DNA of 64,000 nt from an uncultured Marinilabiliaceae bacterium (GTDB taxonomy: Bacteria; Bacteroidota; Bacteroidia; Bacteroidales; Marinilabiliaceae), in NCBI GenBank assembly GCA_937920475.1, contig CALEUX010000009.1, positions 1-64,000 on the forward strand, in the 5' to 3' direction. Numbering within the stretch: the first letter of the stretch is position 1; each line of letters starts with the position of its first letter. Of the stretch, positions 1 through 64,000 are shown piece after piece. A program made the position numbers and the translations under genes. A model generated the notes under the pieces. The model was not told where the DNA came from, searched no databases, and saw nothing but the letters and a program-made list of their open reading frames with translations.

Positions 1-111
1 AGAACAATATATAGTGTAGTGAAAAATAAAGAACCATATAGGCAGGATTACATATGTCTTGACCCGAGAGAAGTAAAAAATAACAATAGCTCCACAAAAA
101 AAGTGGCTTAA
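1..111 (+). CDS. C-terminal tail of a cut-off gene, possibly an IS110-like transposase
   Basis: The window opens inside a reading frame of 36 codons ending in TAA at 109-111. The visible tail contains the stretch KNKEPYR followed by a polar lysine/asparagine-rich end. A short 'NxEPYR' motif near the end is something I associate with IS110/IS116 transposases, but with so little sequence this is only a guess. The frame is open from base 1 with no start, so the gene begins to the left. A plain unrelated protein tail is equally possible. Confidence 0.3.
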   Translation, partial: RTIYSVVKNKEPYRQDYICLDPREVKNNNSSTKKVA

Positions 112-134
112 AAACTTGTAATTTATTAGAGTAT

Positions 135-1121
135 ATGAAAAAACTAAATATCGGAATACTTGGTGTATCCAACCATTTTATTAAACGCATTGTGTTGCCT
201 CTTTCAACGGCTCAAAATTGCCGGCCATATGCCATTGCCTCCAGAAATGAAGATAGTGCCAGAAAGGCTGCTGAAGAATTCAACATACCTGTTGTACACA
301 CCAATTATCAGGAACTTTTAAATGATAAGTTGGTAGATGCTGTATATATTCCCCTGCCCAACCATATGCATGCCGAATGGGTTATTAAAGCATTAAGCGC
401 TGGAAAGCCGGTTTTATGTGAAAAGCCTCTGGCTTTAAATTTTGCCGAAGCCCAAACCATGGTTCAAGCATCAGAAAAAACAGGGGTTCCGCTGATGGAG
501 GCATTTATGTATCGCTTTCATCCGCTTTGGATACATGTTAAAAACCTGGTAAGAACCAACCAGCTTGGACAAATTAATTACATACATACCTCGTTCTCTT
601 ACAACAACGCCTCTCCATCGAATATAAGAAACATTGCCGCTTATGGCGGCGGAGCATTAATGGATATTGGCTGTTATGCCGTTTCTGTTCACCGGTTTAT
701 TTTTAACAAAGAGCCTATAAGAGTAATTTCGCAAATGACATTACATCCTGATTTTGCCACTGATATGCACACCTCCGGCCTTTTGGACTTTGGAGAGGCC
801 AGAGCCTCGTTTCATGTATCAACCTTATCGGAACCATTCCAGAAGGTTGATATTGTAGGCTCGGCAGGCTCAATTACCATTCATATTCCATTTAACACCT
901 ATGTTGATACACCATCATCTATTACCATAAACACTGGTCAGGGTTCACGTGAGGTTGTTTTCCCTATTTCCGATGCCTATCAGCTAATGTTTGAAGCCTT
1001 TGCGGAATCTGTTCTTCAACAAAAGCCGGTACCAACACCATTATCCGACGCCCTGAACAATATGAAAGTTATTGATGCCATGCGTCTATCAGCCGATACA
1101 AATAATTGGGTTATGGTATGA
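135..1121 (+). CDS. Gfo/Idh/MocA family NAD(P)-dependent oxidoreductase
   Basis: This is a cytoplasmic dehydrogenase of 328 residues, the usual length for the family. An N-terminal Rossmann fold starts with a GILGVSN dinucleotide-binding turn (residues 7-13). The hallmark EKPLA motif at 96-100 carries the lysine (K97) that is catalytic in this family, and YRFHP (126-130) and GGGALMDIG (171-179) belong to the C-terminal substrate domain. The substrate is normally a sugar or cyclitol, but it cannot be read from the sequence. The gene stands alone: the next plus-strand gene is 367 bases away across a dispersed repeat. The family call is firm and the substrate unknown. Confidence 0.93.
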   Translation: MKKLNIGILGVSNHFIKRIVLPLSTAQNCRPYAIASRNEDSARKAAEEFNIPVVHTNYQELLNDKLVDAVYIPLPNHMHAEWVIKALSAGKPVLCEKPLALNFAEAQTMVQASEKTGVPLMEAFMYRFHPLWIHVKNLVRTNQLGQINYIHTSFSYNNASPSNIRNIAAYGGGALMDIGCYAVSVHRFIFNKEPIRVISQMTLHPDFATDMHTSGLLDFGEARASFHVSTLSEPFQKVDIVGSAGSITIHIPFNTYVDTPSSITINTGQGSREVVFPISDAYQLMFEAFAESVLQQKPVPTPLSDALNNMKVIDAMRLSADTNNWVMV

Positions 1122-1488
1122 AAATTTTCTATGTCTGAATTCAGAATCTGTTTAAAATTACTTTTTAGACAATAGACATAAATCGTAAAATATTTAAAAT
1201 AAGCAAAATAAATTAGCAGTCTTGCTTGTCTCTTCTTTCTATTTAGTCTAATCCCGATAAACCGGGACACGTCTATCTGTCTGGAGTCTAAACTTCTAAT
1301 AGTCTTTAATAAAAGAGAAAACTAAATTTAAACAGTTACTCAATATTTTCCCAATATCCTGCGTTATTGATATAACTGTCAATATTTAGATGTAATTGCT
1401 GTAAATTTTTTAATACCTAACAGGTATTGCATTATCTTTCGGTTTCCAATTTGAATAAGCTAATAGTTTGGAATTTACAACCTAAACC
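1122..1488. other. Gene-free stretch with repeat copy 1
   Basis: This gap separates the oxidoreductase from the plus-strand lipoprotein gene. Its main content is the repeat at 1143-1340. The last 150 bases are AT-rich and should hold the promoter of the gene at 1489, but I see no exact TAnnTTTG box. No RNA gene is apparent. Confidence 0.6.
1143..1340. repeat. Dispersed inverted-ended repeat, copy 1
   Basis: About 200 bases bounded by GAATCTGTTTAAAATT on the left and AAATTTAAACAGTTACT on the right, so the ends are inverted copies of a CTGTTTAAA core. Reversed, it matches the element at 56721-56966 along most of its length, including the internal hairpin TCCCGATAAACCGGGA. No coding frame of note lies inside. 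It resembles a non-autonomous MITE-like or REP-like element. Confidence 0.7.
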
Positions 1489-2382
1489 ATGCCGAAGATT
1501 ATTGTTGCAATATTATTCATCTTCCTTTTCTCCTGTTCGCACGATAAACAGGTGCGGATATCAACATTCAATATTAGGTACGACAATTCAGGTGATGGTA
1601 TCAATAGTTGGGAATCAAGGATGCCATTGATTCAATCTTTTTTTCAAAAAGAAAAAATTGACATTATTGGAATGCAGGAAGTTACTCATAAACAACTTGT
1701 CGACTTGCAAAAAATGCTTCCCGATTATAATTATGTAGGGCAGGGACGTGAAACCGGAAAAGAAAATGGTGAGTATTGTCCCATCTTTTACAAAAAATCA
1801 AAGTTTTCTATTCTGGCTAAATCACAATTCTGGCTTTCAGACACCCCTGACGTTCCGGGAAGTGTCAGTTGGATGGGACCCATTCCAAGAATTGTTACAT
1901 GGGCTAAAATTAAAAACAACCATTCGGGGCATATTTTCTTTGTTTTTAATACCCATTTTTGTCACGTTAGTGAAACTGCCCGCGAGAAAAGCGCTATTTT
2001 GCTTTTGCATAAAATTAATGAAATTGCCGGGTATGCACCTGTTTTGTTAACCGGTAACCTCAACGCTGAAAAGACATCCAAAACGTATCAGATTTTAACC
2101 TCCAATTGGGATCGTTTTATTTCGATGATGGATTCAGAATCGATGGCGAAAAAATTCGTTAATCGCGACTCTACAACTTTTAATAATTTTGGGAATATAT
2201 CTGTGCCTCAAAAAATTGACTACGTTTTTGTAAACAGCTACTTTAGTGTTTCAAACTACAAAGTTCATGTGGTTAAGGAAAATGGCGTTTATATTTCCGA
2301 CCATTACCCTGTTTCCATTACTGCCAACTTTTTGTTCGAGCGTCAGGCCAGATTAGGCCCCGCAACAGAGGTACCCTGGTAA
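1489..2382 (+). CDS. Endonuclease/exonuclease/phosphatase-fold lipoprotein with altered GDxN motif
   Basis: The 297-residue protein has an N-terminal hydrophobic segment ending in a lipobox (LFSC, Cys16), so it is probably a membrane-anchored lipoprotein outside the cytoplasm. Family motifs follow in order: STFNIRYDN (25-33), GMQEV with the metal-binding Glu64, NTHFCH (His156), IDYVFV and SDHYPV (Asp271/His272). The usual GDxN motif reads GNLN at 189-192, so the conserved Asp is Asn. Relatives act on nucleic acids, phosphoinositides or other phosphodiesters. Activity here may be reduced or changed. The gene converges with the DUF2797 gene, the two ending only five bases apart. Confidence 0.88.
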   Translation: MPKIIVAILFIFLFSCSHDKQVRISTFNIRYDNSGDGINSWESRMPLIQSFFQKEKIDIIGMQEVTHKQLVDLQKMLPDYNYVGQGRETGKENGEYCPIFYKKSKFSILAKSQFWLSDTPDVPGSVSWMGPIPRIVTWAKIKNNHSGHIFFVFNTHFCHVSETAREKSAILLLHKINEIAGYAPVLLTGNLNAEKTSKTYQILTSNWDRFISMMDSESMAKKFVNRDSTTFNNFGNISVPQKIDYVFVNSYFSVSNYKVHVVKENGVYISDHYPVSITANFLFERQARLGPATEVPW

Positions 2383-2387
2383 TCTTT

Positions 2388-3194
2388 TTATTTTACTTTA
2401 AGCTCCACAAGGTAACCTGTATGTCGCCTGATGTTTATTACCCTATCATCATCAAAAAGCAGGTATTGCCCTTTTATTCCGGTTAAAAATCCAGAAATAA
2501 GTTTTTCATGTTCCAGACTGATGGTTTTTGGGTGCTGAGGGAATCGTTTAACAGGGTATTTTATATAATGAATACCATCATCTGAAAACTGATAGCCTAC
2601 CAGTTCTTCAGGCAACAACGATATAGCCGCTTGCCGCAAAACAATAAGATTAACCTCCTGATTAACCACATCCATTACCATTTTTTTCCATTGGGTTTTA
2701 TCGGAAAAATCTTTCGTTAAAAAGGCTTCTATTAACCCGGCTATATGTCGGTTGGGTGTTTTACAAATTCTAATGGCAGCCGAAGCGCCCTGATCAATCC
2801 AGCGAGTTGGAATTTGCGACTCACGCGTAACACCAACTTTTACTTCGCCGGTATTGGCCAAATAAACATAATGCGGCTGCAGGCAATGCCCTTTGGCCCA
2901 TTCCATATCGCGGGCTATTCCAAGGTGCGCTTTGCATTGAAGCGGCCTAAGCACACAATCGTCGGCTTCGGGGGCCGTTTGCATACACGAAAAACAAAAC
3001 CCCTGTGCAAAACTTTTTGAAGTAATTTTACCGCAAGATACACAGTTAATGATGCCGATATACTTAATCTCAATCTCTCTTCCAATAAGTTCGTTTAATG
3101 AAACTTTATGGTTTTCAAGTTGTAAATAGTATTCAACCGCATTATTTTGATTGAGAATACCACTCATTTTTCTGAGATTTCCTTTGTACACCAT
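2388..3194 (-). CDS. DUF2797 family protein
   Basis: A soluble 268-residue protein recognised as DUF2797 by its cysteine pairs CVSCG and CFSC followed by the segment with YLANTGEVKVGVTR and PTRWIDQGA. The YLA...KVGVT part recalls the GIY-YIG fold, and the four cysteines could bind zinc. No function is established for the family to my knowledge. It lies five bases upstream of the U32 gene on the same strand but is transcribed after it, since the order on the minus strand is U32 then DUF2797. The two are probably one transcript. Confidence 0.85.
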   Translation of the reverse strand: MVYKGNLRKMSGILNQNNAVEYYLQLENHKVSLNELIGREIEIKYIGIINCVSCGKITSKSFAQGFCFSCMQTAPEADDCVLRPLQCKAHLGIARDMEWAKGHCLQPHYVYLANTGEVKVGVTRESQIPTRWIDQGASAAIRICKTPNRHIAGLIEAFLTKDFSDKTQWKKMVMDVVNQEVNLIVLRQAAISLLPEELVGYQFSDDGIHYIKYPVKRFPQHPKTISLEHEKLISGFLTGIKGQYLLFDDDRVINIRRHTGYLVELKVK

Positions 3195-3199
3195 AGTTT

Positions 3200-4456
3200 T
3201 TATTGACGGTTGGCCTCATGTGCCGGTACAATTTTAAACAATTTATCGGCCCTGCGAATTTTTACTTCTACCGGCATTGAAAACCGGTCGCCCCGCTTTA
3301 CCTCATCAACAGGATTAAGATCTACTCTCAGCTCCGGAACAGTCATTTCAACGGCTCCTGTTGTAGGGCCAGTAATCAGTATCTCGTCGCCCACTTTTAA
3401 ATCGCGGGTTTCGAGTAAAAATTCTGCCACCCCAATTTTTGGGAAATAATTGGTGCCTTTGCCAATATAAATTTTCCTTTTGGTAGCCAGCGAACCATAA
3501 TTGGCACTCCACTCACCCAAACGCTGACCCAAGTAATACCCATTCCAGAAACCACGATTAAAAACAGAAGAGAGTTGCTTATCCCAATCATCTATCATCT
3601 GCTGATTGTAAGTGCCGTTTAATACCGACTGAATGGCTTCGCTGTAACAACGCACCACAGTTTTAACATATTCGGGACCCCTGGCCCGACCTTCAATCTT
3701 AAACACTCTAACGCCGGCATCAATCATCTTATTTAAAAAATGAATGGTCTTCAGATCCTTGGGCGACATAATGTACTGATTGTCCACTTCCAACTCGTCG
3801 CCTGTGTCTTTATCGGTTACAACATAAGCCCTGCGACAGGTTTGTAAACAGGCACCTCTATTGGCCGAAGAGTTTAACTGATGCAAGCTCAGATAGCATT
3901 TACCCGAAACGGCCATACACAAAGCTCCATGCGCAAACATCTCAATTTGTATCAGTTTTCCGCCAGGGCCTGTAATTTTTTCATTAACAATGGCTTCATG
4001 AGTCAGCTTTACCTGATCCATGTTTAACTCGCGCGCCAAAACCATTACATCGGCAAAGTGACTATAAAATTTTACTGCCTCAATATTCGAAATGTTTACC
4101 TGCGTAGAAATATGCACCTCCATGTTTTGCGAACGGGCATATTGAATGGCAGCCTGGTCAGATGCAATAACGGCACTGATGCCACTTTCTTTAGCAGCAT
4201 CAACCATTCGGCGCATCTCGTTCAAATCTTCATCATACAGCGTAATGTTCAGCGTTAAATATGACTTTAAGTCATTATCGCGACAAATAGATGCTATCTG
4301 TTTAAGGTCGTCGGGCGAAAAATTGGCCGACGATCGCGAACGCATATTTAAATCACCTGCACCAAAATAAACCGAATCGGCCCCCCCCTGAATAGCCGCC
4401 ATAAGCGATTCGTATGAACCCGCCGGCGCCATTACTTCAAAATCTTTTCTGTTCAT
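3200..4456 (-). CDS. trhP: Peptidase U32 family protein, TrhP/YegQ-like
   Basis: The 418-residue protein starts with the U32 signature (MAPAGSYESLMAAIQGGADSVYFG, positions 9-32, in part). It has the core cysteines C180, C187, C203 and C207, with FAHGALC before them and GACLQTCRR after, as in the tRNA-hydroxylation proteins of the U32 family. YegQ/TrhP in E. coli takes part in making 5-hydroxyuridine at tRNA position 34, so a tRNA-modification role is likelier than proteolysis. The C-terminal beta-barrel part (about 330-410) is present. The exact subfamily assignment (TrhP versus other U32 members) is inferred, so the symbol is tentative. Confidence 0.82.
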   Translation of the reverse strand: MNRKDFEVMAPAGSYESLMAAIQGGADSVYFGAGDLNMRSRSSANFSPDDLKQIASICRDNDLKSYLTLNITLYDEDLNEMRRMVDAAKESGISAVIASDQAAIQYARSQNMEVHISTQVNISNIEAVKFYSHFADVMVLARELNMDQVKLTHEAIVNEKITGPGGKLIQIEMFAHGALCMAVSGKCYLSLHQLNSSANRGACLQTCRRAYVVTDKDTGDELEVDNQYIMSPKDLKTIHFLNKMIDAGVRVFKIEGRARGPEYVKTVVRCYSEAIQSVLNGTYNQQMIDDWDKQLSSVFNRGFWNGYYLGQRLGEWSANYGSLATKRKIYIGKGTNYFPKIGVAEFLLETRDLKVGDEILITGPTTGAVEMTVPELRVDLNPVDEVKRGDRFSMPVEVKIRRADKLFKIVPAHEANRQ

Positions 4457-4530
4457 TTTACAAATTTACTTCACTTAATATGATGAGCTTGGCAAACAGT
4501 ACAACACAAATACCGTTTTTATGTTCTTGT

Positions 4531-6357
4531 TCAACGCCTTAAATGGTCGGCCGACAACACCTGAAGATATGCCTTTGCTCGCAAGCTATCGGTTTTAGAA
4601 ATTTCTCCCTCGGTTTGAATATAGGCTTTTGCCCGATTATCATATACCTGAAACGAAGTTGGCGTAATATAACCAAAAGCATCTGGATAAGTAAAAAAGG
4701 CAAACCCGGGAGAAGCTGCATCCAGCAAATTCTTGCTAAAAGGAAAACCTTCGCTGTTTATTTCTAACTGATGAAGCAGCGTTGCCACCATGTCGGTTTG
4801 GCTCCCTAAAGTATTGATTATTGTATCCTTCACAGCCAGGGCTCCTCCAGTCCATAGCATTGGAATATGATACCGCTCCTTCATTTGTGAGGTAAATTTT
4901 TGAGGCCCGGCAACGCCATGATCGGCAATGAGGACAAAGAGTGTATTGTCCCATAATTGATTGTCTTTAACTGCTCTGAAAAACTTTCCCAGTTCACGAT
5001 CGGTATAGTGCACCGAATTCATGTAAGGATTCTCAAAAACCTTCTCCATAGGCACATCAAAAGGTTCGTGACTGCTCAGTGTAAAGAAAAATTTAAAATA
5101 TGGCGACGAGGCCCGCTGCATTTCTGTGATGAGCCTGTTAAAAGTATATTCATCGTGTACACCCCATTTTTGTCCCTGGGTTGAGCGGGGGAAGTCGCTG
5201 ATAGTAATAACATTATCGAAACCTGAAAGGGTAACAAAAGAATTCATGCCCTTAAAGCCTATGTCTCCGCCGTACATATAGGTTAGATTTCCATAACCGT
5301 TGTCGCGTAAACGCTTTGGTAAGAAATTGAGCGATTGCGATTTGGCAGGATATTGAATAATTGAATACGCCGGAACAACCTGATACCCTGCCAATGTTGC
5401 CACAAGACCTTTGTCGGAGCGGTCGCTAGCTGCATAAATATTATTGAAAAGAACGCCTTCTTTAACCAACGAATCTAAATTTGGTGTTACCGGTTCACCT
5501 CCCAAAGCGCCAACTACCTGGGCAGAAAAACTCTCGAGCAAAATAATTACAATGTTAGGCCGATTGTTCTTTAGCAAATTAACACTTACCCCTTGATTGC
5601 TGAACATTCCATTAAAAATTTCAAGAGCCTTGTCTTCGTCCATAAATTTATAATGACGTGTTCGGGCATCCATACGCTTAAAGCTGTAGAGCAAATTCCA
5701 GATAGGATTAATAGCTGCATGGTTGGCAAATATGTGCTGCGAAAAATAGGCCACCCCTGTATTGATAGGTGCCACACCAAAACTTCCGCGTATGGGAACA
5801 ATCATTAAAGCCCCGGTAAACAAAACCAGAAAAGCGGATATTAAAGTTTGTCGCCAGTTTAAAGATGGTCGTGCGTCTTTAACCTTTACGAATTTTCTAA
5901 ACAAATTGACCCATAACAGAATAAATGCCGTAAGTATAACAAAAAACAACACCACTTCAATCCACGATAACGAGGCCAAAACAACCCAGGGTGTTTTCAG
6001 AAACGCGAGCGCTTCAGCATCCATGTGGCGCCCCCAGTACGAATAAAGATTGATATTGCCTGCTAACAAGGCAGAGAAGGCTCCTATAAAGAAATAGTTA
6101 ACCCAGTTCAGCAATTTGTATTTAAACTCCCTGAAAAAAAGCAACAATGGCACTTCAAGTACGCATAGGAGTGCAATCATATAGCCGGTCATAGATAAAT
6201 CGAGCCGAAGCCCAACTGCAAACGAAGCCAATAGAGAAATCGTAGTGGCTTCGCCGGAAAATTTAAAATTATATAGAATGAAAAACAATCGGTAAAATGC
6301 AAAAAATAACAACCAGAAAACTGTTGTACGAAATAGTTTCTTCAAAAAATAATTCAT
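4531..6357 (-). CDS. LTA synthase family protein (alkaline-phosphatase-fold transferase)
   Basis: The 608 residues begin with five likely membrane spans (about 10-30, 40-60, 60-76, 85-103, 132-152, and one near 170-190), followed by a sulfatase/alkaline phosphatase-type domain outside the membrane. Metal and catalytic residues are visible: Glu275 in LLESFS, SDRSDKG with Ser314 as the probable nucleophile, His430 in SSHEPF and ADHG (Asp479/His480). In Gram-negative relatives such enzymes move phosphoglycerol or phosphoethanolamine groups onto envelope glycans or lipids. The donor and acceptor here are unknown. The gene lies just left of the polysaccharide cluster but is divergent from it. Confidence 0.88.
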   Translation of the reverse strand: MNYFLKKLFRTTVFWLLFFAFYRLFFILYNFKFSGEATTISLLASFAVGLRLDLSMTGYMIALLCVLEVPLLLFFREFKYKLLNWVNYFFIGAFSALLAGNINLYSYWGRHMDAEALAFLKTPWVVLASLSWIEVVLFFVILTAFILLWVNLFRKFVKVKDARPSLNWRQTLISAFLVLFTGALMIVPIRGSFGVAPINTGVAYFSQHIFANHAAINPIWNLLYSFKRMDARTRHYKFMDEDKALEIFNGMFSNQGVSVNLLKNNRPNIVIILLESFSAQVVGALGGEPVTPNLDSLVKEGVLFNNIYAASDRSDKGLVATLAGYQVVPAYSIIQYPAKSQSLNFLPKRLRDNGYGNLTYMYGGDIGFKGMNSFVTLSGFDNVITISDFPRSTQGQKWGVHDEYTFNRLITEMQRASSPYFKFFFTLSSHEPFDVPMEKVFENPYMNSVHYTDRELGKFFRAVKDNQLWDNTLFVLIADHGVAGPQKFTSQMKERYHIPMLWTGGALAVKDTIINTLGSQTDMVATLLHQLEINSEGFPFSKNLLDAASPGFAFFTYPDAFGYITPTSFQVYDNRAKAYIQTEGEISKTDSLRAKAYLQVLSADHLRR

Positions 6358-6712
6358 CCTGTGTTCTTTAGTTTAAGTTCCGGTATTCCCCATATTTGCT
6401 TCATCAGGGTAGCATGAAGAGCGTTATGGGAAGCTAGTAAAATGAATGATTGTTGCATATTAAGAACATCCATTTTAACATCATTATTAAACCGCTATAA
6501 CAATCTTGAAACAACAATAATATTAGTCATAAATTACAGTCAGAAAAACAAAGACTCCCTTTTCAAAGTTATTATCCCGGTTTTAGAAAAAAACAAAACT
6601 AATAAAAAGAAAAGTCTATAAATAACTTTTATATGACCAAACATCTCTAAATTTGTAAAACTTTTGTCAAATAAAAGCACTTTTGGTTACAAATAAAAAC
6701 AAATATATAACC
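6358..6712. other. Divergent promoter region between LTA-synthase-like gene and first glycosyltransferase
   Basis: An AT-rich gap with both flanking genes pointing away, so it should carry two promoters. Only one plausible -7 box (6648-6655) was found. No hairpin or RNA gene stands out. Confidence 0.5.
6648..6655 (+). promoter_or_regulatory. Candidate Bacteroidota -7 promoter box
   Basis: The octamer TAAATTTG fits the TAnnTTTG -7 consensus of the major Bacteroidota sigma factor and lies about 57 bases before the ATG at 6713. I see no good TTTG -33 element at the expected distance, so the call is weak. Confidence 0.33.
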
Positions 6713-7540
6713 ATGATTAATTCTGAATTCGTTTCTGTTATTTTTACTACATATAATCAACCGGAATGGTTAAAAAAAGTATTGTGGGGTTTTGAATGTC
6801 AAACTCATAAAAATTTTGAGGTATTAATTGCCGATGATGGTTCTGGCGATGAAACACGAAGAATTATCAACAGGTTTATTGACAATGGAGTGCTAAAAAT
6901 AAAACATATCTGGCATCCTGACGAGGGATACCAAAAGTGCCCTATATTAAATAAGGCTATTTTAGCCTCTGAATCAGATTACTTAATCTTTACCGATGGA
7001 GATTGTATTCCACGTAACGATTTTATTGAACAACATTTAAAGAATCGCGCAGCCGGATATTTCTTATCAGGTGGAACTCTTCGATTACCAATGAAATTAA
7101 GCGAGAAAATTACTTGGGACGACATAAAAGAGGGAAGAGTCTTTAAATTGGGTTGGTTATATACTAATGGGTTACCCTTTAGTGTAAAAAGTAGTAAATT
7201 ATTTAGAAACCCACTCTTTACTAAAATTATGAACAAGATAACACCAACAAAATCGTCCTGGAATGGTCACAACTCGTCAGGATGGAAAAAAGATATTATG
7301 GCAATTAATGGGTTTAATGAAAATATGCTCTACGGCGGTCAGGACCGAGAACTTGGTGAACGATTAAGCAATTATGGTATTAAATCAAAACAAATACGTT
7401 ATTCAGCTATTTGCATTCATTTAGAGCATGCACGGCCCTATAAAACAGAGGAGTCGATCAAAAAAAATAAGGAAATTAGGAGACTTGTTGATCAAACCAA
7501 AGGTTTTTGGGTAAAAGAAGGAATAAGTCAACACAAGTAG
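6713..7540 (+). CDS. Family 2 glycosyltransferase with C-terminal galactosyltransferase-like part
   Basis: A 275-residue cytoplasmic GT-A enzyme. VSVIFTTYNQ begins the nucleotide-sugar domain, IADDGS is the first Asp motif, and FTDGDCIP supplies the DxD metal-binding motif. GFNENMLYGGQDRELGERL near the C-terminus is the Glyco_transf_7C-type segment seen in polymer-forming GT2 enzymes. I chose the ATG at 6713 because the reading frame can only be extended to a TTG at 6683, and the added ten residues lie before the conserved fold. It is the only plus-strand gene of the surrounding glycan cluster and converges with the GT56 gene. Confidence 0.9.
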   Translation: MINSEFVSVIFTTYNQPEWLKKVLWGFECQTHKNFEVLIADDGSGDETRRIINRFIDNGVLKIKHIWHPDEGYQKCPILNKAILASESDYLIFTDGDCIPRNDFIEQHLKNRAAGYFLSGGTLRLPMKLSEKITWDDIKEGRVFKLGWLYTNGLPFSVKSSKLFRNPLFTKIMNKITPTKSSWNGHNSSGWKKDIMAINGFNENMLYGGQDRELGERLSNYGIKSKQIRYSAICIHLEHARPYKTEESIKKNKEIRRLVDQTKGFWVKEGISQHK

Positions 7541-7592
7541 AGATTTAACTCACTGATTAATTGTATGTTGCAAACAGTATCAACAAAAAACT

Positions 7593-8645
7593 CTAATTAT
7601 TAAATATAACCTGGTATTCTTCAAAAAGCCGCTTTTCAGAAAATCTAGATTTAACAATGCTTATATTTTGGTTTATTTGTTCTTTAGTTAATTGGACAAG
7701 TTCAAAATCTGTTAAATTAATATATTTTACCTCAATGCCTAAATCCATTAACATTTCACATGTAGTAACTTGTTTGCGGAGGTAAACGGTTTTTCCCATT
7801 CCAATTAATGTAATAATATTTCCTACCGCCTGCTGTCGCCAATGGTTAAATATAGCAATATCTATTCCGTTTAGTAATTTCAAATAATCTGACAAAGACA
7901 AAAACTCGGTAATAGGTATAAACTTTTTCCCAAAAAACTGTTGCCCTACTGCAATTATTGAGTTGGCATATCTTTTGTCCCCATAGGATAGTGGGCAGTA
8001 AATCTGAATATCAAAGTCCTTGTACTTAAATAACTGTTCTAAAATTTCGTGATGATTGTTTGAAGCATGAGAAGAATTTCCCAGTAGAATATTTATAGTT
8101 TGATTGTTTAAACTTTCTGTCGAAATTGGTTGGTTGAAAACGTTACTTGGATAAAGCAAACAAGGAAGATGCTTTCCCTTAAACCCAAATTGTTCCCTTG
8201 CTATTGAAACATCGCCATTAATATGTGTAAGAATAAAGCCTAACCGGCCAACAACCCGCTTAAATATAAAGTTACTAAGATTCCTTTTGGCCCTTATGGT
8301 ATCGTCCGATAATCTGTAATACATATCTCCTCCCCATAATAGCCAATATGCCTTTTTACAAATAAACGGGAAAAAAAATAAACAAAAAACCACTTTGGTT
8401 TTTGACAGACTATGTAAAAATATTCTATCATAACGACTCATATATAAGAATAGTTCAAAGTAATTCAAAAAAGGAATTTTATAAAACCGCATTTTCTTAA
8501 CATTATCAAAATTATTTTCGGTCCCATCCATTCTTAAATACAGGAACAAATGATCTTCAGCCTTAAAGTTATTGTTTATGAACTGAATGTATTTATTAAA
8601 AAATTTTTCGGGGTAAACAATATGTAAATTTTTTTTGTTTTTCAT
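7593..8645 (-). CDS. GT56-type (WecF-like) fucosamine transferase
   Basis: The 350-residue protein matches the pattern of TDP-4-acetamido-fucose:lipid II transferases (GT56). It has an early HIVYPEKFFN segment, YWLLWGGDMYYRL in the middle, NILLGNSSHASNNH at the start of the second half, and IFNHWRQQAVGNI plus GMGKTVYLRK in the donor-binding half. WecF adds the third sugar of enterobacterial common antigen; in this phylum related enzymes sit in O-antigen or capsule loci, and the true sugar is unknown. No wecA or wzx gene is visible nearby. It is separated from the upstream Wzi-like gene by a hairpin-rich 260-base gap. Confidence 0.82.
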   Translation of the reverse strand: MKNKKNLHIVYPEKFFNKYIQFINNNFKAEDHLFLYLRMDGTENNFDNVKKMRFYKIPFLNYFELFLYMSRYDRIFLHSLSKTKVVFCLFFFPFICKKAYWLLWGGDMYYRLSDDTIRAKRNLSNFIFKRVVGRLGFILTHINGDVSIAREQFGFKGKHLPCLLYPSNVFNQPISTESLNNQTINILLGNSSHASNNHHEILEQLFKYKDFDIQIYCPLSYGDKRYANSIIAVGQQFFGKKFIPITEFLSLSDYLKLLNGIDIAIFNHWRQQAVGNIITLIGMGKTVYLRKQVTTCEMLMDLGIEVKYINLTDFELVQLTKEQINQNISIVKSRFSEKRLFEEYQVIFNN

Positions 8646-8681
8646 CTATTTATAATTTTGTTTTTAATTGATCAGATTGCC

Positions 8682-8763
8682 TTCCGCGCTGCGGAACAGG
8701 TTGCCCCGATTTGTCGGGGGAACTCGCCAATAGCCATGTGTCTGTGCGTCGAAACATTCGACG
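8682..8763. repeat. Cluster of three perfect GC-rich hairpins
   Basis: Three perfect six-base stems follow one another in AT-rich DNA: TTCCGC/GCGGAA (8682-8696), CCCCGA/TCGGGG (8704-8719) and CGTCGA/TCGACG (8747-8763). The middle one resembles the hairpin cores of the dispersed repeats elsewhere in the window (CCCG...CGGG). The cluster lies between two minus-strand genes, so it could act as an attenuator, an mRNA-stabilising structure or a REP-type element. None has the T-run of an intrinsic terminator. Confidence 0.65.
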
Positions 8764-8905
8764 TGGCTCGCTTCATGTATATAATTAAAGCTAAAGGTAT
8801 TTATTTGTAATCATCAATATTCTCATCTTTCGGCAAAAACGAACTCAGGTTTGACCACAGATTTGAGGCTGGAATACAAGCCTCATTTATTCCTGAACAA
8901 TACAT

Positions 8906-10537
8906 TTAAAACCTGTAAGTTAATCCTACATTAACTCCATAGCTATGGTATAAATCACCAAAGTCAAAGCCCATCGATCCAATAAAATCAATCGATGTCG
9001 AAAATATATTTTGATGTTTTACTTCAAAGTAAGAATATACTTGTTTTTTAGTTGATACAAAAAAATAATCAGGCGATAATTCCCAGCTGTATCTGCCTTT
9101 ATACTTCTCGGCCCAATTACCATCATTAAGCGAATAAGTAAATTTTAAAGCATATTCCCATCCAATATTAATATTGCCCTGTAACCCAATATTTAATGCT
9201 CTAACTCTGTTATTAATAAAAATTCCATTATTAATTGGTTGCCAATGGGCGGCATAATGTTTCACCATAGGATAAGTGTGAAATAAAGGCGTGCCCATAG
9301 ATTGCCCCATATAGGTATAACCTCTGTAATACAGCCCATTATTAAGGTTGTCAGCTCTGCCCCCATAGTAATGGTCATTGTTGAAATTCTTTTCCCAAAA
9401 ATCATTAAATCGTTCTTCATTCCAGCCACCTTCAGGTGTTGGGATGCCAACAAAGTTTTCTTCCATAAAAGAGCTCCAATCATTGATAAGCCACGGAAAA
9501 ATTAAATGTCCTACTTTTGACGGATCTTTTGTATACTCCGCAGGGAACATCGGGTCTGGTATTCCCTCTCCTGATTGATGGTTGCTTTTAAAATACTCCA
9601 CCAAAAACCGGTTTAAAACCTTGGATTCATTTAATTTCCAGTCGAGAGTAATAATAAAGTCATGGTTTAATCGAAATGCCCTGTTTAATGAATACCCGTT
9701 CCGGTCTGTAAAGGGCTTATGCAAAGCCAAATGAATCTGTCCCAATGAAGTAATTACATCCAAGCCAAAATCCCAGAAACCCTCATGCGCCCCGGCAGCA
9801 TTTGTGAGTTCACCTCCTCCTATCTTTTCAGATCCTTTGGCTTTAAAAGTAGCCCAAAAGTCAATCGGTATTTTTTGCCCATTGCTATATTCGCCTCCAA
9901 ATAAAGCAGAATGAACAAGCCCCGCATATGGCTTCACTTTAAACTTGCTCAACCGTAAATATGCAAACTTTTCGTGCAATAATACATTGCCTGTTTTTAA
10001 ATATTCCGGCTTCTCGTTTAAAAAACCCTGACTAATAAAGCTCTTTACATCCAGCCATCCTTGAGTAAACGGGACGGCTTTAAATTCGAAAATCCCTAAA
10101 CTAATACGAGGAACCGGTCTGGCATTAGAGCTTAATAAGTAAGAGCCGGTACCTAACTTGTCGTATTGGCCAAGTGGAGAAAAAGCCTTTTTTCCTATAA
10201 TAAAATCAACAAAATAAAAATTACCACTAACATATAATTCATGAAAAGGGCTATCATTTTCAGATGACTTTAATAATAGAGCTGCTCCTGTATTTAAATT
10301 AAAGTTGTTCTTATTGAACCATATTATTTCGGCATCGGCTTTAATGAAAGCTTCACTCCTGTTAAAAGCATTTAACAATCCCCAGTTATTGGAATAAATC
10401 CACAAAGGTTTTAGCTCGTTTGTTGATAAACTTACCAATGAACTTACTGAGCCTTGATACTGTATTTGCGCCCTAATTGACATTAAAACAGTTATAAAAC
10501 CAAATAATGCCAGGCCTCTAAACCAATATTTGTTCAT
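8906..10537 (-). CDS. Wzi-like capsule assembly outer-membrane protein
   Basis: 543 residues from the chosen ATG at 10537, which puts a clean signal peptide (MNKYWFRGLALFGF... ending near RAQ) at the N-terminus; an upstream in-frame ATG at 10567 would add ten polar residues before it. The body is rich in aromatic, alternating beta-strand sequence and ends in a terminal aromatic (LTYRF), as in outer-membrane barrels. The pattern fits the capsule assembly Wzi family, whose E. coli member helps tether capsule at the cell surface. Its position among glycosyltransferases supports this role. Family assignment is by overall pattern. Confidence 0.8.
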   Translation of the reverse strand: MNKYWFRGLALFGFITVLMSIRAQIQYQGSVSSLVSLSTNELKPLWIYSNNWGLLNAFNRSEAFIKADAEIIWFNKNNFNLNTGAALLLKSSENDSPFHELYVSGNFYFVDFIIGKKAFSPLGQYDKLGTGSYLLSSNARPVPRISLGIFEFKAVPFTQGWLDVKSFISQGFLNEKPEYLKTGNVLLHEKFAYLRLSKFKVKPYAGLVHSALFGGEYSNGQKIPIDFWATFKAKGSEKIGGGELTNAAGAHEGFWDFGLDVITSLGQIHLALHKPFTDRNGYSLNRAFRLNHDFIITLDWKLNESKVLNRFLVEYFKSNHQSGEGIPDPMFPAEYTKDPSKVGHLIFPWLINDWSSFMEENFVGIPTPEGGWNEERFNDFWEKNFNNDHYYGGRADNLNNGLYYRGYTYMGQSMGTPLFHTYPMVKHYAAHWQPINNGIFINNRVRALNIGLQGNINIGWEYALKFTYSLNDGNWAEKYKGRYSWELSPDYFFVSTKKQVYSYFEVKHQNIFSTSIDFIGSMGFDFGDLYHSYGVNVGLTYRF

Positions 10538-10624
10538 AATTTGGGAGTAATATTTACAGTTTTGCACTCATAAAACAACGACACATTATCCTGCTTACAA
10601 ATCTTGCACAAAGGAACAGATCAA

Positions 10625-11470
10625 CTAATCTTCATCCAACTTATCCTTATGAGGTTCATCATTTAAATATTTGCTCAATCCGTTATCACACCAAAACATT
10701 CCGGTGTTTCTAGCTTTACAAATAGCATCATTATGGATCGATTCGTTGTGCTTAGAAGCCGTTTTGTGCCAAAGGTGATAAACGACTCCTCCCATTTTCA
10801 GGAACCGCTTTTTCTTTCCTGCATTAATAAGCCGATAAGCTAACTCTGCATCCTCATGTCCCCATGAGGTTAAGTCCTCATTGTACCCATTAACTGCCAG
10901 CAAGTCATTTCTCCAGAATGCCATATTACAACCTCGAAGTCTGTTAATTTTTTTCTGACCATAACGCGATGCTAAAAAATTTCTTAACAATCTACTTCTT
11001 AAAGAATTAAGTCCATATTGCCAGGGGCTCTTAAAAAGAGAAAATTTAAAACTGCCCAACTTAAAAATGTGCTCAGTATAAGATCGGCTTAAAAGAACTC
11101 GGCTGCCGCAAACAAAAGCATCTTCCCTCGCAACTTCGAGGTGATCTTTGATAAAATTCTTATCTAAAATGATGTCTCCATCTGTTTGAATAATGTACTC
11201 TCCTGAAGAGGCTGCAATCGCCTTGTTACGAATGGTGGTTAATCTGAATCCGGTGTCTTCGTGCCAAACGTGTTTAATTGGTATAGGCGATACGCATTGA
11301 TAATGAGATACTAACTCTCTGGTGTCATTTTCAGAACCATCATCAGCAATTACTATTTCGCATGGGAGTAAGGTTTGTTGAAGTGCACTTTCAATTGTAA
11401 AACTTAATGCTTCTTTCCAATTATATGTACTGACAAGCAATGTAACTAACTGTTTAATAGATGTTTTCAT
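10625..11470 (-). CDS. Family 2 glycosyltransferase
   Basis: A 281-residue GT-A enzyme with VTLLVSTYNW at the start, IADDGSENDT, the DxD motif in IIQTDGDIIL, and a C-terminal RGCNMAFWRNDLLAVNGYNE...GHEDAELAYRL segment of the Glyco_transf_7C type. It is the same architecture as the enzyme at 6713, and the two may be distant duplicates. It adds one sugar to a surface glycan; donor and acceptor cannot be read. It lies between the Wzi-like gene and another GT2 gene on the same strand. Confidence 0.9.
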   Translation of the reverse strand: MKTSIKQLVTLLVSTYNWKEALSFTIESALQQTLLPCEIVIADDGSENDTRELVSHYQCVSPIPIKHVWHEDTGFRLTTIRNKAIAASSGEYIIQTDGDIILDKNFIKDHLEVAREDAFVCGSRVLLSRSYTEHIFKLGSFKFSLFKSPWQYGLNSLRSRLLRNFLASRYGQKKINRLRGCNMAFWRNDLLAVNGYNEDLTSWGHEDAELAYRLINAGKKKRFLKMGGVVYHLWHKTASKHNESIHNDAICKARNTGMFWCDNGLSKYLNDEPHKDKLDED

Positions 11471-11516
11471 TAAGTGCCTTTCTATCTGTTTCTGGCCAAA
11501 TGCTAACTGCTAATTA

Positions 11517-12287
11517 TTAATTAGAAAACCGACGCGATTCAATAATTTTGCTCAAGGTATTAAATTTATATTGCATTTTGTAAATGGAAAATATGAATCC
11601 CGGCAAACCATCTAAAAATGCTCTCTTTAGAATGTAAAATTTTAAAAAAGTTAAAACTGGATTAATCAATAAAACAAATGTGTTAACTTTTTGATTTTTA
11701 CGCTTAACAATTTCTGCTGTTGTATAAGTATTGTGCTTGTCTAAAAGTGCTTCAATGGAATCAATAGGTAAATGTTCAATAGCAAGTCTGTGGTTATGCC
11801 TCGAAATTTTATCGATTCGCCCTTTAATGATGGGCTGCATATGAATACTTGAAGTCCAATAAATCAGATCCTTCTTAAAAAACCTCAAGTTGAAATCGGG
11901 ATAAGCAGAGCGCATCCAACGTCCCATGAAATAATTTTTGCGGGTAATATACAAACCATCGTAACAGTTGGGGCTTTTAATATACTGGTAAAGAAATGTT
12001 CTTAATTCATTGGGGATAATTTCATCGGCATCTACAACCAAAACCCACTGGTTGGAAGCTTGTTGAACAGCAAAATTACGCGCTAGTTCTACATAATTCA
12101 TTTTCTTATGATAAACCACCTTACATCCATATTGTTCGGCAATGAATCTAGTTTGGTCGGTACTATACATATCACAAACTATAACCTCATCAAAATCCAT
12201 AACCGACTTCAGCACCTTTGCTAAATGTTTTTCTGCATTATATGTATTTATAACAACCGAAATATGTTTATCTGAATTCAATGACAT
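11517..12287 (-). CDS. Family 2 glycosyltransferase, WaaE/KdtX-like
   Basis: A compact 256-residue GT2. ISVVINTYNAEKHLAKVL begins the fold, VIVCDMYSTDQT carries the first Asp motif, and the ELARNFA...WVLVVDADEIIP stretch has the DADE metal motif typical of the WaaE/KdtX group of lipopolysaccharide core glucosyltransferases. A hydrophobic C-terminal segment (FVLLINPVLTFLKFYIL) could sit on the membrane. Its neighbours, a GT9 enzyme upstream and a GT2 downstream, agree with lipopolysaccharide or O-antigen assembly. Confidence 0.88.
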   Translation of the reverse strand: MSLNSDKHISVVINTYNAEKHLAKVLKSVMDFDEVIVCDMYSTDQTRFIAEQYGCKVVYHKKMNYVELARNFAVQQASNQWVLVVDADEIIPNELRTFLYQYIKSPNCYDGLYITRKNYFMGRWMRSAYPDFNLRFFKKDLIYWTSSIHMQPIIKGRIDKISRHNHRLAIEHLPIDSIEALLDKHNTYTTAEIVKRKNQKVNTFVLLINPVLTFLKFYILKRAFLDGLPGFIFSIYKMQYKFNTLSKIIESRRFSN

Positions 12288-12341
12288 TGAAGCTCTCTTT
12301 AGTTTCCCTTATAACCATATATATAACATGTTCGGATTAAA

Positions 12342-13379
12342 TCAACATGAATGTATTACTTTATTAACTCGCTCAAATGCCATTTCAACAGTGATGTAGT
12401 TCATACAGGCAAAATCGCCCCGGTGGCAAGGTTTATTGCCAAAAACAGAACATGGCCGACATTCCAAATCAACCTGAATGGCATTTTGCGCATCCTGATC
12501 CAAGCCATAAAAACCCGCATAAGGATGCGTAGCGCCCCAAATGCTTACAACAGGCGTTTCTACCAAACTGGCCAGGTGCATATTTGCAGAGTCCATGCTA
12601 ATCATTAAATCAAGTCGGGCCATTATCTTTAACTCCTTATCAAGGGTTAATGTTCCGGCTAAATTATGGCCATTTAACAATTCTGAGGCCCAAAGCTCCA
12701 GTTTTTGCTGCTCTTCTCCCCGACCACCAAATAAAAAAATCTGAAATCCCTTTTTATCCAGCAGGGAGAGCAACTGGCGCATTTTATCTTCGGGCCATTG
12801 TTTCCAAGGGTGCTTTGCAAAAGGGGCAACTCCAATTTTTTTCCCCCGCATTAACATGGCATCATGCGGAACCTCATCGTCCCAGTCATAAATAATTTTC
12901 CCGGGAAAGGGTAATAATTTCAGGAAGAAACCACCTTTTTCAAAAACTCCAAGATAACGGTCGAAGGTGCTTTCAAGAGGCTTAAATGCCTTGTTCTTTT
13001 TCCTGATAAGTGCCTTTTTCTCTTTTCTCCCTTTATCAATGGTTATTGATTTTACACCCGAAAGCATGAAAAGAAGCTTTAGAATTCTGGTTCGCATTAC
13101 TCCATGCAAGTCAGCAACCAAATTCCACTTACCCTCCTTTCGTAAAGCAATAAAAAGTTTTACAATACCCCAAAATCCTTTAAAATCCTTATTAAAATTT
13201 GCTGAAAAAAAACGAACCCCTTCAATTGGCTCAATTAAATCCCTGGCAAAGGGCCGTGAAACAAATAAAATTTCACAATCAGGATGCTGCTTCTTTAGCG
13301 ACCATAAAACAGGGATGGTCATAGCAACATCGCCCAAGGCACTAAACCTGAAAACTAATATCCGGGGATTTTTTCGCAC
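12342..13379 (-). CDS. Family 9 glycosyltransferase (heptosyltransferase-like)
   Basis: The 345-residue protein starts with ILVFRFSALGDVAMTIPVLWSLKKQHP, the typical N-terminus of GT9 ADP-heptose transferases, and has KIGVAPFAKHPWKQWP and SMDSANMHLASLVETPVVSIWGATHP in the donor-binding half. GT9 enzymes act on the lipopolysaccharide inner core at the cytoplasmic membrane face. The following gene on the minus strand starts 54 bases on, and the DUF4254 gene is three bases upstream, so all are likely one operon. Confidence 0.92.
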   Translation of the reverse strand: MRKNPRILVFRFSALGDVAMTIPVLWSLKKQHPDCEILFVSRPFARDLIEPIEGVRFFSANFNKDFKGFWGIVKLFIALRKEGKWNLVADLHGVMRTRILKLLFMLSGVKSITIDKGRKEKKALIRKKNKAFKPLESTFDRYLGVFEKGGFFLKLLPFPGKIIYDWDDEVPHDAMLMRGKKIGVAPFAKHPWKQWPEDKMRQLLSLLDKKGFQIFLFGGRGEEQQKLELWASELLNGHNLAGTLTLDKELKIMARLDLMISMDSANMHLASLVETPVVSIWGATHPYAGFYGLDQDAQNAIQVDLECRPCSVFGNKPCHRGDFACMNYITVEMAFERVNKVIHSC

Positions 13380-13382
13380 AGC

Positions 13383-13985
13383 TTACTTTTTATAGAGCAC
13401 CGGATTTAATGCCGGATCGTTGTACATTTTCATTTGCTTGTAAAGTTTCATGTACTTGCGGCCGGCTTCAATATCGGCTAAAAGTTCATCAATGGCTGTG
13501 CTTAAATCAACACGTTGGGTTAATAATGTCTCGTGCTTTTGTTTGCACGAAGCCAAGTGCTCAGGCGAGGCTTCTTTGCGCAGGGTTTCCTGCTCCATGT
13601 GGTAAATTTTCAGCGCCAGAATCGATAAGCGGTCAACAGCCCAGGCTGGTGTTTCGGTATTAAGTCCAGCTCCCGTTTGGGCTTTTACACCTATATATTT
13701 GTTCATGAAATAGCCATCAATGTATTCTACCAAATCGGTTCTGTCCTGATTTGATTTGTCGATACGTCTTTTAATTTTCAGCGCTTCAACCGGGTCAATA
13801 TTCGGATCGCGAATAATATCTTCCAGGTGCCACTGCACAGTGTCAATCCAGTTTTTCGAAAATAACAAAAACTCTATACTACCTTCTTTATAAGGATTAA
13901 CCGCAGTAAAGTCAACATCATCTGTTTGGTGATACAACTTAGTGGTATCCGAAAAAATCCTGTTACAAATTTCACTGAAACTCAT
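13383..13985 (-). CDS. DUF4254 family protein
   Basis: 200 residues from the ATG at 13985 (MSFSEICNRIF); the frame extends 13 codons upstream to 14024, but those residues look like untranslated leader. A soluble, helical protein with HLEDIIRDPNIDP and KRRIDKSNQDRTDLVE, characteristic of DUF4254. In Bacteroidota the family is found beside heptosyltransferase genes, as here with a three-base gap to the GT9 gene. No biochemical role is known to me; a link with lipopolysaccharide core assembly is suggested by context only. Confidence 0.85.
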   Translation of the reverse strand: MSFSEICNRIFSDTTKLYHQTDDVDFTAVNPYKEGSIEFLLFSKNWIDTVQWHLEDIIRDPNIDPVEALKIKRRIDKSNQDRTDLVEYIDGYFMNKYIGVKAQTGAGLNTETPAWAVDRLSILALKIYHMEQETLRKEASPEHLASCKQKHETLLTQRVDLSTAIDELLADIEAGRKYMKLYKQMKMYNDPALNPVLYKK

Positions 13986-14122
13986 TATAGTGGTTTTTAA
14001 TGTTAATACGGGCAAAAATACCAAATTAATAATCTATTCCGAATTTTTACATTACAAGATAACCCTTTCTGCAAAGAAAAGATTCAACGTTGGAATTGAT
14101 TTAGGGCAGGCAAATAAGTGAA

Positions 14123-15912
<1,790 letters not shown>

Positions 15913-16076
15913 TTAATTAATGACTTCAAGTTACAAAAAAAATAATGAGTTTCTACCTTCCAGTTTTGAAAAATTTGTTGCAATAAAAACTCCTTCTTTG
16001 ATACTATTAAATAAACCCGATGGTTTCAATTATTAACCGGGACTGAAAATTATTGAAAAATAGCGACAGGAAACAA

Positions 16077-17054
16077 TTAACGGGTCCGTTCCATCAGACT
16101 AAATGCCACCTCTTTAAGCTCTTCTTTAACATCTTTGGCTCCATTAATTAAATCCAGTTGCATGATGGCGTTCTGATGGTAATAATTCATCATGGCCTTT
16201 GCTTTGGCAGAAACGTTGGCTTCGTTATAAAGGTTACGAACGGCAGCCACTTTTTCATGAAGGTCAAAATCTTTTTTCGAAATCCAGTTATTGAGTTCTT
16301 GTTTGGAGCTACCTGTCAACATATTAAGTGCACTGATGAGCAAATAGGTTTTTTTATTGCAGGCGATGTCGCCACCAATAGCCTTTCCAAATGCATCGGA
16401 ATCGCCAAAAACATCGAGCCAATCGTCCTGAAGCTGAAAAGATATACCTATGTTACTTCCAAAACTGTATAACAAATTGGCGGTCTGCATAGAAGCCCCT
16501 CCAATAAGGGCACCGATTTTCAGACTGGCACCAAGCAAAACGGCAGTTTTTAAGCGTATCATTTCCAGGTATTCGTCTTCAGTTACATTCTGTCTGCTTT
16601 CAAAATCCATGTCTAACTGCTGTCCTTCGCAAACCTCAAGTGCTGTTTTGCTAAAAACATCCAGCACAGGATTCAGAACAGAAAAGGGCGCATTGGCAAT
16701 TAACTGATAAGCCATGATTAGCATGGCATCGCCCGATAGAATAGCAGTGTTATTATTCCATTTCACGTGCACAGTAGGATTGTTCCTCCTCATTTTAGAG
16801 CCATCCATGATGTCGTCGTGTAACAAAGTAAAATTATGAAAAACCTCAATACCCAATGCCGGATTGAGCGCATCAGGAACCCGATGGTTATCGAACAAGG
16901 CACAGGAGGCCATACAAAGGGCCGGGCGTATTCTTTTGCCACCCAACGATAATACATAAGCCATCGGTGCATATAAGCCGGTTGGTTCTTTTTCGGTGGC
17001 CAGATTGCTGAGAGCAGCCTCAATCTCTTGCTGAAATCCTTTAATGATTGACAT
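16077..17054 (-). CDS. Polyprenyl (isoprenyl diphosphate) synthase
   Basis: A 325-residue trans-prenyltransferase. The first Asp-rich motif appears in LLHDDIMDGSKMRRNNPTVH and the second in FQLQDDWLDVFGD. GGKRIRPAL near the N-terminus binds isopentenyl diphosphate. The enzyme condenses isopentenyl diphosphate units; chain length cannot be set from sight, so farnesyl, geranylgeranyl or longer products are all possible. It starts 19 bases after the end of the RND transporter gene on the same strand, so the two are likely co-transcribed. Confidence 0.94.
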   Translation of the reverse strand: MSIIKGFQQEIEAALSNLATEKEPTGLYAPMAYVLSLGGKRIRPALCMASCALFDNHRVPDALNPALGIEVFHNFTLLHDDIMDGSKMRRNNPTVHVKWNNNTAILSGDAMLIMAYQLIANAPFSVLNPVLDVFSKTALEVCEGQQLDMDFESRQNVTEDEYLEMIRLKTAVLLGASLKIGALIGGASMQTANLLYSFGSNIGISFQLQDDWLDVFGDSDAFGKAIGGDIACNKKTYLLISALNMLTGSSKQELNNWISKKDFDLHEKVAAVRNLYNEANVSAKAKAMMNYYHQNAIMQLDLINGAKDVKEELKEVAFSLMERTR

Positions 17055-17073
17055 ATTTGGGTATGATTAGGTT

Positions 17074-19482
17074 TTAAGTATCTGTGTCATTTAACGATTG
17101 TGGTTTTTTTTCAATAACCAAACCATCAAGTTCTATATCTTCATCTTCATTATAAATGGACAACAATGGCTCCTTAAACGATTGATTGGTAATCATTTTT
17201 TCAAGCGTAAGCAAAAGTGTCGGCAACAAAATCAGATTTGAAAACAATGCTATCAAAAGTGTTACGGCTACTAAAATTCCTAAAGCAGAAGTCCCTCCAA
17301 ATTCGGAAACACTAAAAATTCCAAAACCAAAAAACAATATAATGGAGGTATATATCATACTTAGCCCGGTTTCTTTCAACGCAAGTACCACCGCTGCTTT
17401 AATGCTCCAGTTGGTCTCGCTTAATTCCTGGCGGTATTTGGCTAAAAAATGAATGGTGTCGTCCACCGAAATACCAAAAGCTATACTGAAAACTAAAATT
17501 GTTGACGGCTTTATGGGAATTCCGAAATAGCCCATTAAAGCTGCCGTCATTATCAGTGGTATCAGGTTGGGAATCAGCGATACCAGCACCATTCTTTTGG
17601 AGCTAAACATCCAGGCCATAAACGAAGCAATGATGAGCACTGCCAAAAAAAGACTAACAAACAGGTTCCGAATAAGATAGTTAGTCCCCTTAAAAAATAC
17701 AACACTGGCCCCGGTAACCGATGTTTCATAATCTTCGGGAGGGAAGATTTCATTTAATTTTGAACGAACAATAGCGTCTAGCTCTCCCATTCGGGTGGTG
17801 CCAATATCGGCCATTCGCAAACTGATTCGGGTTCTTTGCCGGGTTGAGTCGATAAATGATGTCATAACTTCGTTGGATAACCCCTTGGCACCCTTAGCAT
17901 ACGACATAATAAAGTTGCGTTCCTGGTTATTGGGCAAACTGTAAAACGATGCATTGCCATTATAGTAGGCCTGCCGGCTGAATTTCATCACTTCAATAAC
18001 CGATAAGGGTTTCGATAGCTCAGGCAAAGCATACAATTCCTCCTGAAGCTGGTCGAGTTTGCGCATGTTGGCCAGTAACATCACGCCATTGGGGCGCTTG
18101 GTGTCGATGTATATCTCGAGTGGCATTAAACCACTAAAATTCTCTTCAAAGAATTTTAGGTCGGTATACAATTCATTCTCATGCGGAATATCGTCCAACA
18201 TAAAACCTGTGGTTTTAATTCTTGAAATTCCATAGCCGCCTAATAGCAACATAATTAGGGTTATCGAAAAAATAACTTTTGGATGGTGCAGGGTTATATG
18301 TAATAAATGATTAACGGTATTAATCATTATTTTACTGTCGAGATGTTTGATGTGCCTGTCTGCCGGATCGGGCAAAAAACTGAAGATAATTGGGATTAAT
18401 AACAGCGACAAAAGAAATACCCCCAGAATGTTAATGGCAGCCACCACTCCAAACTCAACAAGAATACGACTGCTTGTAAATATAAATGTTGCAAAACCGC
18501 TGGCTGTAGTAAGGTTGGTTAAAAAGGTGGCATTTCCAATTTTTCGGATAACCCGCTGTAATGATTTAATTTTATTGCCATGTTTACGAAACTCCTGATG
18601 ATACTTATTTAAGAGAAATACAGAGTTGGGAATGCCAATGACAATAATTAATGGCGGAATCATTCCGGTAAGAATGGTAATTTTGTAACCAAGCATGGCC
18701 TGACTACCCAAAGCCCATATTACCGCTACACCAACAACCAGTAAAGCGAACAAAACAACCTTAAACGACCTGAAAAACAAATAAATAATAACCGCCATTA
18801 CCAACAGTGTGAGTAGAATAAACATATTCAGCTCCCGCTTTATCATCTCCGCCGTTTCAACCCGTATAAATGGTAATCCGGAATACGTTAGTTTGGCACC
18901 CGTTTCAGTTTCGTAAGCCAACCCTGCTGCTTTAATCTCTTCGATTAGTCGCACCCGGTCGGGGCTTTCCAATATTTCAGAAACCAGAGTTACCGCCATC
19001 AGGTAGGCATTGGTGCTGTCGTTATATATTTGCTCGCGGTAAAAGGGCATTTCAAAAAAGAGCTGTTTTAAACTGTCAAGCTCTTGTTGATTTTGAAACT
19101 GCTGAAAATGTGGGTTCAACTCGAACTTCCTCTCTGATGAAGATTTAACCAAATCGTATGCTTCAGAAATTGAAAAAACTGATTTTACGCCTGATATTTC
19201 TTTTAGGTCCTGGCTGAGCTTTTGCCAAACCTTAAAATGGTTCAAATCAAAAAAATTATCGTCCTGTACACCCAATACCAGAAGGTTTCCTTCGTTTCCA
19301 AATAAACTTAAAAAATGCTCGTATTCCTGATAAGCAGGATCATCAGCGGGTAACAACGGGGCATATTGATACGACATTTCAATCTTTCTGGCCTGAAAAC
19401 CCATAAAAATGGTAATAATACCAAGAAGAAAGAGAATGAATAAACGATTTCTTAAAATAGCACTGGCAATCTTAATCCACAT
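17074..19482 (-). CDS. RND/MMPL family transporter
   Basis: 802 residues with a twofold repeat: a first membrane helix, a large external loop, then five or six clustered helices (about 220-385), followed by the same pattern in the second half (helix near 405-425, loop, helices about 610-770). The helix-rich DDTIHFLAKYRQE segment following GISV in the second half is typical of MMPL/HAE3-type members. Such proteins move lipids, hopanoids or other hydrophobic molecules with proton flow. The neighbouring polyprenyl synthase hints at an isoprenoid cargo, but that is inference. Confidence 0.9.
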   Translation of the reverse strand: MWIKIASAILRNRLFILFLLGIITIFMGFQARKIEMSYQYAPLLPADDPAYQEYEHFLSLFGNEGNLLVLGVQDDNFFDLNHFKVWQKLSQDLKEISGVKSVFSISEAYDLVKSSSERKFELNPHFQQFQNQQELDSLKQLFFEMPFYREQIYNDSTNAYLMAVTLVSEILESPDRVRLIEEIKAAGLAYETETGAKLTYSGLPFIRVETAEMIKRELNMFILLTLLVMAVIIYLFFRSFKVVLFALLVVGVAVIWALGSQAMLGYKITILTGMIPPLIIVIGIPNSVFLLNKYHQEFRKHGNKIKSLQRVIRKIGNATFLTNLTTASGFATFIFTSSRILVEFGVVAAINILGVFLLSLLLIPIIFSFLPDPADRHIKHLDSKIMINTVNHLLHITLHHPKVIFSITLIMLLLGGYGISRIKTTGFMLDDIPHENELYTDLKFFEENFSGLMPLEIYIDTKRPNGVMLLANMRKLDQLQEELYALPELSKPLSVIEVMKFSRQAYYNGNASFYSLPNNQERNFIMSYAKGAKGLSNEVMTSFIDSTRQRTRISLRMADIGTTRMGELDAIVRSKLNEIFPPEDYETSVTGASVVFFKGTNYLIRNLFVSLFLAVLIIASFMAWMFSSKRMVLVSLIPNLIPLIMTAALMGYFGIPIKPSTILVFSIAFGISVDDTIHFLAKYRQELSETNWSIKAAVVLALKETGLSMIYTSIILFFGFGIFSVSEFGGTSALGILVAVTLLIALFSNLILLPTLLLTLEKMITNQSFKEPLLSIYNEDEDIELDGLVIEKKPQSLNDTDT

Positions 19483-19970
19483 ATATTATAAAATTTCCAA
19501 TATCAAAAATGTTGCGAAGTTAACGAAAAAGATATAGGGCTGGAAATAATACACAATGATTCACTTAACTGGGTAAAGGTTTCGTTTCCTTTCGTAAATT
19601 AGATGATATCGTAAATTGGTTGAATTAACTATATGATTTTATGTAAAGTTCAAGACGGTAAATATCATTAATCCGGTTACTAAGTTCATTTACAAAGTGT
19701 CGGTTCGACAATAACAAAACGTTAACATTTTATAAAGTCAATTTTTTCGTCACGTTTTTTTGTCCTTTTATAAAATTTTTCACAATTCATCGTCAAGTGA
19801 ATTCAACTAGTAATTATCTCCATAATATTGTCATTCTGTTGGTTATGTGTTTTTTTCTTTAACAGTCTAAAAAAGCAAAGTGCAAAAAATCAATAAATAT
19901 TTTTAAAAAAGAAACCAAAAATAGTTGTGTTCGTAACAAAGGGAAAGAAAAACCAGGAAGGATTTAAGTT
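19483..19970. other. Divergent regulatory gap upstream of RND transporter and YfiR-like gene
   Basis: An AT-rich 488-base gap between genes pointing apart, expected to hold both promoters. I find no exact -7 box, no strong hairpin and no RNA gene. Confidence 0.5.
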
Positions 19971-20489
19971 ATGATTATGAAAAAAATTTACTTATTCGCA
20001 TTTTTGCTATTGATACCCATGTTTTCCATGGGGCAGGTGGCAAAATTTAAAGCCGTATTTACGCTAAACTTCATACGGTATATCGGATGGCCTGAGAGTT
20101 CCAAAGAAGGAGATTTTGTAATTGGTGTTGTAAGAAGCAAAGAGGTGGCAGATTGGTTAAAAGAACAATCGGCCGGTAAACCCTTTGGATTTCAAAACAT
20201 CGTTATAAAAGAGTTCCGCAGTGTAGAAGAAGTGGAAGGCTGCCAGGTAATTTATGTTTCGTCTGCCATAAATATGCGTAACAACGGAGCCCTCATTCTC
20301 GACAAAGCCAAACAAAAAAGCAGTTTAATTATTGCAGAATCGGAAGGCGCCACTCAACATGGGGCAGCTATTAACTTTGTTGTACGTGATGATGTTCTCA
20401 AATTTGAGCTACACAAGGCCAATGCTGCCAGAATGGGACTGCAGTTCAGTTCCCGACTGGAAGGAATGGCTGCAGCAATTAATTTATAA
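19971..20489 (+). CDS. YfiR-like (DUF4154) periplasmic protein
   Basis: A 172-residue exported protein: signal peptide MKKIYLFAFLLLIPMFSMGQ from the second in-frame ATG at 19977, then the DUF4154 core with FKAVFTLNFIRYIGWPES and EGCQVIYVSSA, and a closing segment with FVVRDDVLKFELHKANAARMGLQFSSRL. In Pseudomonas, YfiR is a periplasmic repressor of the diguanylate cyclase YfiN. No yfiN partner is next to it here; a 571-base gap leads to the chemoreceptor gene. It may report envelope or redox state to another membrane sensor. A hairpin terminator follows the stop codon. Confidence 0.85.
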   Translation: MIMKKIYLFAFLLLIPMFSMGQVAKFKAVFTLNFIRYIGWPESSKEGDFVIGVVRSKEVADWLKEQSAGKPFGFQNIVIKEFRSVEEVEGCQVIYVSSAINMRNNGALILDKAKQKSSLIIAESEGATQHGAAINFVVRDDVLKFELHKANAARMGLQFSSRLEGMAAAINL

Positions 20490-20525
20490 GAATTCGTACT
20501 TCTAAAAATTTGTTATACGGCAACT

Positions 20526-20552
20526 GAAACCTGTCACACCGGCAGGTTTCTT
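20526..20552 (+). terminator. Hairpin terminator after the YfiR-like gene
   Basis: A perfect eight-base stem GAAACCTG/CAGGTTTC (20526-20533 and 20543-20550) with a nine-base loop, 37 bases after the stop codon and followed by only a short TT run. It probably ends the YfiR-like transcript before the chemosensory operon. Confidence 0.55.
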
Positions 20553-20691
20553 AAATGTAACAAGGCCCGACAAAAATTTAATAGTACATTTTATTTAACA
20601 TTTAGCTTGTTTAACAAGACTTCATTTGTAAAGAAAATCCAATACGATCTAAATCCCTTTATTTAAAGGTTTTTGTTCGGCTAAAATTTAA

Positions 20692-20699
20692 TACATTTG
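20692..20699 (+). promoter_or_regulatory. Candidate -7 box upstream of the chemosensory operon
   Basis: TACATTTG fits TAnnTTTG. A TTG lies 16 bases before it, somewhat closer than the usual spacing for a -33 element. Confidence 0.28.
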
Positions 20700-21060
20700 A
20701 AAATCTTTGTTTTAGCTCAAATATTTGCTAATTTGAGTATTATAGATTGGATTAAATTGATTTATGCTGAATATAAAGGCCATTACATAGATTTATTTTG
20801 GTTATAGTATTATTTATTTCCAGATAAAAATATGGCATAAGAGGCCGTGATTCATTATATTGCAGGATACTTAACAAAAAAACAAGTAACAAACAGAAAA
20901 CAAGCCATGGTAATGCGATTAATTATAAAGCCTTACCCTTTATGGCCATAACAAAAAAACTCTAAGCATATGAAACGAGCATGTTTTACCAAGCATAAAC
21001 ACATTAATAATAAAATCATCAACATGCGAGTTCCATCATACCTTTTAAATTAATTATATT

Positions 21061-22773
21061 ATGATGAAAATAAAACTAAACATTGCTCAAAAACTGATTT
21101 ATGGCTTTGGCCTGATTCTGATTGTGGTATTCCTTAACAGTTTATTGACACTGTTTACTGTTAACAGAAGTACAAGCCTTAATAATCGGGTGACAGCCAT
21201 TTATGGGCCTACGGTTCAATCACTGGGCGATTTGGACATGCTTATTACCCAAAGCAAAATGCTTATACGTAACTGGGTATTTATTGATAAACAACCCGGA
21301 ACCCCAGACAAGCTCAGGCTTGTGGAACTCCATAATACTGATTTCACTACTATTAAAAACAGATTGAACGATTTGACAAAAGAGTGGAATAATGAAACCG
21401 ACCAGGAAGCTCTCGGTTTAATCATCCATAAAATTGACTCCCTGTTTACCATGCATAAGTATATTATGGATAACCTCAACTCCTTTGATGCTTACGAAGA
21501 TGCTTTCATTATGTTTGAGGTAGAAGATATGGTAATGGAAGGCGGAACAATCATCACCCTTACCGATGAAATTACTGCCAATATTCTTGACCTTTCAACC
21601 AAATATAACCAAGGCAACAATGTTGCTCTTTCCGATATGAAGAGGGCGTTTTCAAGATTAACATGGGTGGTAATAATTATGGGGCTTATTTTATTAGCTG
21701 CCTCTTTTGCCATCGCCTGGTTGCTTTATTCTTCTATTGTTCATCCGCTTATTAAGGGTGTTGATTTTGCCAAGGCCATTGGAGCCGGCAATTTGAATGC
21801 TAAAGTGGAAGTGAACCAGGATGATGAAATTGGGATTTTAGCCAAAGAGTTGAGTAATATGGCTGAAAACCTGAAAAACACCGTGGTAACCATTAAAGAT
21901 AATGCCTTGAACCTGGTTAATTCAAGCGAGCTGTTAAAAACCAGTTCTCTTCAGTTATCACGCGGATCGGCCGATCAGGCGGCTTCAGCCGAGGAGGTTT
22001 CTACTTCTATTGAGGAAATGGTTGCCAATATTGACCAAAATACCGACAACGCCATTCAAACCGAGAAAATTACGGTCGAAACAGCTAAGGATGTTAACGT
22101 AGCCAACCAATTAAGTTCCGAAGCAGCCAAAGCCATGACAGCCATCTCTGAAAAAATATCCATGATAAGCGATATCGCCTTTCAGACCAATATTCTTGCG
22201 CTTAACGCTGCAGTGGAAGCAGCCAGAGCCGGAGAGCATGGCCGTGGATTTTCTGTTGTAGCCGCCGAGGTTCGCAAATTGGCCGAACGAAGCAAAACTG
22301 CTGCTGATGAAATTGTTACTCTTGTAAATAAAGGGTTAAAAGTTTCTCAGGAAGCAGGCAACAAAACAAAACTGCTTGTTCCCGATATTGAAAAAACAAC
22401 TGTGTTGATTAAGGAGATTGCCGCTGCAAGCATGGAACAAAAAACTGGTGCCGACCAAATTAACCTGGCCATGCAGCAATTAAATATGATTACACAGGAG
22501 AATGCCTCCTCGTCTGACCAGTTAACTCAAAGCTCTGATTTATTATTACGATTGGCGCAAAATCTTCAGGAAGCCGTAAGTTATTTCAGTATTGGCAACG
22601 AAGAGGCTGAAAATAAAAAGCGATCAGCAGAATCGGGTAAAACAGAAACAAAAACGCAGGAGACAAACAAACCAAAAACAGCCAAAAAAACAACCTCTGC
22701 AAAGCAACGTCCGGTTCAGGATCTTTCAAATCTGGAAAAAGAATTTGACATGGATAATTATGAAAAGTTTTAA
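21061..22773 (+). CDS. Methyl-accepting chemotaxis protein with C-terminal pentapeptide
   Basis: The 570-residue receptor has TM1 (about 11-32), an alpha-helical external domain of roughly 165 residues (32-198), TM2 (201-223), HAMP (224-276) and the long cytoplasmic signalling coiled coil. The hairpin tip, which binds CheA and CheW, is conserved ([20 protein letters not shown], about 377-396). After residue 524 comes a flexible Lys/Thr-rich linker of some 40 residues ending in NYEKF, which fits the xYxxF-type tether that recruits CheR in some bacteria. First gene of the operon through CheB. The ligand is unknown. Confidence 0.95.
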
Positions 22774-22806
22774 CGCTTTTTCGTAACCTTTTTAATGCTA
22801 AAATGT

Positions 22807-23124
22807 ATGACTGAAAACTTTAACATCAATTTTAAAGAAAATAAAGATCAATTAGATATGGTTTTTAGCGGTCAGTTAACAATAAATTCGATTGGTAAAA
22901 TTACTGAAAGCGTTAAGTCGCATTTGAAGAATCCATCAGTTGTTAACATTCAGGTTAAAGACGCTGATAACATTGATCTGACTTTTATTCAACTATTACA
23001 GGCAATTAAAAACAGCGGAAAGAAAAAAGGTTTCGACGTAAATGTCTCCTTTTCGGTGTCGGACGATATTAAAGCCCTGCTTAAAAATGCAGGATTTACA
23101 AACTATGTAAACGATAAAAACTAA
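22807..23124 (+). CDS. STAS-domain protein of the chemosensory operon
   Basis: 105 residues from the ATG at 22807; an in-frame ATG at 22795 would add four. The fold pattern beta-alpha with IQVKDADNIDLTFIQLLQAI matches STAS domains, in which the D-S-S-G loop of anti-sigma antagonists carries the regulatory Ser. Here the loop reads D-L-T, so the standard phospho-Ser is not kept. STAS proteins also sit in proteobacterial chemosensory operons with CheY and CheA. Its likely role is as a small partner or adaptor protein; the target is unknown. Confidence 0.75.
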   Translation: MTENFNINFKENKDQLDMVFSGQLTINSIGKITESVKSHLKNPSVVNIQVKDADNIDLTFIQLLQAIKNSGKKKGFDVNVSFSVSDDIKALLKNAGFTNYVNDKN

Positions 23125-23138
23125 AACTCTATATCACT

Positions 23139-23504
23139 ATGGCTAAAACCGTTTTAATTGTTGATGACTCCGAAAGTATCCGCGAAGTCGTAAATTTTAC
23201 TCTGCAAAATGAAGGGTATGACGTTCTGGTGGGCATAGATGGAGAAGACGCACTCAAATTTTTGGATGGTCGCCACATCGACATTATTATCACCGACTTG
23301 CACATGCCTAATTTAGATGGGTTGGGTCTTATCAGAAAGGTTCGGGAAATGGATAACTACAAACATATTCCCATTCTGTTTCTGACCACTGAATCGCAGG
23401 CAGCGAAAAAAATGGAAGCCAAAGAAGCCGGCGCCACCGGTTGGATTATAAAACCATTTGTACCTGCTAAACTTTTATCAGCTATTTCAAGGGTTATTAG
23501 ATAA
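23139..23504 (+). CDS. cheY: CheY-like single-domain response regulator
   Basis: A 121-residue receiver domain with the acidic pair D9/D10, phospho-acceptor D53 (IITDLHMPNLDG), Thr83/Thr84 and the conserved Lys105 in IKPF. It has no output domain. It lies 14 bases after the STAS gene and 8 before the Hpt gene, so it should take phosphate from the downstream CheA, or from the small Hpt protein. Whether it controls gliding, pili or another output cannot be read from here. Confidence 0.95.
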   Translation: MAKTVLIVDDSESIREVVNFTLQNEGYDVLVGIDGEDALKFLDGRHIDIIITDLHMPNLDGLGLIRKVREMDNYKHIPILFLTTESQAAKKMEAKEAGATGWIIKPFVPAKLLSAISRVIR

Positions 23505-23512
23505 TTAAAGCT

Positions 23513-23851
23513 ATGCTTGAAAAAATTAAAAAGCAATTCTACAAAGATACCATTAAAGAGTTGCTCTTAATAAATGCTAAATTATCTGAAGAATCAATAC
23601 ATCCCAACGAAAGCATTTCGCTGGTAAATCGTATTTTTTCAATTACCCATCAAATTAGCGGAACAGGACCGATGCTTGGTTTTAACAACACATCAAAGAT
23701 TTCAAAGAAAGTTGAAAAAACCTTTTATGAAATAAGAGTAGGCGAAAAAGAACTTACTGCACCCATTATTATGCAAACCAGGCGCGCCCTGGAATCCATA
23801 ATTGACTCCATGAATCTGGAGTTTAACAGCAGTATGGTTATTTCAAAGTAA
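23513..23851 (+). CDS. Stand-alone Hpt-domain protein resembling CheA P1
   Basis: 112 residues forming a four-helix Hpt-like bundle. His46 lies in THQISGTGPMLGF, which matches the CheA P1 box HSLKGGGAMFGF encoded by the next gene at many positions, but the usual Lys three residues after His is Ser. It may be a duplicated P1 domain that passes phosphate between CheA and CheY or competes with P1. It is small, soluble and without any other domain, and lies eight bases after cheY. Confidence 0.8.
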   Translation: MLEKIKKQFYKDTIKELLLINAKLSEESIHPNESISLVNRIFSITHQISGTGPMLGFNNTSKISKKVEKTFYEIRVGEKELTAPIIMQTRRALESIIDSMNLEFNSSMVISK

Positions 23852-23894
23852 GTGTTTCCTGTTGAATTAATAATGCTAAAAAGCTTTACATCTC

Positions 23895-25946
23895 ATGATA
23901 GATAAGTTTAGAGCGAAGTTTGTTGAAGAGTCCTCGGATAATATCCACGATCTGGAAGAAGCGCTCCTCCTTCTGGAAAAGGACATGAGAAATAAAGAAC
24001 TTATTGAACGCATTTTCAGGGCCATGCACTCCCTGAAAGGCGGCGGAGCTATGTTTGGCTTTAACCATTTGAGTGAATTTACCCACCATCTCGAAACCAT
24101 TTTCGATTATGTTCGTGGCGGAAAGCTTCAGGTGAGCACGGAACTTATTTCACTTACATTCTCTGCTATTGATCAAATAAACTTCCTCCTTAAAACCGGA
24201 GACCTTACCCGTGAAGAAGATTTAACCGAGCAAAAAGCGTTTATCAAAAAACTGCAATCATTTTTATCAGGATCCGAATCTTCCTCGCAACCGGAAGAAA
24301 AAAAAGAATCTCTTTCAGATGTTTCTTCTGGTCCAGAAACCAATGAGAAAACATTTCTGATAAGCTTTCTTCCACATGAAGACCTGTTGAAGAACGGTAC
24401 CAACCCGTTTTATCTGCTCGATGACCTTCATGCTATGGGCAATGCTATTACTCTTGCGTTTGCTCATAAAACACCTTCGCTTGATTTGTTCGAAGTCTCT
24501 ACCAATTATTGTTTTTGGCAGGTAATTTTAAGCTCTGCAGATTCGATTAACGAAATCAGAGATGTGTTTATTTTTGTTGAAGATGAGTGCGAACTTCATA
24601 TTGACCAGGTTTCTGAAACTTCAATTGTTAACCGACCCGAAGTAAATGCCCTGATTGAAAAAGCTTTGCAAACAAACACCCAACTATCTGTCGACGATTT
24701 TAAGCAAAGTGAATGGACCCGAACCGAGGAACAAAAAGACACCGATGATAAAAAGAAAGCCTTTTTAAAAGAACATAAAATAGCCAGTATCAGGGTTGCT
24801 TCGCATAAGATTGACGAGTTGGTAACTCTGGTAAGCGAAATGGTTACCATTCAAGCACAGTTGTCGTTATATGCCGAAAATAGTGGAGAGCCCACCATAA
24901 TGGCACTTACCGAAAATATACAGAAACTTACCCGTCAGTTGCGCGATAACGCTTTTGACGTAAGCCTGATACCTTTACAAAGCGAATTAATGCGATTTCA
25001 AAGGTTGGTACGCGACCTGTCGAAAGAACAGAAAAAGGATATTGATTTTATAATTGAAGGCGGTGATTTGGAGTTGGATAAAAACATTGTAGAGCATTTA
25101 ACCGATCCTCTGCTTCATATTTTGCGAAATTCCATCGACCATGGAATTGAACTACCACAAGAACGAATTGCAGCCGGCAAATCGCCCAAGGGAACTATTA
25201 TTTTTAAAGCCTATCACTCCGGAGCAAACGTAATTATTGAAATTACCGACGACGGAAAAGGGATTGACCCTGAATTTATTAAACAAAAAGCCATTAGTAA
25301 AGGAATTATTGAGCAGGGAGCCACCCTTGATAAAAAGGAAATTTTTGACCTGCTCTTCATTAGTGGATTTTCAACCCGCGAATCTGTATCAGACTTGTCA
25401 GGCCGAGGCGTTGGTATGGATGTGGTAAGAAGAAAGATTGCAAACATAAGGGGCGAAGTTTCGTTGGAATCAGAAACCGGCAAAGGAACCATTATTTCAA
25501 TTCGTCTGCCACTTACACTTTCGATTATTGATGGATTATTGGTTAAGGTTGCCAATAATCAATATGTAATTCCTATTTCGGCCATAGAACAAATTTTCGC
25601 TTTTGATCAATCACAAATGAAAAATACATTCAACAATGTGGTTGTTATCAACAACGAACAAATACCATATATTATTCTGCGCGACCTTTTTAACGAACCT
25701 AAACACGACGATGATAAATTCCAGATGGTTTTGATTCGTAGCGAGGAGAAAAAACTAGGAATCATCGTAGATGCTGTAATTGGTGAATACCAAACAGTTG
25801 TAAAACCTATGGGCCGGTATCTGAAAAAGCAGGAAATTATTTCGGGAGCTTCAATTATGGGCGATGGAACAATTTCCTTGGTAATTGATACCTCACGATT
25901 ATTCCAATCAAGGAGAAGCAGAAAAGTAACCCATGTTGAAAACTAA
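23895..25946 (+). CDS. cheA: Chemotaxis histidine kinase CheA
   Basis: The 683 residues follow the standard order: P1 Hpt domain with phospho-His45 (1-105), a P2-like docking domain (about 152-245), P3 dimerisation helices (297-365), P4 ATPase (about 370-540) with LHILRNSIDHG, TDDGKGIDP and GRGVGMDVV, and P5 CheW-like domain (545-675) beginning at IDGLLVKV. It forms the core array with the MCP and the two CheW proteins and phosphorylates CheY and CheB. All catalytic boxes look intact. Confidence 0.97.
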   Translation: MIDKFRAKFVEESSDNIHDLEEALLLLEKDMRNKELIERIFRAMHSLKGGGAMFGFNHLSEFTHHLETIFDYVRGGKLQVSTELISLTFSAIDQINFLLKTGDLTREEDLTEQKAFIKKLQSFLSGSESSSQPEEKKESLSDVSSGPETNEKTFLISFLPHEDLLKNGTNPFYLLDDLHAMGNAITLAFAHKTPSLDLFEVSTNYCFWQVILSSADSINEIRDVFIFVEDECELHIDQVSETSIVNRPEVNALIEKALQTNTQLSVDDFKQSEWTRTEEQKDTDDKKKAFLKEHKIASIRVASHKIDELVTLVSEMVTIQAQLSLYAENSGEPTIMALTENIQKLTRQLRDNAFDVSLIPLQSELMRFQRLVRDLSKEQKKDIDFIIEGGDLELDKNIVEHLTDPLLHILRNSIDHGIELPQERIAAGKSPKGTIIFKAYHSGANVIIEITDDGKGIDPEFIKQKAISKGIIEQGATLDKKEIFDLLFISGFSTRESVSDLSGRGVGMDVVRRKIANIRGEVSLESETGKGTIISIRLPLTLSIIDGLLVKVANNQYVIPISAIEQIFAFDQSQMKNTFNNVVVINNEQIPYIILRDLFNEPKHDDDKFQMVLIRSEEKKLGIIVDAVIGEYQTVVKPMGRYLKKQEIISGASIMGDGTISLVIDTSRLFQSRRSRKVTHVEN

Positions 25947-25971
25947 AAGCGCCATCTGAATATAAGACTTT

Positions 25972-26424
25972 ATGGAAAAAGCAAATAAAACCATATTATC
26001 ATTTCAAATCAACCAGAACGAGTTTGCTGTTGATGCGCTTCAGGTTGTTCATATTCTCGAAGTTCCGCCGCTCATTACCAGTGTGCCCAATACATCTGCT
26101 TTTATGAAGGGCGTTATCAACCTGCATGGAAATATTGTTCCCGTGGTTGATATGAGATTAATTATGGAAGAAGAGATTGGAGTTACCAATGCCGATAATG
26201 CCATTATCGTTATTAACCCTGTTGATGCCCAGGATGCCCGTTTTGGCATTATGGTGGATATGGTAAAAGAAGTTTTAGAGATAGATACTGCCAACCTGAA
26301 AGAAACCATTCTGGAAGGGAAAAAAGGATTGATTGAATCATATGAAGGCACCTTATTGTACAATGATACCTTCATTCATATAATTGACATCAATCATTTG
26401 GCCGAAATAATTGAAAACCATTAG
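25972..26424 (+). CDS. cheW: CheW coupling protein, first copy
   Basis: A 150-residue CheW domain: ILSFQINQNEFAVDALQVVHILE begins the first beta-barrel, and PNTSAFMKGVINLHGNIVPVVDMR is the conserved middle segment. The second half has IMVDMVKEVLEI. It links CheA P5 to the receptor tip. Start is the ATG 25 bases after cheA; the second CheW copy follows after 15 bases. Confidence 0.95.
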   Translation: MEKANKTILSFQINQNEFAVDALQVVHILEVPPLITSVPNTSAFMKGVINLHGNIVPVVDMRLIMEEEIGVTNADNAIIVINPVDAQDARFGIMVDMVKEVLEIDTANLKETILEGKKGLIESYEGTLLYNDTFIHIIDINHLAEIIENH

Positions 26425-26439
26425 GATAACCAAAACAAT

Positions 26440-26928
26440 ATGGCTTCTGTACTGAATTCATACCTCACGTTCAAAATCGGAGAAGAAGTTTTTGGCGTAA
26501 ACGTGGCAAAAGTAATGGAGATTCGTGAGTATCAGGCTCCAAAACCTCTGCCACAACCACTGCCATTTGTCTCCGGTGTAATTGAATACCGTGACGAGAT
26601 TATTCCATTAATTGATACCGGTATCAAGTTTGGAATGTCTCCTATCACTATACAATCCGGCACCTGCATCGTTATCCTGCAGTTAATCAGCGATACGCTT
26701 GGAAAAACCTATAGAGTTGGTATTTTGGTTGATACCGTTGCCGATGTTTTGGAGTGTGACGATACAAACATGAAAAACATCAACGACGATTATAAGCCCC
26801 ATTATATCTATTCTACCTGCCAAACCGACAACCATTTGGTTTTTATTCTGAATGCCGATGTCGTTTTCAGTCAGAAAGAAATTATTGGGATGCTCGATAT
26901 GGTCAATAAATTAAAAAAACAGGCCTGA
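26440..26928 (+). CDS. CheW coupling protein, second copy
   Basis: A 162-residue CheW paralogue. FKIGEEVFGVNVAKVMEIREY and PFVSGVIEYRDEIIPLIDT are the family landmarks. It differs clearly from the first copy (longer, two extra residues around the central turn, MKNINDDYKPHYIYS tail), so the pair is not a recent duplication. Two CheW types could build mixed arrays or bind different receptors. The next gene, cheR, starts three bases after its stop. Confidence 0.93.
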   Translation: MASVLNSYLTFKIGEEVFGVNVAKVMEIREYQAPKPLPQPLPFVSGVIEYRDEIIPLIDTGIKFGMSPITIQSGTCIVILQLISDTLGKTYRVGILVDTVADVLECDDTNMKNINDDYKPHYIYSTCQTDNHLVFILNADVVFSQKEIIGMLDMVNKLKKQA

Positions 26929-26931
26929 TAA

Positions 26932-27801
26932 ATGGAGAAAACCGTAAATACATCGGGAAGCTTCGATTGCTTTAAAGCGGAACTTTCGGAAAGTGATTTC
27001 CAGGTTTTCAGCCGGTTTATTTATTCCGAATACGGAATTAAAATGCCGCCAATTAAGCGAATTATGCTTCAAGGCAGGCTGTTGAAAAGAATCAGAGAGC
27101 TCAACATGGGCTCTTATTCTGAATACAAAGAATACTTTTTCAGTAAAGAAGGTCAGGATAAAGAATTACTACAGTTTTTAAACGTAGTAACCACCAATAA
27201 AACAGATTTTTTCAGGGAACCGGTTCATTTTAATTTTTTAAACGATACGGTACTTCCTGCTTTCAGAAGCCAAAGCACAAACGGCCAACCGTTTAAGGTT
27301 TGGAGTGCCGGTTGCTCAAGCGGCGAAGAACCATATACCATATCAGTGGTTCTTAACGAATTTGAACGACTCAATCCTAACTTTAAGTTTGATATTCTTG
27401 GTTCTGACATTTCAACCCAAATGCTTGAAAAAGCGGCCAAAGGCGTTTACCAGGCTAACAAGCTTGTTACAGTACCGATGGAACTGAAGAAACGATATTT
27501 TCTAAAAAGCAAGGATCCCCATAACCAAACAGTAAGGGTGCACCCGCTTTTGCAAAAAAACATTCGGTTAACCTATCTTAATTTGATGGATAACCTATAT
27601 TCAATAAAAGAAACATTCGATGTGGTTTTCTGTCGTAATGTGTTAATCTATTTCGACAGACAAACACAAGAACGGGTGATTAACAAGCTTTGTTTGCAAC
27701 TTAAACCGGGAGGTTATTTTTTCATCGGACATTCCGAGTCGCTGTCAGGCATGAATGTACCTCTTGAACACATAAAACCAACCATATTTAAAAAACTGTA
27801 A
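26932..27801 (+). CDS. cheR: Chemoreceptor methyltransferase CheR
   Basis: 289 residues. The N-terminal helical domain ends in TTNKTDFFREP, then the SAM-binding site VWSAGCSSGEEPY, DISTQMLEKAAKGVY and the catalytic-domain strand VVFCRNVLIYF. The beta-subdomain loop (KSKDPHNQTVRV) is as long as the one in pentapeptide-binding Salmonella CheR but lacks its glycines. It adds methyl groups to receptor glutamates. This is the CheR expected to work on the operon's own MCP. Confidence 0.96.
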   Translation: MEKTVNTSGSFDCFKAELSESDFQVFSRFIYSEYGIKMPPIKRIMLQGRLLKRIRELNMGSYSEYKEYFFSKEGQDKELLQFLNVVTTNKTDFFREPVHFNFLNDTVLPAFRSQSTNGQPFKVWSAGCSSGEEPYTISVVLNEFERLNPNFKFDILGSDISTQMLEKAAKGVYQANKLVTVPMELKKRYFLKSKDPHNQTVRVHPLLQKNIRLTYLNLMDNLYSIKETFDVVFCRNVLIYFDRQTQERVINKLCLQLKPGGYFFIGHSESLSGMNVPLEHIKPTIFKKL

Positions 27802-27836
27802 GTATAACAATCAAGACGAAATAACACAGCAAAACT

Positions 27837-28736
27837 ATGACGAACATTTCTGACAAACAGCTTTTGAAGGAGTTAAAAACCAAACTCGAAGAGCGTAAGA
27901 AATATGAGGAAGAGATTAGCCTGCTATCACAGGAGCTTCAAACCGTTACTCAACGTTTTAAAGAATCGGAAGCATTAAAAAGCCACTTTATTTCAAATAT
28001 ATCCAATGAAATAGTAAACCCGTTTACTTCCATTCTTGGTTTATCCAAGTCCATCCTTTCTGTTGAGAAAAACGACTGGAAAAAAGTGGTAAGCATGGTT
28101 GCATTAATTCATAGCGAAGCTTTTAATCTCGATTTTCAGCTAAAAAACATTTTTGTGGCCGCAAAAATTGAAGCTGGCGAAGTGGTACCAAACATTGCGA
28201 AGGTTAACGTTCGCAACATTGTACAAACAATGATTGAATCATTTGGCCTTGTGGCACGCAAAATGGCCATCGACATCGAGTTTCAATTCAACATTGAATA
28301 CGGATTTGGCAAAAACTTCTATTTTAAAACCGATAGCGAAAAATTAAAGCTTATCCTGAGCAACCTCATGAATAATGCTTTAAAATACAGCTATAAGGAT
28401 AGCAAAGTTATTATTACTGTTTGGGTAGATGAAGATATTCTAAACATTTCGGTACAAGACTTTGGCACAGGTATTTCTGAAAAAAATCAAAAAGTTATCT
28501 TCGAACGCTTCAAGCGACTGGATTCAGGCATTAACTCGATTAACCGTGGACACGGTCTTGGGCTATCCATAACAAAAGCCTTACTGGATGTTATGGGCGG
28601 TACCATTGAAATCGAAAGTAAAAAAGGAGAAGGATCAACCTTCTATGTCAGAATTCCGGAAGCAAAAAATATTGTTGAAGGGTTCAGTGGTGAAGGAAAT
28701 GATATTTTCTTCGATGGAGATGATGAGATTTTTTAA
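27837..28736 (+). CDS. Histidine-kinase-like protein lacking the phospho-His
   Basis: 299 residues, no membrane span or sensor domain. A coiled coil (about 1-45) leads into a DHp-like helix that reads FISNISNEIVNPF (51-63): the normally invariant His of the S-H-E box is Asn57. The ATPase half keeps its boxes: LSNLMNNALKYS (N box), VQDFGTGIS (G1), FERFKRL (F) and GHGLGLSITKAL (G2). It may bind ATP but should not autophosphorylate at the standard site. It could serve as a scaffold, an allosteric partner of CheA, or a phosphatase. Confidence 0.9.
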   Translation: MTNISDKQLLKELKTKLEERKKYEEEISLLSQELQTVTQRFKESEALKSHFISNISNEIVNPFTSILGLSKSILSVEKNDWKKVVSMVALIHSEAFNLDFQLKNIFVAAKIEAGEVVPNIAKVNVRNIVQTMIESFGLVARKMAIDIEFQFNIEYGFGKNFYFKTDSEKLKLILSNLMNNALKYSYKDSKVIITVWVDEDILNISVQDFGTGISEKNQKVIFERFKRLDSGINSINRGHGLGLSITKALLDVMGGTIEIESKKGEGSTFYVRIPEAKNIVEGFSGEGNDIFFDGDDEIF

Positions 28737-28747
28737 GAAAGCATTAG

Positions 28748-29218
28748 ATGGACCAATATTTACAACATTTTTTGTATCCTTCTACGCTGTTTGCCAGTAA
28801 AGAACCTTACATGGTTAAAACCATTCTTGGTTCATGCGTGGCAATATGTCTGTACGATCCGGTACTGAAAGTTGGAGGCATTAATCATTATATGCTGCCC
28901 AACTGGAACGGGAACGATCTGGCATCGCCAAAGTACGGAAATATTGCCATCGAAAAGCTGATTGAACGAATGGTGTTTTATGGATGTAAAAAAGAAAACC
29001 TTCAGGCGAAAATTTTTGGCGGTGGCGACCTTATTGCTGCCGACAGAAGTGCCATGATGATAGGAGAGCGCAATATTCGGGTAGCCCGGTTAATACTGGA
29101 AGAAAAAAACATTCCCGTAATCGCCTCAAGTACCGGAGGACGAAAAGGTCGGAAAATATTGTTTTTCACCGATACTGGTGAGGTTCGGCATAAATTTCTG
29201 GATAAAAAGGAGTATTAG
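28748..29218 (+). CDS. cheD: Chemoreceptor glutamine deamidase CheD
   Basis: 156 residues with the catalytic Cys30 in ILGSCVAICLYD and His47 in GGINHYML, 17 apart as in Thermotoga CheD, plus the KIFGGGDL segment. CheD turns receptor glutamines into glutamates so that they can be methylated, and in some systems it binds CheC. No cheC is seen in the window. It lies 11 bases after the kinase-like gene. Confidence 0.95.
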   Translation: MDQYLQHFLYPSTLFASKEPYMVKTILGSCVAICLYDPVLKVGGINHYMLPNWNGNDLASPKYGNIAIEKLIERMVFYGCKKENLQAKIFGGGDLIAADRSAMMIGERNIRVARLILEEKNIPVIASSTGGRKGRKILFFTDTGEVRHKFLDKKEY

Positions 29219-29242
29219 ATACCTGGCAAGTCCAACACAGCT

Positions 29243-30322
29243 ATGGAGAAAAAAATCAGGGTATTAGTTGTTGATGATTCGGCAGTGGTTAGGCAGAGCC
29301 TCACCTCAATTCTGGAGTCTGACCCCCAGATTGAAGTTATGGGTACTGCCGCCGATCCGCTTATTGCCGTGAAAAAAATAATGAAGGAAGTCCCTGATGT
29401 AATTACCCTTGATATTGAAATGCCGCGAATGGATGGACTTACCTTCCTTCGTAAAATAATGTCGCAACACCCTATTCCCGTTGTCGTTATTTCGTCGTTA
29501 ACCAGCCAGGGAACCGAAGTTGCCATGAAGGCTCTTGAATATGGCGCTTCCGAAATTATTGGGAAGCCGGCCATGAATGCTGCACAGTTTTTTAACGAAT
29601 CTAAAATTATGCTGTGCGATGCTGTTAAAGCAGCCTCGCAGGCTAAACTGTCTCGTCTGAAGATTATTTCCACACCTACGGTTGAGTTGGTTAAACCCAA
29701 ATATTCGGCCGACATAATTCTTGAGAAAGCCTCACTAAAAAGCAGGATCGTTGATACTGAAAAAATAATTGTTTTGGGGGCTTCCACCGGCGGCACCGAA
29801 GCCATTCGTCTGTTATTACGTAATTTGCCTTCACGTATGCCTGGGATTGCCATTGTACAGCATATGCCCGAAGGGTTTACCAAATCATTTGCCAACAGCC
29901 TTAATGCCAATTCAGAGCTGGAAGTAAAAGAAGCCGAAGATGGCGACCGGCTTTATCAGGGCCGCGTGCTCATTGCTCCCGGAAACCATCACATGTTGCT
30001 TAAAAGAAACGGCAAAGAATACTCCGTAGAAGTAAAAGAGGGACCACTGGTTAACCGGCATCGCCCGTCGGTTGATGTGCTTTTCCGCTCGGCAGCCAGG
30101 TATGCGGGCCAAAATGCCACCGGAATTATACTCACAGGAATGGGAGCCGATGGAGCCAAAGGGTTATTGGAACTAAAAGACGCTGGCGCCAATACCATTG
30201 CCCAGGACCAACAGACTTCCGTTGTTTTTGGTATGCCCAAAGAGGCGATTAAATTAGGTGCAGCTGATGAAATTCTTGGTATAGATGCCATTGCTCCATT
30301 CCTGATTAAAAAATTTCACTAA
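29243..30322 (+). CDS. cheB: Chemotaxis methylesterase CheB
   Basis: 359 residues. A receiver domain with phospho-Asp57 ([12 protein letters not shown]) is followed by a linker and the esterase domain with the Ser nucleophile in [10 protein letters not shown], His in [12 protein letters not shown] and Asp in [11 protein letters not shown]. It removes receptor methyl groups when phosphorylated by CheA. Last gene of the first operon; about 500 bases with a repeat separate it from the second operon. Confidence 0.97.
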
Positions 30323-30831
30323 CCTTTTCATTATATTTCCGTATTATTACGGACTTATAGTTTGACAAAAAATATTTAAAAAACGTTTTAAATATTTGAT
30401 TAGAATACCGAATAGTTTATTAATTTGTTTCTAATCATTTAAACAATTCTAACAATTTAAAAAATTGTCATAAACAATTGTTATTAGGGTGTTTATATAA
30501 CTTAAACAACACCAAATTCTCAAAATTAAAGGGAAAAATGTTTAAGAAACTGTTTAAATTTAGATATAAGATTTTTAGAAGCGAAGCATCGCGTAGTCCC
30601 GAGAATCGGGATAAGATTGATTGATAAGATTTATAAGTTTTTATAGATGTCTTGGCATTTTTCCAGACTTGTTTATCCGTCTAATCATCTTAATAAAAAT
30701 TTCAATATTTAATTTAAACAGTTGCTAAGCTTTTTATTGTTGGTAAAAGATATATAAAGCAAGAAAGTTAAATCCTTTGTTCGTTTTAACCACCAGGCTG
30801 TTATCAAAAAACCTTAATTAATTTTTTAAGG
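30323..30831. other. Gap between the two signalling operons, with repeat copy 2
   Basis: A short imperfect terminator-like hairpin (TCCGT/ACGGA, 30338-30353) and a palindrome ACAATTT/AAATTGT (30452-30468) are followed by the repeat at 30546-30724. The last 100 bases should carry the promoter of the second operon, but I see no exact -7 box. Confidence 0.5.
30546..30724. repeat. Dispersed inverted-ended repeat, copy 2
   Basis: The ends are perfect 13-base inverted copies (AACTGTTTAAATT at 30548-30560 and AATTTAAACAGTT at 30711-30723). The middle holds a CCCGAGAATCGGG hairpin that corresponds to those in copies 1 and 3, but the rest of the middle has diverged. It belongs to the same family as the elements at 1143 and 56721. 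Confidence 0.7.
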
Positions 30832-32709
30832 ATGAAAAAAATTAGAATAAAATCGCTGTTAACAAAATATAGCTTTCAAGGAGCCGTGCTAGGGATTATT
30901 GTTTCCCTGATAATATTTCTTTTAAGCATGGACTCCCCTATTTATAAAACAACCAATAGCTCGTTTACCGATCTGTTCACCCTTTTTCCTGCCTTATGGG
31001 CTGTGTTGCTGATACCCGTTGTTGGCACCCTGTCTGGATATTTTGTTGCCAGGCGGTTTTCGTCCATTATTAAAAAGCAATCCAATAAATTAAAAAAAGA
31101 AGCCAGTCGTACCGAAATGGTTCTTTCGTTTATCGACAATTTAAGACAGGATAAATTAGACGAGCACATTAGCGATAAAGATAAAAACGATCCGCTTACA
31201 CAAGCCCTATTAAACTTACGGGGCTTTATGGTTCAAAGTAAGCAGGAACAACAGCAGCGTCGGATTGAAGAGGAACAAAGAAACTGGGTTACACAAGGGT
31301 TGGCTCAATTTGGTGAAATTCTGCGTCAAAACACCGACAACCTCGAAGAGCTTTCCTACAATATTATTCGTTACCTTGTTACCTACCTCAAAGTTAATCA
31401 GGGTGGCGTATTTCTGGTTAATCAAAACAAAGCTGGCGAAAAATATCTTGAAATGAACGCCTGCGTTGCCTACGACCGTAAAAAATTTGCCGATAAAGTT
31501 GTTAACTGGGGCGAAGGTTTGTTGGGCCGTTGTGCACTTGAAAAAGAAACCATCTTTATTACCGATGTCCCAAACCACTATATAACCATCACATCCGGAT
31601 TAGGAGATTCAAACCCAGGAACACTTCTTCTGGTTCCTTTAAAAACCAATGAAGAGTTGTTTGGCGTTATTGAACTTGCTTCATTTCAAATACTTCAAAA
31701 ATTTGAAATTGAATTTGTTGAAAAAACAGCCGAAAGTATTGCCTCCACCATTGCCACGGTAAAAAACAATATCCAAACCAACAAATTGCTTCGGGAAACA
31801 CAAATCCAGGCCGAGAAAATGTCGCAACAGGAAGAAGAACTGCGTCAAAACCTGGAAGAAATGCGTGCCACCCAGGAAGAAAGCGACCGACGCGAAATTG
31901 AACGTAAAGGTATTCTGGATGCCATTGACCATGCCGCCATCTCCTGTGAATTTGATACTACCGGAACACTTTTATCTGTTAACGAGAATTTCCTTAAGAC
32001 TTTTAAATACAAGCCAGAAGAAGTAGAAGGGCAGCACCTTAAAATTTTCTTCTTTAAAGATGATGTAAGCGAATTAGACCGCATACTGGCCGACCTTTCA
32101 AACGGTCATAACTTCCGAGGACGGGTGCGCAGAAGAACCAAAGCTGGCGAAGAAATTTACCTGTTAACTACTTATAGTCCTGTAATTGACCACAATGGCG
32201 AAATCCTGAAAGTTCTTAGCCTCGAAAACGATGTAACAGAACAGGTTAAGATGGAAGAGGCGCTGAAACATGCCAAAGAGGAACTCGGGTTACTGCTCGA
32301 AGAAGCACGTAACGAAGTGAAGGAACAGTTTAAGGAAATTGAGTCCGTTAAGATAAGAAATGAAAAAACCCTCGAAGGCGCGCTTGATGCCATTATAACT
32401 ACAAACAAGGATGGTATTCTTGAATTCTTTAACGTTGCTGCTGAAAAACTCTGGGGTTACGACCGCAGCGAGGTGCTAGGTCAAAATGTATCAATGCTCT
32501 TCTCAAAAGAAACAGCCAAAACCAACGAGTTTGTCTCTGAATTTATTTCAAGCGATGGACAAAAAATTGTGGGTGAGCGCCGTGAAATACCAATCCGTAA
32601 CAAATATGGCGAAGACATACCCGTTCTATTTCTGCTTTCAGAAGCAAAAGTAGGCGACGACCATTCATTCACTGCTTTTATACAGAATGTTGAAGTAGAA
32701 TTGTTTTAA
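30832..32709 (+). CDS. Membrane GAF/PAS sensor without output domain
   Basis: 625 residues: TM1 (about 16-32), TM2 (50-72), a HAMP-like/coiled-coil stretch, GAF (about 155-300, with GEGLLGRCA and ITSGLGDSNP), another coiled coil (300-355), then two PAS domains (about 360-475 and 510-620). It ends after the second PAS with no kinase, cyclase or phosphatase domain, so it must signal through a partner. The GAF module is shared with the proteins at 34975 and 35758. First gene of the second operon; the CheR gene follows after 15 bases. Confidence 0.85.
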   Translation: MKKIRIKSLLTKYSFQGAVLGIIVSLIIFLLSMDSPIYKTTNSSFTDLFTLFPALWAVLLIPVVGTLSGYFVARRFSSIIKKQSNKLKKEASRTEMVLSFIDNLRQDKLDEHISDKDKNDPLTQALLNLRGFMVQSKQEQQQRRIEEEQRNWVTQGLAQFGEILRQNTDNLEELSYNIIRYLVTYLKVNQGGVFLVNQNKAGEKYLEMNACVAYDRKKFADKVVNWGEGLLGRCALEKETIFITDVPNHYITITSGLGDSNPGTLLLVPLKTNEELFGVIELASFQILQKFEIEFVEKTAESIASTIATVKNNIQTNKLLRETQIQAEKMSQQEEELRQNLEEMRATQEESDRREIERKGILDAIDHAAISCEFDTTGTLLSVNENFLKTFKYKPEEVEGQHLKIFFFKDDVSELDRILADLSNGHNFRGRVRRRTKAGEEIYLLTTYSPVIDHNGEILKVLSLENDVTEQVKMEEALKHAKEELGLLLEEARNEVKEQFKEIESVKIRNEKTLEGALDAIITTNKDGILEFFNVAAEKLWGYDRSEVLGQNVSMLFSKETAKTNEFVSEFISSDGQKIVGERREIPIRNKYGEDIPVLFLLSEAKVGDDHSFTAFIQNVEVELF

Positions 32710-32724
32710 TAACACCCCTTAAGC

Positions 32725-33573
32725 ATGCAGAATAGCGAAGAGGATATTACAATTAAAGAATATCTGCAAATACTTAAGGATTCCTCACCTTACGATTTCA
32801 GTGAGTATTCCGATAATTCGATATACCGGCGCATCCATAAGGTTATGCGCGATTACCGACTGAGCCTAAACGAATTAGTTGCAAAAACAAAATCAGACCA
32901 AGAGTTTGTTGAGCAAATTGTTGAGGCAGTTACAGTTAATACCACCGAACTATTCCGCGATCCCTCGGTTTGGGTTTACATCTTACAAAAGCTGCTCCCC
33001 CAATTTAAAAATAATCCCAACATAAACATTTGGCACGCAGGGTGTTCTTCAGGTCAGGAAGTTTATTCCAACTTAATTTTACTCGATCATCTGGGGCTTT
33101 TAAAACAGTCAACCGTTTATGCTACCGATATAAGCCAAAAAGTGCTCGACCAGGCCAAAAAAGGCGTATATAAGTATAGATTTAATTTGAATTACATCGA
33201 AAACTTTAATCAGGTTTTGGGTGTTAACGAACCCAAAGTTGATTTTTCAAAGTATTTCGATATTAATGAATCCGAAGACAGAATTGTAGTTAAAGACTTC
33301 TTACGAACTTTACCTAAATTCATGAAGCACGATCTGGTTCAGGAAAAACTTCCTTTCTATAACAAATTTGACATTATTTTTTGCCGAAACGTATTGATTT
33401 ATTTCAACTCGGGCTTACAGTCGCGCATCATTCAACGATTTCACGATAATCTTTTCCCTGGTGGGTCTATGATTTTAGGCACGCACGAAGCCATAACCGG
33501 TTTCTTTAAAACCAAATTTGTTAAAAACGGGCCAGTTTATTTAAAAAGCAACGTTTTTCATTTTAAATATTAA
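32725..33573 (+). CDS. CheR-type methyltransferase, intact motifs
   Basis: 282 residues with NTTELFRDP, the SAM site IWHAGCSSGQEVYS, ATDISQKVLDQAKKGVY and the IIFCRNVLIYF strand, all as in working CheR enzymes. The segment between the DIS and CRNV motifs is longer and different from that of the chemotaxis CheR at 26932, so it need not act on the MCP. In other bacteria CheR and CheB domains are fused to PAS kinases. Here they are separate genes next to PAS/GAF proteins. Its target is unknown. Confidence 0.9.
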   Translation: MQNSEEDITIKEYLQILKDSSPYDFSEYSDNSIYRRIHKVMRDYRLSLNELVAKTKSDQEFVEQIVEAVTVNTTELFRDPSVWVYILQKLLPQFKNNPNINIWHAGCSSGQEVYSNLILLDHLGLLKQSTVYATDISQKVLDQAKKGVYKYRFNLNYIENFNQVLGVNEPKVDFSKYFDINESEDRIVVKDFLRTLPKFMKHDLVQEKLPFYNKFDIIFCRNVLIYFNSGLQSRIIQRFHDNLFPGGSMILGTHEAITGFFKTKFVKNGPVYLKSNVFHFKY

Positions 33574-33582
33574 TTATATAAA

Positions 33583-34407
33583 GTGAATTTCAGTATAACT
33601 GATATCAAGGAATTGACCTTATCCATGCTGGGCTATCCCAATATGGACTATACCAACTATTCATTATCTTTTTTGAAAAGAAGGTTGGCAATAGTTTTCA
33701 CAAGCTTAAACATAAGGCGAAAAGACCAATTTCTTGAAATGCTGAAGAAAAAGGATTTCAGAGATCAGGTAATCACTCGCATGCTGGTTGATAATACTGA
33801 GATGTTTAGAGACCCGGCTTTTTGGCGTATGCTAAGAGATAAAATTGTAAAGGATTTGCCCTCCAATAGTTCCATATGGTTTCCGTGCGAAAGCAGTGGA
33901 GAAGAAGTTTATTCATTATCCATTATTCTTAATGAGCAAAATTTTGCATCCCGATTTAAATTAATTTGCAGCAACCCATCATCAGAGAAATGTAATGCTA
34001 TTAACCAAGGTCGGTTAAACGGAAAGCACTTCGATTTAAATCACACAAATTACAGGCGCTTAGAAGAAAATGATTTCTTCGATTCATATTTCACTATACA
34101 GAACGGCCATCTTATTGTTTGTGAAAAATTAAGAGAAAATGTAAATTGTGTTCACGGAAGTGTTTCTGACACCATACCTTCAGGAGTTGTGTCGCTTATA
34201 TTATTTAGAAATGTCTCAATATATTACAATCATCGCCAGGCAACCTCGATTTTTGATTTATTGTATGAAAAACTAATGCCGGGAGGTTATCTCGTTATAG
34301 GAGTTAAGGAACAACTCCCCGAAAAAATTGCCGACAAAATGATAGTAATCGACGAAACAGAAAAAATTTATAAAAAACCTTTGCCGCGAACCAATGGATT
34401 ATATTAA
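33583..34407 (+). CDS. Degenerate CheR-like protein
   Basis: 274 residues from a GTG start; an in-frame stop lies just upstream and the next ATG would cut into the conserved helical part. DNTEMFRDPAFW matches the CheR entry segment, but the SAM site reads WFPCESSGEEVYS instead of xxAGCSSGEE, the acidic DIS strand is CSNPSS, and the CRNVLIYF strand reads FRNVSIYY. So it keeps the fold but probably not SAM binding. It may dimerise with, or regulate, the intact CheR encoded just before it. The frame overlaps the next gene by 14 bases. Confidence 0.78.
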   Translation: MNFSITDIKELTLSMLGYPNMDYTNYSLSFLKRRLAIVFTSLNIRRKDQFLEMLKKKDFRDQVITRMLVDNTEMFRDPAFWRMLRDKIVKDLPSNSSIWFPCESSGEEVYSLSIILNEQNFASRFKLICSNPSSEKCNAINQGRLNGKHFDLNHTNYRRLEENDFFDSYFTIQNGHLIVCEKLRENVNCVHGSVSDTIPSGVVSLILFRNVSIYYNHRQATSIFDLLYEKLMPGGYLVIGVKEQLPEKIADKMIVIDETEKIYKKPLPRTNGLY

Positions 34408-34978
34408 ATCAGACAGAAATTTTAAACTCATTGTTTTGGGTGGTTCTGCAGGAAGTTTTTCTGTGGTATCAAAAATTTTGTCTCAATTAAAACCCGATTT
34501 TAAAATACCATTGGTTCTTTCGCTGCATCGGTTAAAACACGTAAGGTCGGGGTTGGTTGAAAGCCTCAGTTATAAATCGGCCATTGAAATCATTGAACCC
34601 TGCGATAAAGACAAAATCAATAACAACTTTGCATATCTGGCGCCCTCAAACTACCACCTTTTTGTTGAATTCGATGGAACACTGTCTTTGTCAACGGAAG
34701 AGTCGAACAACCATAGCCGACCTTCCATCGACTATACTTTATCGTCGGCAGCTTATGCCTACCGTGATAAAACATTGGGAATTCTGCTTACCGGAGCCAA
34801 TCGCGATGGGGCCCAGGGGTTAAAAGATATAGCCGATCACAACGGATATACCATTGTGCAGGACCCGAAAACCTGCGATATTGACACTATGCCCCTGGCT
34901 GCCTTACGATTGTTTACCCCCAACCAGATTCTGACGCCCGATCAAATTGTGCAATTTTTAAACAGCCTACCACAATGA
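34394..34978 (+). CDS. CheB-type methylesterase domain without receiver
   Basis: 194 residues forming only the esterase domain. The likely triad is Ser18 (GGSAGS), His45 (LSLHRLK) and Asp138 (GANRDGAQG). The spacing agrees with the E. coli enzyme to within a few residues. Without a receiver domain it cannot be switched by CheA in the standard way and may be always active or be gated by a partner. It overlaps the degenerate CheR gene by 14 bases and the next gene by four, a sign of tight translation coupling. Confidence 0.87.
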   Translation: MDYIKSDRNFKLIVLGGSAGSFSVVSKILSQLKPDFKIPLVLSLHRLKHVRSGLVESLSYKSAIEIIEPCDKDKINNNFAYLAPSNYHLFVEFDGTLSLSTEESNNHSRPSIDYTLSSAAYAYRDKTLGILLTGANRDGAQGLKDIADHNGYTIVQDPKTCDIDTMPLAALRLFTPNQILTPDQIVQFLNSLPQ

Positions 34979-35748
34979 ACATACAACTAGTCAAGAAAAA
35001 ATCGCTGATGTTTTGGCTTTTTTTATTGGCAGGCATTATTTTTCTGCTGTCAATCACTCGTCATTTTCTTTTCGAGGTGAACGCCGAATCGTGGTTTTAT
35101 TATTTTGAAGTTACATCGTTCCTTTTGCTGATAGTCATGTTAATTCTGGCCGAAAAACTTTATCATAATTACAACAATCAAATAACCCGGCAAAAAGAAA
35201 AGTATCAAAGCGAAATCAACGAATTGCACGAAAAAAATGTGTCCTTAACCAATAAAATTTCTTTATACGAAAAAACTGAATTCGAGGCCTATGAGCTTAG
35301 TGAAAAACAAGATAAATTATTAAGCCGCATTGTAAACATGGGGGTGTCATCCAACCCCTGCCGAAGTTTTCTCAGTTTGTTTTCAGATGCAACTCAGGCC
35401 ATGTCGGCAATTCTTTACACAGAAACACAACCCTCGGGCAATTTTATCGTACAAGAAACTTACGGTATTCCCGAGGATTACATCCCGGCACCGTTTTCAA
35501 TATCAGAAGGGTTAAACGGTCAGGCCGTGGCCGAAAGAAAACCCTTGGTTATAGAAGAAATACCTGAAGAATATTTCAATGTGCAAACGGGATTAGGGAA
35601 TTCCAAACCACGATTTCTCTATTTGTTACCGGTTATAAAAGATAAAACATGCGTGGCTTTAATTGAATTGGCTACCTTTAAAAAAACTGATTTAGAAAAA
35701 ATGTGGCACAATATTTCGGCCAAAATAATTGAAAAAGGATTATTATAA
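34975..35748 (+). CDS. Membrane-anchored GAF-domain protein
   Basis: 257 residues: TM1 (about 11-27), TM2 (43-61), a coiled coil (70-115) and one GAF domain (about 120-255) with SEGLNGQAVAE and VQTGLGNSKP. No output domain follows. It looks like a shortened relative of the N-terminal half of its neighbours at 30832 and 35758. It probably forms mixed dimers with one of them or supplies a ligand signal. It starts within the stop region of the CheB-type gene (four-base overlap). Confidence 0.8.
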   Translation: MNIQLVKKKSLMFWLFLLAGIIFLLSITRHFLFEVNAESWFYYFEVTSFLLLIVMLILAEKLYHNYNNQITRQKEKYQSEINELHEKNVSLTNKISLYEKTEFEAYELSEKQDKLLSRIVNMGVSSNPCRSFLSLFSDATQAMSAILYTETQPSGNFIVQETYGIPEDYIPAPFSISEGLNGQAVAERKPLVIEEIPEEYFNVQTGLGNSKPRFLYLLPVIKDKTCVALIELATFKKTDLEKMWHNISAKIIEKGLL

Positions 35749-35757
35749 CAGAACGAA

Positions 35758-38370
35758 ATGCCTGTTAATACCAACAAAATAAAAGAATGGAGGAAACTAT
35801 TGTCCCTTAAGGAGGTTTCCTACTCACAGAAATTCATTCTGTTTTCTTCTGTGATTTTTCTGCTTATTCTCATCTGGTCGGGCTTTCTGGCATTAAAAGA
35901 AGCCAAGCTTTCATTATTAAATATTATTGCCCTTCATAAAACAGTTTTAGTCTGGTTTACAGATTCTCTGGTACTTGCCTTGGCATTTTCCGGCATTGTT
36001 TACTATAATTTGCTGAAAAACAAGACTCAAAAACTGAGAAATGAAATTGCTGTTTTAAATGAACGCATTACACATAACATTAATCTGGCTAATAATTTAA
36101 AGCAGGCTAAATGGGATAAGCTCAAATCAAATGGAGATATTTTATCCCAAACCCTATTAGATTTGGGTGAAAATATAAAAGAAAGCAAAAAAAGAGAAGA
36201 GGAACAAAATTGGATAACCCTGGGTAAAGACCAAATATCGGAACTCCTTCGCAATGCTCATAATCTGGAAGACCTTTCTGTTTCTGTGTTAAAGGCGCTT
36301 ATCAATTACATGGGTGGTATTCAGGGAGCATTTTATCTCGAACAAAATAATATTTTGAAGCGAACTGGGATGTATGCCTATGGCCGCCGTCGGTTCGAAT
36401 ACAATGAAATACCTATTGGGAAGGGATTAATAGGTGCTGCCGCCTATGAAAAAGCACTTATTTTTCGGTCTGAAATACCCGATGATTATTTTACCATTAC
36501 CTCAGGTTTATTAGGAGAACAAAAGCCCAAAAGTATTTTACTGATACCGCTTTTACAGGAAGAAGCTCTTCAGGGAGTTCTGGAAATCGCATTTCTCGAA
36601 AACCGAATTCCCCGGTTTAAAATTAGTTTTGCCGAGGAAGTTGGATCCATAATTGGTCAAACCATATACAACCTGAAGATTACCACCCGTACCGAAATGC
36701 TTCTTAAAGAATCGCAGGAAATGACCAGCACTCTCAAGAAAAATGAAGAGCAGCTACGTCAAAATGCCCGCGAAATGATTGAAGCCCAGGAAGAATTGGA
36801 GCGCAGCAATCAAATGCTTGAAAAACAAATTCAAGAGGTAGCCAATTCACAAAAGAAACTGGAAGCTCTGCTCACCAATGCCTCTGAGTTTATTTCAATC
36901 TACGACGAGAATCAGGAGCTGGTATTCGAGAGTCCTTCGGTAAAACGAATATTGGGTTATTCCGACAATGACATCGTAACTGGTATGGATCCTGATGTTT
37001 TAACCCCCCGTGGACTAAAAACCATCAACCAATTATTCCAATACTTAATTGATACTCCGGGAGGAGAGCAAACAGCACAATACACATACCTTAGAAAGAA
37101 CGGTGAAAAACTTTTCCTCGAAACCAAAGGGAAGAACCTTCTGCACGACTCCGCTATTCGCGGTATCATCTTTAACACTCAGGACATTACTGAGCGAAAA
37201 CGGGCCGAGAAAGAGGAGCGCATGAAAAGCCGCATGCAAAGTTTGTCTGAAAACTCTCCGGATATGATTATCCGCATCAACCTGTTAGGGAAACTTGTTT
37301 ATGTAAATCCTGCCGTCACCAGTTTTATCGATTTACCAGCAGCCGACCTGGTTAAGAAAAGAATTGTGGATCTTGAAATTGACCCACGCTTTATCGATTT
37401 CATGCAAGAAACGCTGGCCTATGTTAAAGAACAACAACAACAAATAATTTCCGAAGTGGCCGTTAGTTCTCAAAATGGAGAACGAATTATGGAAATAAAG
37501 GCAATTCCGGAACTTGGCGAAGAAGGTGAATTAGAAACCATTCTTTTTGTTGCTCATGATATGACCGAGTTCAAGAAAATTGAACAGGAAATTAAAGAGA
37601 AAAACAAAAAGATTTCGGATAGTATCAATTATGCCCAACGAATTCAAACGTCTATTTTACCCGACACTCGTCTGTTGCAGGAATTCTTCCCCCGGTCATT
37701 CATTTTCTATAGACCAAAGGATGTGGTGAGTGGCGATTTCCCATGGTTTTTCCGTAAAGACAACATTTACTATATAGCTGCCGTGGATTGTACCGGACAT
37801 GGCGTGCCAGGGGCTCTCATAAGTTTTATCGGGCACTTCCTACTCAATAACATCGTAAGTTTGGAGAACAACCTCACAGCATCTCAAATTCTTGACAACC
37901 TTCATCTTGAAGTCAGAAGTACGCTAAAGCAAGATCAGGAAGGAGCTTTAGGCCGCGATGGTATGGATTTGGCTCTTTGTAAAATCGACCCGGATAATCA
38001 GGTTTTGGAATTCTCAGGAGCCCACCGTCCACTTTATTATTTACGGAAAGGCGAATTAACAGAATATCAAGGCACCCGAAAGGGCATTGGAGGTATTCCT
38101 TTGGCAAAAAAAGTAGAGAAAGACTTTGAAAACCATATTATTCATTACCAAAAAGGTGATCAGATTTTCATTTTTAGTGATGGACTACCCGACCAGTTGG
38201 GCGGCCCCGAGCGGAAAAAATATCAGACCAAAAGGATACGTGAAGCCTTAACCGAAAAACCAGATGCATCAATGGCTCATTTCTCTCGATACTTTTCAAT
38301 GGACTTTTATGAATGGTTGGGCGATGAAAAACAAGTTGATGATGTACTTTTGATTGGAATTGAATTGTAA
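35758..38370 (+). CDS. Membrane GAF/PAS-regulated SpoIIE-type phosphatase (SiaA-like)
   Basis: 870 residues: two TM segments (about 25-46, 63-83), coiled coil, GAF (about 150-305), PAS (370-480), PAS (490-600), a short helix with SINYAQRIQTSILP, and a PP2C/SpoIIE domain (640-870). The metal-binding motifs are present: VVSGDF, AAVDCTGHGVPGALIS, GRDGMDLALC, IFSDGLPDQ and VDDVLLIGIEL. By analogy with SiaA of Pseudomonas it should dephosphorylate the SiaC-like protein two genes on. GAF and PAS domains would set its activity. The SGDF motif is followed by PWF where YWF is more usual. Confidence 0.9.
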   Translation: MPVNTNKIKEWRKLLSLKEVSYSQKFILFSSVIFLLILIWSGFLALKEAKLSLLNIIALHKTVLVWFTDSLVLALAFSGIVYYNLLKNKTQKLRNEIAVLNERITHNINLANNLKQAKWDKLKSNGDILSQTLLDLGENIKESKKREEEQNWITLGKDQISELLRNAHNLEDLSVSVLKALINYMGGIQGAFYLEQNNILKRTGMYAYGRRRFEYNEIPIGKGLIGAAAYEKALIFRSEIPDDYFTITSGLLGEQKPKSILLIPLLQEEALQGVLEIAFLENRIPRFKISFAEEVGSIIGQTIYNLKITTRTEMLLKESQEMTSTLKKNEEQLRQNAREMIEAQEELERSNQMLEKQIQEVANSQKKLEALLTNASEFISIYDENQELVFESPSVKRILGYSDNDIVTGMDPDVLTPRGLKTINQLFQYLIDTPGGEQTAQYTYLRKNGEKLFLETKGKNLLHDSAIRGIIFNTQDITERKRAEKEERMKSRMQSLSENSPDMIIRINLLGKLVYVNPAVTSFIDLPAADLVKKRIVDLEIDPRFIDFMQETLAYVKEQQQQIISEVAVSSQNGERIMEIKAIPELGEEGELETILFVAHDMTEFKKIEQEIKEKNKKISDSINYAQRIQTSILPDTRLLQEFFPRSFIFYRPKDVVSGDFPWFFRKDNIYYIAAVDCTGHGVPGALISFIGHFLLNNIVSLENNLTASQILDNLHLEVRSTLKQDQEGALGRDGMDLALCKIDPDNQVLEFSGAHRPLYYLRKGELTEYQGTRKGIGGIPLAKKVEKDFENHIIHYQKGDQIFIFSDGLPDQLGGPERKKYQTKRIREALTEKPDASMAHFSRYFSMDFYEWLGDEKQVDDVLLIGIEL

Positions 38371-38412
38371 TTATATTTACGTAAATTTAGACACTATTTT
38401 GAAATAAACGTC

Positions 38413-38976
38413 ATGGAAAAGGAGAACCAAGGGTTTCTGGAGTTTGCTTATCAACTCTACAAAACCATGAAAACCAATGAAATAAATTTGGTTTACGAAG
38501 GAGAAGTCACTCAGGAAATAACCAAAACCTTTACTTCTCTTACCGAAAAAAGCCTTTCTAAAAGTGCGGAATCAAACACCGTGCAAAAGAAGGTTTTTAA
38601 TGTAATGGTAGAATGTTTACAAAACATCAGTAAACATGCCGACTCTTTAAACGATGAAGACGAAGAACGCAGAGGAATTGTAATGGTGAGCAAAGGTGAA
38701 GACAGCTACAATATCATTACCGGCAATGTTATTAAAAATGAAAAAGTTCCTGAGCTGAAAAAAAGCCTTGAGCTCATCAACAGTCTCGATAAAGAAGGTC
38801 TCTCAACCCTGTTTAAACAACAGATAAAAGAAACAACCATTTCGGATAAAGGAGGCGCCGGACTTGGATTAATTGATATTGCAAAAAAAACGGGAAGTAA
38901 ATTAACTTACCAGTTTAAAGAGCTTAACGAGAATGTCTCCTTTTTCATTTTAACATCTACCATTAAGAGAAACTGA
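38413..38976 (+). CDS. siaB: SiaB-family protein kinase
   Basis: A soluble 187-residue protein with a GHKL-type ATPase pattern: VMVECLQNISKHA as N box and GGAGLGLIDIAKKTGS as the glycine box. The family, named after SiaB of Pseudomonas, phosphorylates SiaC on Thr. Here it lies between the SpoIIE phosphatase and SiaC genes, so kinase, phosphatase and substrate form a complete switch. There is no sensor domain, so input should come through the phosphatase or a binding partner. Confidence 0.88.
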   Translation: MEKENQGFLEFAYQLYKTMKTNEINLVYEGEVTQEITKTFTSLTEKSLSKSAESNTVQKKVFNVMVECLQNISKHADSLNDEDEERRGIVMVSKGEDSYNIITGNVIKNEKVPELKKSLELINSLDKEGLSTLFKQQIKETTISDKGGAGLGLIDIAKKTGSKLTYQFKELNENVSFFILTSTIKRN

Positions 38977-38990
38977 TAAAATTAAGCACC

Positions 38991-39371
38991 ATGAACAATA
39001 TAAACATCAAAGGTACTGATGATACCCCTTCTGTAATTCTTGACAAGGATAAGGGTTTGTTTGAAATTTCTGGAAGATCCTTACCGGAGGATGTAAATAT
39101 GTTTTATGAACAAATTCTGGACTGGATTGACGAATATGCCAAAAGTCCCAACGACAGAACAGAGTTCAACTTTAAACTGGAATATTTTAACACGGCTTCT
39201 TCAAAAGTCATTCTCGATATTCTTCTTAAATTTGAGGAAATCGTAGAAAATGGAAAAGAAGTGGTAATTAAATGGCATTACCATGAAGATGAGGAAGATA
39301 TGCTGGAAGCTGGCGAAGAATATGCTGATATAGTAGAAATTCCTTTTGATTACGTGGTTTATAATCAATAA
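38991..39371 (+). CDS. siaC: SiaC-family regulatory phosphoprotein (DUF1987)
   Basis: 126 residues with a STAS-like fold: SVILDKDKGLFEISGRSLPED near the start in part, and FKLEYFNTASSKVILD. Thr68 lies in the FNTASSK motif and falls at the same position as the phosphorylated Thr of Pseudomonas SiaC. Unphosphorylated SiaC binds and activates the diguanylate cyclase SiaD there. No GGDEF protein is encoded in this window, so its binding target here is open. The next gene is a large ABC transporter, 24 bases on. Confidence 0.9.
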   Translation: MNNINIKGTDDTPSVILDKDKGLFEISGRSLPEDVNMFYEQILDWIDEYAKSPNDRTEFNFKLEYFNTASSKVILDILLKFEEIVENGKEVVIKWHYHEDEEDMLEAGEEYADIVEIPFDYVVYNQ

Positions 39372-39395
39372 ACCTGTTTGATTGACCTTTAAAAA

Positions 39396-42300
39396 ATGAG
39401 CGAAGAAATTCTAAAAGCCCTAATGCAACTGTTTGGCTTGCTGACCAAACAGGACGGTGGTGTGGAATCCAATGAAACGGAGTATGTTCGCACTTTTCTG
39501 AAACAGCAGCTTAATAGCGAGGCAGTTGAAGAATACTTCTCTCTTTTTTTAAGTTTTACCGAAGAGGAAAATAAAAGCCGTAATGGCGAGGAGGAAGGAA
39601 AGGTTCAACTTACTTCCATGAAAGACTCGGTAAAGATTCTCGGCATTTGCAAAAAAATTAATAAGCAGCTCAACCGCGAACAAAAAGTAGTAGTTCTGGT
39701 TCGGCTCTACGAACTTATCAGCATGGACATGAAGCTGACAGACCAGCGCATGGCCATCGTCAATACGGTTGCCGATGTTTTTAAACTGCCAAAAAACGAA
39801 ATTGTTGCCATTGAAGCTTTTGTTCTTCAAAACGATTCTGAAAAACTCGGCTTCCCGGATATTTTAATTGCTGACGACCGCGAAGTAGATAACGTTCAAT
39901 ATAAACACATTACCACTACAGGTCTGCATGGAGCCATCCTGGTTTTAAACGTTAAAAGTGCCGATTTGTACTTTATGCGTTATACTGGCGATCAGGATGT
40001 TTTTTTAAATGGCCTTATTATCAGCAACAAACGAGTTTATCTGTTCCCCCAAGGAAGTTTTATCAGAACACCCAAAGGAAAACCAATTTATTACACCGAT
40101 GTTGTAAGCCGTTTTCTGGAAGATGCTGATTCTCCTAAAATTTCGTACGAAGTTAAGAACGTTCATTTCCGCTTTAAAACAGGCGATGTTGGATTGCGTA
40201 ACATCAATATTGCCGAAGAGCAAGGGCGGCTGATTGGAATTATGGGTGCATCGGGCGCTGGTAAAACTACCCTTCTAAATGTTTTGTCAGGTATAGAAAC
40301 GCCAACTGAAGGCGAAGTTCTCATCAACAATTATAACCTGCACACCGATAAAGAAGAACTTAATGGAGTTATCGGTCTCATTCCCCAGGACGACCTGCTC
40401 ATTGAAGAGCTTACTGTTTTTGAAAATCTCTATTACAACGCCAAACTTTGTTTTAAAGATAAGGGCGAAGAGGAATTAACCAACCTTGTTAATGAAACCC
40501 TCCAAAACCTTGGACTTTTCGAGCGCCGGCACCTGAAAGTTGGTTCGCCGCTCAATAAAATGATTAGTGGTGGCCAAAGAAAACGATTGAATATTGCGCT
40601 TGAACTCATTCGCCAACCCTCAGTATTGTTTGTTGATGAACCAACATCAGGACTTTCATCACGCGATTCGGAAAACGTTATGAACCTGCTTCAGGAATTG
40701 GCGCTTAAAGGGAAATTGATTTTTGTTGTTATTCACCAGCCATCATCGGACATTTATAAAATGTTCGATAAAATGTTTATTCTCGATACAGGCGGTTACC
40801 CCGTATATTATGGTAATCCCGGCGAATCGCTTATTTATTTTAAACAACTGGATGCCCAGATTAACAGCGACCAAGGCGAATGTCCAACATGTGGCAACCT
40901 TAATCCCGAATTAATTTTCAATATCATCGATGCCAATGTTATTGATGAATATGGAAATTATACCAACAAACGAAAAGTGGCACCAGAAGAGTGGTTCCAT
41001 CATTACGAAAAAAACCATACCGTACCTGATGTTAAAACCATTCAAACATCTCCACCAAAAAGCCTGAACATTCCTTCGTGGTTTAATCAGTTTAAAATTT
41101 ACACCTTACGCGATTTTTTTGCAAAAATAAGCAACACGCAATACATTGCCCTCAACCTTTTGGAGGCACCTTTGCTAGGCTTTATTCTTGCGTATTTGGT
41201 GCGTTACATCGCCGACCCAACCTCCAGCCTTTATATTTTCCGTGAAAACGAAAACATCCCTCCATATATTTTTATGGGCATTGTGGTTGCTTTGTTTTTT
41301 GGATTAATTATTAGCGCCGAGGAAATTTTTAAAGATGCCAAAATATTAAAAAGAGAATCGTTCCTGAATCTGAGTCGCTCCAGCTATTTGAGTTCTAAAA
41401 TTTTGCTGTTGTTTACCATTTCAGCTATTCAGATGGTTCTGTTTGTGTTAGTAGCCAATAGCGTTTTGGGAATCAAAGATATGTACTTTGAATTTTGGAT
41501 TGCACTCTTCTCCATATCGGCATTTGCTAATATTCTGGGGCTGATTTTATCGGCTTCGTTTAATTCAATTGTTACCATATACATTCTTATCCCATTGGTA
41601 ATGATACCCCAGATGGTTTTAGGCGGCGCCATGTTTACTTTCGATAAGTTAAATAAAGATTTCACAAGCGTTGATAAAGTTCCGGCGGTGGCTGAATTTA
41701 TGCCATCAAGGTACGTTTACGAAGGATTAATTGTACACCAGTATAAACACAATAATTTTAAAAAGAACATTTTTGACGTTGAGCTTGAAGAGAGCAAAAG
41801 TGATTTCAAGCAGGTACATTATATACCTGAATTGCGGCAGATTTTAAACGAATGCTCTATTCATGTAATTGATGGCAAAGCAAAAAATGATAAAACGTTT
41901 GTCAATAACCTTCAGTTGATTCGGAATGAGATTACAAAAGAAATGAGGCGGGTTCCTGGTTTGCCATTTGCATTGATGGATAAACTATCGCCCGAATATT
42001 TCGATACAGCTGTTGCGGCTAGTGTAGACAACTACCTTAACGATTTGCTAAAATACTACAGAGGTGTATTTTCAAAGGCAAACTCATTAAAAGATAGGTT
42101 TATCAGCACCAATCTCGACCAGGATGCTGCCCGCTTTAACCGTATTAAGGACGATTATTTTAACGAAAGTATTTCTTCAATAGTACGAAAAGAGTTTGAG
42201 AAAAATAAAATTCTTCGCCAGGGAAATAATCTGGTACAAATGGCCGATCCTATTTACCAGATTCCCGAACCATCAGGCTTTTTATCGTTCAGAACGCACT

Positions 42301-42464
42301 TTTTTGCACCGGTTAAACACTTAGGTGGGCACTTTTTTGAAACCCTCTGGTTTAACATAACAATTGTTTGGATTTTAACTGCACTGCTTTATGCTGTACT
42401 CTACTTTGATCTTCTTAAGAAGGGGCTTAACCTTTTGGGATCAATTAAATGGAGAAAAAAGTAA
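39396..42464 (+). CDS. ABCG-type transporter with TerB-like and FHA-like N-terminus
   Basis: 1022 residues. The N-terminal helical region (about 1-150) looks TerB-like (ITRMAIVNTVADVFKL-type pattern at 110-135), then a small beta domain with DVFLNGLIISNKRVYLFPQGS (about 190-240). An ABC ATPase follows with GASGAGKTT (near 281), ISGGQRKR (near 389) and FVDEPTSG (near 410). A CPTCGN pair follows near 495. From 586 comes an ABC-2 type membrane domain of about six helices. The half-transporter layout with ATPase before membrane domain is ABCG-like. The substrate is unknown, and export is likelier than import. Confidence 0.88.
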   Translation: MSEEILKALMQLFGLLTKQDGGVESNETEYVRTFLKQQLNSEAVEEYFSLFLSFTEEENKSRNGEEEGKVQLTSMKDSVKILGICKKINKQLNREQKVVVLVRLYELISMDMKLTDQRMAIVNTVADVFKLPKNEIVAIEAFVLQNDSEKLGFPDILIADDREVDNVQYKHITTTGLHGAILVLNVKSADLYFMRYTGDQDVFLNGLIISNKRVYLFPQGSFIRTPKGKPIYYTDVVSRFLEDADSPKISYEVKNVHFRFKTGDVGLRNINIAEEQGRLIGIMGASGAGKTTLLNVLSGIETPTEGEVLINNYNLHTDKEELNGVIGLIPQDDLLIEELTVFENLYYNAKLCFKDKGEEELTNLVNETLQNLGLFERRHLKVGSPLNKMISGGQRKRLNIALELIRQPSVLFVDEPTSGLSSRDSENVMNLLQELALKGKLIFVVIHQPSSDIYKMFDKMFILDTGGYPVYYGNPGESLIYFKQLDAQINSDQGECPTCGNLNPELIFNIIDANVIDEYGNYTNKRKVAPEEWFHHYEKNHTVPDVKTIQTSPPKSLNIPSWFNQFKIYTLRDFFAKISNTQYIALNLLEAPLLGFILAYLVRYIADPTSSLYIFRENENIPPYIFMGIVVALFFGLIISAEEIFKDAKILKRESFLNLSRSSYLSSKILLLFTISAIQMVLFVLVANSVLGIKDMYFEFWIALFSISAFANILGLILSASFNSIVTIYILIPLVMIPQMVLGGAMFTFDKLNKDFTSVDKVPAVAEFMPSRYVYEGLIVHQYKHNNFKKNIFDVELEESKSDFKQVHYIPELRQILNECSIHVIDGKAKNDKTFVNNLQLIRNEITKEMRRVPGLPFALMDKLSPEYFDTAVAASVDNYLNDLLKYYRGVFSKANSLKDRFISTNLDQDAARFNRIKDDYFNESISSIVRKEFEKNKILRQGNNLVQMADPIYQIPEPSGFLSFRTHFFAPVKHLGGHFFETLWFNITIVWILTALLYAVLYFDLLKKGLNLLGSIKWRKK

Positions 42465-42522
42465 CTTTTATTTTTCATAATAGTATAAAAGACAATATTT
42501 GAAAACTTTAAATCGCTTTATC

Positions 42523-43440
42523 ATGTTGAAGAAATTATTTTATTTTTTGTTAATACTATCCGGAACACAGTTATTTATCAGCTGCGGCGGTTGTTCGGAT
42601 AAAAAATCAAAAAGCGGCGATGCTCTTACGCTCAATGATTCACTAATTAGTGATGCGCCGTTGAAATTATCGGAAGATATTATGGGAGAAGTTATTCAAA
42701 ACATTTCTTCGCCTGTTGAAATGGCTAACCTTATTAAATCATCGGGAGCAGAATTTTCGCAGCGCATTTTAAATAACCCCGACAATGTTTCAAGGTACGA
42801 AACATCTTATAAAAGAGCTTTAAATCTGGGCGTTTTTAGTGCCGATTTGGGCTACATTAACATTTACGATAAAAATAATGTGGTTGTGTCTTACCTTTTA
42901 GCGGTTAAAAATCTGGCCGATGGTATCAGGGTTGGGCAATTTTTCGATTTTAATGCACTGCGCCGTATGGCCTCCAACTCAACCAACCTCGACTCGCTGA
43001 TGGAAATGTCGGTAACCAGTTTCAATAAAATGGACTCTTACCTGCGCGATCAGAACCGCAGCAACGTTAGTACACTAATCGTAACCGGAACCTGGATTGA
43101 AGGGCTTTATATTGCTTCAAGCGTTGTTAAGGAAACAAAAAGCAAAGAGTTAGCCATTCGTATTGCTGAACAAAAAAATATCATCGATATTCTTGAAATC
43201 ATCTTAAGTAACTATATTAGCGAACCCAATTTTGCTACGTTGGTTGAAGATATTCGAGAGTTAAAGGCTGCTTATGCCCCCATCAGAATAACTACCGAGT
43301 TGGCAGAACCAAAGAGAATTGAGAAAGATGGTACACTTATTGTAATTCAGGATGAAATAAGCACTGTTCACTATACCGAGGAGCAACTGGCTACTATTAT
43401 GGATCTTATTTCTAAAATTCGTAATAAAATTGTTGAGTAG
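42523..43440 (+). CDS. Lipoprotein of unknown family
   Basis: 305 residues from the ATG at 42523; the frame can be extended only to a TTG at 42499. A hydrophobic start ends in the lipobox LFISC, followed by a Gly/Cys-rich run. The rest is mainly helical with no motif I recognise. Segments such as FSADLGYINIYD and ADGIRVGQFFDF recall other uncharacterised Bacteroidota lipoproteins. As the last clear member of the second operon it may act outside the membrane with the ABC transporter. That link is inferred from order only. Confidence 0.75.
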   Translation: MLKKLFYFLLILSGTQLFISCGGCSDKKSKSGDALTLNDSLISDAPLKLSEDIMGEVIQNISSPVEMANLIKSSGAEFSQRILNNPDNVSRYETSYKRALNLGVFSADLGYINIYDKNNVVVSYLLAVKNLADGIRVGQFFDFNALRRMASNSTNLDSLMEMSVTSFNKMDSYLRDQNRSNVSTLIVTGTWIEGLYIASSVVKETKSKELAIRIAEQKNIIDILEIILSNYISEPNFATLVEDIRELKAAYAPIRITTELAEPKRIEKDGTLIVIQDEISTVHYTEEQLATIMDLISKIRNKIVE

Positions 43441-43465
43441 TTTTGCATAGATAATCCATGCAAAA
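43441..43465 (+). terminator. Hairpin directly after the lipoprotein gene
   Basis: A perfect eight-base stem TTTTGCAT/ATGCAAAA with a nine-base loop begins at the base after the stop codon. There is no T-run beyond it, so it may be a weak terminator or an mRNA 3'-end protector. A palindrome GTTAC-aa-GTAAC lies at 43501-43512. Confidence 0.4.
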
Positions 43466-43552
43466 AGTTAGAAGATAAAATCGTGAAATTAAAACCGGCT
43501 GTTACAAGTAACCGCTTGTTTTATTTGACCTTAACAAACAAATATTGACAAT

Positions 43553-44005
43553 ATGAAAAAAGTATTATTAGGCTTAATACTTGTACTTTCAATAAGTTCT
43601 TTCAGCGCCTCGGCACAACAGTGTGATGAATCGCTTAAGAAACAGGCTTTGAAAGAAATGGGAGACAGCCAATACATCAAAGACTTTTCCATTGATTTGC
43701 GAAAAGCCAAAAAAGATATGAAAACAGGCTTTGTAAAATTTTCTGTGATTTTGCACAGTCGCAACCAATATAGATTTACAGTTGTTAACCACCCCGGTAA
43801 TCCAGAAGAGGTTGTAATGCAATTGTTTGATGGTGACCGCATGCTAATCAGCAATTTTGAAGGTGGAAAAATAACAAAAGCCCCTGATTTTGTTTGCCGC
43901 ACCACCAAGGTTTACCACCTCACCTTTTCGTTCCGTAGCGGTGAAGAGGGTTGTGCCGAGGCTGTAATTTCTTTAGTAAAACAGTATGCAGAAGGTGAAT
44001 TATAA
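43553..44005 (+). CDS. Small exported protein of unknown function
   Basis: 150 residues. A signal peptide (MKKVLLGLILVLSISSFSASAQ) is followed by a mature domain with three cysteines (QQCDES, DFVCRTT, EEGCAEA) and beta-rich stretches (KFSVILHSRNQYRFTVV). Disulfide bonding is possible, as it would be in the periplasm. I know no named family. It is 112 bases after the lipoprotein gene with a hairpin between them, so it may be the tail of the second operon or a separate unit. Confidence 0.75.
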   Translation: MKKVLLGLILVLSISSFSASAQQCDESLKKQALKEMGDSQYIKDFSIDLRKAKKDMKTGFVKFSVILHSRNQYRFTVVNHPGNPEEVVMQLFDGDRMLISNFEGGKITKAPDFVCRTTKVYHLTFSFRSGEEGCAEAVISLVKQYAEGEL

Positions 44006-44018
44006 TAGTCCTTTACAC

Positions 44019-44146
44019 AAACAAAAAGAGGCCGTCTCAAAAGTCAGAGACACCCTCTTTTTATTCGTACTCCTACCCGAGTAGTTTTTCAAATACTCAA
44101 TTTTCAGAGCCTTAAAAAAACTTATGAGACAGCCTCTTTTTGTTTT
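44019..44146. repeat. Nested inverted repeat / bidirectional terminator
   Basis: Three copies of one unit occur here. AACAAAAAGAGGCCGTCTCA (44020-44039) pairs with its near-complement CTCTTTTT-type arm at 44047-44061 and also with GAGACAGCCTCTTTTTGTT at 44127-44145. The first pairing makes a stem with a T-run, as in an intrinsic terminator. The outer pairing spans 128 bases. The genes on both sides converge on it. The outer arms also look like the ends of a small mobile element. T-runs in both directions suit two-way termination. Confidence 0.7.
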
Positions 44147-44177
44147 ATATCAATTAGTCTGGAATATTGTCCTTAGG

Positions 44178-45458
44178 TCAGTCTCTGGCTTTTTTAATCA
44201 TACCCAAAGTAAGCCAGCCCAGTAAAAGAATTATTACAATCATAACTCCCCAAAGCCAGAATTCATTTATTACTCTTGGTTTTTGGGGTAAATCATTACT
44301 TCGAAGGCTAATTTCATCTCCCAATAGGATTGTTCCGGCATTATCAGGAATATTCTCCGGGAAGCGCTCAATATCATAAGAAACTTTATAAGCCAGCTTA
44401 TTCCCATAATATAAAAAATAGGTGGTTTGAGGCTGAAATCGTGCAATTAAATAATGGTATAACCCTTTAACTTCAACAGAATCTATTGTTAATGGCTGAT
44501 TGTTCTGATTATCTATTACCAGCCTCATGCGCGAAACCATTGTATTTGGTAATGAAAACCCATTATTCTCAAAAGAGGAGACTGTACCATTGGCAACAGT
44601 TACATAATTATGTCTCCACCCCTGCTCTGTTTTAATGCTGTCGGTTAAACTGCGAATTGTTACCGGGCGGTAAAAATCAAAATCATTACCTACAAATACC
44701 TTTACAAGAGCAACAGGAATCTTGTTTTCAAACTCTAAATTAATTATGGTTTGCTTACGTTCCTTATCATCCGTTATTTCCTTATTCTTAACCTTAACAG
44801 GATTATAGATTCCCCCTTCAACCTGATTTAAGCTTACTTTAGCATATGAAAATAAAGGATTCTCACTACTTTTTACACATAAACGATAAAACTGATATCG
44901 CGAATCGGGAATGACAACACGAGTAAATTTATAATCAGTAAGGTCATTTTGTATCGACAAAATGCGATAATTATTCACAATACCAAACCATTCTTTTTGG
45001 TTATGACTTCCTTCCAGTGAAATTTTCCAATCAAAATTAGTACAACCAAAACTTAAGTCTATTTGGTTAATTAATTCGTCGGATTTCAAATCAAATGTAA
45101 AAAAATAGCCATCGGCATTATGAGATTTATTCACTAATTGAAACGGTACATCTTTATAAACAATTTTACCTGAAGAGCGCTTTAAAATGTAGGGCGCTTC
45201 AATTGTATCTCCTACATCTGAAAAACCATATATTCGTATGTCTGATAAATCATTATTTAGCTTCGAAAATATATCCTCCGGTAATTGAACCTTATGCCAT
45301 TGACCATCAACTCCGTTTAATGGCCGATTAAAGCTGTAATCAGTTATCTGGCCTTGTAGGTTAAGAGGAACAGCTATAAAACTTATTGCGAATAAAAATT
45401 GAATCAATCTCGTCATCATAAAATGTTGTTTATATTTTGGATTAGTCAATAAAATCAA
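44178..45458 (-). CDS. DUF3999-family membrane protein
   Basis: 426 residues with a signal peptide, a long beta-rich exported part and one C-terminal membrane helix (LWGVMIVIILLLGWLTLGMI). Discoidin/jellyroll-like strands such as DGQWHKVQLPEDIFSKL and ISLEGSHNQKEWFG occur. The family DUF3999 is usually encoded next to a DUF2339 protein, as here with an eight-base gap. The function is unknown. The pair could work in envelope assembly, but that is a guess. Confidence 0.82.
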   Translation of the reverse strand: MILLTNPKYKQHFMMTRLIQFLFAISFIAVPLNLQGQITDYSFNRPLNGVDGQWHKVQLPEDIFSKLNNDLSDIRIYGFSDVGDTIEAPYILKRSSGKIVYKDVPFQLVNKSHNADGYFFTFDLKSDELINQIDLSFGCTNFDWKISLEGSHNQKEWFGIVNNYRILSIQNDLTDYKFTRVVIPDSRYQFYRLCVKSSENPLFSYAKVSLNQVEGGIYNPVKVKNKEITDDKERKQTIINLEFENKIPVALVKVFVGNDFDFYRPVTIRSLTDSIKTEQGWRHNYVTVANGTVSSFENNGFSLPNTMVSRMRLVIDNQNNQPLTIDSVEVKGLYHYLIARFQPQTTYFLYYGNKLAYKVSYDIERFPENIPDNAGTILLGDEISLRSNDLPQKPRVINEFWLWGVMIVIILLLGWLTLGMIKKARD

Positions 45459-45466
45459 CCCATTTT

Positions 45467-47833
45467 CTATTCCTCAGATATTAGGTGACGGTATTTGTTG
45501 TACAAAAATGAAATTCCCAACAGCAATAAACCCAACGAAACAAAAACAATGGTTTTAGCAATGGTATCAAGATGGGCGATATCGTAGAAAAACAGTTTTA
45601 AGAGAGTGCCTCCAAATAAAACAATGGCAGCCACACGTAAATAAGATTTTTTCTTCCAAATACCCAGAGCTACCATCAATAACGCATAAACACCCCATAA
45701 TATGCTTAACCCAAGTTTATAGGATTGGGTTAACCCTGCCAGGTCCATCCAATGAATCAATTCGCTGCTTGCAACCCACAATATTGCTAAATGAGTTAAT
45801 AAAATGAACGGTTTATTTAGGTTTTCACGAACCACGTTGGCACGAATTGTTTTGTAAAATGCCATCATTAATAACCCGAAGAAAAGTAATGATATATAAC
45901 GAATTGCAATGTGCATGATTCCCCTGTTATAATATTCGGCCAGAGTTTGATTAATATAGGTTTCGCGTAAATCGCTGAAGTAATAAAGGCTGCTTAATAA
46001 AAACACAAGAACAAGCAGTAAATTAATAATCAGGATTATATATGTTAAAACCTGACTTTTAATTTTAGATATATTAATAAACGAAACCAGCGCAAAAAAC
46101 AATAAACTATAATTAATGAGCCAAACTACTTTAAAATCTCTTAAACTATAATTGTAGTAATAACTTGGATAATCTTGATTTTCATTATTTATAACCAATG
46201 ATGAATCGGTAAATAATTGTCCCCAATAGGTTGCTATTTCAAGCCGGAATGAATAATAAGAAACAATAACCAGAATGGCACCCATCATAAAACTGGCTAT
46301 AATTTTTAAGGTGTCGTTGGTAAAAGCTGAAGGATATTGTGCTTTTCGGTTAAAATAGTTCATAAAGACAAAAGCCACAATGAATAAAACTGAAGACAAA
46401 AACTGAATATTGAGCAAAAAGGAAACTTTTGTTTCGGGATAATTCGGATTATAATTATCGTATACCAAAGCCCAGTCGTGTATAATACTGATAAAAGCCA
46501 AAATCATTAATGGATAGGCAATTTTTTCATATACTTGGATGGCATTAGCACGTCCTATCCAGAAAAGCAACGTGGCCTCTCCTACCCATAAAAGGGTTAC
46601 CCAATTGCCATCTAATTGAACAGGAATGGCTATGGTTATGAAAATTAAAACCAGACCGGAAACGAAGTATAAAAGTTGTTTGTCGCCTAAATTCTTTCGG
46701 TAAATAAGAGTTGCCACAATAAAGTGAATTACTGCATTGGCGAGAGTAAAAAGGCCAAGCAACTTTTCTCCACCGGCAATATCGTTTACAAGCGAATAGC
46801 CAAAACCGTAAAAAATAAAAGAGTTTGACAAAACCTGCAGCATGTCACCAACATTGAGTTTCTCTTTTTGTAGAACTTTAAATGCTAAGAAAATAACATA
46901 AAAAATAATGAAAAATACGGTCAAAAAACTAAACGCAAGGGCTATTTGCTTTTGTGCGCCAAATCGGAAAAAGAACCACGAAGCATAAATTAACCAGGTA
47001 AAAATAAACGCAGAATAATAAAGCGGTTTCCAATATTTATGAAACGCTATTATTAAAATTCCAATATTGATAATGGCAGTATAAGTAAATAAAACTGCCA
47101 CCCGGCCTGAGCCATCGCTTAACAAAAATGGTACGGCATATGCACCCACCAAGCCAATAAGGGCAATAACCTGTCGGTTATAATTTAATGATGCAGCCAC
47201 AGCAAACGAAGTAAAGACCACCATCATTGCAAAGGCTGCAATTTGAGGAATTAACTGGTAAAAACTGTAACTGGCATAAGTAATAAAATACATCATGGCC
47301 AATGCCCCACTCACCAAAACAGCACTAAAATTCAGATAGTTTTTTTTCAAATAAACTCCTGTACCCAGCATGGCCAAACTAAAAATATAACCTAAAATTA
47401 TTCGTGCAAGCGGGCTTATAATTTGGTGGTCGATGGCATATTTTGCACCAATGGCAACACCAATTACCGTAATAACAATTCCTATTTTGCTAATTAAATT
47501 CTCGCCAATAAACTTTTCAATATTAGATTTTGAAGAAAGCGTAGTGGTTGTTGATGGCTTAATACTTTTGGGCTCATCGGAAATTTTAGAAACTCTCTCC
47601 TGCTCAATTACAGGGCCTTTAACACTTAAAGTTGGTGGTTGATGACTCAGAACTTCGGATTTAACTACTGTTTCATCGCAAAAAGAGGATGCTATATCCT
47701 CATTACCTATAAGTTCAATTTTCTTTATCTCTTGCTTTAAATTATCAACTTCTTTAAAAAAATCGACTTGTTTCTTTTCAAGATATTCAAGTCGGGTTAA
47801 AAGTTGATTCAGTTTTTCCTGATTGTTGTTCAT
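45467..47833 (-). CDS. DUF2339-family multi-span membrane protein
   Basis: 788 residues: a short N-terminal coiled coil (about 1-25), a linker, then a long membrane domain of more than twenty helices. The ENLISKIGIVITVIGVAIGAKYAID entry, in part, is the landmark of DUF2339. Motifs include FLLSDGSGRVAVLFTY and LLWVGEATLLFWIGR. No function is established to my knowledge. It is co-transcribed with the DUF3999 gene downstream of it on the minus strand. Confidence 0.85.
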   Translation of the reverse strand: MNNNQEKLNQLLTRLEYLEKKQVDFFKEVDNLKQEIKKIELIGNEDIASSFCDETVVKSEVLSHQPPTLSVKGPVIEQERVSKISDEPKSIKPSTTTTLSSKSNIEKFIGENLISKIGIVITVIGVAIGAKYAIDHQIISPLARIILGYIFSLAMLGTGVYLKKNYLNFSAVLVSGALAMMYFITYASYSFYQLIPQIAAFAMMVVFTSFAVAASLNYNRQVIALIGLVGAYAVPFLLSDGSGRVAVLFTYTAIINIGILIIAFHKYWKPLYYSAFIFTWLIYASWFFFRFGAQKQIALAFSFLTVFFIIFYVIFLAFKVLQKEKLNVGDMLQVLSNSFIFYGFGYSLVNDIAGGEKLLGLFTLANAVIHFIVATLIYRKNLGDKQLLYFVSGLVLIFITIAIPVQLDGNWVTLLWVGEATLLFWIGRANAIQVYEKIAYPLMILAFISIIHDWALVYDNYNPNYPETKVSFLLNIQFLSSVLFIVAFVFMNYFNRKAQYPSAFTNDTLKIIASFMMGAILVIVSYYSFRLEIATYWGQLFTDSSLVINNENQDYPSYYYNYSLRDFKVVWLINYSLLFFALVSFINISKIKSQVLTYIILIINLLLVLVFLLSSLYYFSDLRETYINQTLAEYYNRGIMHIAIRYISLLFFGLLMMAFYKTIRANVVRENLNKPFILLTHLAILWVASSELIHWMDLAGLTQSYKLGLSILWGVYALLMVALGIWKKKSYLRVAAIVLFGGTLLKLFFYDIAHLDTIAKTIVFVSLGLLLLGISFLYNKYRHLISEE

Positions 47834-47902
47834 AAATATGGGTTAAGGCTCTGTTTTGCTATATATCTTTTGTTCGGTATGCTCATAATTCTGTATCAAA
47901 GA

Positions 47903-48553
47903 TTATTCAACTATTAAATAACCCACAACATTTAACATTATGAACAACATGCCGCTAATAAACATTAAAAATAAGATAAAGGTTTTAACTTCAACCAACT
48001 CCCTTCCCTCTTTTAAAATCAACTTATGAAAATTTGGCAATGCAATGGTTAACAGTCCGCACAAAAAAATGGATGAAGTGCCAATTTTTCCACCAATACC
48101 TAAGGGTAAAGCCTGATTATGACCGGTAAAGAAATGGTAAACATCGTGAATAACCAGCGAATTCCAAGCAACTATAACAGCAACAACAGTGCTCAAACGA
48201 AACGGCGCTCCTCCCTGATTTTGCCTTTTGACAATTTCCATTGGTTTTTGAGTTATTGGATTATTGAGAAAACCTGTATTCTCAATCATTTCCAGTAAAT
48301 CATCAATGCTTTTCGTGGTATAAAATTCAAGCTGCTTTTTATATGTTTCAACCTTATGGTGGAAACGAATTCCATTCCCTCCAAATCCTTTAACAATTTC
48401 TATGTTAACAATATCGGCTGGAGTAAATACAAAACTACCAAGGAATGAAACATGCAAATCGAGCCGGTTTTCTGATACTATCAATTTTGCAAATGGCCAG
48501 ATTGCTTTACCAACTCCCACTTTGGCACCTCCGGTAATTTCGATTTGTTTCAT
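47903..48553 (-). CDS. Small membrane protein with PH-like N-terminal part
   Basis: 216 residues. The first half has short beta strands (KLIVSENRLDLHVSFLGSFVFTP, in part, and IVNIEIVKGFGGNGIRFHH) like a bacterial PH domain. The second half has three or four likely membrane helices (for example STVVAVIVAWNSLV and FILFLMFISGMLFIML). I do not recognise a named family. It precedes the DUF2339 gene on the minus strand by 69 bases, so the three may be one operon. Confidence 0.7.
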   Translation of the reverse strand: MKQIEITGGAKVGVGKAIWPFAKLIVSENRLDLHVSFLGSFVFTPADIVNIEIVKGFGGNGIRFHHKVETYKKQLEFYTTKSIDDLLEMIENTGFLNNPITQKPMEIVKRQNQGGAPFRLSTVVAVIVAWNSLVIHDVYHFFTGHNQALPLGIGGKIGTSSIFLCGLLTIALPNFHKLILKEGRELVEVKTFILFLMFISGMLFIMLNVVGYLIVE

Positions 48554-48798
48554 AGTTTTGGATATTAGGTTAATACAAATATAACAAAGTAACTTAAATA
48601 AACCGGGTTCTTTTTATGTTGGCTTATTTTGGCTCTTTCATTAATTAACACAAAACAATTTGCTATTCAGAAATAGATTTTGTAACATCAAACCATTATA
48701 AATCGTAGAAAAACAAAGCCGTTTGGATACATAGGGGATGATGACTTCGAAGTTTTGGGCGGTTATGCAAAAGAAATACATCAACAAATTTTTGAAAA
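48554..48798. other. Divergent gap upstream of lytic transglycosylase
   Basis: Both flanking genes point away. A minus-strand -7 candidate lies at 48576-48583. For the plus-strand gene no clear box is seen. No RNA gene or strong hairpin was found. Confidence 0.45.
48576..48583 (-). promoter_or_regulatory. Candidate -7 box of the minus-strand unit 48553 to 44178
   Basis: On the minus strand the octamer reads TATATTTG, fitting TAnnTTTG, 22 bases before the start codon. No matching -33 element at usual spacing. Confidence 0.25.
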
Positions 48799-49767
48799 AT
48801 GGGAAACTATACTAACAACTCATATATCAGGCTCTTGTCGGTTTCAACAACTGTAATTGCCGCAGCAATGGTTATCGGCCTTTTTATTCATTCGTCCGAC
48901 CCCATGATGAAAACATCCCGAGAACAAAATCCCCCAACCGAAAACTTCGTAAAAAGTTATGCTATTCATGCACTACCCATTCCTAAACAAATGACGTTTG
49001 CTAACGAAGAGGTGCCACTTAATAAAACCTATGTACGCGAAAGTTTCGACCGTGAGGTGTTGGTTAATACTTACTGGCAATCGCAAACATTATTACTCAT
49101 AAAAAGGGCTAATAGGTACTTTCCTGTTATTGAGCCAATTTTAAAGGAACAAGGCATTCCCGAAGACTTTAAATATCTGGCACTGATTGAAAGCGGATTA
49201 ATGCCACGTATTGTTTCTCCTGCCGGAGCTGCCGGTATATGGCAATTCATGCAAAATACAGCCAAAGATTATGGTTTGGAGGTAAATAAGGAAGTTGACG
49301 AGCGTTACCATTTGGAAAAATCAACTGTTGCGGCTTGCCGCTACCTTAAAAAAGCCTACGAAAAATACGGTTCGTGGGCTCTGGCAGCTGCTGCCTATAA
49401 TGCTGGCCCTGCCGGAATCGAACGTCAACTGGGAAAACAAAAATCAACCAGCTATTACGATTTATTATTAGGAGAAGAAACCGGCAGATATGTATTTCGC
49501 ATTCTGGCTATTAAGCAAATAATTGAAGACCCGCAAAGCTATGGCTTTTATTTTACTGCCGATGATTTGTACTACCCTATTCAATATACTGAGGTAGAAA
49601 TTAACGGAGCCATTGCAAATATTGCAGATTTTGCAAGCGAAAACGGAGTCACCTACCGCGAACTTAAAGATATGAATCCCTGGCTGCGTGAAACATTTTT
49701 AACCAACGCAACTGGTAAAAAATATACGCTTAAAATTCCCAAACCGGGTGCTTTTATGGTAGAGTAG
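48799..49767 (+). CDS. Lytic murein transglycosylase (SLT, MltD-like)
   Basis: 322 residues: a membrane anchor or signal segment (about 12-30), then an SLT domain with the catalytic Glu in LALIESGLMPRIVSPAGAAGIWQFM, in part, and AAAAYNAGPAGIERQLG, followed by a C-terminal LysM-like part (FASENGVTYRELKDMNPWL). It cuts peptidoglycan glycan strands, yielding anhydro-muropeptides, in the periplasm. It is a single plus-strand gene among minus-strand neighbours, ending six bases before the convergent CDF gene. Confidence 0.92.
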   Translation: MGNYTNNSYIRLLSVSTTVIAAAMVIGLFIHSSDPMMKTSREQNPPTENFVKSYAIHALPIPKQMTFANEEVPLNKTYVRESFDREVLVNTYWQSQTLLLIKRANRYFPVIEPILKEQGIPEDFKYLALIESGLMPRIVSPAGAAGIWQFMQNTAKDYGLEVNKEVDERYHLEKSTVAACRYLKKAYEKYGSWALAAAAYNAGPAGIERQLGKQKSTSYYDLLLGEETGRYVFRILAIKQIIEDPQSYGFYFTADDLYYPIQYTEVEINGAIANIADFASENGVTYRELKDMNPWLRETFLTNATGKKYTLKIPKPGAFMVE

Positions 49768-49772
49768 TTACG

Positions 49773-50708
49773 TTATAACAACTCAGGATTATTATTGGCT
49801 TCATCATCTGTATCGACATGAATGGTGACTGTTAATCCCATTTTTTCTTCAATTAGTCTTTCGTACCGGCTGGCAATATTGTGTGCCGTTTCAAGGCTGT
49901 AGTAGCCGGGTAACATTATATGGAACGTGAGTTCTGTATGATTTCCATAATAGTGAATTTTAAAATGATGCGGATTAAGCGGAACTTGTGCTTCAACTAA
50001 GTTTCCGCATTGAATCAACTGCTCTTCTGTTTCCTTGTCGATACCCTCTCCTATTAGTAAACTAACAGAATCTTTCATTATTCCATAAGTTGTATAAAAA
50101 ATAAACAGCGAGACCAAAAATCCCAGAAAACTGTCAATCCACCATATTCTGTTGCCAACAAAAATACCCAAAAGAATAATAACACTTGAAATGGCATCAG
50201 AACGGTGATGCCAGCCGTCAGCTATCAAAGAATTATATCTGTATTCTTTTCCTATGGTGAGCGAATATCTGGCCATAATCTCCTTTACTATTATCGATGT
50301 AACAGTAACCCATATGGCAACAGCACCAAAAACACCTTCCGACTTTTCGCGGAACTTTACAATTGATTCTATTAGAAAGTTAAATCCAACAACAGCCAAA
50401 AGCACACCCACTACAATGGAAGCTATAAGTTCAGCTCTTCCATGCCCATATGGATGATTTTTATCGGCAGGAGATTGTGAATATTTAATGCCTATTAAAA
50501 CAGCCAATGAAGAAACCGAATCGGACAAAGTATGCCATGCATCGGCCATCAATGCTACAGAGTTTGAAATAATACCCGCCCAAATTTTTAATGCAAATAG
50601 AGCAGTATTTAAAATAATGGATAGCCAGGTGGCGACTAATGGTTTTCTACTGTTTTTCACAGAATTAATAAAATGTTTGTATGGTTTAATAAAATTAGAT
50701 GTTATCAA
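49773..50708 (-). CDS. Cation diffusion facilitator transporter
   Basis: 311 residues with six membrane helices (about 22-300 region) and a short cytoplasmic C-terminal domain. The two metal sites appear in MADAWHTLSDS (helix 2, His and Asp) and ADGWHHRSDAIS (helix 5). The C-terminal HYYGNHTELTFHIML and VTIHVDTDD segments match the CDF dimer domain. It exports zinc, cobalt or iron in exchange for protons; the metal is not predicted. It overlaps the rhodanese gene by four bases. Confidence 0.93.
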   Translation of the reverse strand: MITSNFIKPYKHFINSVKNSRKPLVATWLSIILNTALFALKIWAGIISNSVALMADAWHTLSDSVSSLAVLIGIKYSQSPADKNHPYGHGRAELIASIVVGVLLAVVGFNFLIESIVKFREKSEGVFGAVAIWVTVTSIIVKEIMARYSLTIGKEYRYNSLIADGWHHRSDAISSVIILLGIFVGNRIWWIDSFLGFLVSLFIFYTTYGIMKDSVSLLIGEGIDKETEEQLIQCGNLVEAQVPLNPHHFKIHYYGNHTELTFHIMLPGYYSLETAHNIASRYERLIEEKMGLTVTIHVDTDDEANNNPELL

Positions 50709-51115
50709 AAACCTGATTTAAGCGATGCTGACTTTAATAGCTCCTTGTCTAACGGAAAATCTTGCTTAACCCAGTTTTCAAAACCACTCTCTAGTTCATA
50801 CACCTTTTTATATTTCATTTTAGCTAACAGTTTAATAACTTCTTTTGTCCTTATTCCTCTCTCACAATAAATAAAAATTGGTGTGTTATTATCAACGTTG
50901 GCTAACAGAGCTTCCAAAACAGCTTTTTCGCCTGCCCATTGAGCATTCGCAATGCGGCTTTTACAAAATTCCTCCTCAACCCGAACATCTAACAAAACAG
51001 GGTTCTTAGCTTTTTGCAACTCTTGATAAAAATCGGCAGGGCTAAGCTTTATAACTACTATTGCTATTGTAAAAATCCATAAAAGCAAAATCTTTGCACA
51101 ATACATAATCAGCAA
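50705..51115 (-). CDS. Rhodanese-like sulfurtransferase, exported
   Basis: 136 residues: an N-terminal hydrophobic helix (MYCAKILLLWIFTIAIVVI, in part) then a rhodanese domain with LLDVRVEEEF and the active-site loop YCERGIRTKEVI, whose Cys carries sulfur. Export or membrane anchoring puts the domain outside the cytoplasm. It overlaps hemW by seven bases and the CDF gene by four, so the three are translated together. Its sulfur acceptor is unknown. Confidence 0.88.
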   Translation of the reverse strand: MLIMYCAKILLLWIFTIAIVVIKLSPADFYQELQKAKNPVLLDVRVEEEFCKSRIANAQWAGEKAVLEALLANVDNNTPIFIYCERGIRTKEVIKLLAKMKYKKVYELESGFENWVKQDFPLDKELLKSASLKSGF

Positions 51116-52224
51116 ATTAAAAAATCTTCAATAATTCTATCGACCTGAAACCAATGCTCTTCTTTACAAATTAAATAATTGTTTAATACTGTTAACCAAC
51201 CTCTGTCAATCCATTTTTCTGCAATTTGGTTAAAACCTTGAAAATACTCCGTAAAATTGTTATTACAATCCTCCATATTTACTCCCCACATGGTGCGCAA
51301 TCCAAGCATTATCATTTCATTGTAACGATCGGCCTGACTTAATGTTTCTTCTTCGTGCAATAAATCAAACCGGCCGATAAGATATTGTTTAAGGTTCGAC
51401 TTATTCCAAAAGCGTTTATTTTCAACAAACGAATGGCTCCCGGGACCAAAACCCAAATAAGGAACACTTTTCCAGTAAGATGTGTTATGTTGTGAAAAAT
51501 ATCCCGGACTGCAAAAATTGGATACTTCGTAATGAACTTTGCCGGCCTTTCCAAGCCCGTCGCAAAGCAACAAATACTGCTCCAAACTTTCAACATCGTT
51601 CAATTCATTCAAAAGCCCATTTCGTTTCAGGTTGAAAAAAGATGTTCCTTTTTCAATGGTTAAATGGTAGGCCGAGATATGCTGCACAGGCAGATTTTGG
51701 AAAGCAGCCAGATTCTCGAGAAAGCTTTGCCTGTTGCTCCAGGGTAAGCCATAAATAAAATCAACGCCAATGTTTTTAAAGCCAACTTTAATAGCATTAT
51801 CTACAGCCATTTTAGCCTGATGCGAATTATGACGACGTTGCATATTTTGTAAATCCAAATCATTAAAACTTTGAATCCCTACACTTAATCGGTTAAAACC
51901 CCTGTTCAGTATTTCGTTGAGATAAGAAGCCGATAAATCGTCAGGGTTGCATTCAATGGTAATTTCAACTTTATCAGATATTAAAAAAAAGTTTTTAATA
52001 GCATTTAAAATTTCGGTTAAATGCTCAGGCTTGAGCAATGATGGTGTGCCTCCCCCAAAATAAATAGTATTAATTTGATAATTAAAATCTGGCGCGCGTA
52101 AAGCAATTTCGCTTTTTAAATTCTCAACAAATTGAGGAATCGACCTCAATTGAGTCGTTTTAAAAAAATCACAATAACCACATCTCGAAAAACAAAATGG
52201 AATATGAACATAAAGTCCTGCCAT
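51109..52224 (-). CDS. hemW: Heme chaperone / radical SAM protein HemW
   Basis: 371 residues from the ATG at 52224 (MAGLYVHIPFC), the standard HemW N-terminus; a longer frame reaches 52317 but would run through the parS palindrome. Radical SAM cysteines lie in CFSRCGYC. Further landmarks are TIYFGGGTPSLL, RLSVGIQSFND and FGPGSHSF. HemW carries heme to membrane enzymes and is often misnamed as oxygen-independent coproporphyrinogen oxidase. The C-terminal HemN-type domain is present. Confidence 0.93.
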   Translation of the reverse strand: MAGLYVHIPFCFSRCGYCDFFKTTQLRSIPQFVENLKSEIALRAPDFNYQINTIYFGGGTPSLLKPEHLTEILNAIKNFFLISDKVEITIECNPDDLSASYLNEILNRGFNRLSVGIQSFNDLDLQNMQRRHNSHQAKMAVDNAIKVGFKNIGVDFIYGLPWSNRQSFLENLAAFQNLPVQHISAYHLTIEKGTSFFNLKRNGLLNELNDVESLEQYLLLCDGLGKAGKVHYEVSNFCSPGYFSQHNTSYWKSVPYLGFGPGSHSFVENKRFWNKSNLKQYLIGRFDLLHEEETLSQADRYNEMIMLGLRTMWGVNMEDCNNNFTEYFQGFNQIAEKWIDRGWLTVLNNYLICKEEHWFQVDRIIEDFLIC

Positions 52225-52233
52225 GAGATAAAT

Positions 52234-52249
52234 TGTTTCACGTGAAACA
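52234..52249. other. parS site (ParB-binding palindrome)
   Basis: A perfect 16-base palindrome TGTTTCACGTGAAACA, identical to the bacterial parS consensus defined for Spo0J/ParB. It lies ten bases upstream of the hemW start. parS sites cluster near the replication origin and load ParB for chromosome segregation. No parA or parB gene is in the window. Confidence 0.85.
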
Positions 52250-52424
52250 TTAAAAAACAGAAGGTTAAAGGGGTTTATTAACAGTTTTTCAACAGAAATA
52301 AACAGTTTTATTAACAATTATTCATTGATATTTGTTAATAAAATAACAAAAACCGATACAAATTCATTTTTTACCAATAATTTTCAAAATAATAAAGTAA
52401 AAGCGTTATTTTGCCAAGAAAAAA

Positions 52425-52811
52425 ATGCAAGTAATCGCTTATCTAAAAAAATATCCATTTACCATTATCAGCATATCGATAATTCTTTACCTAAGTTTTA
52501 TGTCAGTTGGAGGAATTCCCGACAATAAGTTTTTCCAGTTCAGACGTTCCGATTTGATTGTTCATATCTTAATGTATACCTTTCTCTCAGTGGTATTCTT
52601 TAGTGAAAGATATAAAAATATCAAGAATGAAAATATTAAGTTGATATGGAAAATATTCCTGGGTTTGATTTGCTTTGGCGCTACCATTGAAATTCTTCAA
52701 CCCATTTTATCGAACAGAAGCTGTGAGTTTTTCGATTTCATTGCCAATATACTTGGGGTTTTTGCAGGTTTTTTCACCCATAGGTTATGGGTGAAAGTAC
52801 TAAAGCGATAA
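52425..52811 (+). CDS. VanZ-like membrane protein
   Basis: 128 residues with four likely membrane helices: PFTIISISIILYLSFMSVG, a second near DLIVHILMYTFLSVVFF, a third IWKIFLGLICFGATIEILQP and a last one near FIANILGVFAGFFTH. The central His of LIVHILMYTFLS, the Glu of ATIEILQP and the closing NILGVFAGFF are typical of the VanZ family. Roles are poorly known; the family is named for a teicoplanin-resistance gene but also occurs in ordinary genomes. It converges with the Rrf2 gene, the ends overlapping by 12 bases. Confidence 0.8.
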   Translation: MQVIAYLKKYPFTIISISIILYLSFMSVGGIPDNKFFQFRRSDLIVHILMYTFLSVVFFSERYKNIKNENIKLIWKIFLGLICFGATIEILQPILSNRSCEFFDFIANILGVFAGFFTHRLWVKVLKR

Positions 52812-53246
52812 AAACAATTTTTCCTGTTTTTCATAATTGGCTGCTATTGAGCCAATGGTTTCGCTGGTAAAAAACTGCTCTACCTCGCTCCTAACCTTAC
52901 TGTACTGCTCGTGAACAGTACATTTTTTTGAACTGTTATCCTTACAATAACACGGACGTGCCCCAATAATACAATTATCGAATAACTCACGTCCATCGAT
53001 AATGATAATAATATCGAATAACGTAACTTCAAATGGGTCTTTATTAAACGAAAAACCTCCGTGTGGCCCTCGTAAACTCGATAAAATACCCTTTCGCACA
53101 AAAACCTGCAAAATTTTACTTAAAAATTGCATGGGAATTTCCAGCTCCGAAGCCATTTGCCTCACATTCACTTTTGTTCCTGAAGCCGTTTTAATTCCAA
53201 TATAAATTATGGAACGTAAAGCGTATTTGCATGTCATCGAAACCAT
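52800..53246 (-). CDS. Rrf2-family transcriptional regulator
   Basis: 148 residues with the winged helix start MTCKYALRSIIYIG and GPHGGFSF wing. Three cysteines in a spaced group (CIIGARPCYC and later KKC) resemble those that bind an iron-sulfur cluster in IscR/NsrR-type Rrf2 proteins. So it may sense iron-sulfur status, nitric oxide or redox. It sits five bases from the LutB-like gene on the same strand and is transcribed after it. An operator cannot be pointed out. Confidence 0.88.
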   Translation of the reverse strand: MVSMTCKYALRSIIYIGIKTASGTKVNVRQMASELEIPMQFLSKILQVFVRKGILSSLRGPHGGFSFNKDPFEVTLFDIIIIIDGRELFDNCIIGARPCYCKDNSSKKCTVHEQYSKVRSEVEQFFTSETIGSIAANYEKQEKLFLSL

Positions 53247-53251
53247 AATTC

Positions 53252-54637
53252 CTATGTTTTAACTTGCCTGTTTTTACACCATTCTTTTCTGAACGATGAT
53301 TTTGAATTTATTTGAAATTTACGTTTTTTACCAAAAATATTCATAATAAAAGGAGAAAATAATCCTGATTTTAAAAAACTTCCAACGTTATTAAGTTTAG
53401 CCGACGAATTCATAACCCACTGAAACATCTTAAAAGCTTCTCTATCTTTTAACCCAGTCAAATCTTGCTCCACAGCTTGTTTGCGGTTGTATAGCAATAA
53501 TTGTGGCAGGTTAATTTTTACAGGACAAACTTCATAGCACCGGCCACACAAAGAACTGGCAAAGCTCAGATGTTTATAATCGCTAAAAGATTTTAAATGC
53601 GGGGTGATAACAGAACCAATAGGTCCTGAATAAACAGCATTATAAGTATATCCTCCAACATTTTTGTAGATTGGACAAGCGTTTAAACAAGCTCCGCACC
53701 TGATGCAGGCAAGCGATTCTGATTGGTGTGGTTTGGAATAAAGATTGGTGCGGCCATTATCCAATAAAATAACCACTATTTTTTCAGGGCCATTTTTTTC
53801 GTTGGGTTTGCGCGGCCCGGTTATTACTGAATTGTAAACAGAAACCTGTTGTCCGGTACCATGGCATGCCAATAAAGGCCAAAATAAATCAAGATGCTTA
53901 ACACTTGGAATAATTTTTTCGATGCCTGCAATTACAATATGAATTTTGGGGTAAGTAATGGTAAACAATCCATTTCCTTCATTTTCGGTTAAAGCAATAC
54001 CACCCTCCTTGGCAATAAGAAAATTGGCACCGCTTATTCCCATACCCGACTCTTCAAATTCCAACCTGAGTTTATCTCTAACATAAGCCGTTAATCCTTC
54101 GGCTGTTTCATCGGGCGAAAGATTATAAAGTTTATTAAAAAGATTGGCTACATCCTGCCTCGATTTATGCATGGCAGGCGTGAGAATATGGTACGGCCTC
54201 TCCCCTGCTTTCTGAACAATAAATTCACCAAGGTCGGTTTCAATGGCCTCCACTCCTGCTTTTTCAAGCTCTTCATTTAAATGAAGTTCTTCAGAAGTCA
54301 TTGATTTACTCTTAACCACCTTTTTTATATTGGCATCTTTAGCAATATCAATAATATGGTTAACAGCTTGTTGGGGAGTTTCAGCCCATAAAACTTCAAT
54401 GCCATTATTGGTGGCTGCAGTTTCAAATTGCTCCAGATAAGACGGCAAATTCTTTAAAACCGAACGTTTAATAGCAGCCGCAATACTTTTAGCTCTATTA
54501 AGATCATCATATCTATTTAAGCCAACCTCAAAGGCTGCATCATATTTCGATATATTATAGGCAATAGTATTTCGGTGCTTTAAATTAAAAGCAACATTAT
54601 CTGAATCGACTAAAAATTGTTTATGATTACTGTGCAT
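53252..54637 (-). CDS. LutB/LldF-like iron-sulfur protein
   Basis: 461 residues. The N-terminal LutB domain has KVVKSKSMTSEELHLNEEL, in part, and GISGANFLIAKEGGIALTENEGN, in part; then two 4Fe-4S motifs, CIRCGACLNACPIY and CGRCYEVCPVKI. In Bacillus LutB works with LutA and LutC in L-lactate oxidation. Neither partner is adjacent here: the flanking genes are rpiB and an Rrf2 regulator. It may be part of a split pathway or have another electron-transfer role. It starts nine bases after rpiB. Confidence 0.88.
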   Translation of the reverse strand: MHSNHKQFLVDSDNVAFNLKHRNTIAYNISKYDAAFEVGLNRYDDLNRAKSIAAAIKRSVLKNLPSYLEQFETAATNNGIEVLWAETPQQAVNHIIDIAKDANIKKVVKSKSMTSEELHLNEELEKAGVEAIETDLGEFIVQKAGERPYHILTPAMHKSRQDVANLFNKLYNLSPDETAEGLTAYVRDKLRLEFEESGMGISGANFLIAKEGGIALTENEGNGLFTITYPKIHIVIAGIEKIIPSVKHLDLFWPLLACHGTGQQVSVYNSVITGPRKPNEKNGPEKIVVILLDNGRTNLYSKPHQSESLACIRCGACLNACPIYKNVGGYTYNAVYSGPIGSVITPHLKSFSDYKHLSFASSLCGRCYEVCPVKINLPQLLLYNRKQAVEQDLTGLKDREAFKMFQWVMNSSAKLNNVGSFLKSGLFSPFIMNIFGKKRKFQINSKSSFRKEWCKNRQVKT

Positions 54638-54645
54638 TCAATATT

Positions 54646-55089
54646 TTATCGGCAAAGCGGTATTTTATTGATACGTTGTTCATGACGTCCACCTTCAAAA
54701 GGTGTTTCCAAAAACAAGTCAACAACCTTTTTGGCATCATCCACAGAAATAAATCTACCGGGTAAACTACAAATATTGGCATTATTATGAGCACGTGCCA
54801 ACATCGAAATTTCCGGGATCCAACATAAAGCAGCTCTTATACCCTGATGTTTATTGGCGGTAATATTAATACCATTGCCGCTGCCGCAAATTGTAAAACC
54901 AATTTCGCACTCACCTGTTTCAACAGCATTGGCCAAAGGATGCGCATAATCGGCATAATCAACACTATCAGGAGAATTGGTACCAAAATCAACAACTTCA
55001 ATTCCCTTATTTTGTAAATATTCCTTAAGAATAATCTTTAACTCGTACCCAGCATGGTCACAACCAATTGCAACTTTTTTAAATGTCAT
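54646..55089 (-). CDS. rpiB: Ribose-5-phosphate isomerase B
   Basis: 147 residues, the usual size. GCDHAGYELK binds the phosphate, and the active-site Cys lies in ICGSGNGINITANK. The protein interconverts ribose-5-phosphate and ribulose-5-phosphate in the pentose phosphate pathway. First gene of the minus-strand block that reads away from the 55090-55597 gap; the LutB-like gene follows after eight bases. Confidence 0.96.
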   Translation of the reverse strand: MTFKKVAIGCDHAGYELKIILKEYLQNKGIEVVDFGTNSPDSVDYADYAHPLANAVETGECEIGFTICGSGNGINITANKHQGIRAALCWIPEISMLARAHNNANICSLPGRFISVDDAKKVVDLFLETPFEGGRHEQRINKIPLCR

Positions 55090-55597
55090 TACGCTTCAAA
55101 ATTTTTAGGTTGATGTTTTATTAATTGCGTTTCAAAGATACTAATTGTCAGTTCAAAAGTAAAAGCAGTAAATGTGCAAATATTAAAAGAATTACAACCG
55201 ATTGGTTAATAACAACAAATGGTTAAAATGGTGTTAATAAATTGTGAACTGTGGAAAATAACTTTTTAAAAAATTGTGTTGATTTATTCGATTTTTTTTA
55301 GAAGGTTCTTTTAAGAAACAGATGTCAAGTTTATTTTTATGGAAAATATAGATTTTTTTAAACAGCTTTAATCTTAAAAAACACTTTTGAATTTAAGGAA
55401 AATAATAACTTTGAAATCAATTAACAGTTTGTGAATAACCTAATGTATCAGTTCATTTTCAAAACATTGTAATTATAATAACTGTTAATATAATGGTTAT
55501 AAAATAATCCAATTTTAAGTTTCAAGGCTTTTGTAGGTTTTTTGTCAACAGTATTAACAGTATAGTATCATCATCATATTATTTTAAAATTAAATAT
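55090..55597. other. AT-rich divergent gap, candidate replication origin
   Basis: 508 bases with no gene, flanked by rpiB (minus) and nadA (plus) pointing away. TGTGAATAA (55430-55438) is the complement of TTATTCACA, which fits the TTATNCACA DnaA-box form; TGTGGAAAA (55250-55258) and TGTTAATAA (55232-55240) are weaker. Near the right end lie the repeated AACAGTAT motifs (55547-55563), with several TTAACAG/CTGTTAA copies before them. The composition switch of the top strand and the parS site 3 kb to the left make this the best origin candidate in the window. Confidence 0.45.
55133..55140 (-). promoter_or_regulatory. Candidate -7 box upstream of rpiB
   Basis: On the minus strand the sequence is TATCTTTG, fitting TAnnTTTG, 43 bases before the rpiB start. 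The -33 element is not clear. Confidence 0.3.
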
Positions 55598-56593
55598 ATG
55601 AATAATAATAGTGAGTGGATAAAAGCGGGGTTTGTTACTGATGATGTACCTGCTAAAATTAACCTGGTTGAAGAAATAAATAGAATTAAAAAGGAAAAAA
55701 ATGCCATAATAATGGCTCATTATTACCAGGTTAAAGAAATTCAGGATATTGCCGATTTTGTTGGCGATAGCTTAGCTTTGGCTCAGCATGCTGCTAAAAC
55801 ATCTGCCGATATTATATTATTGGCTGGTGTATTGTTTATGGGTGAAACGGCTAAAATTCTTTCCCCCAACAAAAAGGTTATCGTTCCCGATTTAAATGCC
55901 GGATGTTCTTTAGCTGATAGCTGTCCGGGCGATGAGTTTGAAAAATTTGTAAAACAATATACCAATCATGTTGTAGTAACCTACGTTAATACATCTGCAG
56001 CTGTTAAAGCTTTATCGGATATTGTTGTTACAAGTACCAATGCAGTTGGTGTAATTAACAGCATTCCAAAAGAGAAACCTATATTGTTTGGTCCCGATAA
56101 AAATCTTGGCAATTATTTACAAAGTTTAAGCGGACGCGAAATGGTTTTATGGGATGGTGCTTGTCATGTTCATGAGAAGTTTTCAGTAGAAAAAATTTTG
56201 GAATTAAAACAGCAAAATCCAGATGCCAAAATTATAGCACATCCCGAATGTAAGAAACCATTATTGCTTTTGGCCGATTTTGTTGGTAGTACAGCTGCTT
56301 TATTGAAATATACCATCGAAAGCAACGAAAAAGAGTTTATTGTAGCAACCGAAGCTGGTATTTTGCATCAAATGCAAAAGGCATCGCCAAATAAAGTGTT
56401 TATACCAGCCCCACCCATGGATTCAACTTGTGGTTGTAACGATTGTGAGTTTATGAAGCTGAATACACTTAAAAAAGTTTATTTATCGTTGAAGAATGAG
56501 TTTCCTTTGGTTGAAGTTGACGAAGTAGTGCGCGAAAAGGCTTTAATTCCTATACAAAGAATGCTAGAAATATCAAAAGAATTAAAACTTTAG
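55598..56593 (+). CDS. nadA: Quinolinate synthase NadA
   Basis: 331 residues. AHYYQVKEIQDIADFVGDSL is the family N-terminal signature. Probable cluster cysteines lie in NAGCSLADSCPG, HPECKKPL and CGCNDCEFM, giving the three 4Fe-4S ligands. The enzyme makes quinolinate from iminoaspartate and dihydroxyacetone phosphate for NAD synthesis. No nadB or nadC is adjacent. It is the first gene of the plus-strand block right of the candidate origin. Confidence 0.96.
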   Translation: MNNNSEWIKAGFVTDDVPAKINLVEEINRIKKEKNAIIMAHYYQVKEIQDIADFVGDSLALAQHAAKTSADIILLAGVLFMGETAKILSPNKKVIVPDLNAGCSLADSCPGDEFEKFVKQYTNHVVVTYVNTSAAVKALSDIVVTSTNAVGVINSIPKEKPILFGPDKNLGNYLQSLSGREMVLWDGACHVHEKFSVEKILELKQQNPDAKIIAHPECKKPLLLLADFVGSTAALLKYTIESNEKEFIVATEAGILHQMQKASPNKVFIPAPPMDSTCGCNDCEFMKLNTLKKVYLSLKNEFPLVEVDEVVREKALIPIQRMLEISKELKL

Positions 56594-56984
56594 CAGATAT
56601 TAGTTATTTTTCAATATGATTTATAATTTTGAAATTCTTGTTTTTGGGTAAATGCGGAAAAGTAAAATAATAATACAAAAAGTACATTGGTTTTATAAAG
56701 TGTACAAATAATTAAATGTGGCTTAGTAACTGTTTAAATTTAGTTTCTAATTTTATTAAAGACAATTAGAAGTTAAGACTAGAGACAGATAGACGTGTCC
56801 CGGTTTATCGGGATTAGACTAAATAGACAAAAGAGACAAACAAGATGGCTAAGTTATTTTATTTATTATAAGCATTATACGTTTTATGTCTATTTCCGAT
56901 GAACCGGAACACGTGTCTAAAATTCTTTTCTCTATTGTCTAAAAATAATTTTAAACAGATTCTTAATAAACTAATTATTTTCTG
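56594..56984. other. Gap with repeat copy 3
   Basis: The right two thirds are the dispersed repeat at 56721-56966. The first 130 bases are AT-rich, without a clear terminator for nadA. The promoter of the response-regulator gene must lie in or right after the repeat. Confidence 0.5.
56721..56966. repeat. Dispersed inverted-ended repeat, copy 3
   Basis: Starts TTAGTAACTGTTTAAATTTAG and ends AATTTTAAACAGATTCTTA, the inverted counterpart. It is nearly collinear with the reverse of copy 1 but has about 45 extra bases near the right end containing CCGATGAACCGG, a second degenerate copy of the central GTCCCGGTTTATCGGGA hairpin. It ends about 18 bases before the next start codon. Confidence 0.7.
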
Positions 56985-57371
56985 ATGAATGAACTATCTT
57001 TACTCCTTGTTGAGGATAATATTTTAAATCAGAAGCTTATATTTTTAAACCTGGTAAAACATGGTTTTAAAATTGATGTTGCCAATAATGGATTGGAAGC
57101 GGTTGAAAAGTTTAAAGAAAGGAAATATAATCTGATACTTATGGATTTAATGATGCCTGTAATGGATGGTTTAGAAGCAACTAAGCACATCAGGCATATT
57201 GAATTAATTAATGGAGGTCATACACCAATTGTTGGGCTTACAGCCAATACGTATGATGCTGATAGGGAAAAGTGTTTGGCAAGCGGAATGGATGAATTTA
57301 TGACAAAGCCTTTTGACATAGAAATTTTCCAGGAAATAATTAAAGAGCTTGGCATTGAAATAAACAGTTAA
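56985..57371 (+). CDS. Single-domain response regulator
   Basis: A 128-residue receiver domain with VEDN (Glu/Asp pair near 10-11), phospho-Asp54 in LMDLMMPVMDG, Thr near 85 in VGLTANTY and Lys in TKPF. The MDLMMPVMDGLEA...LTANT pattern is that of receivers fed by hybrid histidine kinases through phosphorelay, unlike the CheY at 23139. No kinase is nearby. It ends 13 bases before ruvB. Confidence 0.93.
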   Translation: MNELSLLLVEDNILNQKLIFLNLVKHGFKIDVANNGLEAVEKFKERKYNLILMDLMMPVMDGLEATKHIRHIELINGGHTPIVGLTANTYDADREKCLASGMDEFMTKPFDIEIFQEIIKELGIEINS

Positions 57372-57384
57372 TGCCTCATATTGA

Positions 57385-58404
57385 ATGAGTATTGATATTA
57401 GGAAGCTTGAAAACAGCATAAATGCTGATAAAGAAATTGAACAAAAATTACGCCCATTAACTTTTAAAGATTTTAAAGGTCAATATAAGATTGTTGAGAA
57501 TCTGGAAGTTTTTGTTAAAGCTGCTTTAATGCGGGGTGAGGCACTCGACCATGTTTTACTTCACGGACCTCCCGGATTAGGTAAAACTACCCTTTCCAAT
57601 ATTTTAGCCAACGAATTAAATGTAGGATTTAAAGTTACAAGTGGACCTGTTTTAGACAAACCTGGCGATTTAGCAGGTATTTTAACCAGTTTGGATGATA
57701 ATGATGTTTTATTTATTGACGAAATACATCGTTTAAGTCCTGTTGTTGAAGAGTATTTATACTCGGCCATGGAAGATTTTAAAATCGACATTGTAATTGA
57801 TAAAGGTCCGGGTGCAAAATCAATTCAAATAGATCTTAATCCATTTACTTTAATTGGTGCTACCACACGTAGTGGTTTATTAACCAGTCCATTACGTGCA
57901 CGGTTTGGTATAAATTGTCATTTGGAATATTACGATACCGATATTTTAAGTGGTATTATAGCGCGTTCATCACGAATTTTAAATGTTGATATTGTTGATA
58001 ATGCAGCTATAGAAATTGCGCGACGTAGCCGAGGTACACCACGTATTGCCAATGCTTTATTACGAAGAGTTCGCGATTTTGCCATGGTTAAAGGTGAAGG
58101 ATTTATTGACCTTGACATTACAAAGTATTCATTAAAAGCATTGAATATTGATGAATATGGGCTCGATGAAATGGACCATAAAATTTTATTAACGCTTATG
58201 GATAAGTTTCAGGGTGGACCTGTTGGTTTAAATACTATTTCTACTGCAATTGGAGAAGATTCGGGTACTATTGAAGAGGTTTATGAACCCTTTTTAATAA
58301 AGGAAGGGTTTTTAAAACGTACACCGCGTGGCCGCGTGGTTACTGCATTGGCTTATAATCATTTTGGGAGAAATTCCGGAACTGTTCAAAATTCCTTGTT
58401 TTAA
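57385..58404 (+). CDS. ruvB: Holliday junction branch migration helicase RuvB
   Basis: 339 residues. The Walker A motif lies in [13 protein letters not shown], Walker B in FIDEIHR, sensor 1 in [18 protein letters not shown], and the C-terminal winged helix ends [13 protein letters not shown]. RuvB drives branch migration with RuvA as AAA+ hexamers. ruvA and ruvC are not in the window. Both flanking genes lie within 15 bases, so it is inside an operon. Confidence 0.98.
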
Positions 58405-58408
58405 ATTT

Positions 58409-59890
58409 ATGAGTGGAAGTTTAAAAGGTCTTGCCGGTGAAACCATCATATACGGTGCCACTACTATGTTAGGCCGGTTTTTGAACTGGCTATTAATGCC
58501 ATTTTATATAAGAACTATTTTACCAGATGAATATGGTGTTGTAGTTAACATTTATGGTATAATATCAATATTACTAGTGGTTTTTACTTATGGTTTGGAA
58601 ACGGGTTTTTTTAGGTTTGCCCGAAAAGGAAAACAGGAAAATGTTTATAAAACCTCTTTAGTAATGATTGGAAGCACAAGTTTGTTGTTAATTGTGCTTA
58701 CTTTTTTTACGGCCGGTAGTTTAAGCGATTTTTTCTATGATGGAAAATACAGCAATACTTTAATTTTAGTAAGTATAATTGTTGCGTTTGATAGTTTTTT
58801 AGCCATTCCATTTGCCAATTTAAGGTTACAGAACAAAGCTCTTCGTTTTGGAATAATTAAAATAACCAATATCTTACTGAATATTGGATTTAATTTGCTC
58901 TTTTTATTAGTTATTCCATTTTTAATTCGTAATAATATAATTAGTATTTACTGGCAAGATGTTTATAACAAAGGTAATGGCGTATTTTATATTATTCTTA
59001 GCAATGTTTTAAGCAGTGTTTTAATTGTACTTTTCTTCGTTAACGAATTTAGGAAATTAAAAGGCAGCTACAATTATTCTTTATTGGTTAGCTTGTTTAA
59101 ATATTCGTGGCCTGTTTTGGTTGTGGGTATAACAGGTATGGTTATTCAAAACAGTGATAAAATACTAATGCCTAAATTATTAGGTGAGAATGGATTTAAG
59201 GAATTAGGGGTTTATGGAGCTAATTTTAAGATTGGTGTTTTAATGAGTTTGTTTACTCAATCGTTTCGTTTTGCTTTCGAACCTTTTTTCTTTAAAATTC
59301 AAGAAAAAGGAAAAGAATCCTATGCCAAGGTAATGGAATATTTTCTGTTTTTTGGAGGTTTTATTTTCCTTGGAGTTATGCTTTTTATTGATATAATAAA
59401 CCTGCTTTTAACCAAAGAGTATTTGTATGGAAATATCATTATTCCTTATGTATTGTTAGGACAATTGTTTTATGGCATATATTTTAATTTATCGCTTTGG
59501 TATAAATTATCAGATAAAACCATTTATGGAGCGATTTTTGGAATTATGGGAACTGTTATAACGGTATTGTTGAATTTTATATTAATTCCTGAATATGGAA
59601 TTATTGGTGGTGCTTTAGCAATAATGGCCGGTTATGGAACTATGATGGTTGTTTCTTTTTTTGTTGGTCAAAAATATTACCGGGTACCTTATTCATTAAA
59701 ACAATTGGCTTTTATAACCATCGGTATTGTTTTAGTTTTTGTTGTTGATAAAATGGTTTATTTTGATAATCTGATATATAGATTTACTTTTAAAGGAGTT
59801 ATATTTGCTTCCTTTATAGTTTATTTTCTTATCATTAATGGTAATTTTAATTTTTTAAAAGGGAGAACATGGTTGAAATTAAAGTTATAA
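58409..59890 (+). CDS. Polysaccharide flippase (MATE/MVF superfamily)
   Basis: 493 residues from the ATG at 58409, four bases after the ruvB stop; a longer frame begins inside ruvB and is unlikely. About 14 membrane helices and no large soluble part. [22 protein letters not shown], in part, matches the Wzx/Polysacc_synt entry. Members flip lipid-linked sugars, including lipid II in the MurJ branch. The substrate is not known. The reading frame overlaps dut by 22 bases. Confidence 0.9.
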
Positions 59891-60306
59891 ATAAAAGCAA
59901 TAATATTTTACCCCAATTTAGTACTGAACATTCGGCCGGAGTTGATTTACGTGCATTTTTAAATGAGCGCATAGTTATAAAACCTTTGCAACGTGTTTTA
60001 GTGCCTACTGGTTTATTTATTGAAATACCTCATGGATACGAAGCCCAAATAAGGCCTCGTAGCGGGTTGGCCATTAATCACGGTATTTCTGTTTTAAATT
60101 CACCAGGAACCATCGATGCTGACTATCGCGGTGAGGTAAAAGTTATTTTAATTAATCTTTCTGATACCGATTTTGTTATAGAAGATGGGGACAGAATTTG
60201 TCAGATGGTTATAAATAAGTACGAACGATTTGAATGGAGTTTAGTTGAAAAACTATCTGAAACTGAACGTGGTGCTGGTGGTTTTGGTCATACCGGTAAG
60301 TTGTAA
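59869..60306 (+). CDS. dut: dUTP diphosphatase
   Basis: 145 residues with all five trimeric dUTPase motifs: [32 protein letters not shown] and the C-terminal [11 protein letters not shown]. It removes dUTP and makes dUMP for dTMP synthesis. The start lies inside the end of the flippase gene. In Bacteroidota this gene commonly sits before the TPR, DUF4292 and EnvC-like genes, as here. Confidence 0.97.
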
Positions 60307-60331
60307 GAAGTAAAAATTTTAATTTTTAAGG

Positions 60332-62110
60332 ATGAATAAGAATAGCATATTATATTACATCATTTTCTTAAGTATTGTTATGATTTCTGGTTGTAAGTCA
60401 ACCAAAAATGTAACTTCATTTGAAAACACATTGTATCCCAATGGACGTTTTTTTATAGTTAAACCAGTTGATGAAACAACAACTAAACGGTTTGAATATT
60501 TTTTACTTGAAGCCAGCAGGTTTAAAATGTTGGGTGATTATAACAAAGCTGTTTTATACTATAAAGAAGCTATAGGTGTTGACACAACTTGTGCTACCTG
60601 TTACTTTGAGTTGGCTCAGTTAATATTTCAAAGTGGCGATTCAAAAAATGCTGAATCCCTTGCTTTTAAAGCTGTTCAGTTAGACCCTTCCAACGAATGG
60701 TTTTTATCTTTGCTTTCTAAAGTTTATCACAATAATAAGAAACCAGAATTGGCTCTGGAAGCATCTAAATTTTTAGTAAAGCAAAAACCCACTAACGTTG
60801 AATACATTTATAATCTGGCTCAATTCCAATATTCATTAGGTCAATATAAGGAAGCAATAGAATCACTCAATAAAATAGAGAAATTACTGGGTAAAAACGA
60901 ATTTTTAAGTCTTGAAAAGCATAGTGTCCATATCCAGAATAAAGATTTTAAAAGTGCTGAAAAAGAACTTCATTCATTAGTTAATGCTTTCCCAGCAAAT
61001 CCTGATTATAGAGTTTATTTGGGCGATTTTTTTACTCAGCGGCGTAGATTAAAAGAAGCCTACGAGCAATACAACATCGTTATTAAGGACGATCCTAATA
61101 ATAGTATGGCCTACTTTAGTCTTGCCAATTATTATTTATTAAGCAATGATATTCCAAATTTTAAATCATCTTTACAAAAGGGGTTTGGTAGTTCAGGTGG
61201 AGAATTTGAAGCTAAATTTCAGCGCCTATTGCCTTTTTTAATGAATATGGATGATTCCGAGAATCCACTTACTGACACTGATTTTGAAAGTATATTTCAG
61301 ACTTTTATTGCAACTCACCCACACGAAAGTAAAGTATATTTATTGTATGCCAATTATTTATCTCATAAAGGAAGAACAAATGAAGCGTTACTGGCTTACG
61401 AAAATTCCTTATTGTTAGATGAAAAGCAAGAAGATGTTTGGCAGGATTTTCTATTCCAGTCATTAAACAATCATGAAAAAGATGTTTTTTTAAAACATTG
61501 CCAAAATGGAGTTAAAGCTTTTCCTGAAAACCCCATTATTCACTATTTAACCGGAATTGCTTATTCTTTTAACGACAATAGAAAAGAAGCTATTTTTCAC
61601 CTTAATGAAGTGATTAGATACAGCAAGGACAATGCCAGGTTAGAAGCCCAAACCTATGGCTTTTTAGGTGATTTGTATTATCAGGAAGGAGAGCGTGAGA
61701 AAAGCTTCGAAAACTATCAAAAATCAATTGATTTAGACGATAAACAAGTGGGCATACTTAATAATTATGCTTACTATTTAAGCGTTGAAGAAATTAATTT
61801 AGATAAAGCTGAGCGAATGATATCTAAAGTTATTGAGCTGGAACCACGCAATGCCACTTACCTTGATACCTATGCATGGGTTTTATTTAAACGTGAAAGA
61901 TATTTTGAAGCCCTTTTTATAATTGAACAAGCCATATCTAATGGAGGCGATAAAAATGGAGTGATTCTTGAACATTACGGCGATATTCTTTACAAAAACG
62001 GAAATGTTGAAAAGGCTGTTGAATTTTGGATTAAAGCTTCTGAAACAAACGATGAAAATTTATCTGAGAATTTAAATAGAAAAATTAAAGAACAACGTTA
62101 CATTAAATAA
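60332..62110 (+). CDS. TPR-repeat lipoprotein
   Basis: 592 residues. The signal segment ends in a lipobox (MISGCKS), so it is probably anchored in the outer or inner membrane. At least eight TPR-like helix pairs run through the protein, for example around residues 65-100 (YNKAVLYYKEAI) and 470-500 (KSFENYQKSIDLD). It should be a scaffold for protein complexes. Its position before DUF4292 and a murein-hydrolase activator suggests an envelope or cell-division role. Confidence 0.85.
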   Translation: MNKNSILYYIIFLSIVMISGCKSTKNVTSFENTLYPNGRFFIVKPVDETTTKRFEYFLLEASRFKMLGDYNKAVLYYKEAIGVDTTCATCYFELAQLIFQSGDSKNAESLAFKAVQLDPSNEWFLSLLSKVYHNNKKPELALEASKFLVKQKPTNVEYIYNLAQFQYSLGQYKEAIESLNKIEKLLGKNEFLSLEKHSVHIQNKDFKSAEKELHSLVNAFPANPDYRVYLGDFFTQRRRLKEAYEQYNIVIKDDPNNSMAYFSLANYYLLSNDIPNFKSSLQKGFGSSGGEFEAKFQRLLPFLMNMDDSENPLTDTDFESIFQTFIATHPHESKVYLLYANYLSHKGRTNEALLAYENSLLLDEKQEDVWQDFLFQSLNNHEKDVFLKHCQNGVKAFPENPIIHYLTGIAYSFNDNRKEAIFHLNEVIRYSKDNARLEAQTYGFLGDLYYQEGEREKSFENYQKSIDLDDKQVGILNNYAYYLSVEEINLDKAERMISKVIELEPRNATYLDTYAWVLFKRERYFEALFIIEQAISNGGDKNGVILEHYGDILYKNGNVEKAVEFWIKASETNDENLSENLNRKIKEQRYIK

Positions 62111-62155
62111 TTTGGATGAATCGTACCATAAGAATGAGTTCTCACAAAGGCGACG

Positions 62156-62175
62156 CACTGAGCCCAGTCGAAGTG
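62156..62175. repeat. REP-like imperfect palindrome
   Basis: CACTGAGCCCAGTCGAAGTG lies in the 120-base gap after the TPR gene. It resembles the widespread CACTGAG...TCGAAGTG palindromes found between genes in many bacteria, with outer CACT/AGTG arms. Only one copy was found. Confidence 0.5.
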
Positions 62176-62230
62176 AGTATTACTATTATGGCGAGTTTCC
62201 TCTGGCCGTTAAAAAGCAAATTCTAAACAG

Positions 62231-63067
62231 ATGAATAATTGGTTTAAGGTTCTGATATTTATTTTATTGTTTATCCCTTTTTTATTTAGTTCATGTAAAA
62301 GCAAGGATAAATTGCATCGCTACGAAACCATCAAATCAATTGATGAGGATGTATTGGTAAGTAATATTTTGGTGAATGAACTGAACTATAATTCACTTTA
62401 TTTTAAACGGTTAACAATAGATTTGGATGAGAATGGGAATTTGCGTTCAGTAAAGGCCAGCATGTATATTAAAAGGGATTCTTCTATTATTATTTCTATT
62501 GTACCTTTAATGGGGATTGAGATATTCAGGGTTTCTCTCAATAAAAGCGAAATTAGGGTCATTGATCGTCTGAATCGTAAGGTTATGGTTTCTGATTACA
62601 GAAAATTATCAGAACGTTTTTTTGTTGAAGTGAACTATAATATTATTGAGGGATTATTAACCAATTCACTTTTTTCTTATCCAAACTATAACCCTGAATT
62701 AATAAAAGATTACGCTGCCTATCATCAAGATTCTTTTTATTCACTTCGTTCGTTGAATATGCGTCAATACGAGCGGTTATCAAGACGAAATTCTGATTTA
62801 TTTCTTCATCAAGTTAACATATTACCAGGCATTTATAAAATTAATGAGAACAGAATTGTTAATACATTGAATCAGATGTTGTTTGTTACAGAGTATAAAA
62901 ATTTTAATACACTGGGAAATACACAATTTCCTTATTCTGTTAATATTAATGCAAGACAGGGAAGCAATAACTTTAAACTCAGTTTTACTTTTTCCGATAT
63001 AGAGGTAGATGGTTCAAATTCACTGAATTTCAGAATTCCAGATAAATATGAAATTGTATCTTTCTAA
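62231..63067 (+). CDS. DUF4292-family lipoprotein
   Basis: 278 residues: signal peptide with lipobox (FLFSSCKS), then a beta-rich body. LNYNSLYFKRLTIDLDENG and IISIVPLMGIEIFRVSLNKSEIRVID (both in part) are hallmarks of DUF4292, which resembles the lipoprotein carriers of the LolB/LppX kind. It may bind a lipid or help outer-membrane lipoprotein sorting. It overlaps the next gene by 20 bases, the usual operon pattern. Confidence 0.88.
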   Translation: MNNWFKVLIFILLFIPFLFSSCKSKDKLHRYETIKSIDEDVLVSNILVNELNYNSLYFKRLTIDLDENGNLRSVKASMYIKRDSSIIISIVPLMGIEIFRVSLNKSEIRVIDRLNRKVMVSDYRKLSERFFVEVNYNIIEGLLTNSLFSYPNYNPELIKDYAAYHQDSFYSLRSLNMRQYERLSRRNSDLFLHQVNILPGIYKINENRIVNTLNQMLFVTEYKNFNTLGNTQFPYSVNINARQGSNNFKLSFTFSDIEVDGSNSLNFRIPDKYEIVSF

Positions 63068-64000
63068 ATATTTGATAGTTTTATTTATCTTGTGCCTAAC
63101 GAGTTCTGTTCAATCTCAGAATGTTGATAATTTGCGTTCTGAAAGGGAACTTCTGTTAAAAGAAATTGAATCAACCAATAAATTATTACAATCGAAGCGC
63201 CAGTCACGTGAAGCTACATTTCAACAAATTAACATTTTAAACAAAGAAATCTCTGTAAGGGAGCGTTTAATCGATAACTTCAAAATTGAAATTGAAGCCC
63301 TCGAGAATAGAATCGAAACCAATCAGTTGGTTATTAATCAGCTTGAAAGTGATATAAAATCAAGCAAGGAAGAGTACAGTAAATTGATAAGGGACTCTTA
63401 CCGGCGCCGGAATTCACTTGATGAACTTGTTTTTTTTCTTAGCGCTTCAGGATTTTCGGATTCCTATAATCGTTATCGGTTGGTTAAAGAATACTCTCGA
63501 TATAGAAAGAATCAGGTTCAAAATTTGATTGATAATCAGGTTCGTTTAAAAGCTTATTTGACTGAAGTTCAATCACAAATGGAGCAAAAGGAAAATACCC
63601 TAAAGCATCTGGAAAGGGAATATGGTCAACTAAATAATAATCAGCAGCAAAAGAAACAATTAATTACGGAATTACAAAAAGAGGAAAAGTGGCTATTAAC
63701 CACAATTAAAGATAAAGAAAGGAAAGCTAAAGAACTGGAAAATCGCATAATGGAGATTGTTAGGGCTGCTCGTACATCTACAGCTGCATCGGCCACCGGT
63801 ACTGATTTTAATAAGTTCATGGGAAAGTTAATTTGGCCCGTGAATAAGGGTATTGTGGTAAGCAAGTTCGGCGAACATGAACATCCTGTTCTTAAAAATG
63901 TGTTGGTTAAGAATAATGGAATCGACATTCAAACCATTGGAAGTGAAGATGTTTTAGCTGTTCATCCTGGCGAAGTGAGTCGGATAATTAGCATTCCGGG
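63048..64000 (+). CDS. EnvC-like murein hydrolase activator (cut off by window end)
   Basis: The start at 63048 lies inside the end of the DUF4292 gene. The visible 317 codons encode a signal peptide (MKLYLSKYLIVLFILCLTSS, cleaved near SVQSQ), a long coiled coil (about 25-240, rich in Glu, Lys and Gln) and the beginning of an M23/LytM domain (LIWPVNKGIVVSKFGEHEHP and GIDIQTIG). EnvC-type proteins switch on periplasmic amidases during cell division. The metal-binding residues of the LytM site lie partly beyond the window, so enzyme versus activator cannot be told. Confidence 0.9.
   Translation, partial: MKLYLSKYLIVLFILCLTSSVQSQNVDNLRSERELLLKEIESTNKLLQSKRQSREATFQQINILNKEISVRERLIDNFKIEIEALENRIETNQLVINQLESDIKSSKEEYSKLIRDSYRRRNSLDELVFFLSASGFSDSYNRYRLVKEYSRYRKNQVQNLIDNQVRLKAYLTEVQSQMEQKENTLKHLEREYGQLNNNQQQKKQLITELQKEEKWLLTTIKDKERKAKELENRIMEIVRAARTSTAASATGTDFNKFMGKLIWPVNKGIVVSKFGEHEHPVLKNVLVKNNGIDIQTIGSEDVLAVHPGEVSRIISIP

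Follow-up and report, generated by a model that had tools for sequence, protein, structure and literature searches.

A conserved kinase-like protein with asparagine at the phospho-histidine position, encoded in a chemosensory operon, as a candidate receiver phosphatase

The locus and its kinase-like protein

The window (the whole 64,000-nucleotide stretch of DNA that was analysed) carries on its forward strand a chemosensory operon whose features are collected in Table 1. One of its genes encodes a pseudo-histidine kinase, PHK, which the initial annotation had placed between cheR and cheD; Pfam bears this out, with CheR upstream and CheD then CheB downstream. The intergenic gaps calculated from the coordinates are 35 bp (cheR-PHK), 11 bp (PHK-cheD) and 24 bp (cheD-cheB), and the operon's CheA is encoded by a gene separate from that of PHK.

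Table 1. Coordinates in the window of the chemosensory genes, of PHK and of its sequence motifs
Feature	Coordinates	Strand	Basis
CheY, single receiver domain, proposed PHK substrate	23139..23504	+	Pfam Response_reg
Hpt-like stand-alone protein	23513..23851	+	Pfam Hpt 21.9 bits, just below cut-off 24.6
CheA (Hpt, dimerisation, ATPase, CheW domains)	23895..25946	+	Pfam
CheW, first copy	25972..26424	+	Pfam
CheW, second copy	26440..26928	+	Pfam
CheR methyltransferase, immediately 5' of PHK	26932..27801	+	Pfam
Pseudo-histidine kinase (PHK, P0001), 299 aa	27837..28736	+	ORF, Pfam, predicted structure
Codon 57 (AAT, Asn) at the phospho-His position	28005..28007	+	Aligned to HK853 His
E58-I59-V60-N61: ExxN motif retained, basic residue at position 60 lost	28008..28019	+	Sequence; residue roles from excerpts of PMC3510030
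N box (residues 173-185)	28353..28391	+	Sequence, family alignment
G1 box (residues 208-213)	28458..28475	+	Sequence, family alignment
F box (residues 222-225)	28500..28511	+	Sequence, family alignment
G2 box (residues 238-244)	28548..28568	+	Sequence, family alignment
CheD, immediately 3' of PHK	28748..29218	+	Pfam
CheB (receiver + methylesterase), second possible substrate receiver	29243..30322	+	Pfam
Terminator-like hairpin 3' of cheB, weak (sites in region: 13 found vs 9.1 expected)	30338..30353	+	

PHK is a soluble protein made up of a helix or coiled coil (residues 1-45), a DHp domain (46-113), a CA domain (114-276) and an acidic-aromatic tail (277-299), and in the predicted structure the N-terminus is a single long helix that continues into DHp. 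The HATPase_c match is strong (E 9.3e-27), whereas the HisKA match (18.3 bits) falls below its cut-off of 26.9. As had been claimed, the N, G1, F and G2 boxes are all present, and they are conserved across the orthologues; the claimed lack of a sensor part likewise agrees with Pfam, which found none and gave no PAS match at E up to 1. There was also no Pfam match to a CheC, CheX or CheZ domain, nor to the P1 Hpt, P3 dimerisation or P5 CheW-like domains of the CheA type.

The structure was modelled using AlphaFold2 with 36 orthologues (pLDDT 78, pTM 0.69), the ATP lid (224-239) and the tail being unsure, and the conformation of the model may reflect training data. Its best Foldseek matches are HK853-RR468 complexes, which align along some 228 residues (Z about 23) and point to a DHp-CA fold; DivL, with Z 23.9, is tied with HK853.

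Several other features of the region were recorded. The acidic-aromatic C-terminal tail of PHK (28665-28733), whose last residues fit [DE][EDQ][ILV]F in 79/128 full-length relatives, is possibly a docking peptide. The chemoreceptor at 21061-22773 has the C-terminal end ...DNYEKF, which we take to resemble the CheR-binding pentapeptide. A second extra CheR-like protein (33583-34407) matches a CheR model only, and weakly; its SAM-binding loop appears altered in a by-eye comparison with the CheR at 26932, and it is possibly a pseudo-methyltransferase. It is followed by a CheB methylesterase domain without a receiver (34394-34978). A SpoIIE-type phosphatase, a SiaB-family kinase and SiaC, together a partner-switch module, lie beyond the che genes in the same orientation (35758-39371).

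Asparagine 57 and the spread of the family

The DHp helix of PHK, FISNISNEIVNPFTSIL, contains the motif F-I-S-N-I-S-N57-E58-I-V60-N61-P62. When aligned with Thermotoga HK853 (PDB 2c2a/3dge), N57 falls on the phospho-His, E58 on the Glu that follows it, V60 on Arg and N61 on Thr, confirming that Asn stands at the conserved DHp His position. The initial annotation had allowed that most orthologues might have His here. After the PHK orthologue sets were merged and reduced to distinct sequences, Asn57 was found in 130/130 and His in 0/130, and the Asn is thus not a single-strain change; with Asn in every orthologue read, sequencing error is ruled out as well. The residue is also present in 110/110 loci drawn from near genomes and a named genome collection, some species being common to the two parts of this set (L001-L030 and L031-L110); the nearest named relatives are Alkalitalea, Natronoflexus, Alkaliflexus and Geofilum. 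Further loci from a search of the order, in which 50 of 60 PHK copies were read and the other 10 left out of the residue counts, gave Asn57 in 46/46, Glu58 in 45/46 and Asn61 in 46/46. A phospho-His shifted nearby was considered: H50 is on the same helix and conserved in 126/130, but its place is seven residues N-terminal to the site.

Other kinases have kept the His. Kinase-like ORFs in the same loci, a convenience sample from PHK loci rather than a whole-genome census, carry it in 62/62 rows with a residue at the site (63 rows in all), as do 29/29 of the best non-PHK matches of the phylum search. The same baseline separates PHK at two nearby sites. Position 60 is never R/K in PHK (0/130; it is V, I, N or Y) compared to R/K in 61/62 kinases, and position 61, four residues after the His site, where HisKA phosphatase activity calls for Thr or Asn, is Asn in 130/130 compared to T 55, N 5, S 1 and G 1 in the 62 kinases. 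Residues of the ATP boxes are near invariant, for example N176, N180 and G210 (each 130/130). Mean entropy in PHKs is 0.62 and 0.77 bits in the DHp helices versus 1.34 bits in CA, although this contrast is only suggestive as orthologues are set against a mixture of paralogues. DHp helix 2 has invariant polar residues (D99, Q101, N104), from which nothing is concluded because the comparison kinases are mostly unrelated and position 99 is Glu even in HK853.

All 43 sampled PHKs lie on one side of a branch in a maximum-likelihood tree (support 100/97), and the loss of the His looks, on this tree, like a single, old event. Decay of the gene is ruled out by five close pairs in which dN is much lower than dS (about 0.001-0.03 versus 0.12-0.99); judged from these rates, purifying selection on PHK is strong. 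In 60/60 loci conservation is higher for PHK than for CheA, and CheY is the most conserved protein of the operon (median 92.5% identity).

PHK was found in 59 of the 247 genomes sampled from the order, as 60 copies, G569 having two copies with a CheD each. Among 296 genomes of the phylum, of which three, one being the window's genome, belong to the same order, only the window's genome scored >200 bits, the next best reaching 171; a phylum-wide family is therefore unsupported. Since CheA occurs in 84 of these 296 genomes, the family appears to have arisen within its order. No description of it was found in the open-licence literature searched, which comprised mostly titles and the beginnings of abstracts.

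Company with CheD and scarcity of known phosphatases

The gene order CheR-PHK-CheD was observed in 76 of 80 loci with flanks; in the remaining 4, one neighbour was not found and PHK is close to a contig end. In the order sample CheD is immediately 3' of 55 of the 60 PHK copies, which suggests that PHK is coupled to CheD. Three of the five exceptions (G496, G413, G523) appear at contig ends, and the other two (G406, G508) are from the same family. The che operon of G406 (L170, L193) is scattered, with PHK still beside cheR and cheD on another contig; the gene after PHK resembles NAD kinase, judging from its translation. A His-bearing kinase is encoded directly upstream of PHK at two loci (L141:2425-3894, minus strand; L175:346-2070, plus strand), and these kinases are possible partners of PHK. 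CheA and CheD are both present in 59/59 PHK genomes, and 8 CheA genomes and 9 CheD genomes of the sample are without PHK.

Known CheY-P phosphatases are rare in the same company. CheZ, CheC and CheX were each found in 0/61 near relatives in searches that did detect positive controls. Within the order sample, CheZ was found in 0/67 CheA genomes, CheC in 2/67 and CheX in 3/67. The CheC/CheX genomes are G490 and G503, both without PHK, and G365, in which PHK is on one contig and CheX on another, near a different, larger CheA. The proportions carrying CheC or CheX, 1/59 PHK genomes versus 2/8 CheA genomes without PHK, differ with a Fisher p of 0.036 that is uncorrected for relatedness and rests on three genomes. 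Base composition gave no sign of contamination in these genomes, the G490 contig being only 3.2 kb. G490 retains the same cheR-cheD-cheB cluster without PHK and encodes a CheX-like protein elsewhere. It also has a short kinase, P0002, without a sensor and with the His present, divergently oriented upstream of cheR (L186:4355-5071, minus strand). However, 6 of the 8 CheA genomes without PHK are also without CheZ, CheC and CheX, so such an absence alone does not imply a substitute, and the argument is weakened to that extent.

A phosphatase reading and its alternatives

Three roles had been suggested initially for PHK: an ATP-binding scaffold, an allosteric partner of CheA or dephosphorylation of a receiver. 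Receiver dephosphorylation has the most support from sequence, because ExxN is kept, kinase-supporting residues are lost and CheZ, CheC and CheX are nearly absent. We put at about even the chance that PHK evolved from a histidine kinase into a response-regulator phosphatase that binds ATP but is dead as an autokinase, CheY-P being its most likely substrate; if so, it may have become an enzyme that switches a chemotaxis-type signal off. Properties that we infer for it are nucleotide binding, dimerisation, phosphatase activity, the identity of the substrate and control by nucleotide or CheD.

In this mechanism, a histidine kinase would have lost autophosphorylation and retained the reverse reaction. 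The intact CA domain would bind ATP or ADP, a dimer would form via DHp, and a receiver in its phosphorylated state would dock on DHp helix 1, the most likely candidate being the CheY of the operon and CheB another possible one. Asn61, perhaps with Glu58, would position a water molecule for hydrolysis of the aspartyl phosphate, and PHK would thus do the work of CheZ, CheC or CheX in a chemosensory pathway without them.

The residue roles come from CrdS, as described in the excerpted text of PMC3510030; its residues 371, 374 and 375 correspond to positions 57, 60 and 61 of PHK. There, the H371A variant is still a phosphatase, giving a CrdA~P half-life of 2.6 min compared to 53.5 for CrdA~P alone and 0.7 with the wild type; full kinase activity requires that residue 374 be basic; and phosphatase activity requires N375, as N375A does not dephosphorylate CrdA~P. 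The retention of Glu58 in PHK (129/130 distinct sequences) would speak against a phosphatase, as the equivalent CrdS residue is required for the kinase and not for the phosphatase (PMC3510030, same excerpts). On the other hand, CheX acts through both the Glu and the Asn of its ExxN motif (PMC3510030, same excerpts), from which it can be conjectured that Glu58 might be catalytic.

The main alternative, less likely than not, is that PHK is a sensor resembling DivL, which would bind CheY~P or CheB~P without hydrolysis and whose bound state would alter the activity of CheA, CheR or CheD in feedback or adaptation. Its best argument is DivL itself, the pseudo-histidine kinase studied in most depth, which ties as the top structural match, has the same DHp-CA core without the His and, in the available portions of PMC4211667, binds DivK~P and is neither kinase nor phosphatase. 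That DivL even stabilises DivK~P would, by analogy, count against a phosphatase. PHK is moreover grouped with the adaptation genes cheR, cheD and cheB, and stays beside cheR even in the scattered operon (L170). Conversely, ATP binding is weak in DivL whereas the ATP-box residues are kept in PHK, PHK has no PAS domains, which are the source of the preference of DivL for DivK~P (both DivL properties from the same portions of PMC4211667), and the phosphatase-type Asn61 is invariant.

We consider it quite improbable that PHK acts in trans or in a heterodimer, its CA domain phosphorylating the His of the stand-alone Hpt protein, of CheA or of a His-bearing kinase. The ATP boxes are intact, an Hpt-like protein is encoded in the operon, and L141 and L175 have a His-bearing kinase gene next to PHK; but the Hpt protein was found by BLAST in only 21/80 loci (others may have been missed through divergence), position 60 lacks the basic residue that supports kinase activity, and neighbouring His-kinases are no constant feature of PHK loci. 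Least probable is a purely structural role, in which PHK would be a scaffold that connects CheR and CheD with the receptor array and would bind ATP only for folding or as a switch. Such a scaffold would fit the fixed cheR-PHK-cheD order and a docking function of the conserved tail, but it does not account for conservation in PHK being highest in ExxN and in the helices that dock the receiver.

Relation to known systems

On sequence criteria, PHK is a conserved, lineage-wide pseudo-histidine kinase. It shares the DHp-CA fold, the N, G1, F and G2 boxes and the ExxT/N motif with bifunctional HisKA kinases (HK853, CrdS, NtrB), and differs from them in lacking the phospho-His, the basic residue at position 60 and a sensor domain and in its place in a che operon. 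The laboratory mutant H139N of NRII (NtrB) has the same His-to-Asn change and is reportedly still a phosphatase, but there it is one engineered residue in a sensor, whereas PHK is a natural family. With CheC, CheX and CheZ, PHK would share its proposed role, and with CheX also the ExxN motif, but it derives from a histidine kinase and has no Pfam match to any of them. In other bacteria cheC occurs in the neighbourhood of cheD, and PHK likewise adjoins cheD.

DivL of Caulobacter is similar in having a kinase fold in which the phospho-His is replaced and which is conserved in a lineage. According to the available portions of PMC4211667, its residue at this site is Tyr, or Ala in one species, it carries PAS domains, it acts with DivK/CckA in the cell cycle and it is not a phosphatase; PHK, in contrast, has Asn, no PAS, retained ATP-box residues and a place in a che operon. 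A Caulobacter hybrid kinase without the His is mentioned in the literature excerpts consulted, and a pseudokinase with a truncated CA domain, as excerpted in PMC9491836, is no close parallel to PHK.

The wider claim, to which we lend somewhat less than even belief, is that a histidine kinase of Bacteroidales-type bacteria gave rise, once, to PHK as a further class of CheY-P phosphatase, which took the place of CheC/CheX/CheZ in these bacteria and is coupled both to CheD and to the ATP/ADP state. If true, the off-switch of a chemosensory pathway would be a kinase run in reverse only. How the signal is ended in pathways without CheZ, CheC and CheX is a question in many bacteria to which PHK may offer an answer: in one bacterial order it is conserved, embedded in the operon and equipped with residues fit for that task. 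Beside DivL, PHK would be a second pseudo-histidine kinase that is stable in evolution and, if it is a phosphatase, a natural, lineage-wide counterpart of the kinase-off/phosphatase-on mutants made in the laboratory.

Follow-up and report, generated by a model that had tools for sequence, protein, structure and literature searches.

The probable parS palindrome in the hemW leader

Within the window (the whole 64-kb stretch of DNA analyzed here), the gene for the heme chaperone HemW, a radical SAM protein, occupies positions 51109 to 52224 on the minus strand and scores 257.5 bits against a cut-off of 205.4 for TIGR00539. On the far side of the adjoining gap lies a VanZ-like gene (52425 to 52811, plus strand), which exceeds its cut-off in NCBIfam (NF037970, 26.6 against 20) and falls just below it in Pfam (29.9 against 30.1). 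These are the two neighbors named in the initial annotation, with the VanZ assignment marginal in Pfam. In the hemW leader, at a distance of 9 bp from the ATG, we observed the perfect palindrome TGTTTCACGTGAAACA at positions 52234 to 52249, a feature without strand that relatives keep in their own hemW leaders. As the initial annotation had claimed, it matches the 16-bp inverted-repeat consensus of bacterial parS, which Livny et al. 2007 reportedly used, with 0 mismatches. The parS consensus has also been applied to gut Bacteroidota (PMC10197239).

A scan of the 64-kb window that allowed up to three mismatches returned the site at 52234 to 52249 as the sole match, and the draft genome (3.35 Mb in 188 contigs and 76.7% complete, so that further parS copies could be missing) holds one exact copy of TGTTTCACGTGAAACA. 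Under an order-2 Markov model, 1.7 × 10−5 occurrences are expected per 64 kb and 0.0009 per 3.35-Mb genome, which bears out the earlier remark that a specified 16-mer is not expected by chance in a stretch of this size. On this expectation, together with the reversed-pattern controls given below, we rejected a chance match to parS.

The position of the palindrome bears on the start of hemW, which had been placed at 52224 unless the gene were read through the site. Of 26 aligned loci, 13 have an in-frame stop codon 6 to 24 bp ahead of the hemW ATG, which in several of them is the TGA inside parS itself, in agreement with that placement. An upstream TTG start running through parS found no support; the longer frame is not conserved, and 52224 is therefore the likely start.

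A second palindrome and the probable position of the origin

The only other perfect parS-type palindrome in the genome, TGTTCCACGTGGAACA, lies outside the window at C9:67324, on the same contig (C9, 99.7 kb) and directly after the stop codon of mnmG. Cumulative GC skew along this contig reaches its minimum at 55097, within the AT-rich gap of 508 bp between the divergent genes rpiB and nadA. Left of this minimum, at 3 kb, is the hemW site, and right of it, at 12 kb, the mnmG site. The skew minimum upholds the earlier view that the palindrome marks the origin region and that the composition switches 3 kb to its right. Rather than being spread evenly over the genome, a distribution that had been named as evidence against function, the two perfect palindromes sit 15 kb apart on one contig and flank the skew minimum.

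The rpiB–nadA gap, with parS on either side, is the best candidate for the origin. The putative oriC (55090 to 55597, no strand) carries three box-like motifs on the minus strand, TTATTAACA at 55232, TTTTCCACA at 55250 and TTATTCACA at 55430, and is found at the same place in most relatives. In one of these, G008 (4.1 Mb), the sign of the skew changes chromosome-wide at the locus: among 20 stretches sampled, skew is negative in 11 of 11 to the left and positive in 9 of 9 to the right, and locally the sign changes in the nadA/rpiB gap, which is flanked by the parS sites of that genome. The dnaA gene is on contig C174 and not on C9; a location of dnaA away from the origin is commonly reported for Bacteroidetes (PMC4755523; PMC10197239). 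Within the five contigs of G008, a nearly complete genome, a full-length dnaA was not found and only weak short matches appeared, which probably reflects an assembly gap or a search miss.

Proximity to the origin would also suit a pair of DnaA boxes, with the palindrome forming an inverted repeat of TGTTTCACG as part of oriC. Ori-Finder proposed the same 16-mer as DnaA boxes in origin regions of Bradyrhizobiaceae, where it lies next to gidA (PMC2275245). The sequence is, however, the parS consensus, and the genome encodes a ParB with matching specificity residues; in Marinilabiliaceae, moreover, the palindrome lies outside the skew-minimum gap and is also found 12–15 kb away. We consider the DnaA-box reading highly improbable. 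The Bradyrhizobiaceae origins share with the present locus the same palindrome by gidA/mnmG at the skew switch, but they belong to another phylum, the palindrome was read there as DnaA boxes and no hemW site was described (PMC2275245).

Conservation of the two sites

Of 61 relatives, 46 contain the pattern TGTTYCACGTGRAACA and 0 the reversed-pattern control; phylum-wide, 109 of 148 genomes contain TGTTYCACGTGRAACA, against 1 genome with the reversed pattern. Because the family loci were fetched by the motif itself, the informative part is the position of the sites and not their presence. The loci of the family, Marinilabiliaceae as judged from named relatives, repeat one order, from hemW with its parS through the skew switch at rpiB/nadA to mnmG with its parS. 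On the hemW side, the site in relatives lies 6–22 bp before the ATG, with distances of 55–100 bp in some and 247 bp in one. On the mnmG side, 19 of 37 genomes have it directly against the stop codon, and in most others it is at most 18 bp away; the spacing in those 19 is zero, as at C9:67321-67339, with parS running from the first base after the stop.

Two 6-Mb relatives that have no strict match carry one-mismatch sites at both the hemW and the mnmG spots. Eight genomes lack even a one-mismatch parS. Six of these assemblies (G016, G018, G025, G045, G050 and G054) are without mnmG, G010 yields a match to a 38-residue mnmG fragment only, and in G037 mnmG ends ~300 bp from the contig end. We rejected these parS-less relatives as counter-evidence, since missing origin sequence explains most of the eight; the pattern suggests that metagenome bins lose the origin region.

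Among the loci fetched from across the phylum, mnmG lies beside parS in 26 of 29, which makes the mnmG site a widespread anchor. Of 80 named hemW loci, five have parS in the leader (four Marinilabiliaceae-type genomes and one unclassified Bacteroidales), and six other hemW loci with the same vanZ, rrf2, rpiB and nadA neighbors have no hemW-leader parS. Since parS across the phylum clusters at mnmG and these six loci are without the hemW site, the latter looks like a lineage-specific gain.

A palindrome so close to the ATG in many relatives is positioned as a repressor site that blocks initiation would be, and it could in principle be a transcription-factor operator controlling hemW that resembles parS by coincidence or only secondarily. 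Against such an operator, the same 16-mer family follows the mnmG stop codon and occurs phylum-wide around mnmG, not hemW. In addition, the sites of some relatives are 55–247 bp from hemW, and outgroups with the same gene order have hemW without the palindrome. We judge an operator function very unlikely.

Other parS-type sequences occur in the same neighborhood. A copy one step worse than the perfect palindromes, TGTTCCACATGGAACA at C9:67708 (L017:7708-7723), lies inside the coding sequence of adenine deaminase over the codons V-P-H-G-T. Several relatives carry a perfect parS within the start of this gene (ade), and G029 codes V-P-R-G-T there, so that a conserved motif of the protein appears to double, in its coding DNA, as a partition site. 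G029, which belongs to the same family, also carries nine parS palindromes (contig C67, L222:3760-4942). Eight of them form a parS array ~5 kb from nadA, with a tandem-like repeat of roughly 107 bp, flanked by adenine deaminase and a TPR/CHAT-like gene.

ParA, ParB and the SMC step

A search for a parAB pair, suggested in the initial annotation, located one in the genome on contig C70, remote from parS and not beside it. The ParB (L019:5853-6731) scores 179 bits against a cut-off of 58 and is adjoined by a ParA with a Walker motif. The parAB genes of G008 are likewise apart from parS, by about 270 kb, and ParB was found in 20 of 20 genomes tested, above the cut-off in 19. Residues R158 and G186 of the ParB align with R173 and G201 of Caulobacter ParB, which in Caulobacter numbering form the conserved parS-type pair; Noc has Q173 and R201 instead, and positions 1 and 6 of the sites it binds are A and C, respectively (PMC7383237). 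On the Noc model the protein reaches 240 bits, under the cut-off of 315.

Noc is among the best solved-structure relatives of this ParB, which would be compatible with the palindrome being a Noc-binding site for nucleoid occlusion. The palindrome is nonetheless of the parS type, the protein has R and G where Noc has Q173 and R201, and only one ParB/Noc-type gene was found in the genome; we attach next to no credence to a Noc site. Instead, we favor, with a probability of about 0.92, the reading of the palindrome as a chromosomal parS that, with the second perfect palindrome, makes up a pair of predicted ParB-loading sites bracketing the origin. This reading draws on the sequence, its copy number, its proximity to the origin, the conservation of its place, and the presence of ParA and of a ParB with parS-type residues.

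The events that would take place at such a site, from binding through loading of the CTP clamp to spreading and segregation, are those of known ParB biology. A dimer of ParB, whose gene lies elsewhere in the genome, would bind the 16-mer and close as a CTP-dependent clamp, which would slide to the adjoining DNA to build a partition complex; ParA would then move this complex, and the newly copied origins would separate. In the textbook pathway, the handover from ParB to SMC-ScpAB is a usual step. Searches of 21 genomes gave no ScpA, and in none of the 21 did an Smc score over the cut-off. As neither ScpA nor a full-length Smc was found in the lineage, the handover is probably absent here. The SMC step is probably missing, or done by something unrecognised, and ParABS probably works in this organism without an SMC-ScpAB partner. 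Two Bacteroidetes that have parS and lack known condensins have been described (PMC10197239).

A cluster of DnaA-box-like motifs beside parS

Next to parS, in the gap between hemW and vanZ, lies a DnaA-box-like cluster (52275 to 52341) that comprises TTATTAACA at 52275 and 52308 on the plus strand and at 52333 on the minus strand, as well as TTTTCAACA at 52286 on the plus strand. In the same gap, TTTTTCAACA ends at 52294, and the motifs TTATTAACA and TTTTTCAACA that had been noted between the palindrome and the VanZ gene are thus both present. Along contig C9, pairs of TTATYAACA no more than 100 bp apart occur only among the three copies beside parS.

The motif TTATYAACA was first noticed in the window itself, so that its test rests with the relatives. 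Across 23 loci it is enriched in the hemW–vanZ gaps (37 observed against 0.53 expected, about 70-fold) and in the rpiB–nadA gaps (23 against 1.4, 16-fold), on a background of 0.06–0.12 per kb, although these counts are not independent events because the relatives are akin to one another. We counted 4 copies against 0.8 expected in nadA–ruvB, and 0 against 0.75 upstream of mnmG. In outgroups with the same gene order, TTATYAACA is absent from both the hemW–vanZ and the rpiB–nadA gaps, and no canonical DnaA boxes were found in their rpiB–nadA gaps. The canonical box TTATNCACA shows no clear enrichment in the gaps. A role for TTATYAACA as a dnaA autoregulation box was rejected: the 300-bp stretches upstream of 23 dnaA genes contain 7 copies at inconsistent positions.

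It is plausible from its sequence, which corresponds to TTATNCACA with C changed to A at position 6, that TTATYAACA is bound by DnaA. The enrichment in both gaps hints that a further cluster of DnaA type may adjoin parS. A bolder proposal, which we put forward tentatively and regard as possible but rather unlikely, is that the origin is bipartite, with the hemW–vanZ gap as its second half, linked to parS and added after an ancestral rpiB–nadA origin with its mnmG parS, and that boxes bound by DnaA would be no more than about 100 bp away from where ParB loads. The likeness to bipartite origins such as that of Helicobacter pylori would lie in a pair of separate groups of DnaA-box-like motifs close to the origin; the difference is that the boxes here are TTATYAACA, predicted from sequence, and dnaA does not lie between the clusters (PMC8235120). 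If the proposal is true, initiation and partition would be physically coupled.

Relation to known systems and significance

The locus resembles the chromosomal parS regions of ParABS systems in its 16-mer, its origin-proximal cluster of sites, the presence of parAB and the location of dnaA off the origin. It differs from them in that one site lies in the hemW leader and another abuts the mnmG stop codon, so that the origin is bracketed at distances of about 3 and 12 kb, in the remoteness of parAB, and in that SMC-ScpAB was not detected among the genomes searched. The element itself is of an ordinary kind, and its layout is unusually well conserved; what is more original is that a site in the hemW leader and one abutting mnmG form a conserved bracket, and that a cluster of boxes lies next to parS.

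These results place the origin and the partition sites for a little-studied family of Bacteroidota in which dnaA is no marker of the origin, and parS at the end of mnmG offers a simple anchor for locating origins in Bacteroidota drafts. The family is also a case where ParABS appears to function without SMC-ScpAB, a question that has been raised for Bacteroides (PMC10197239).
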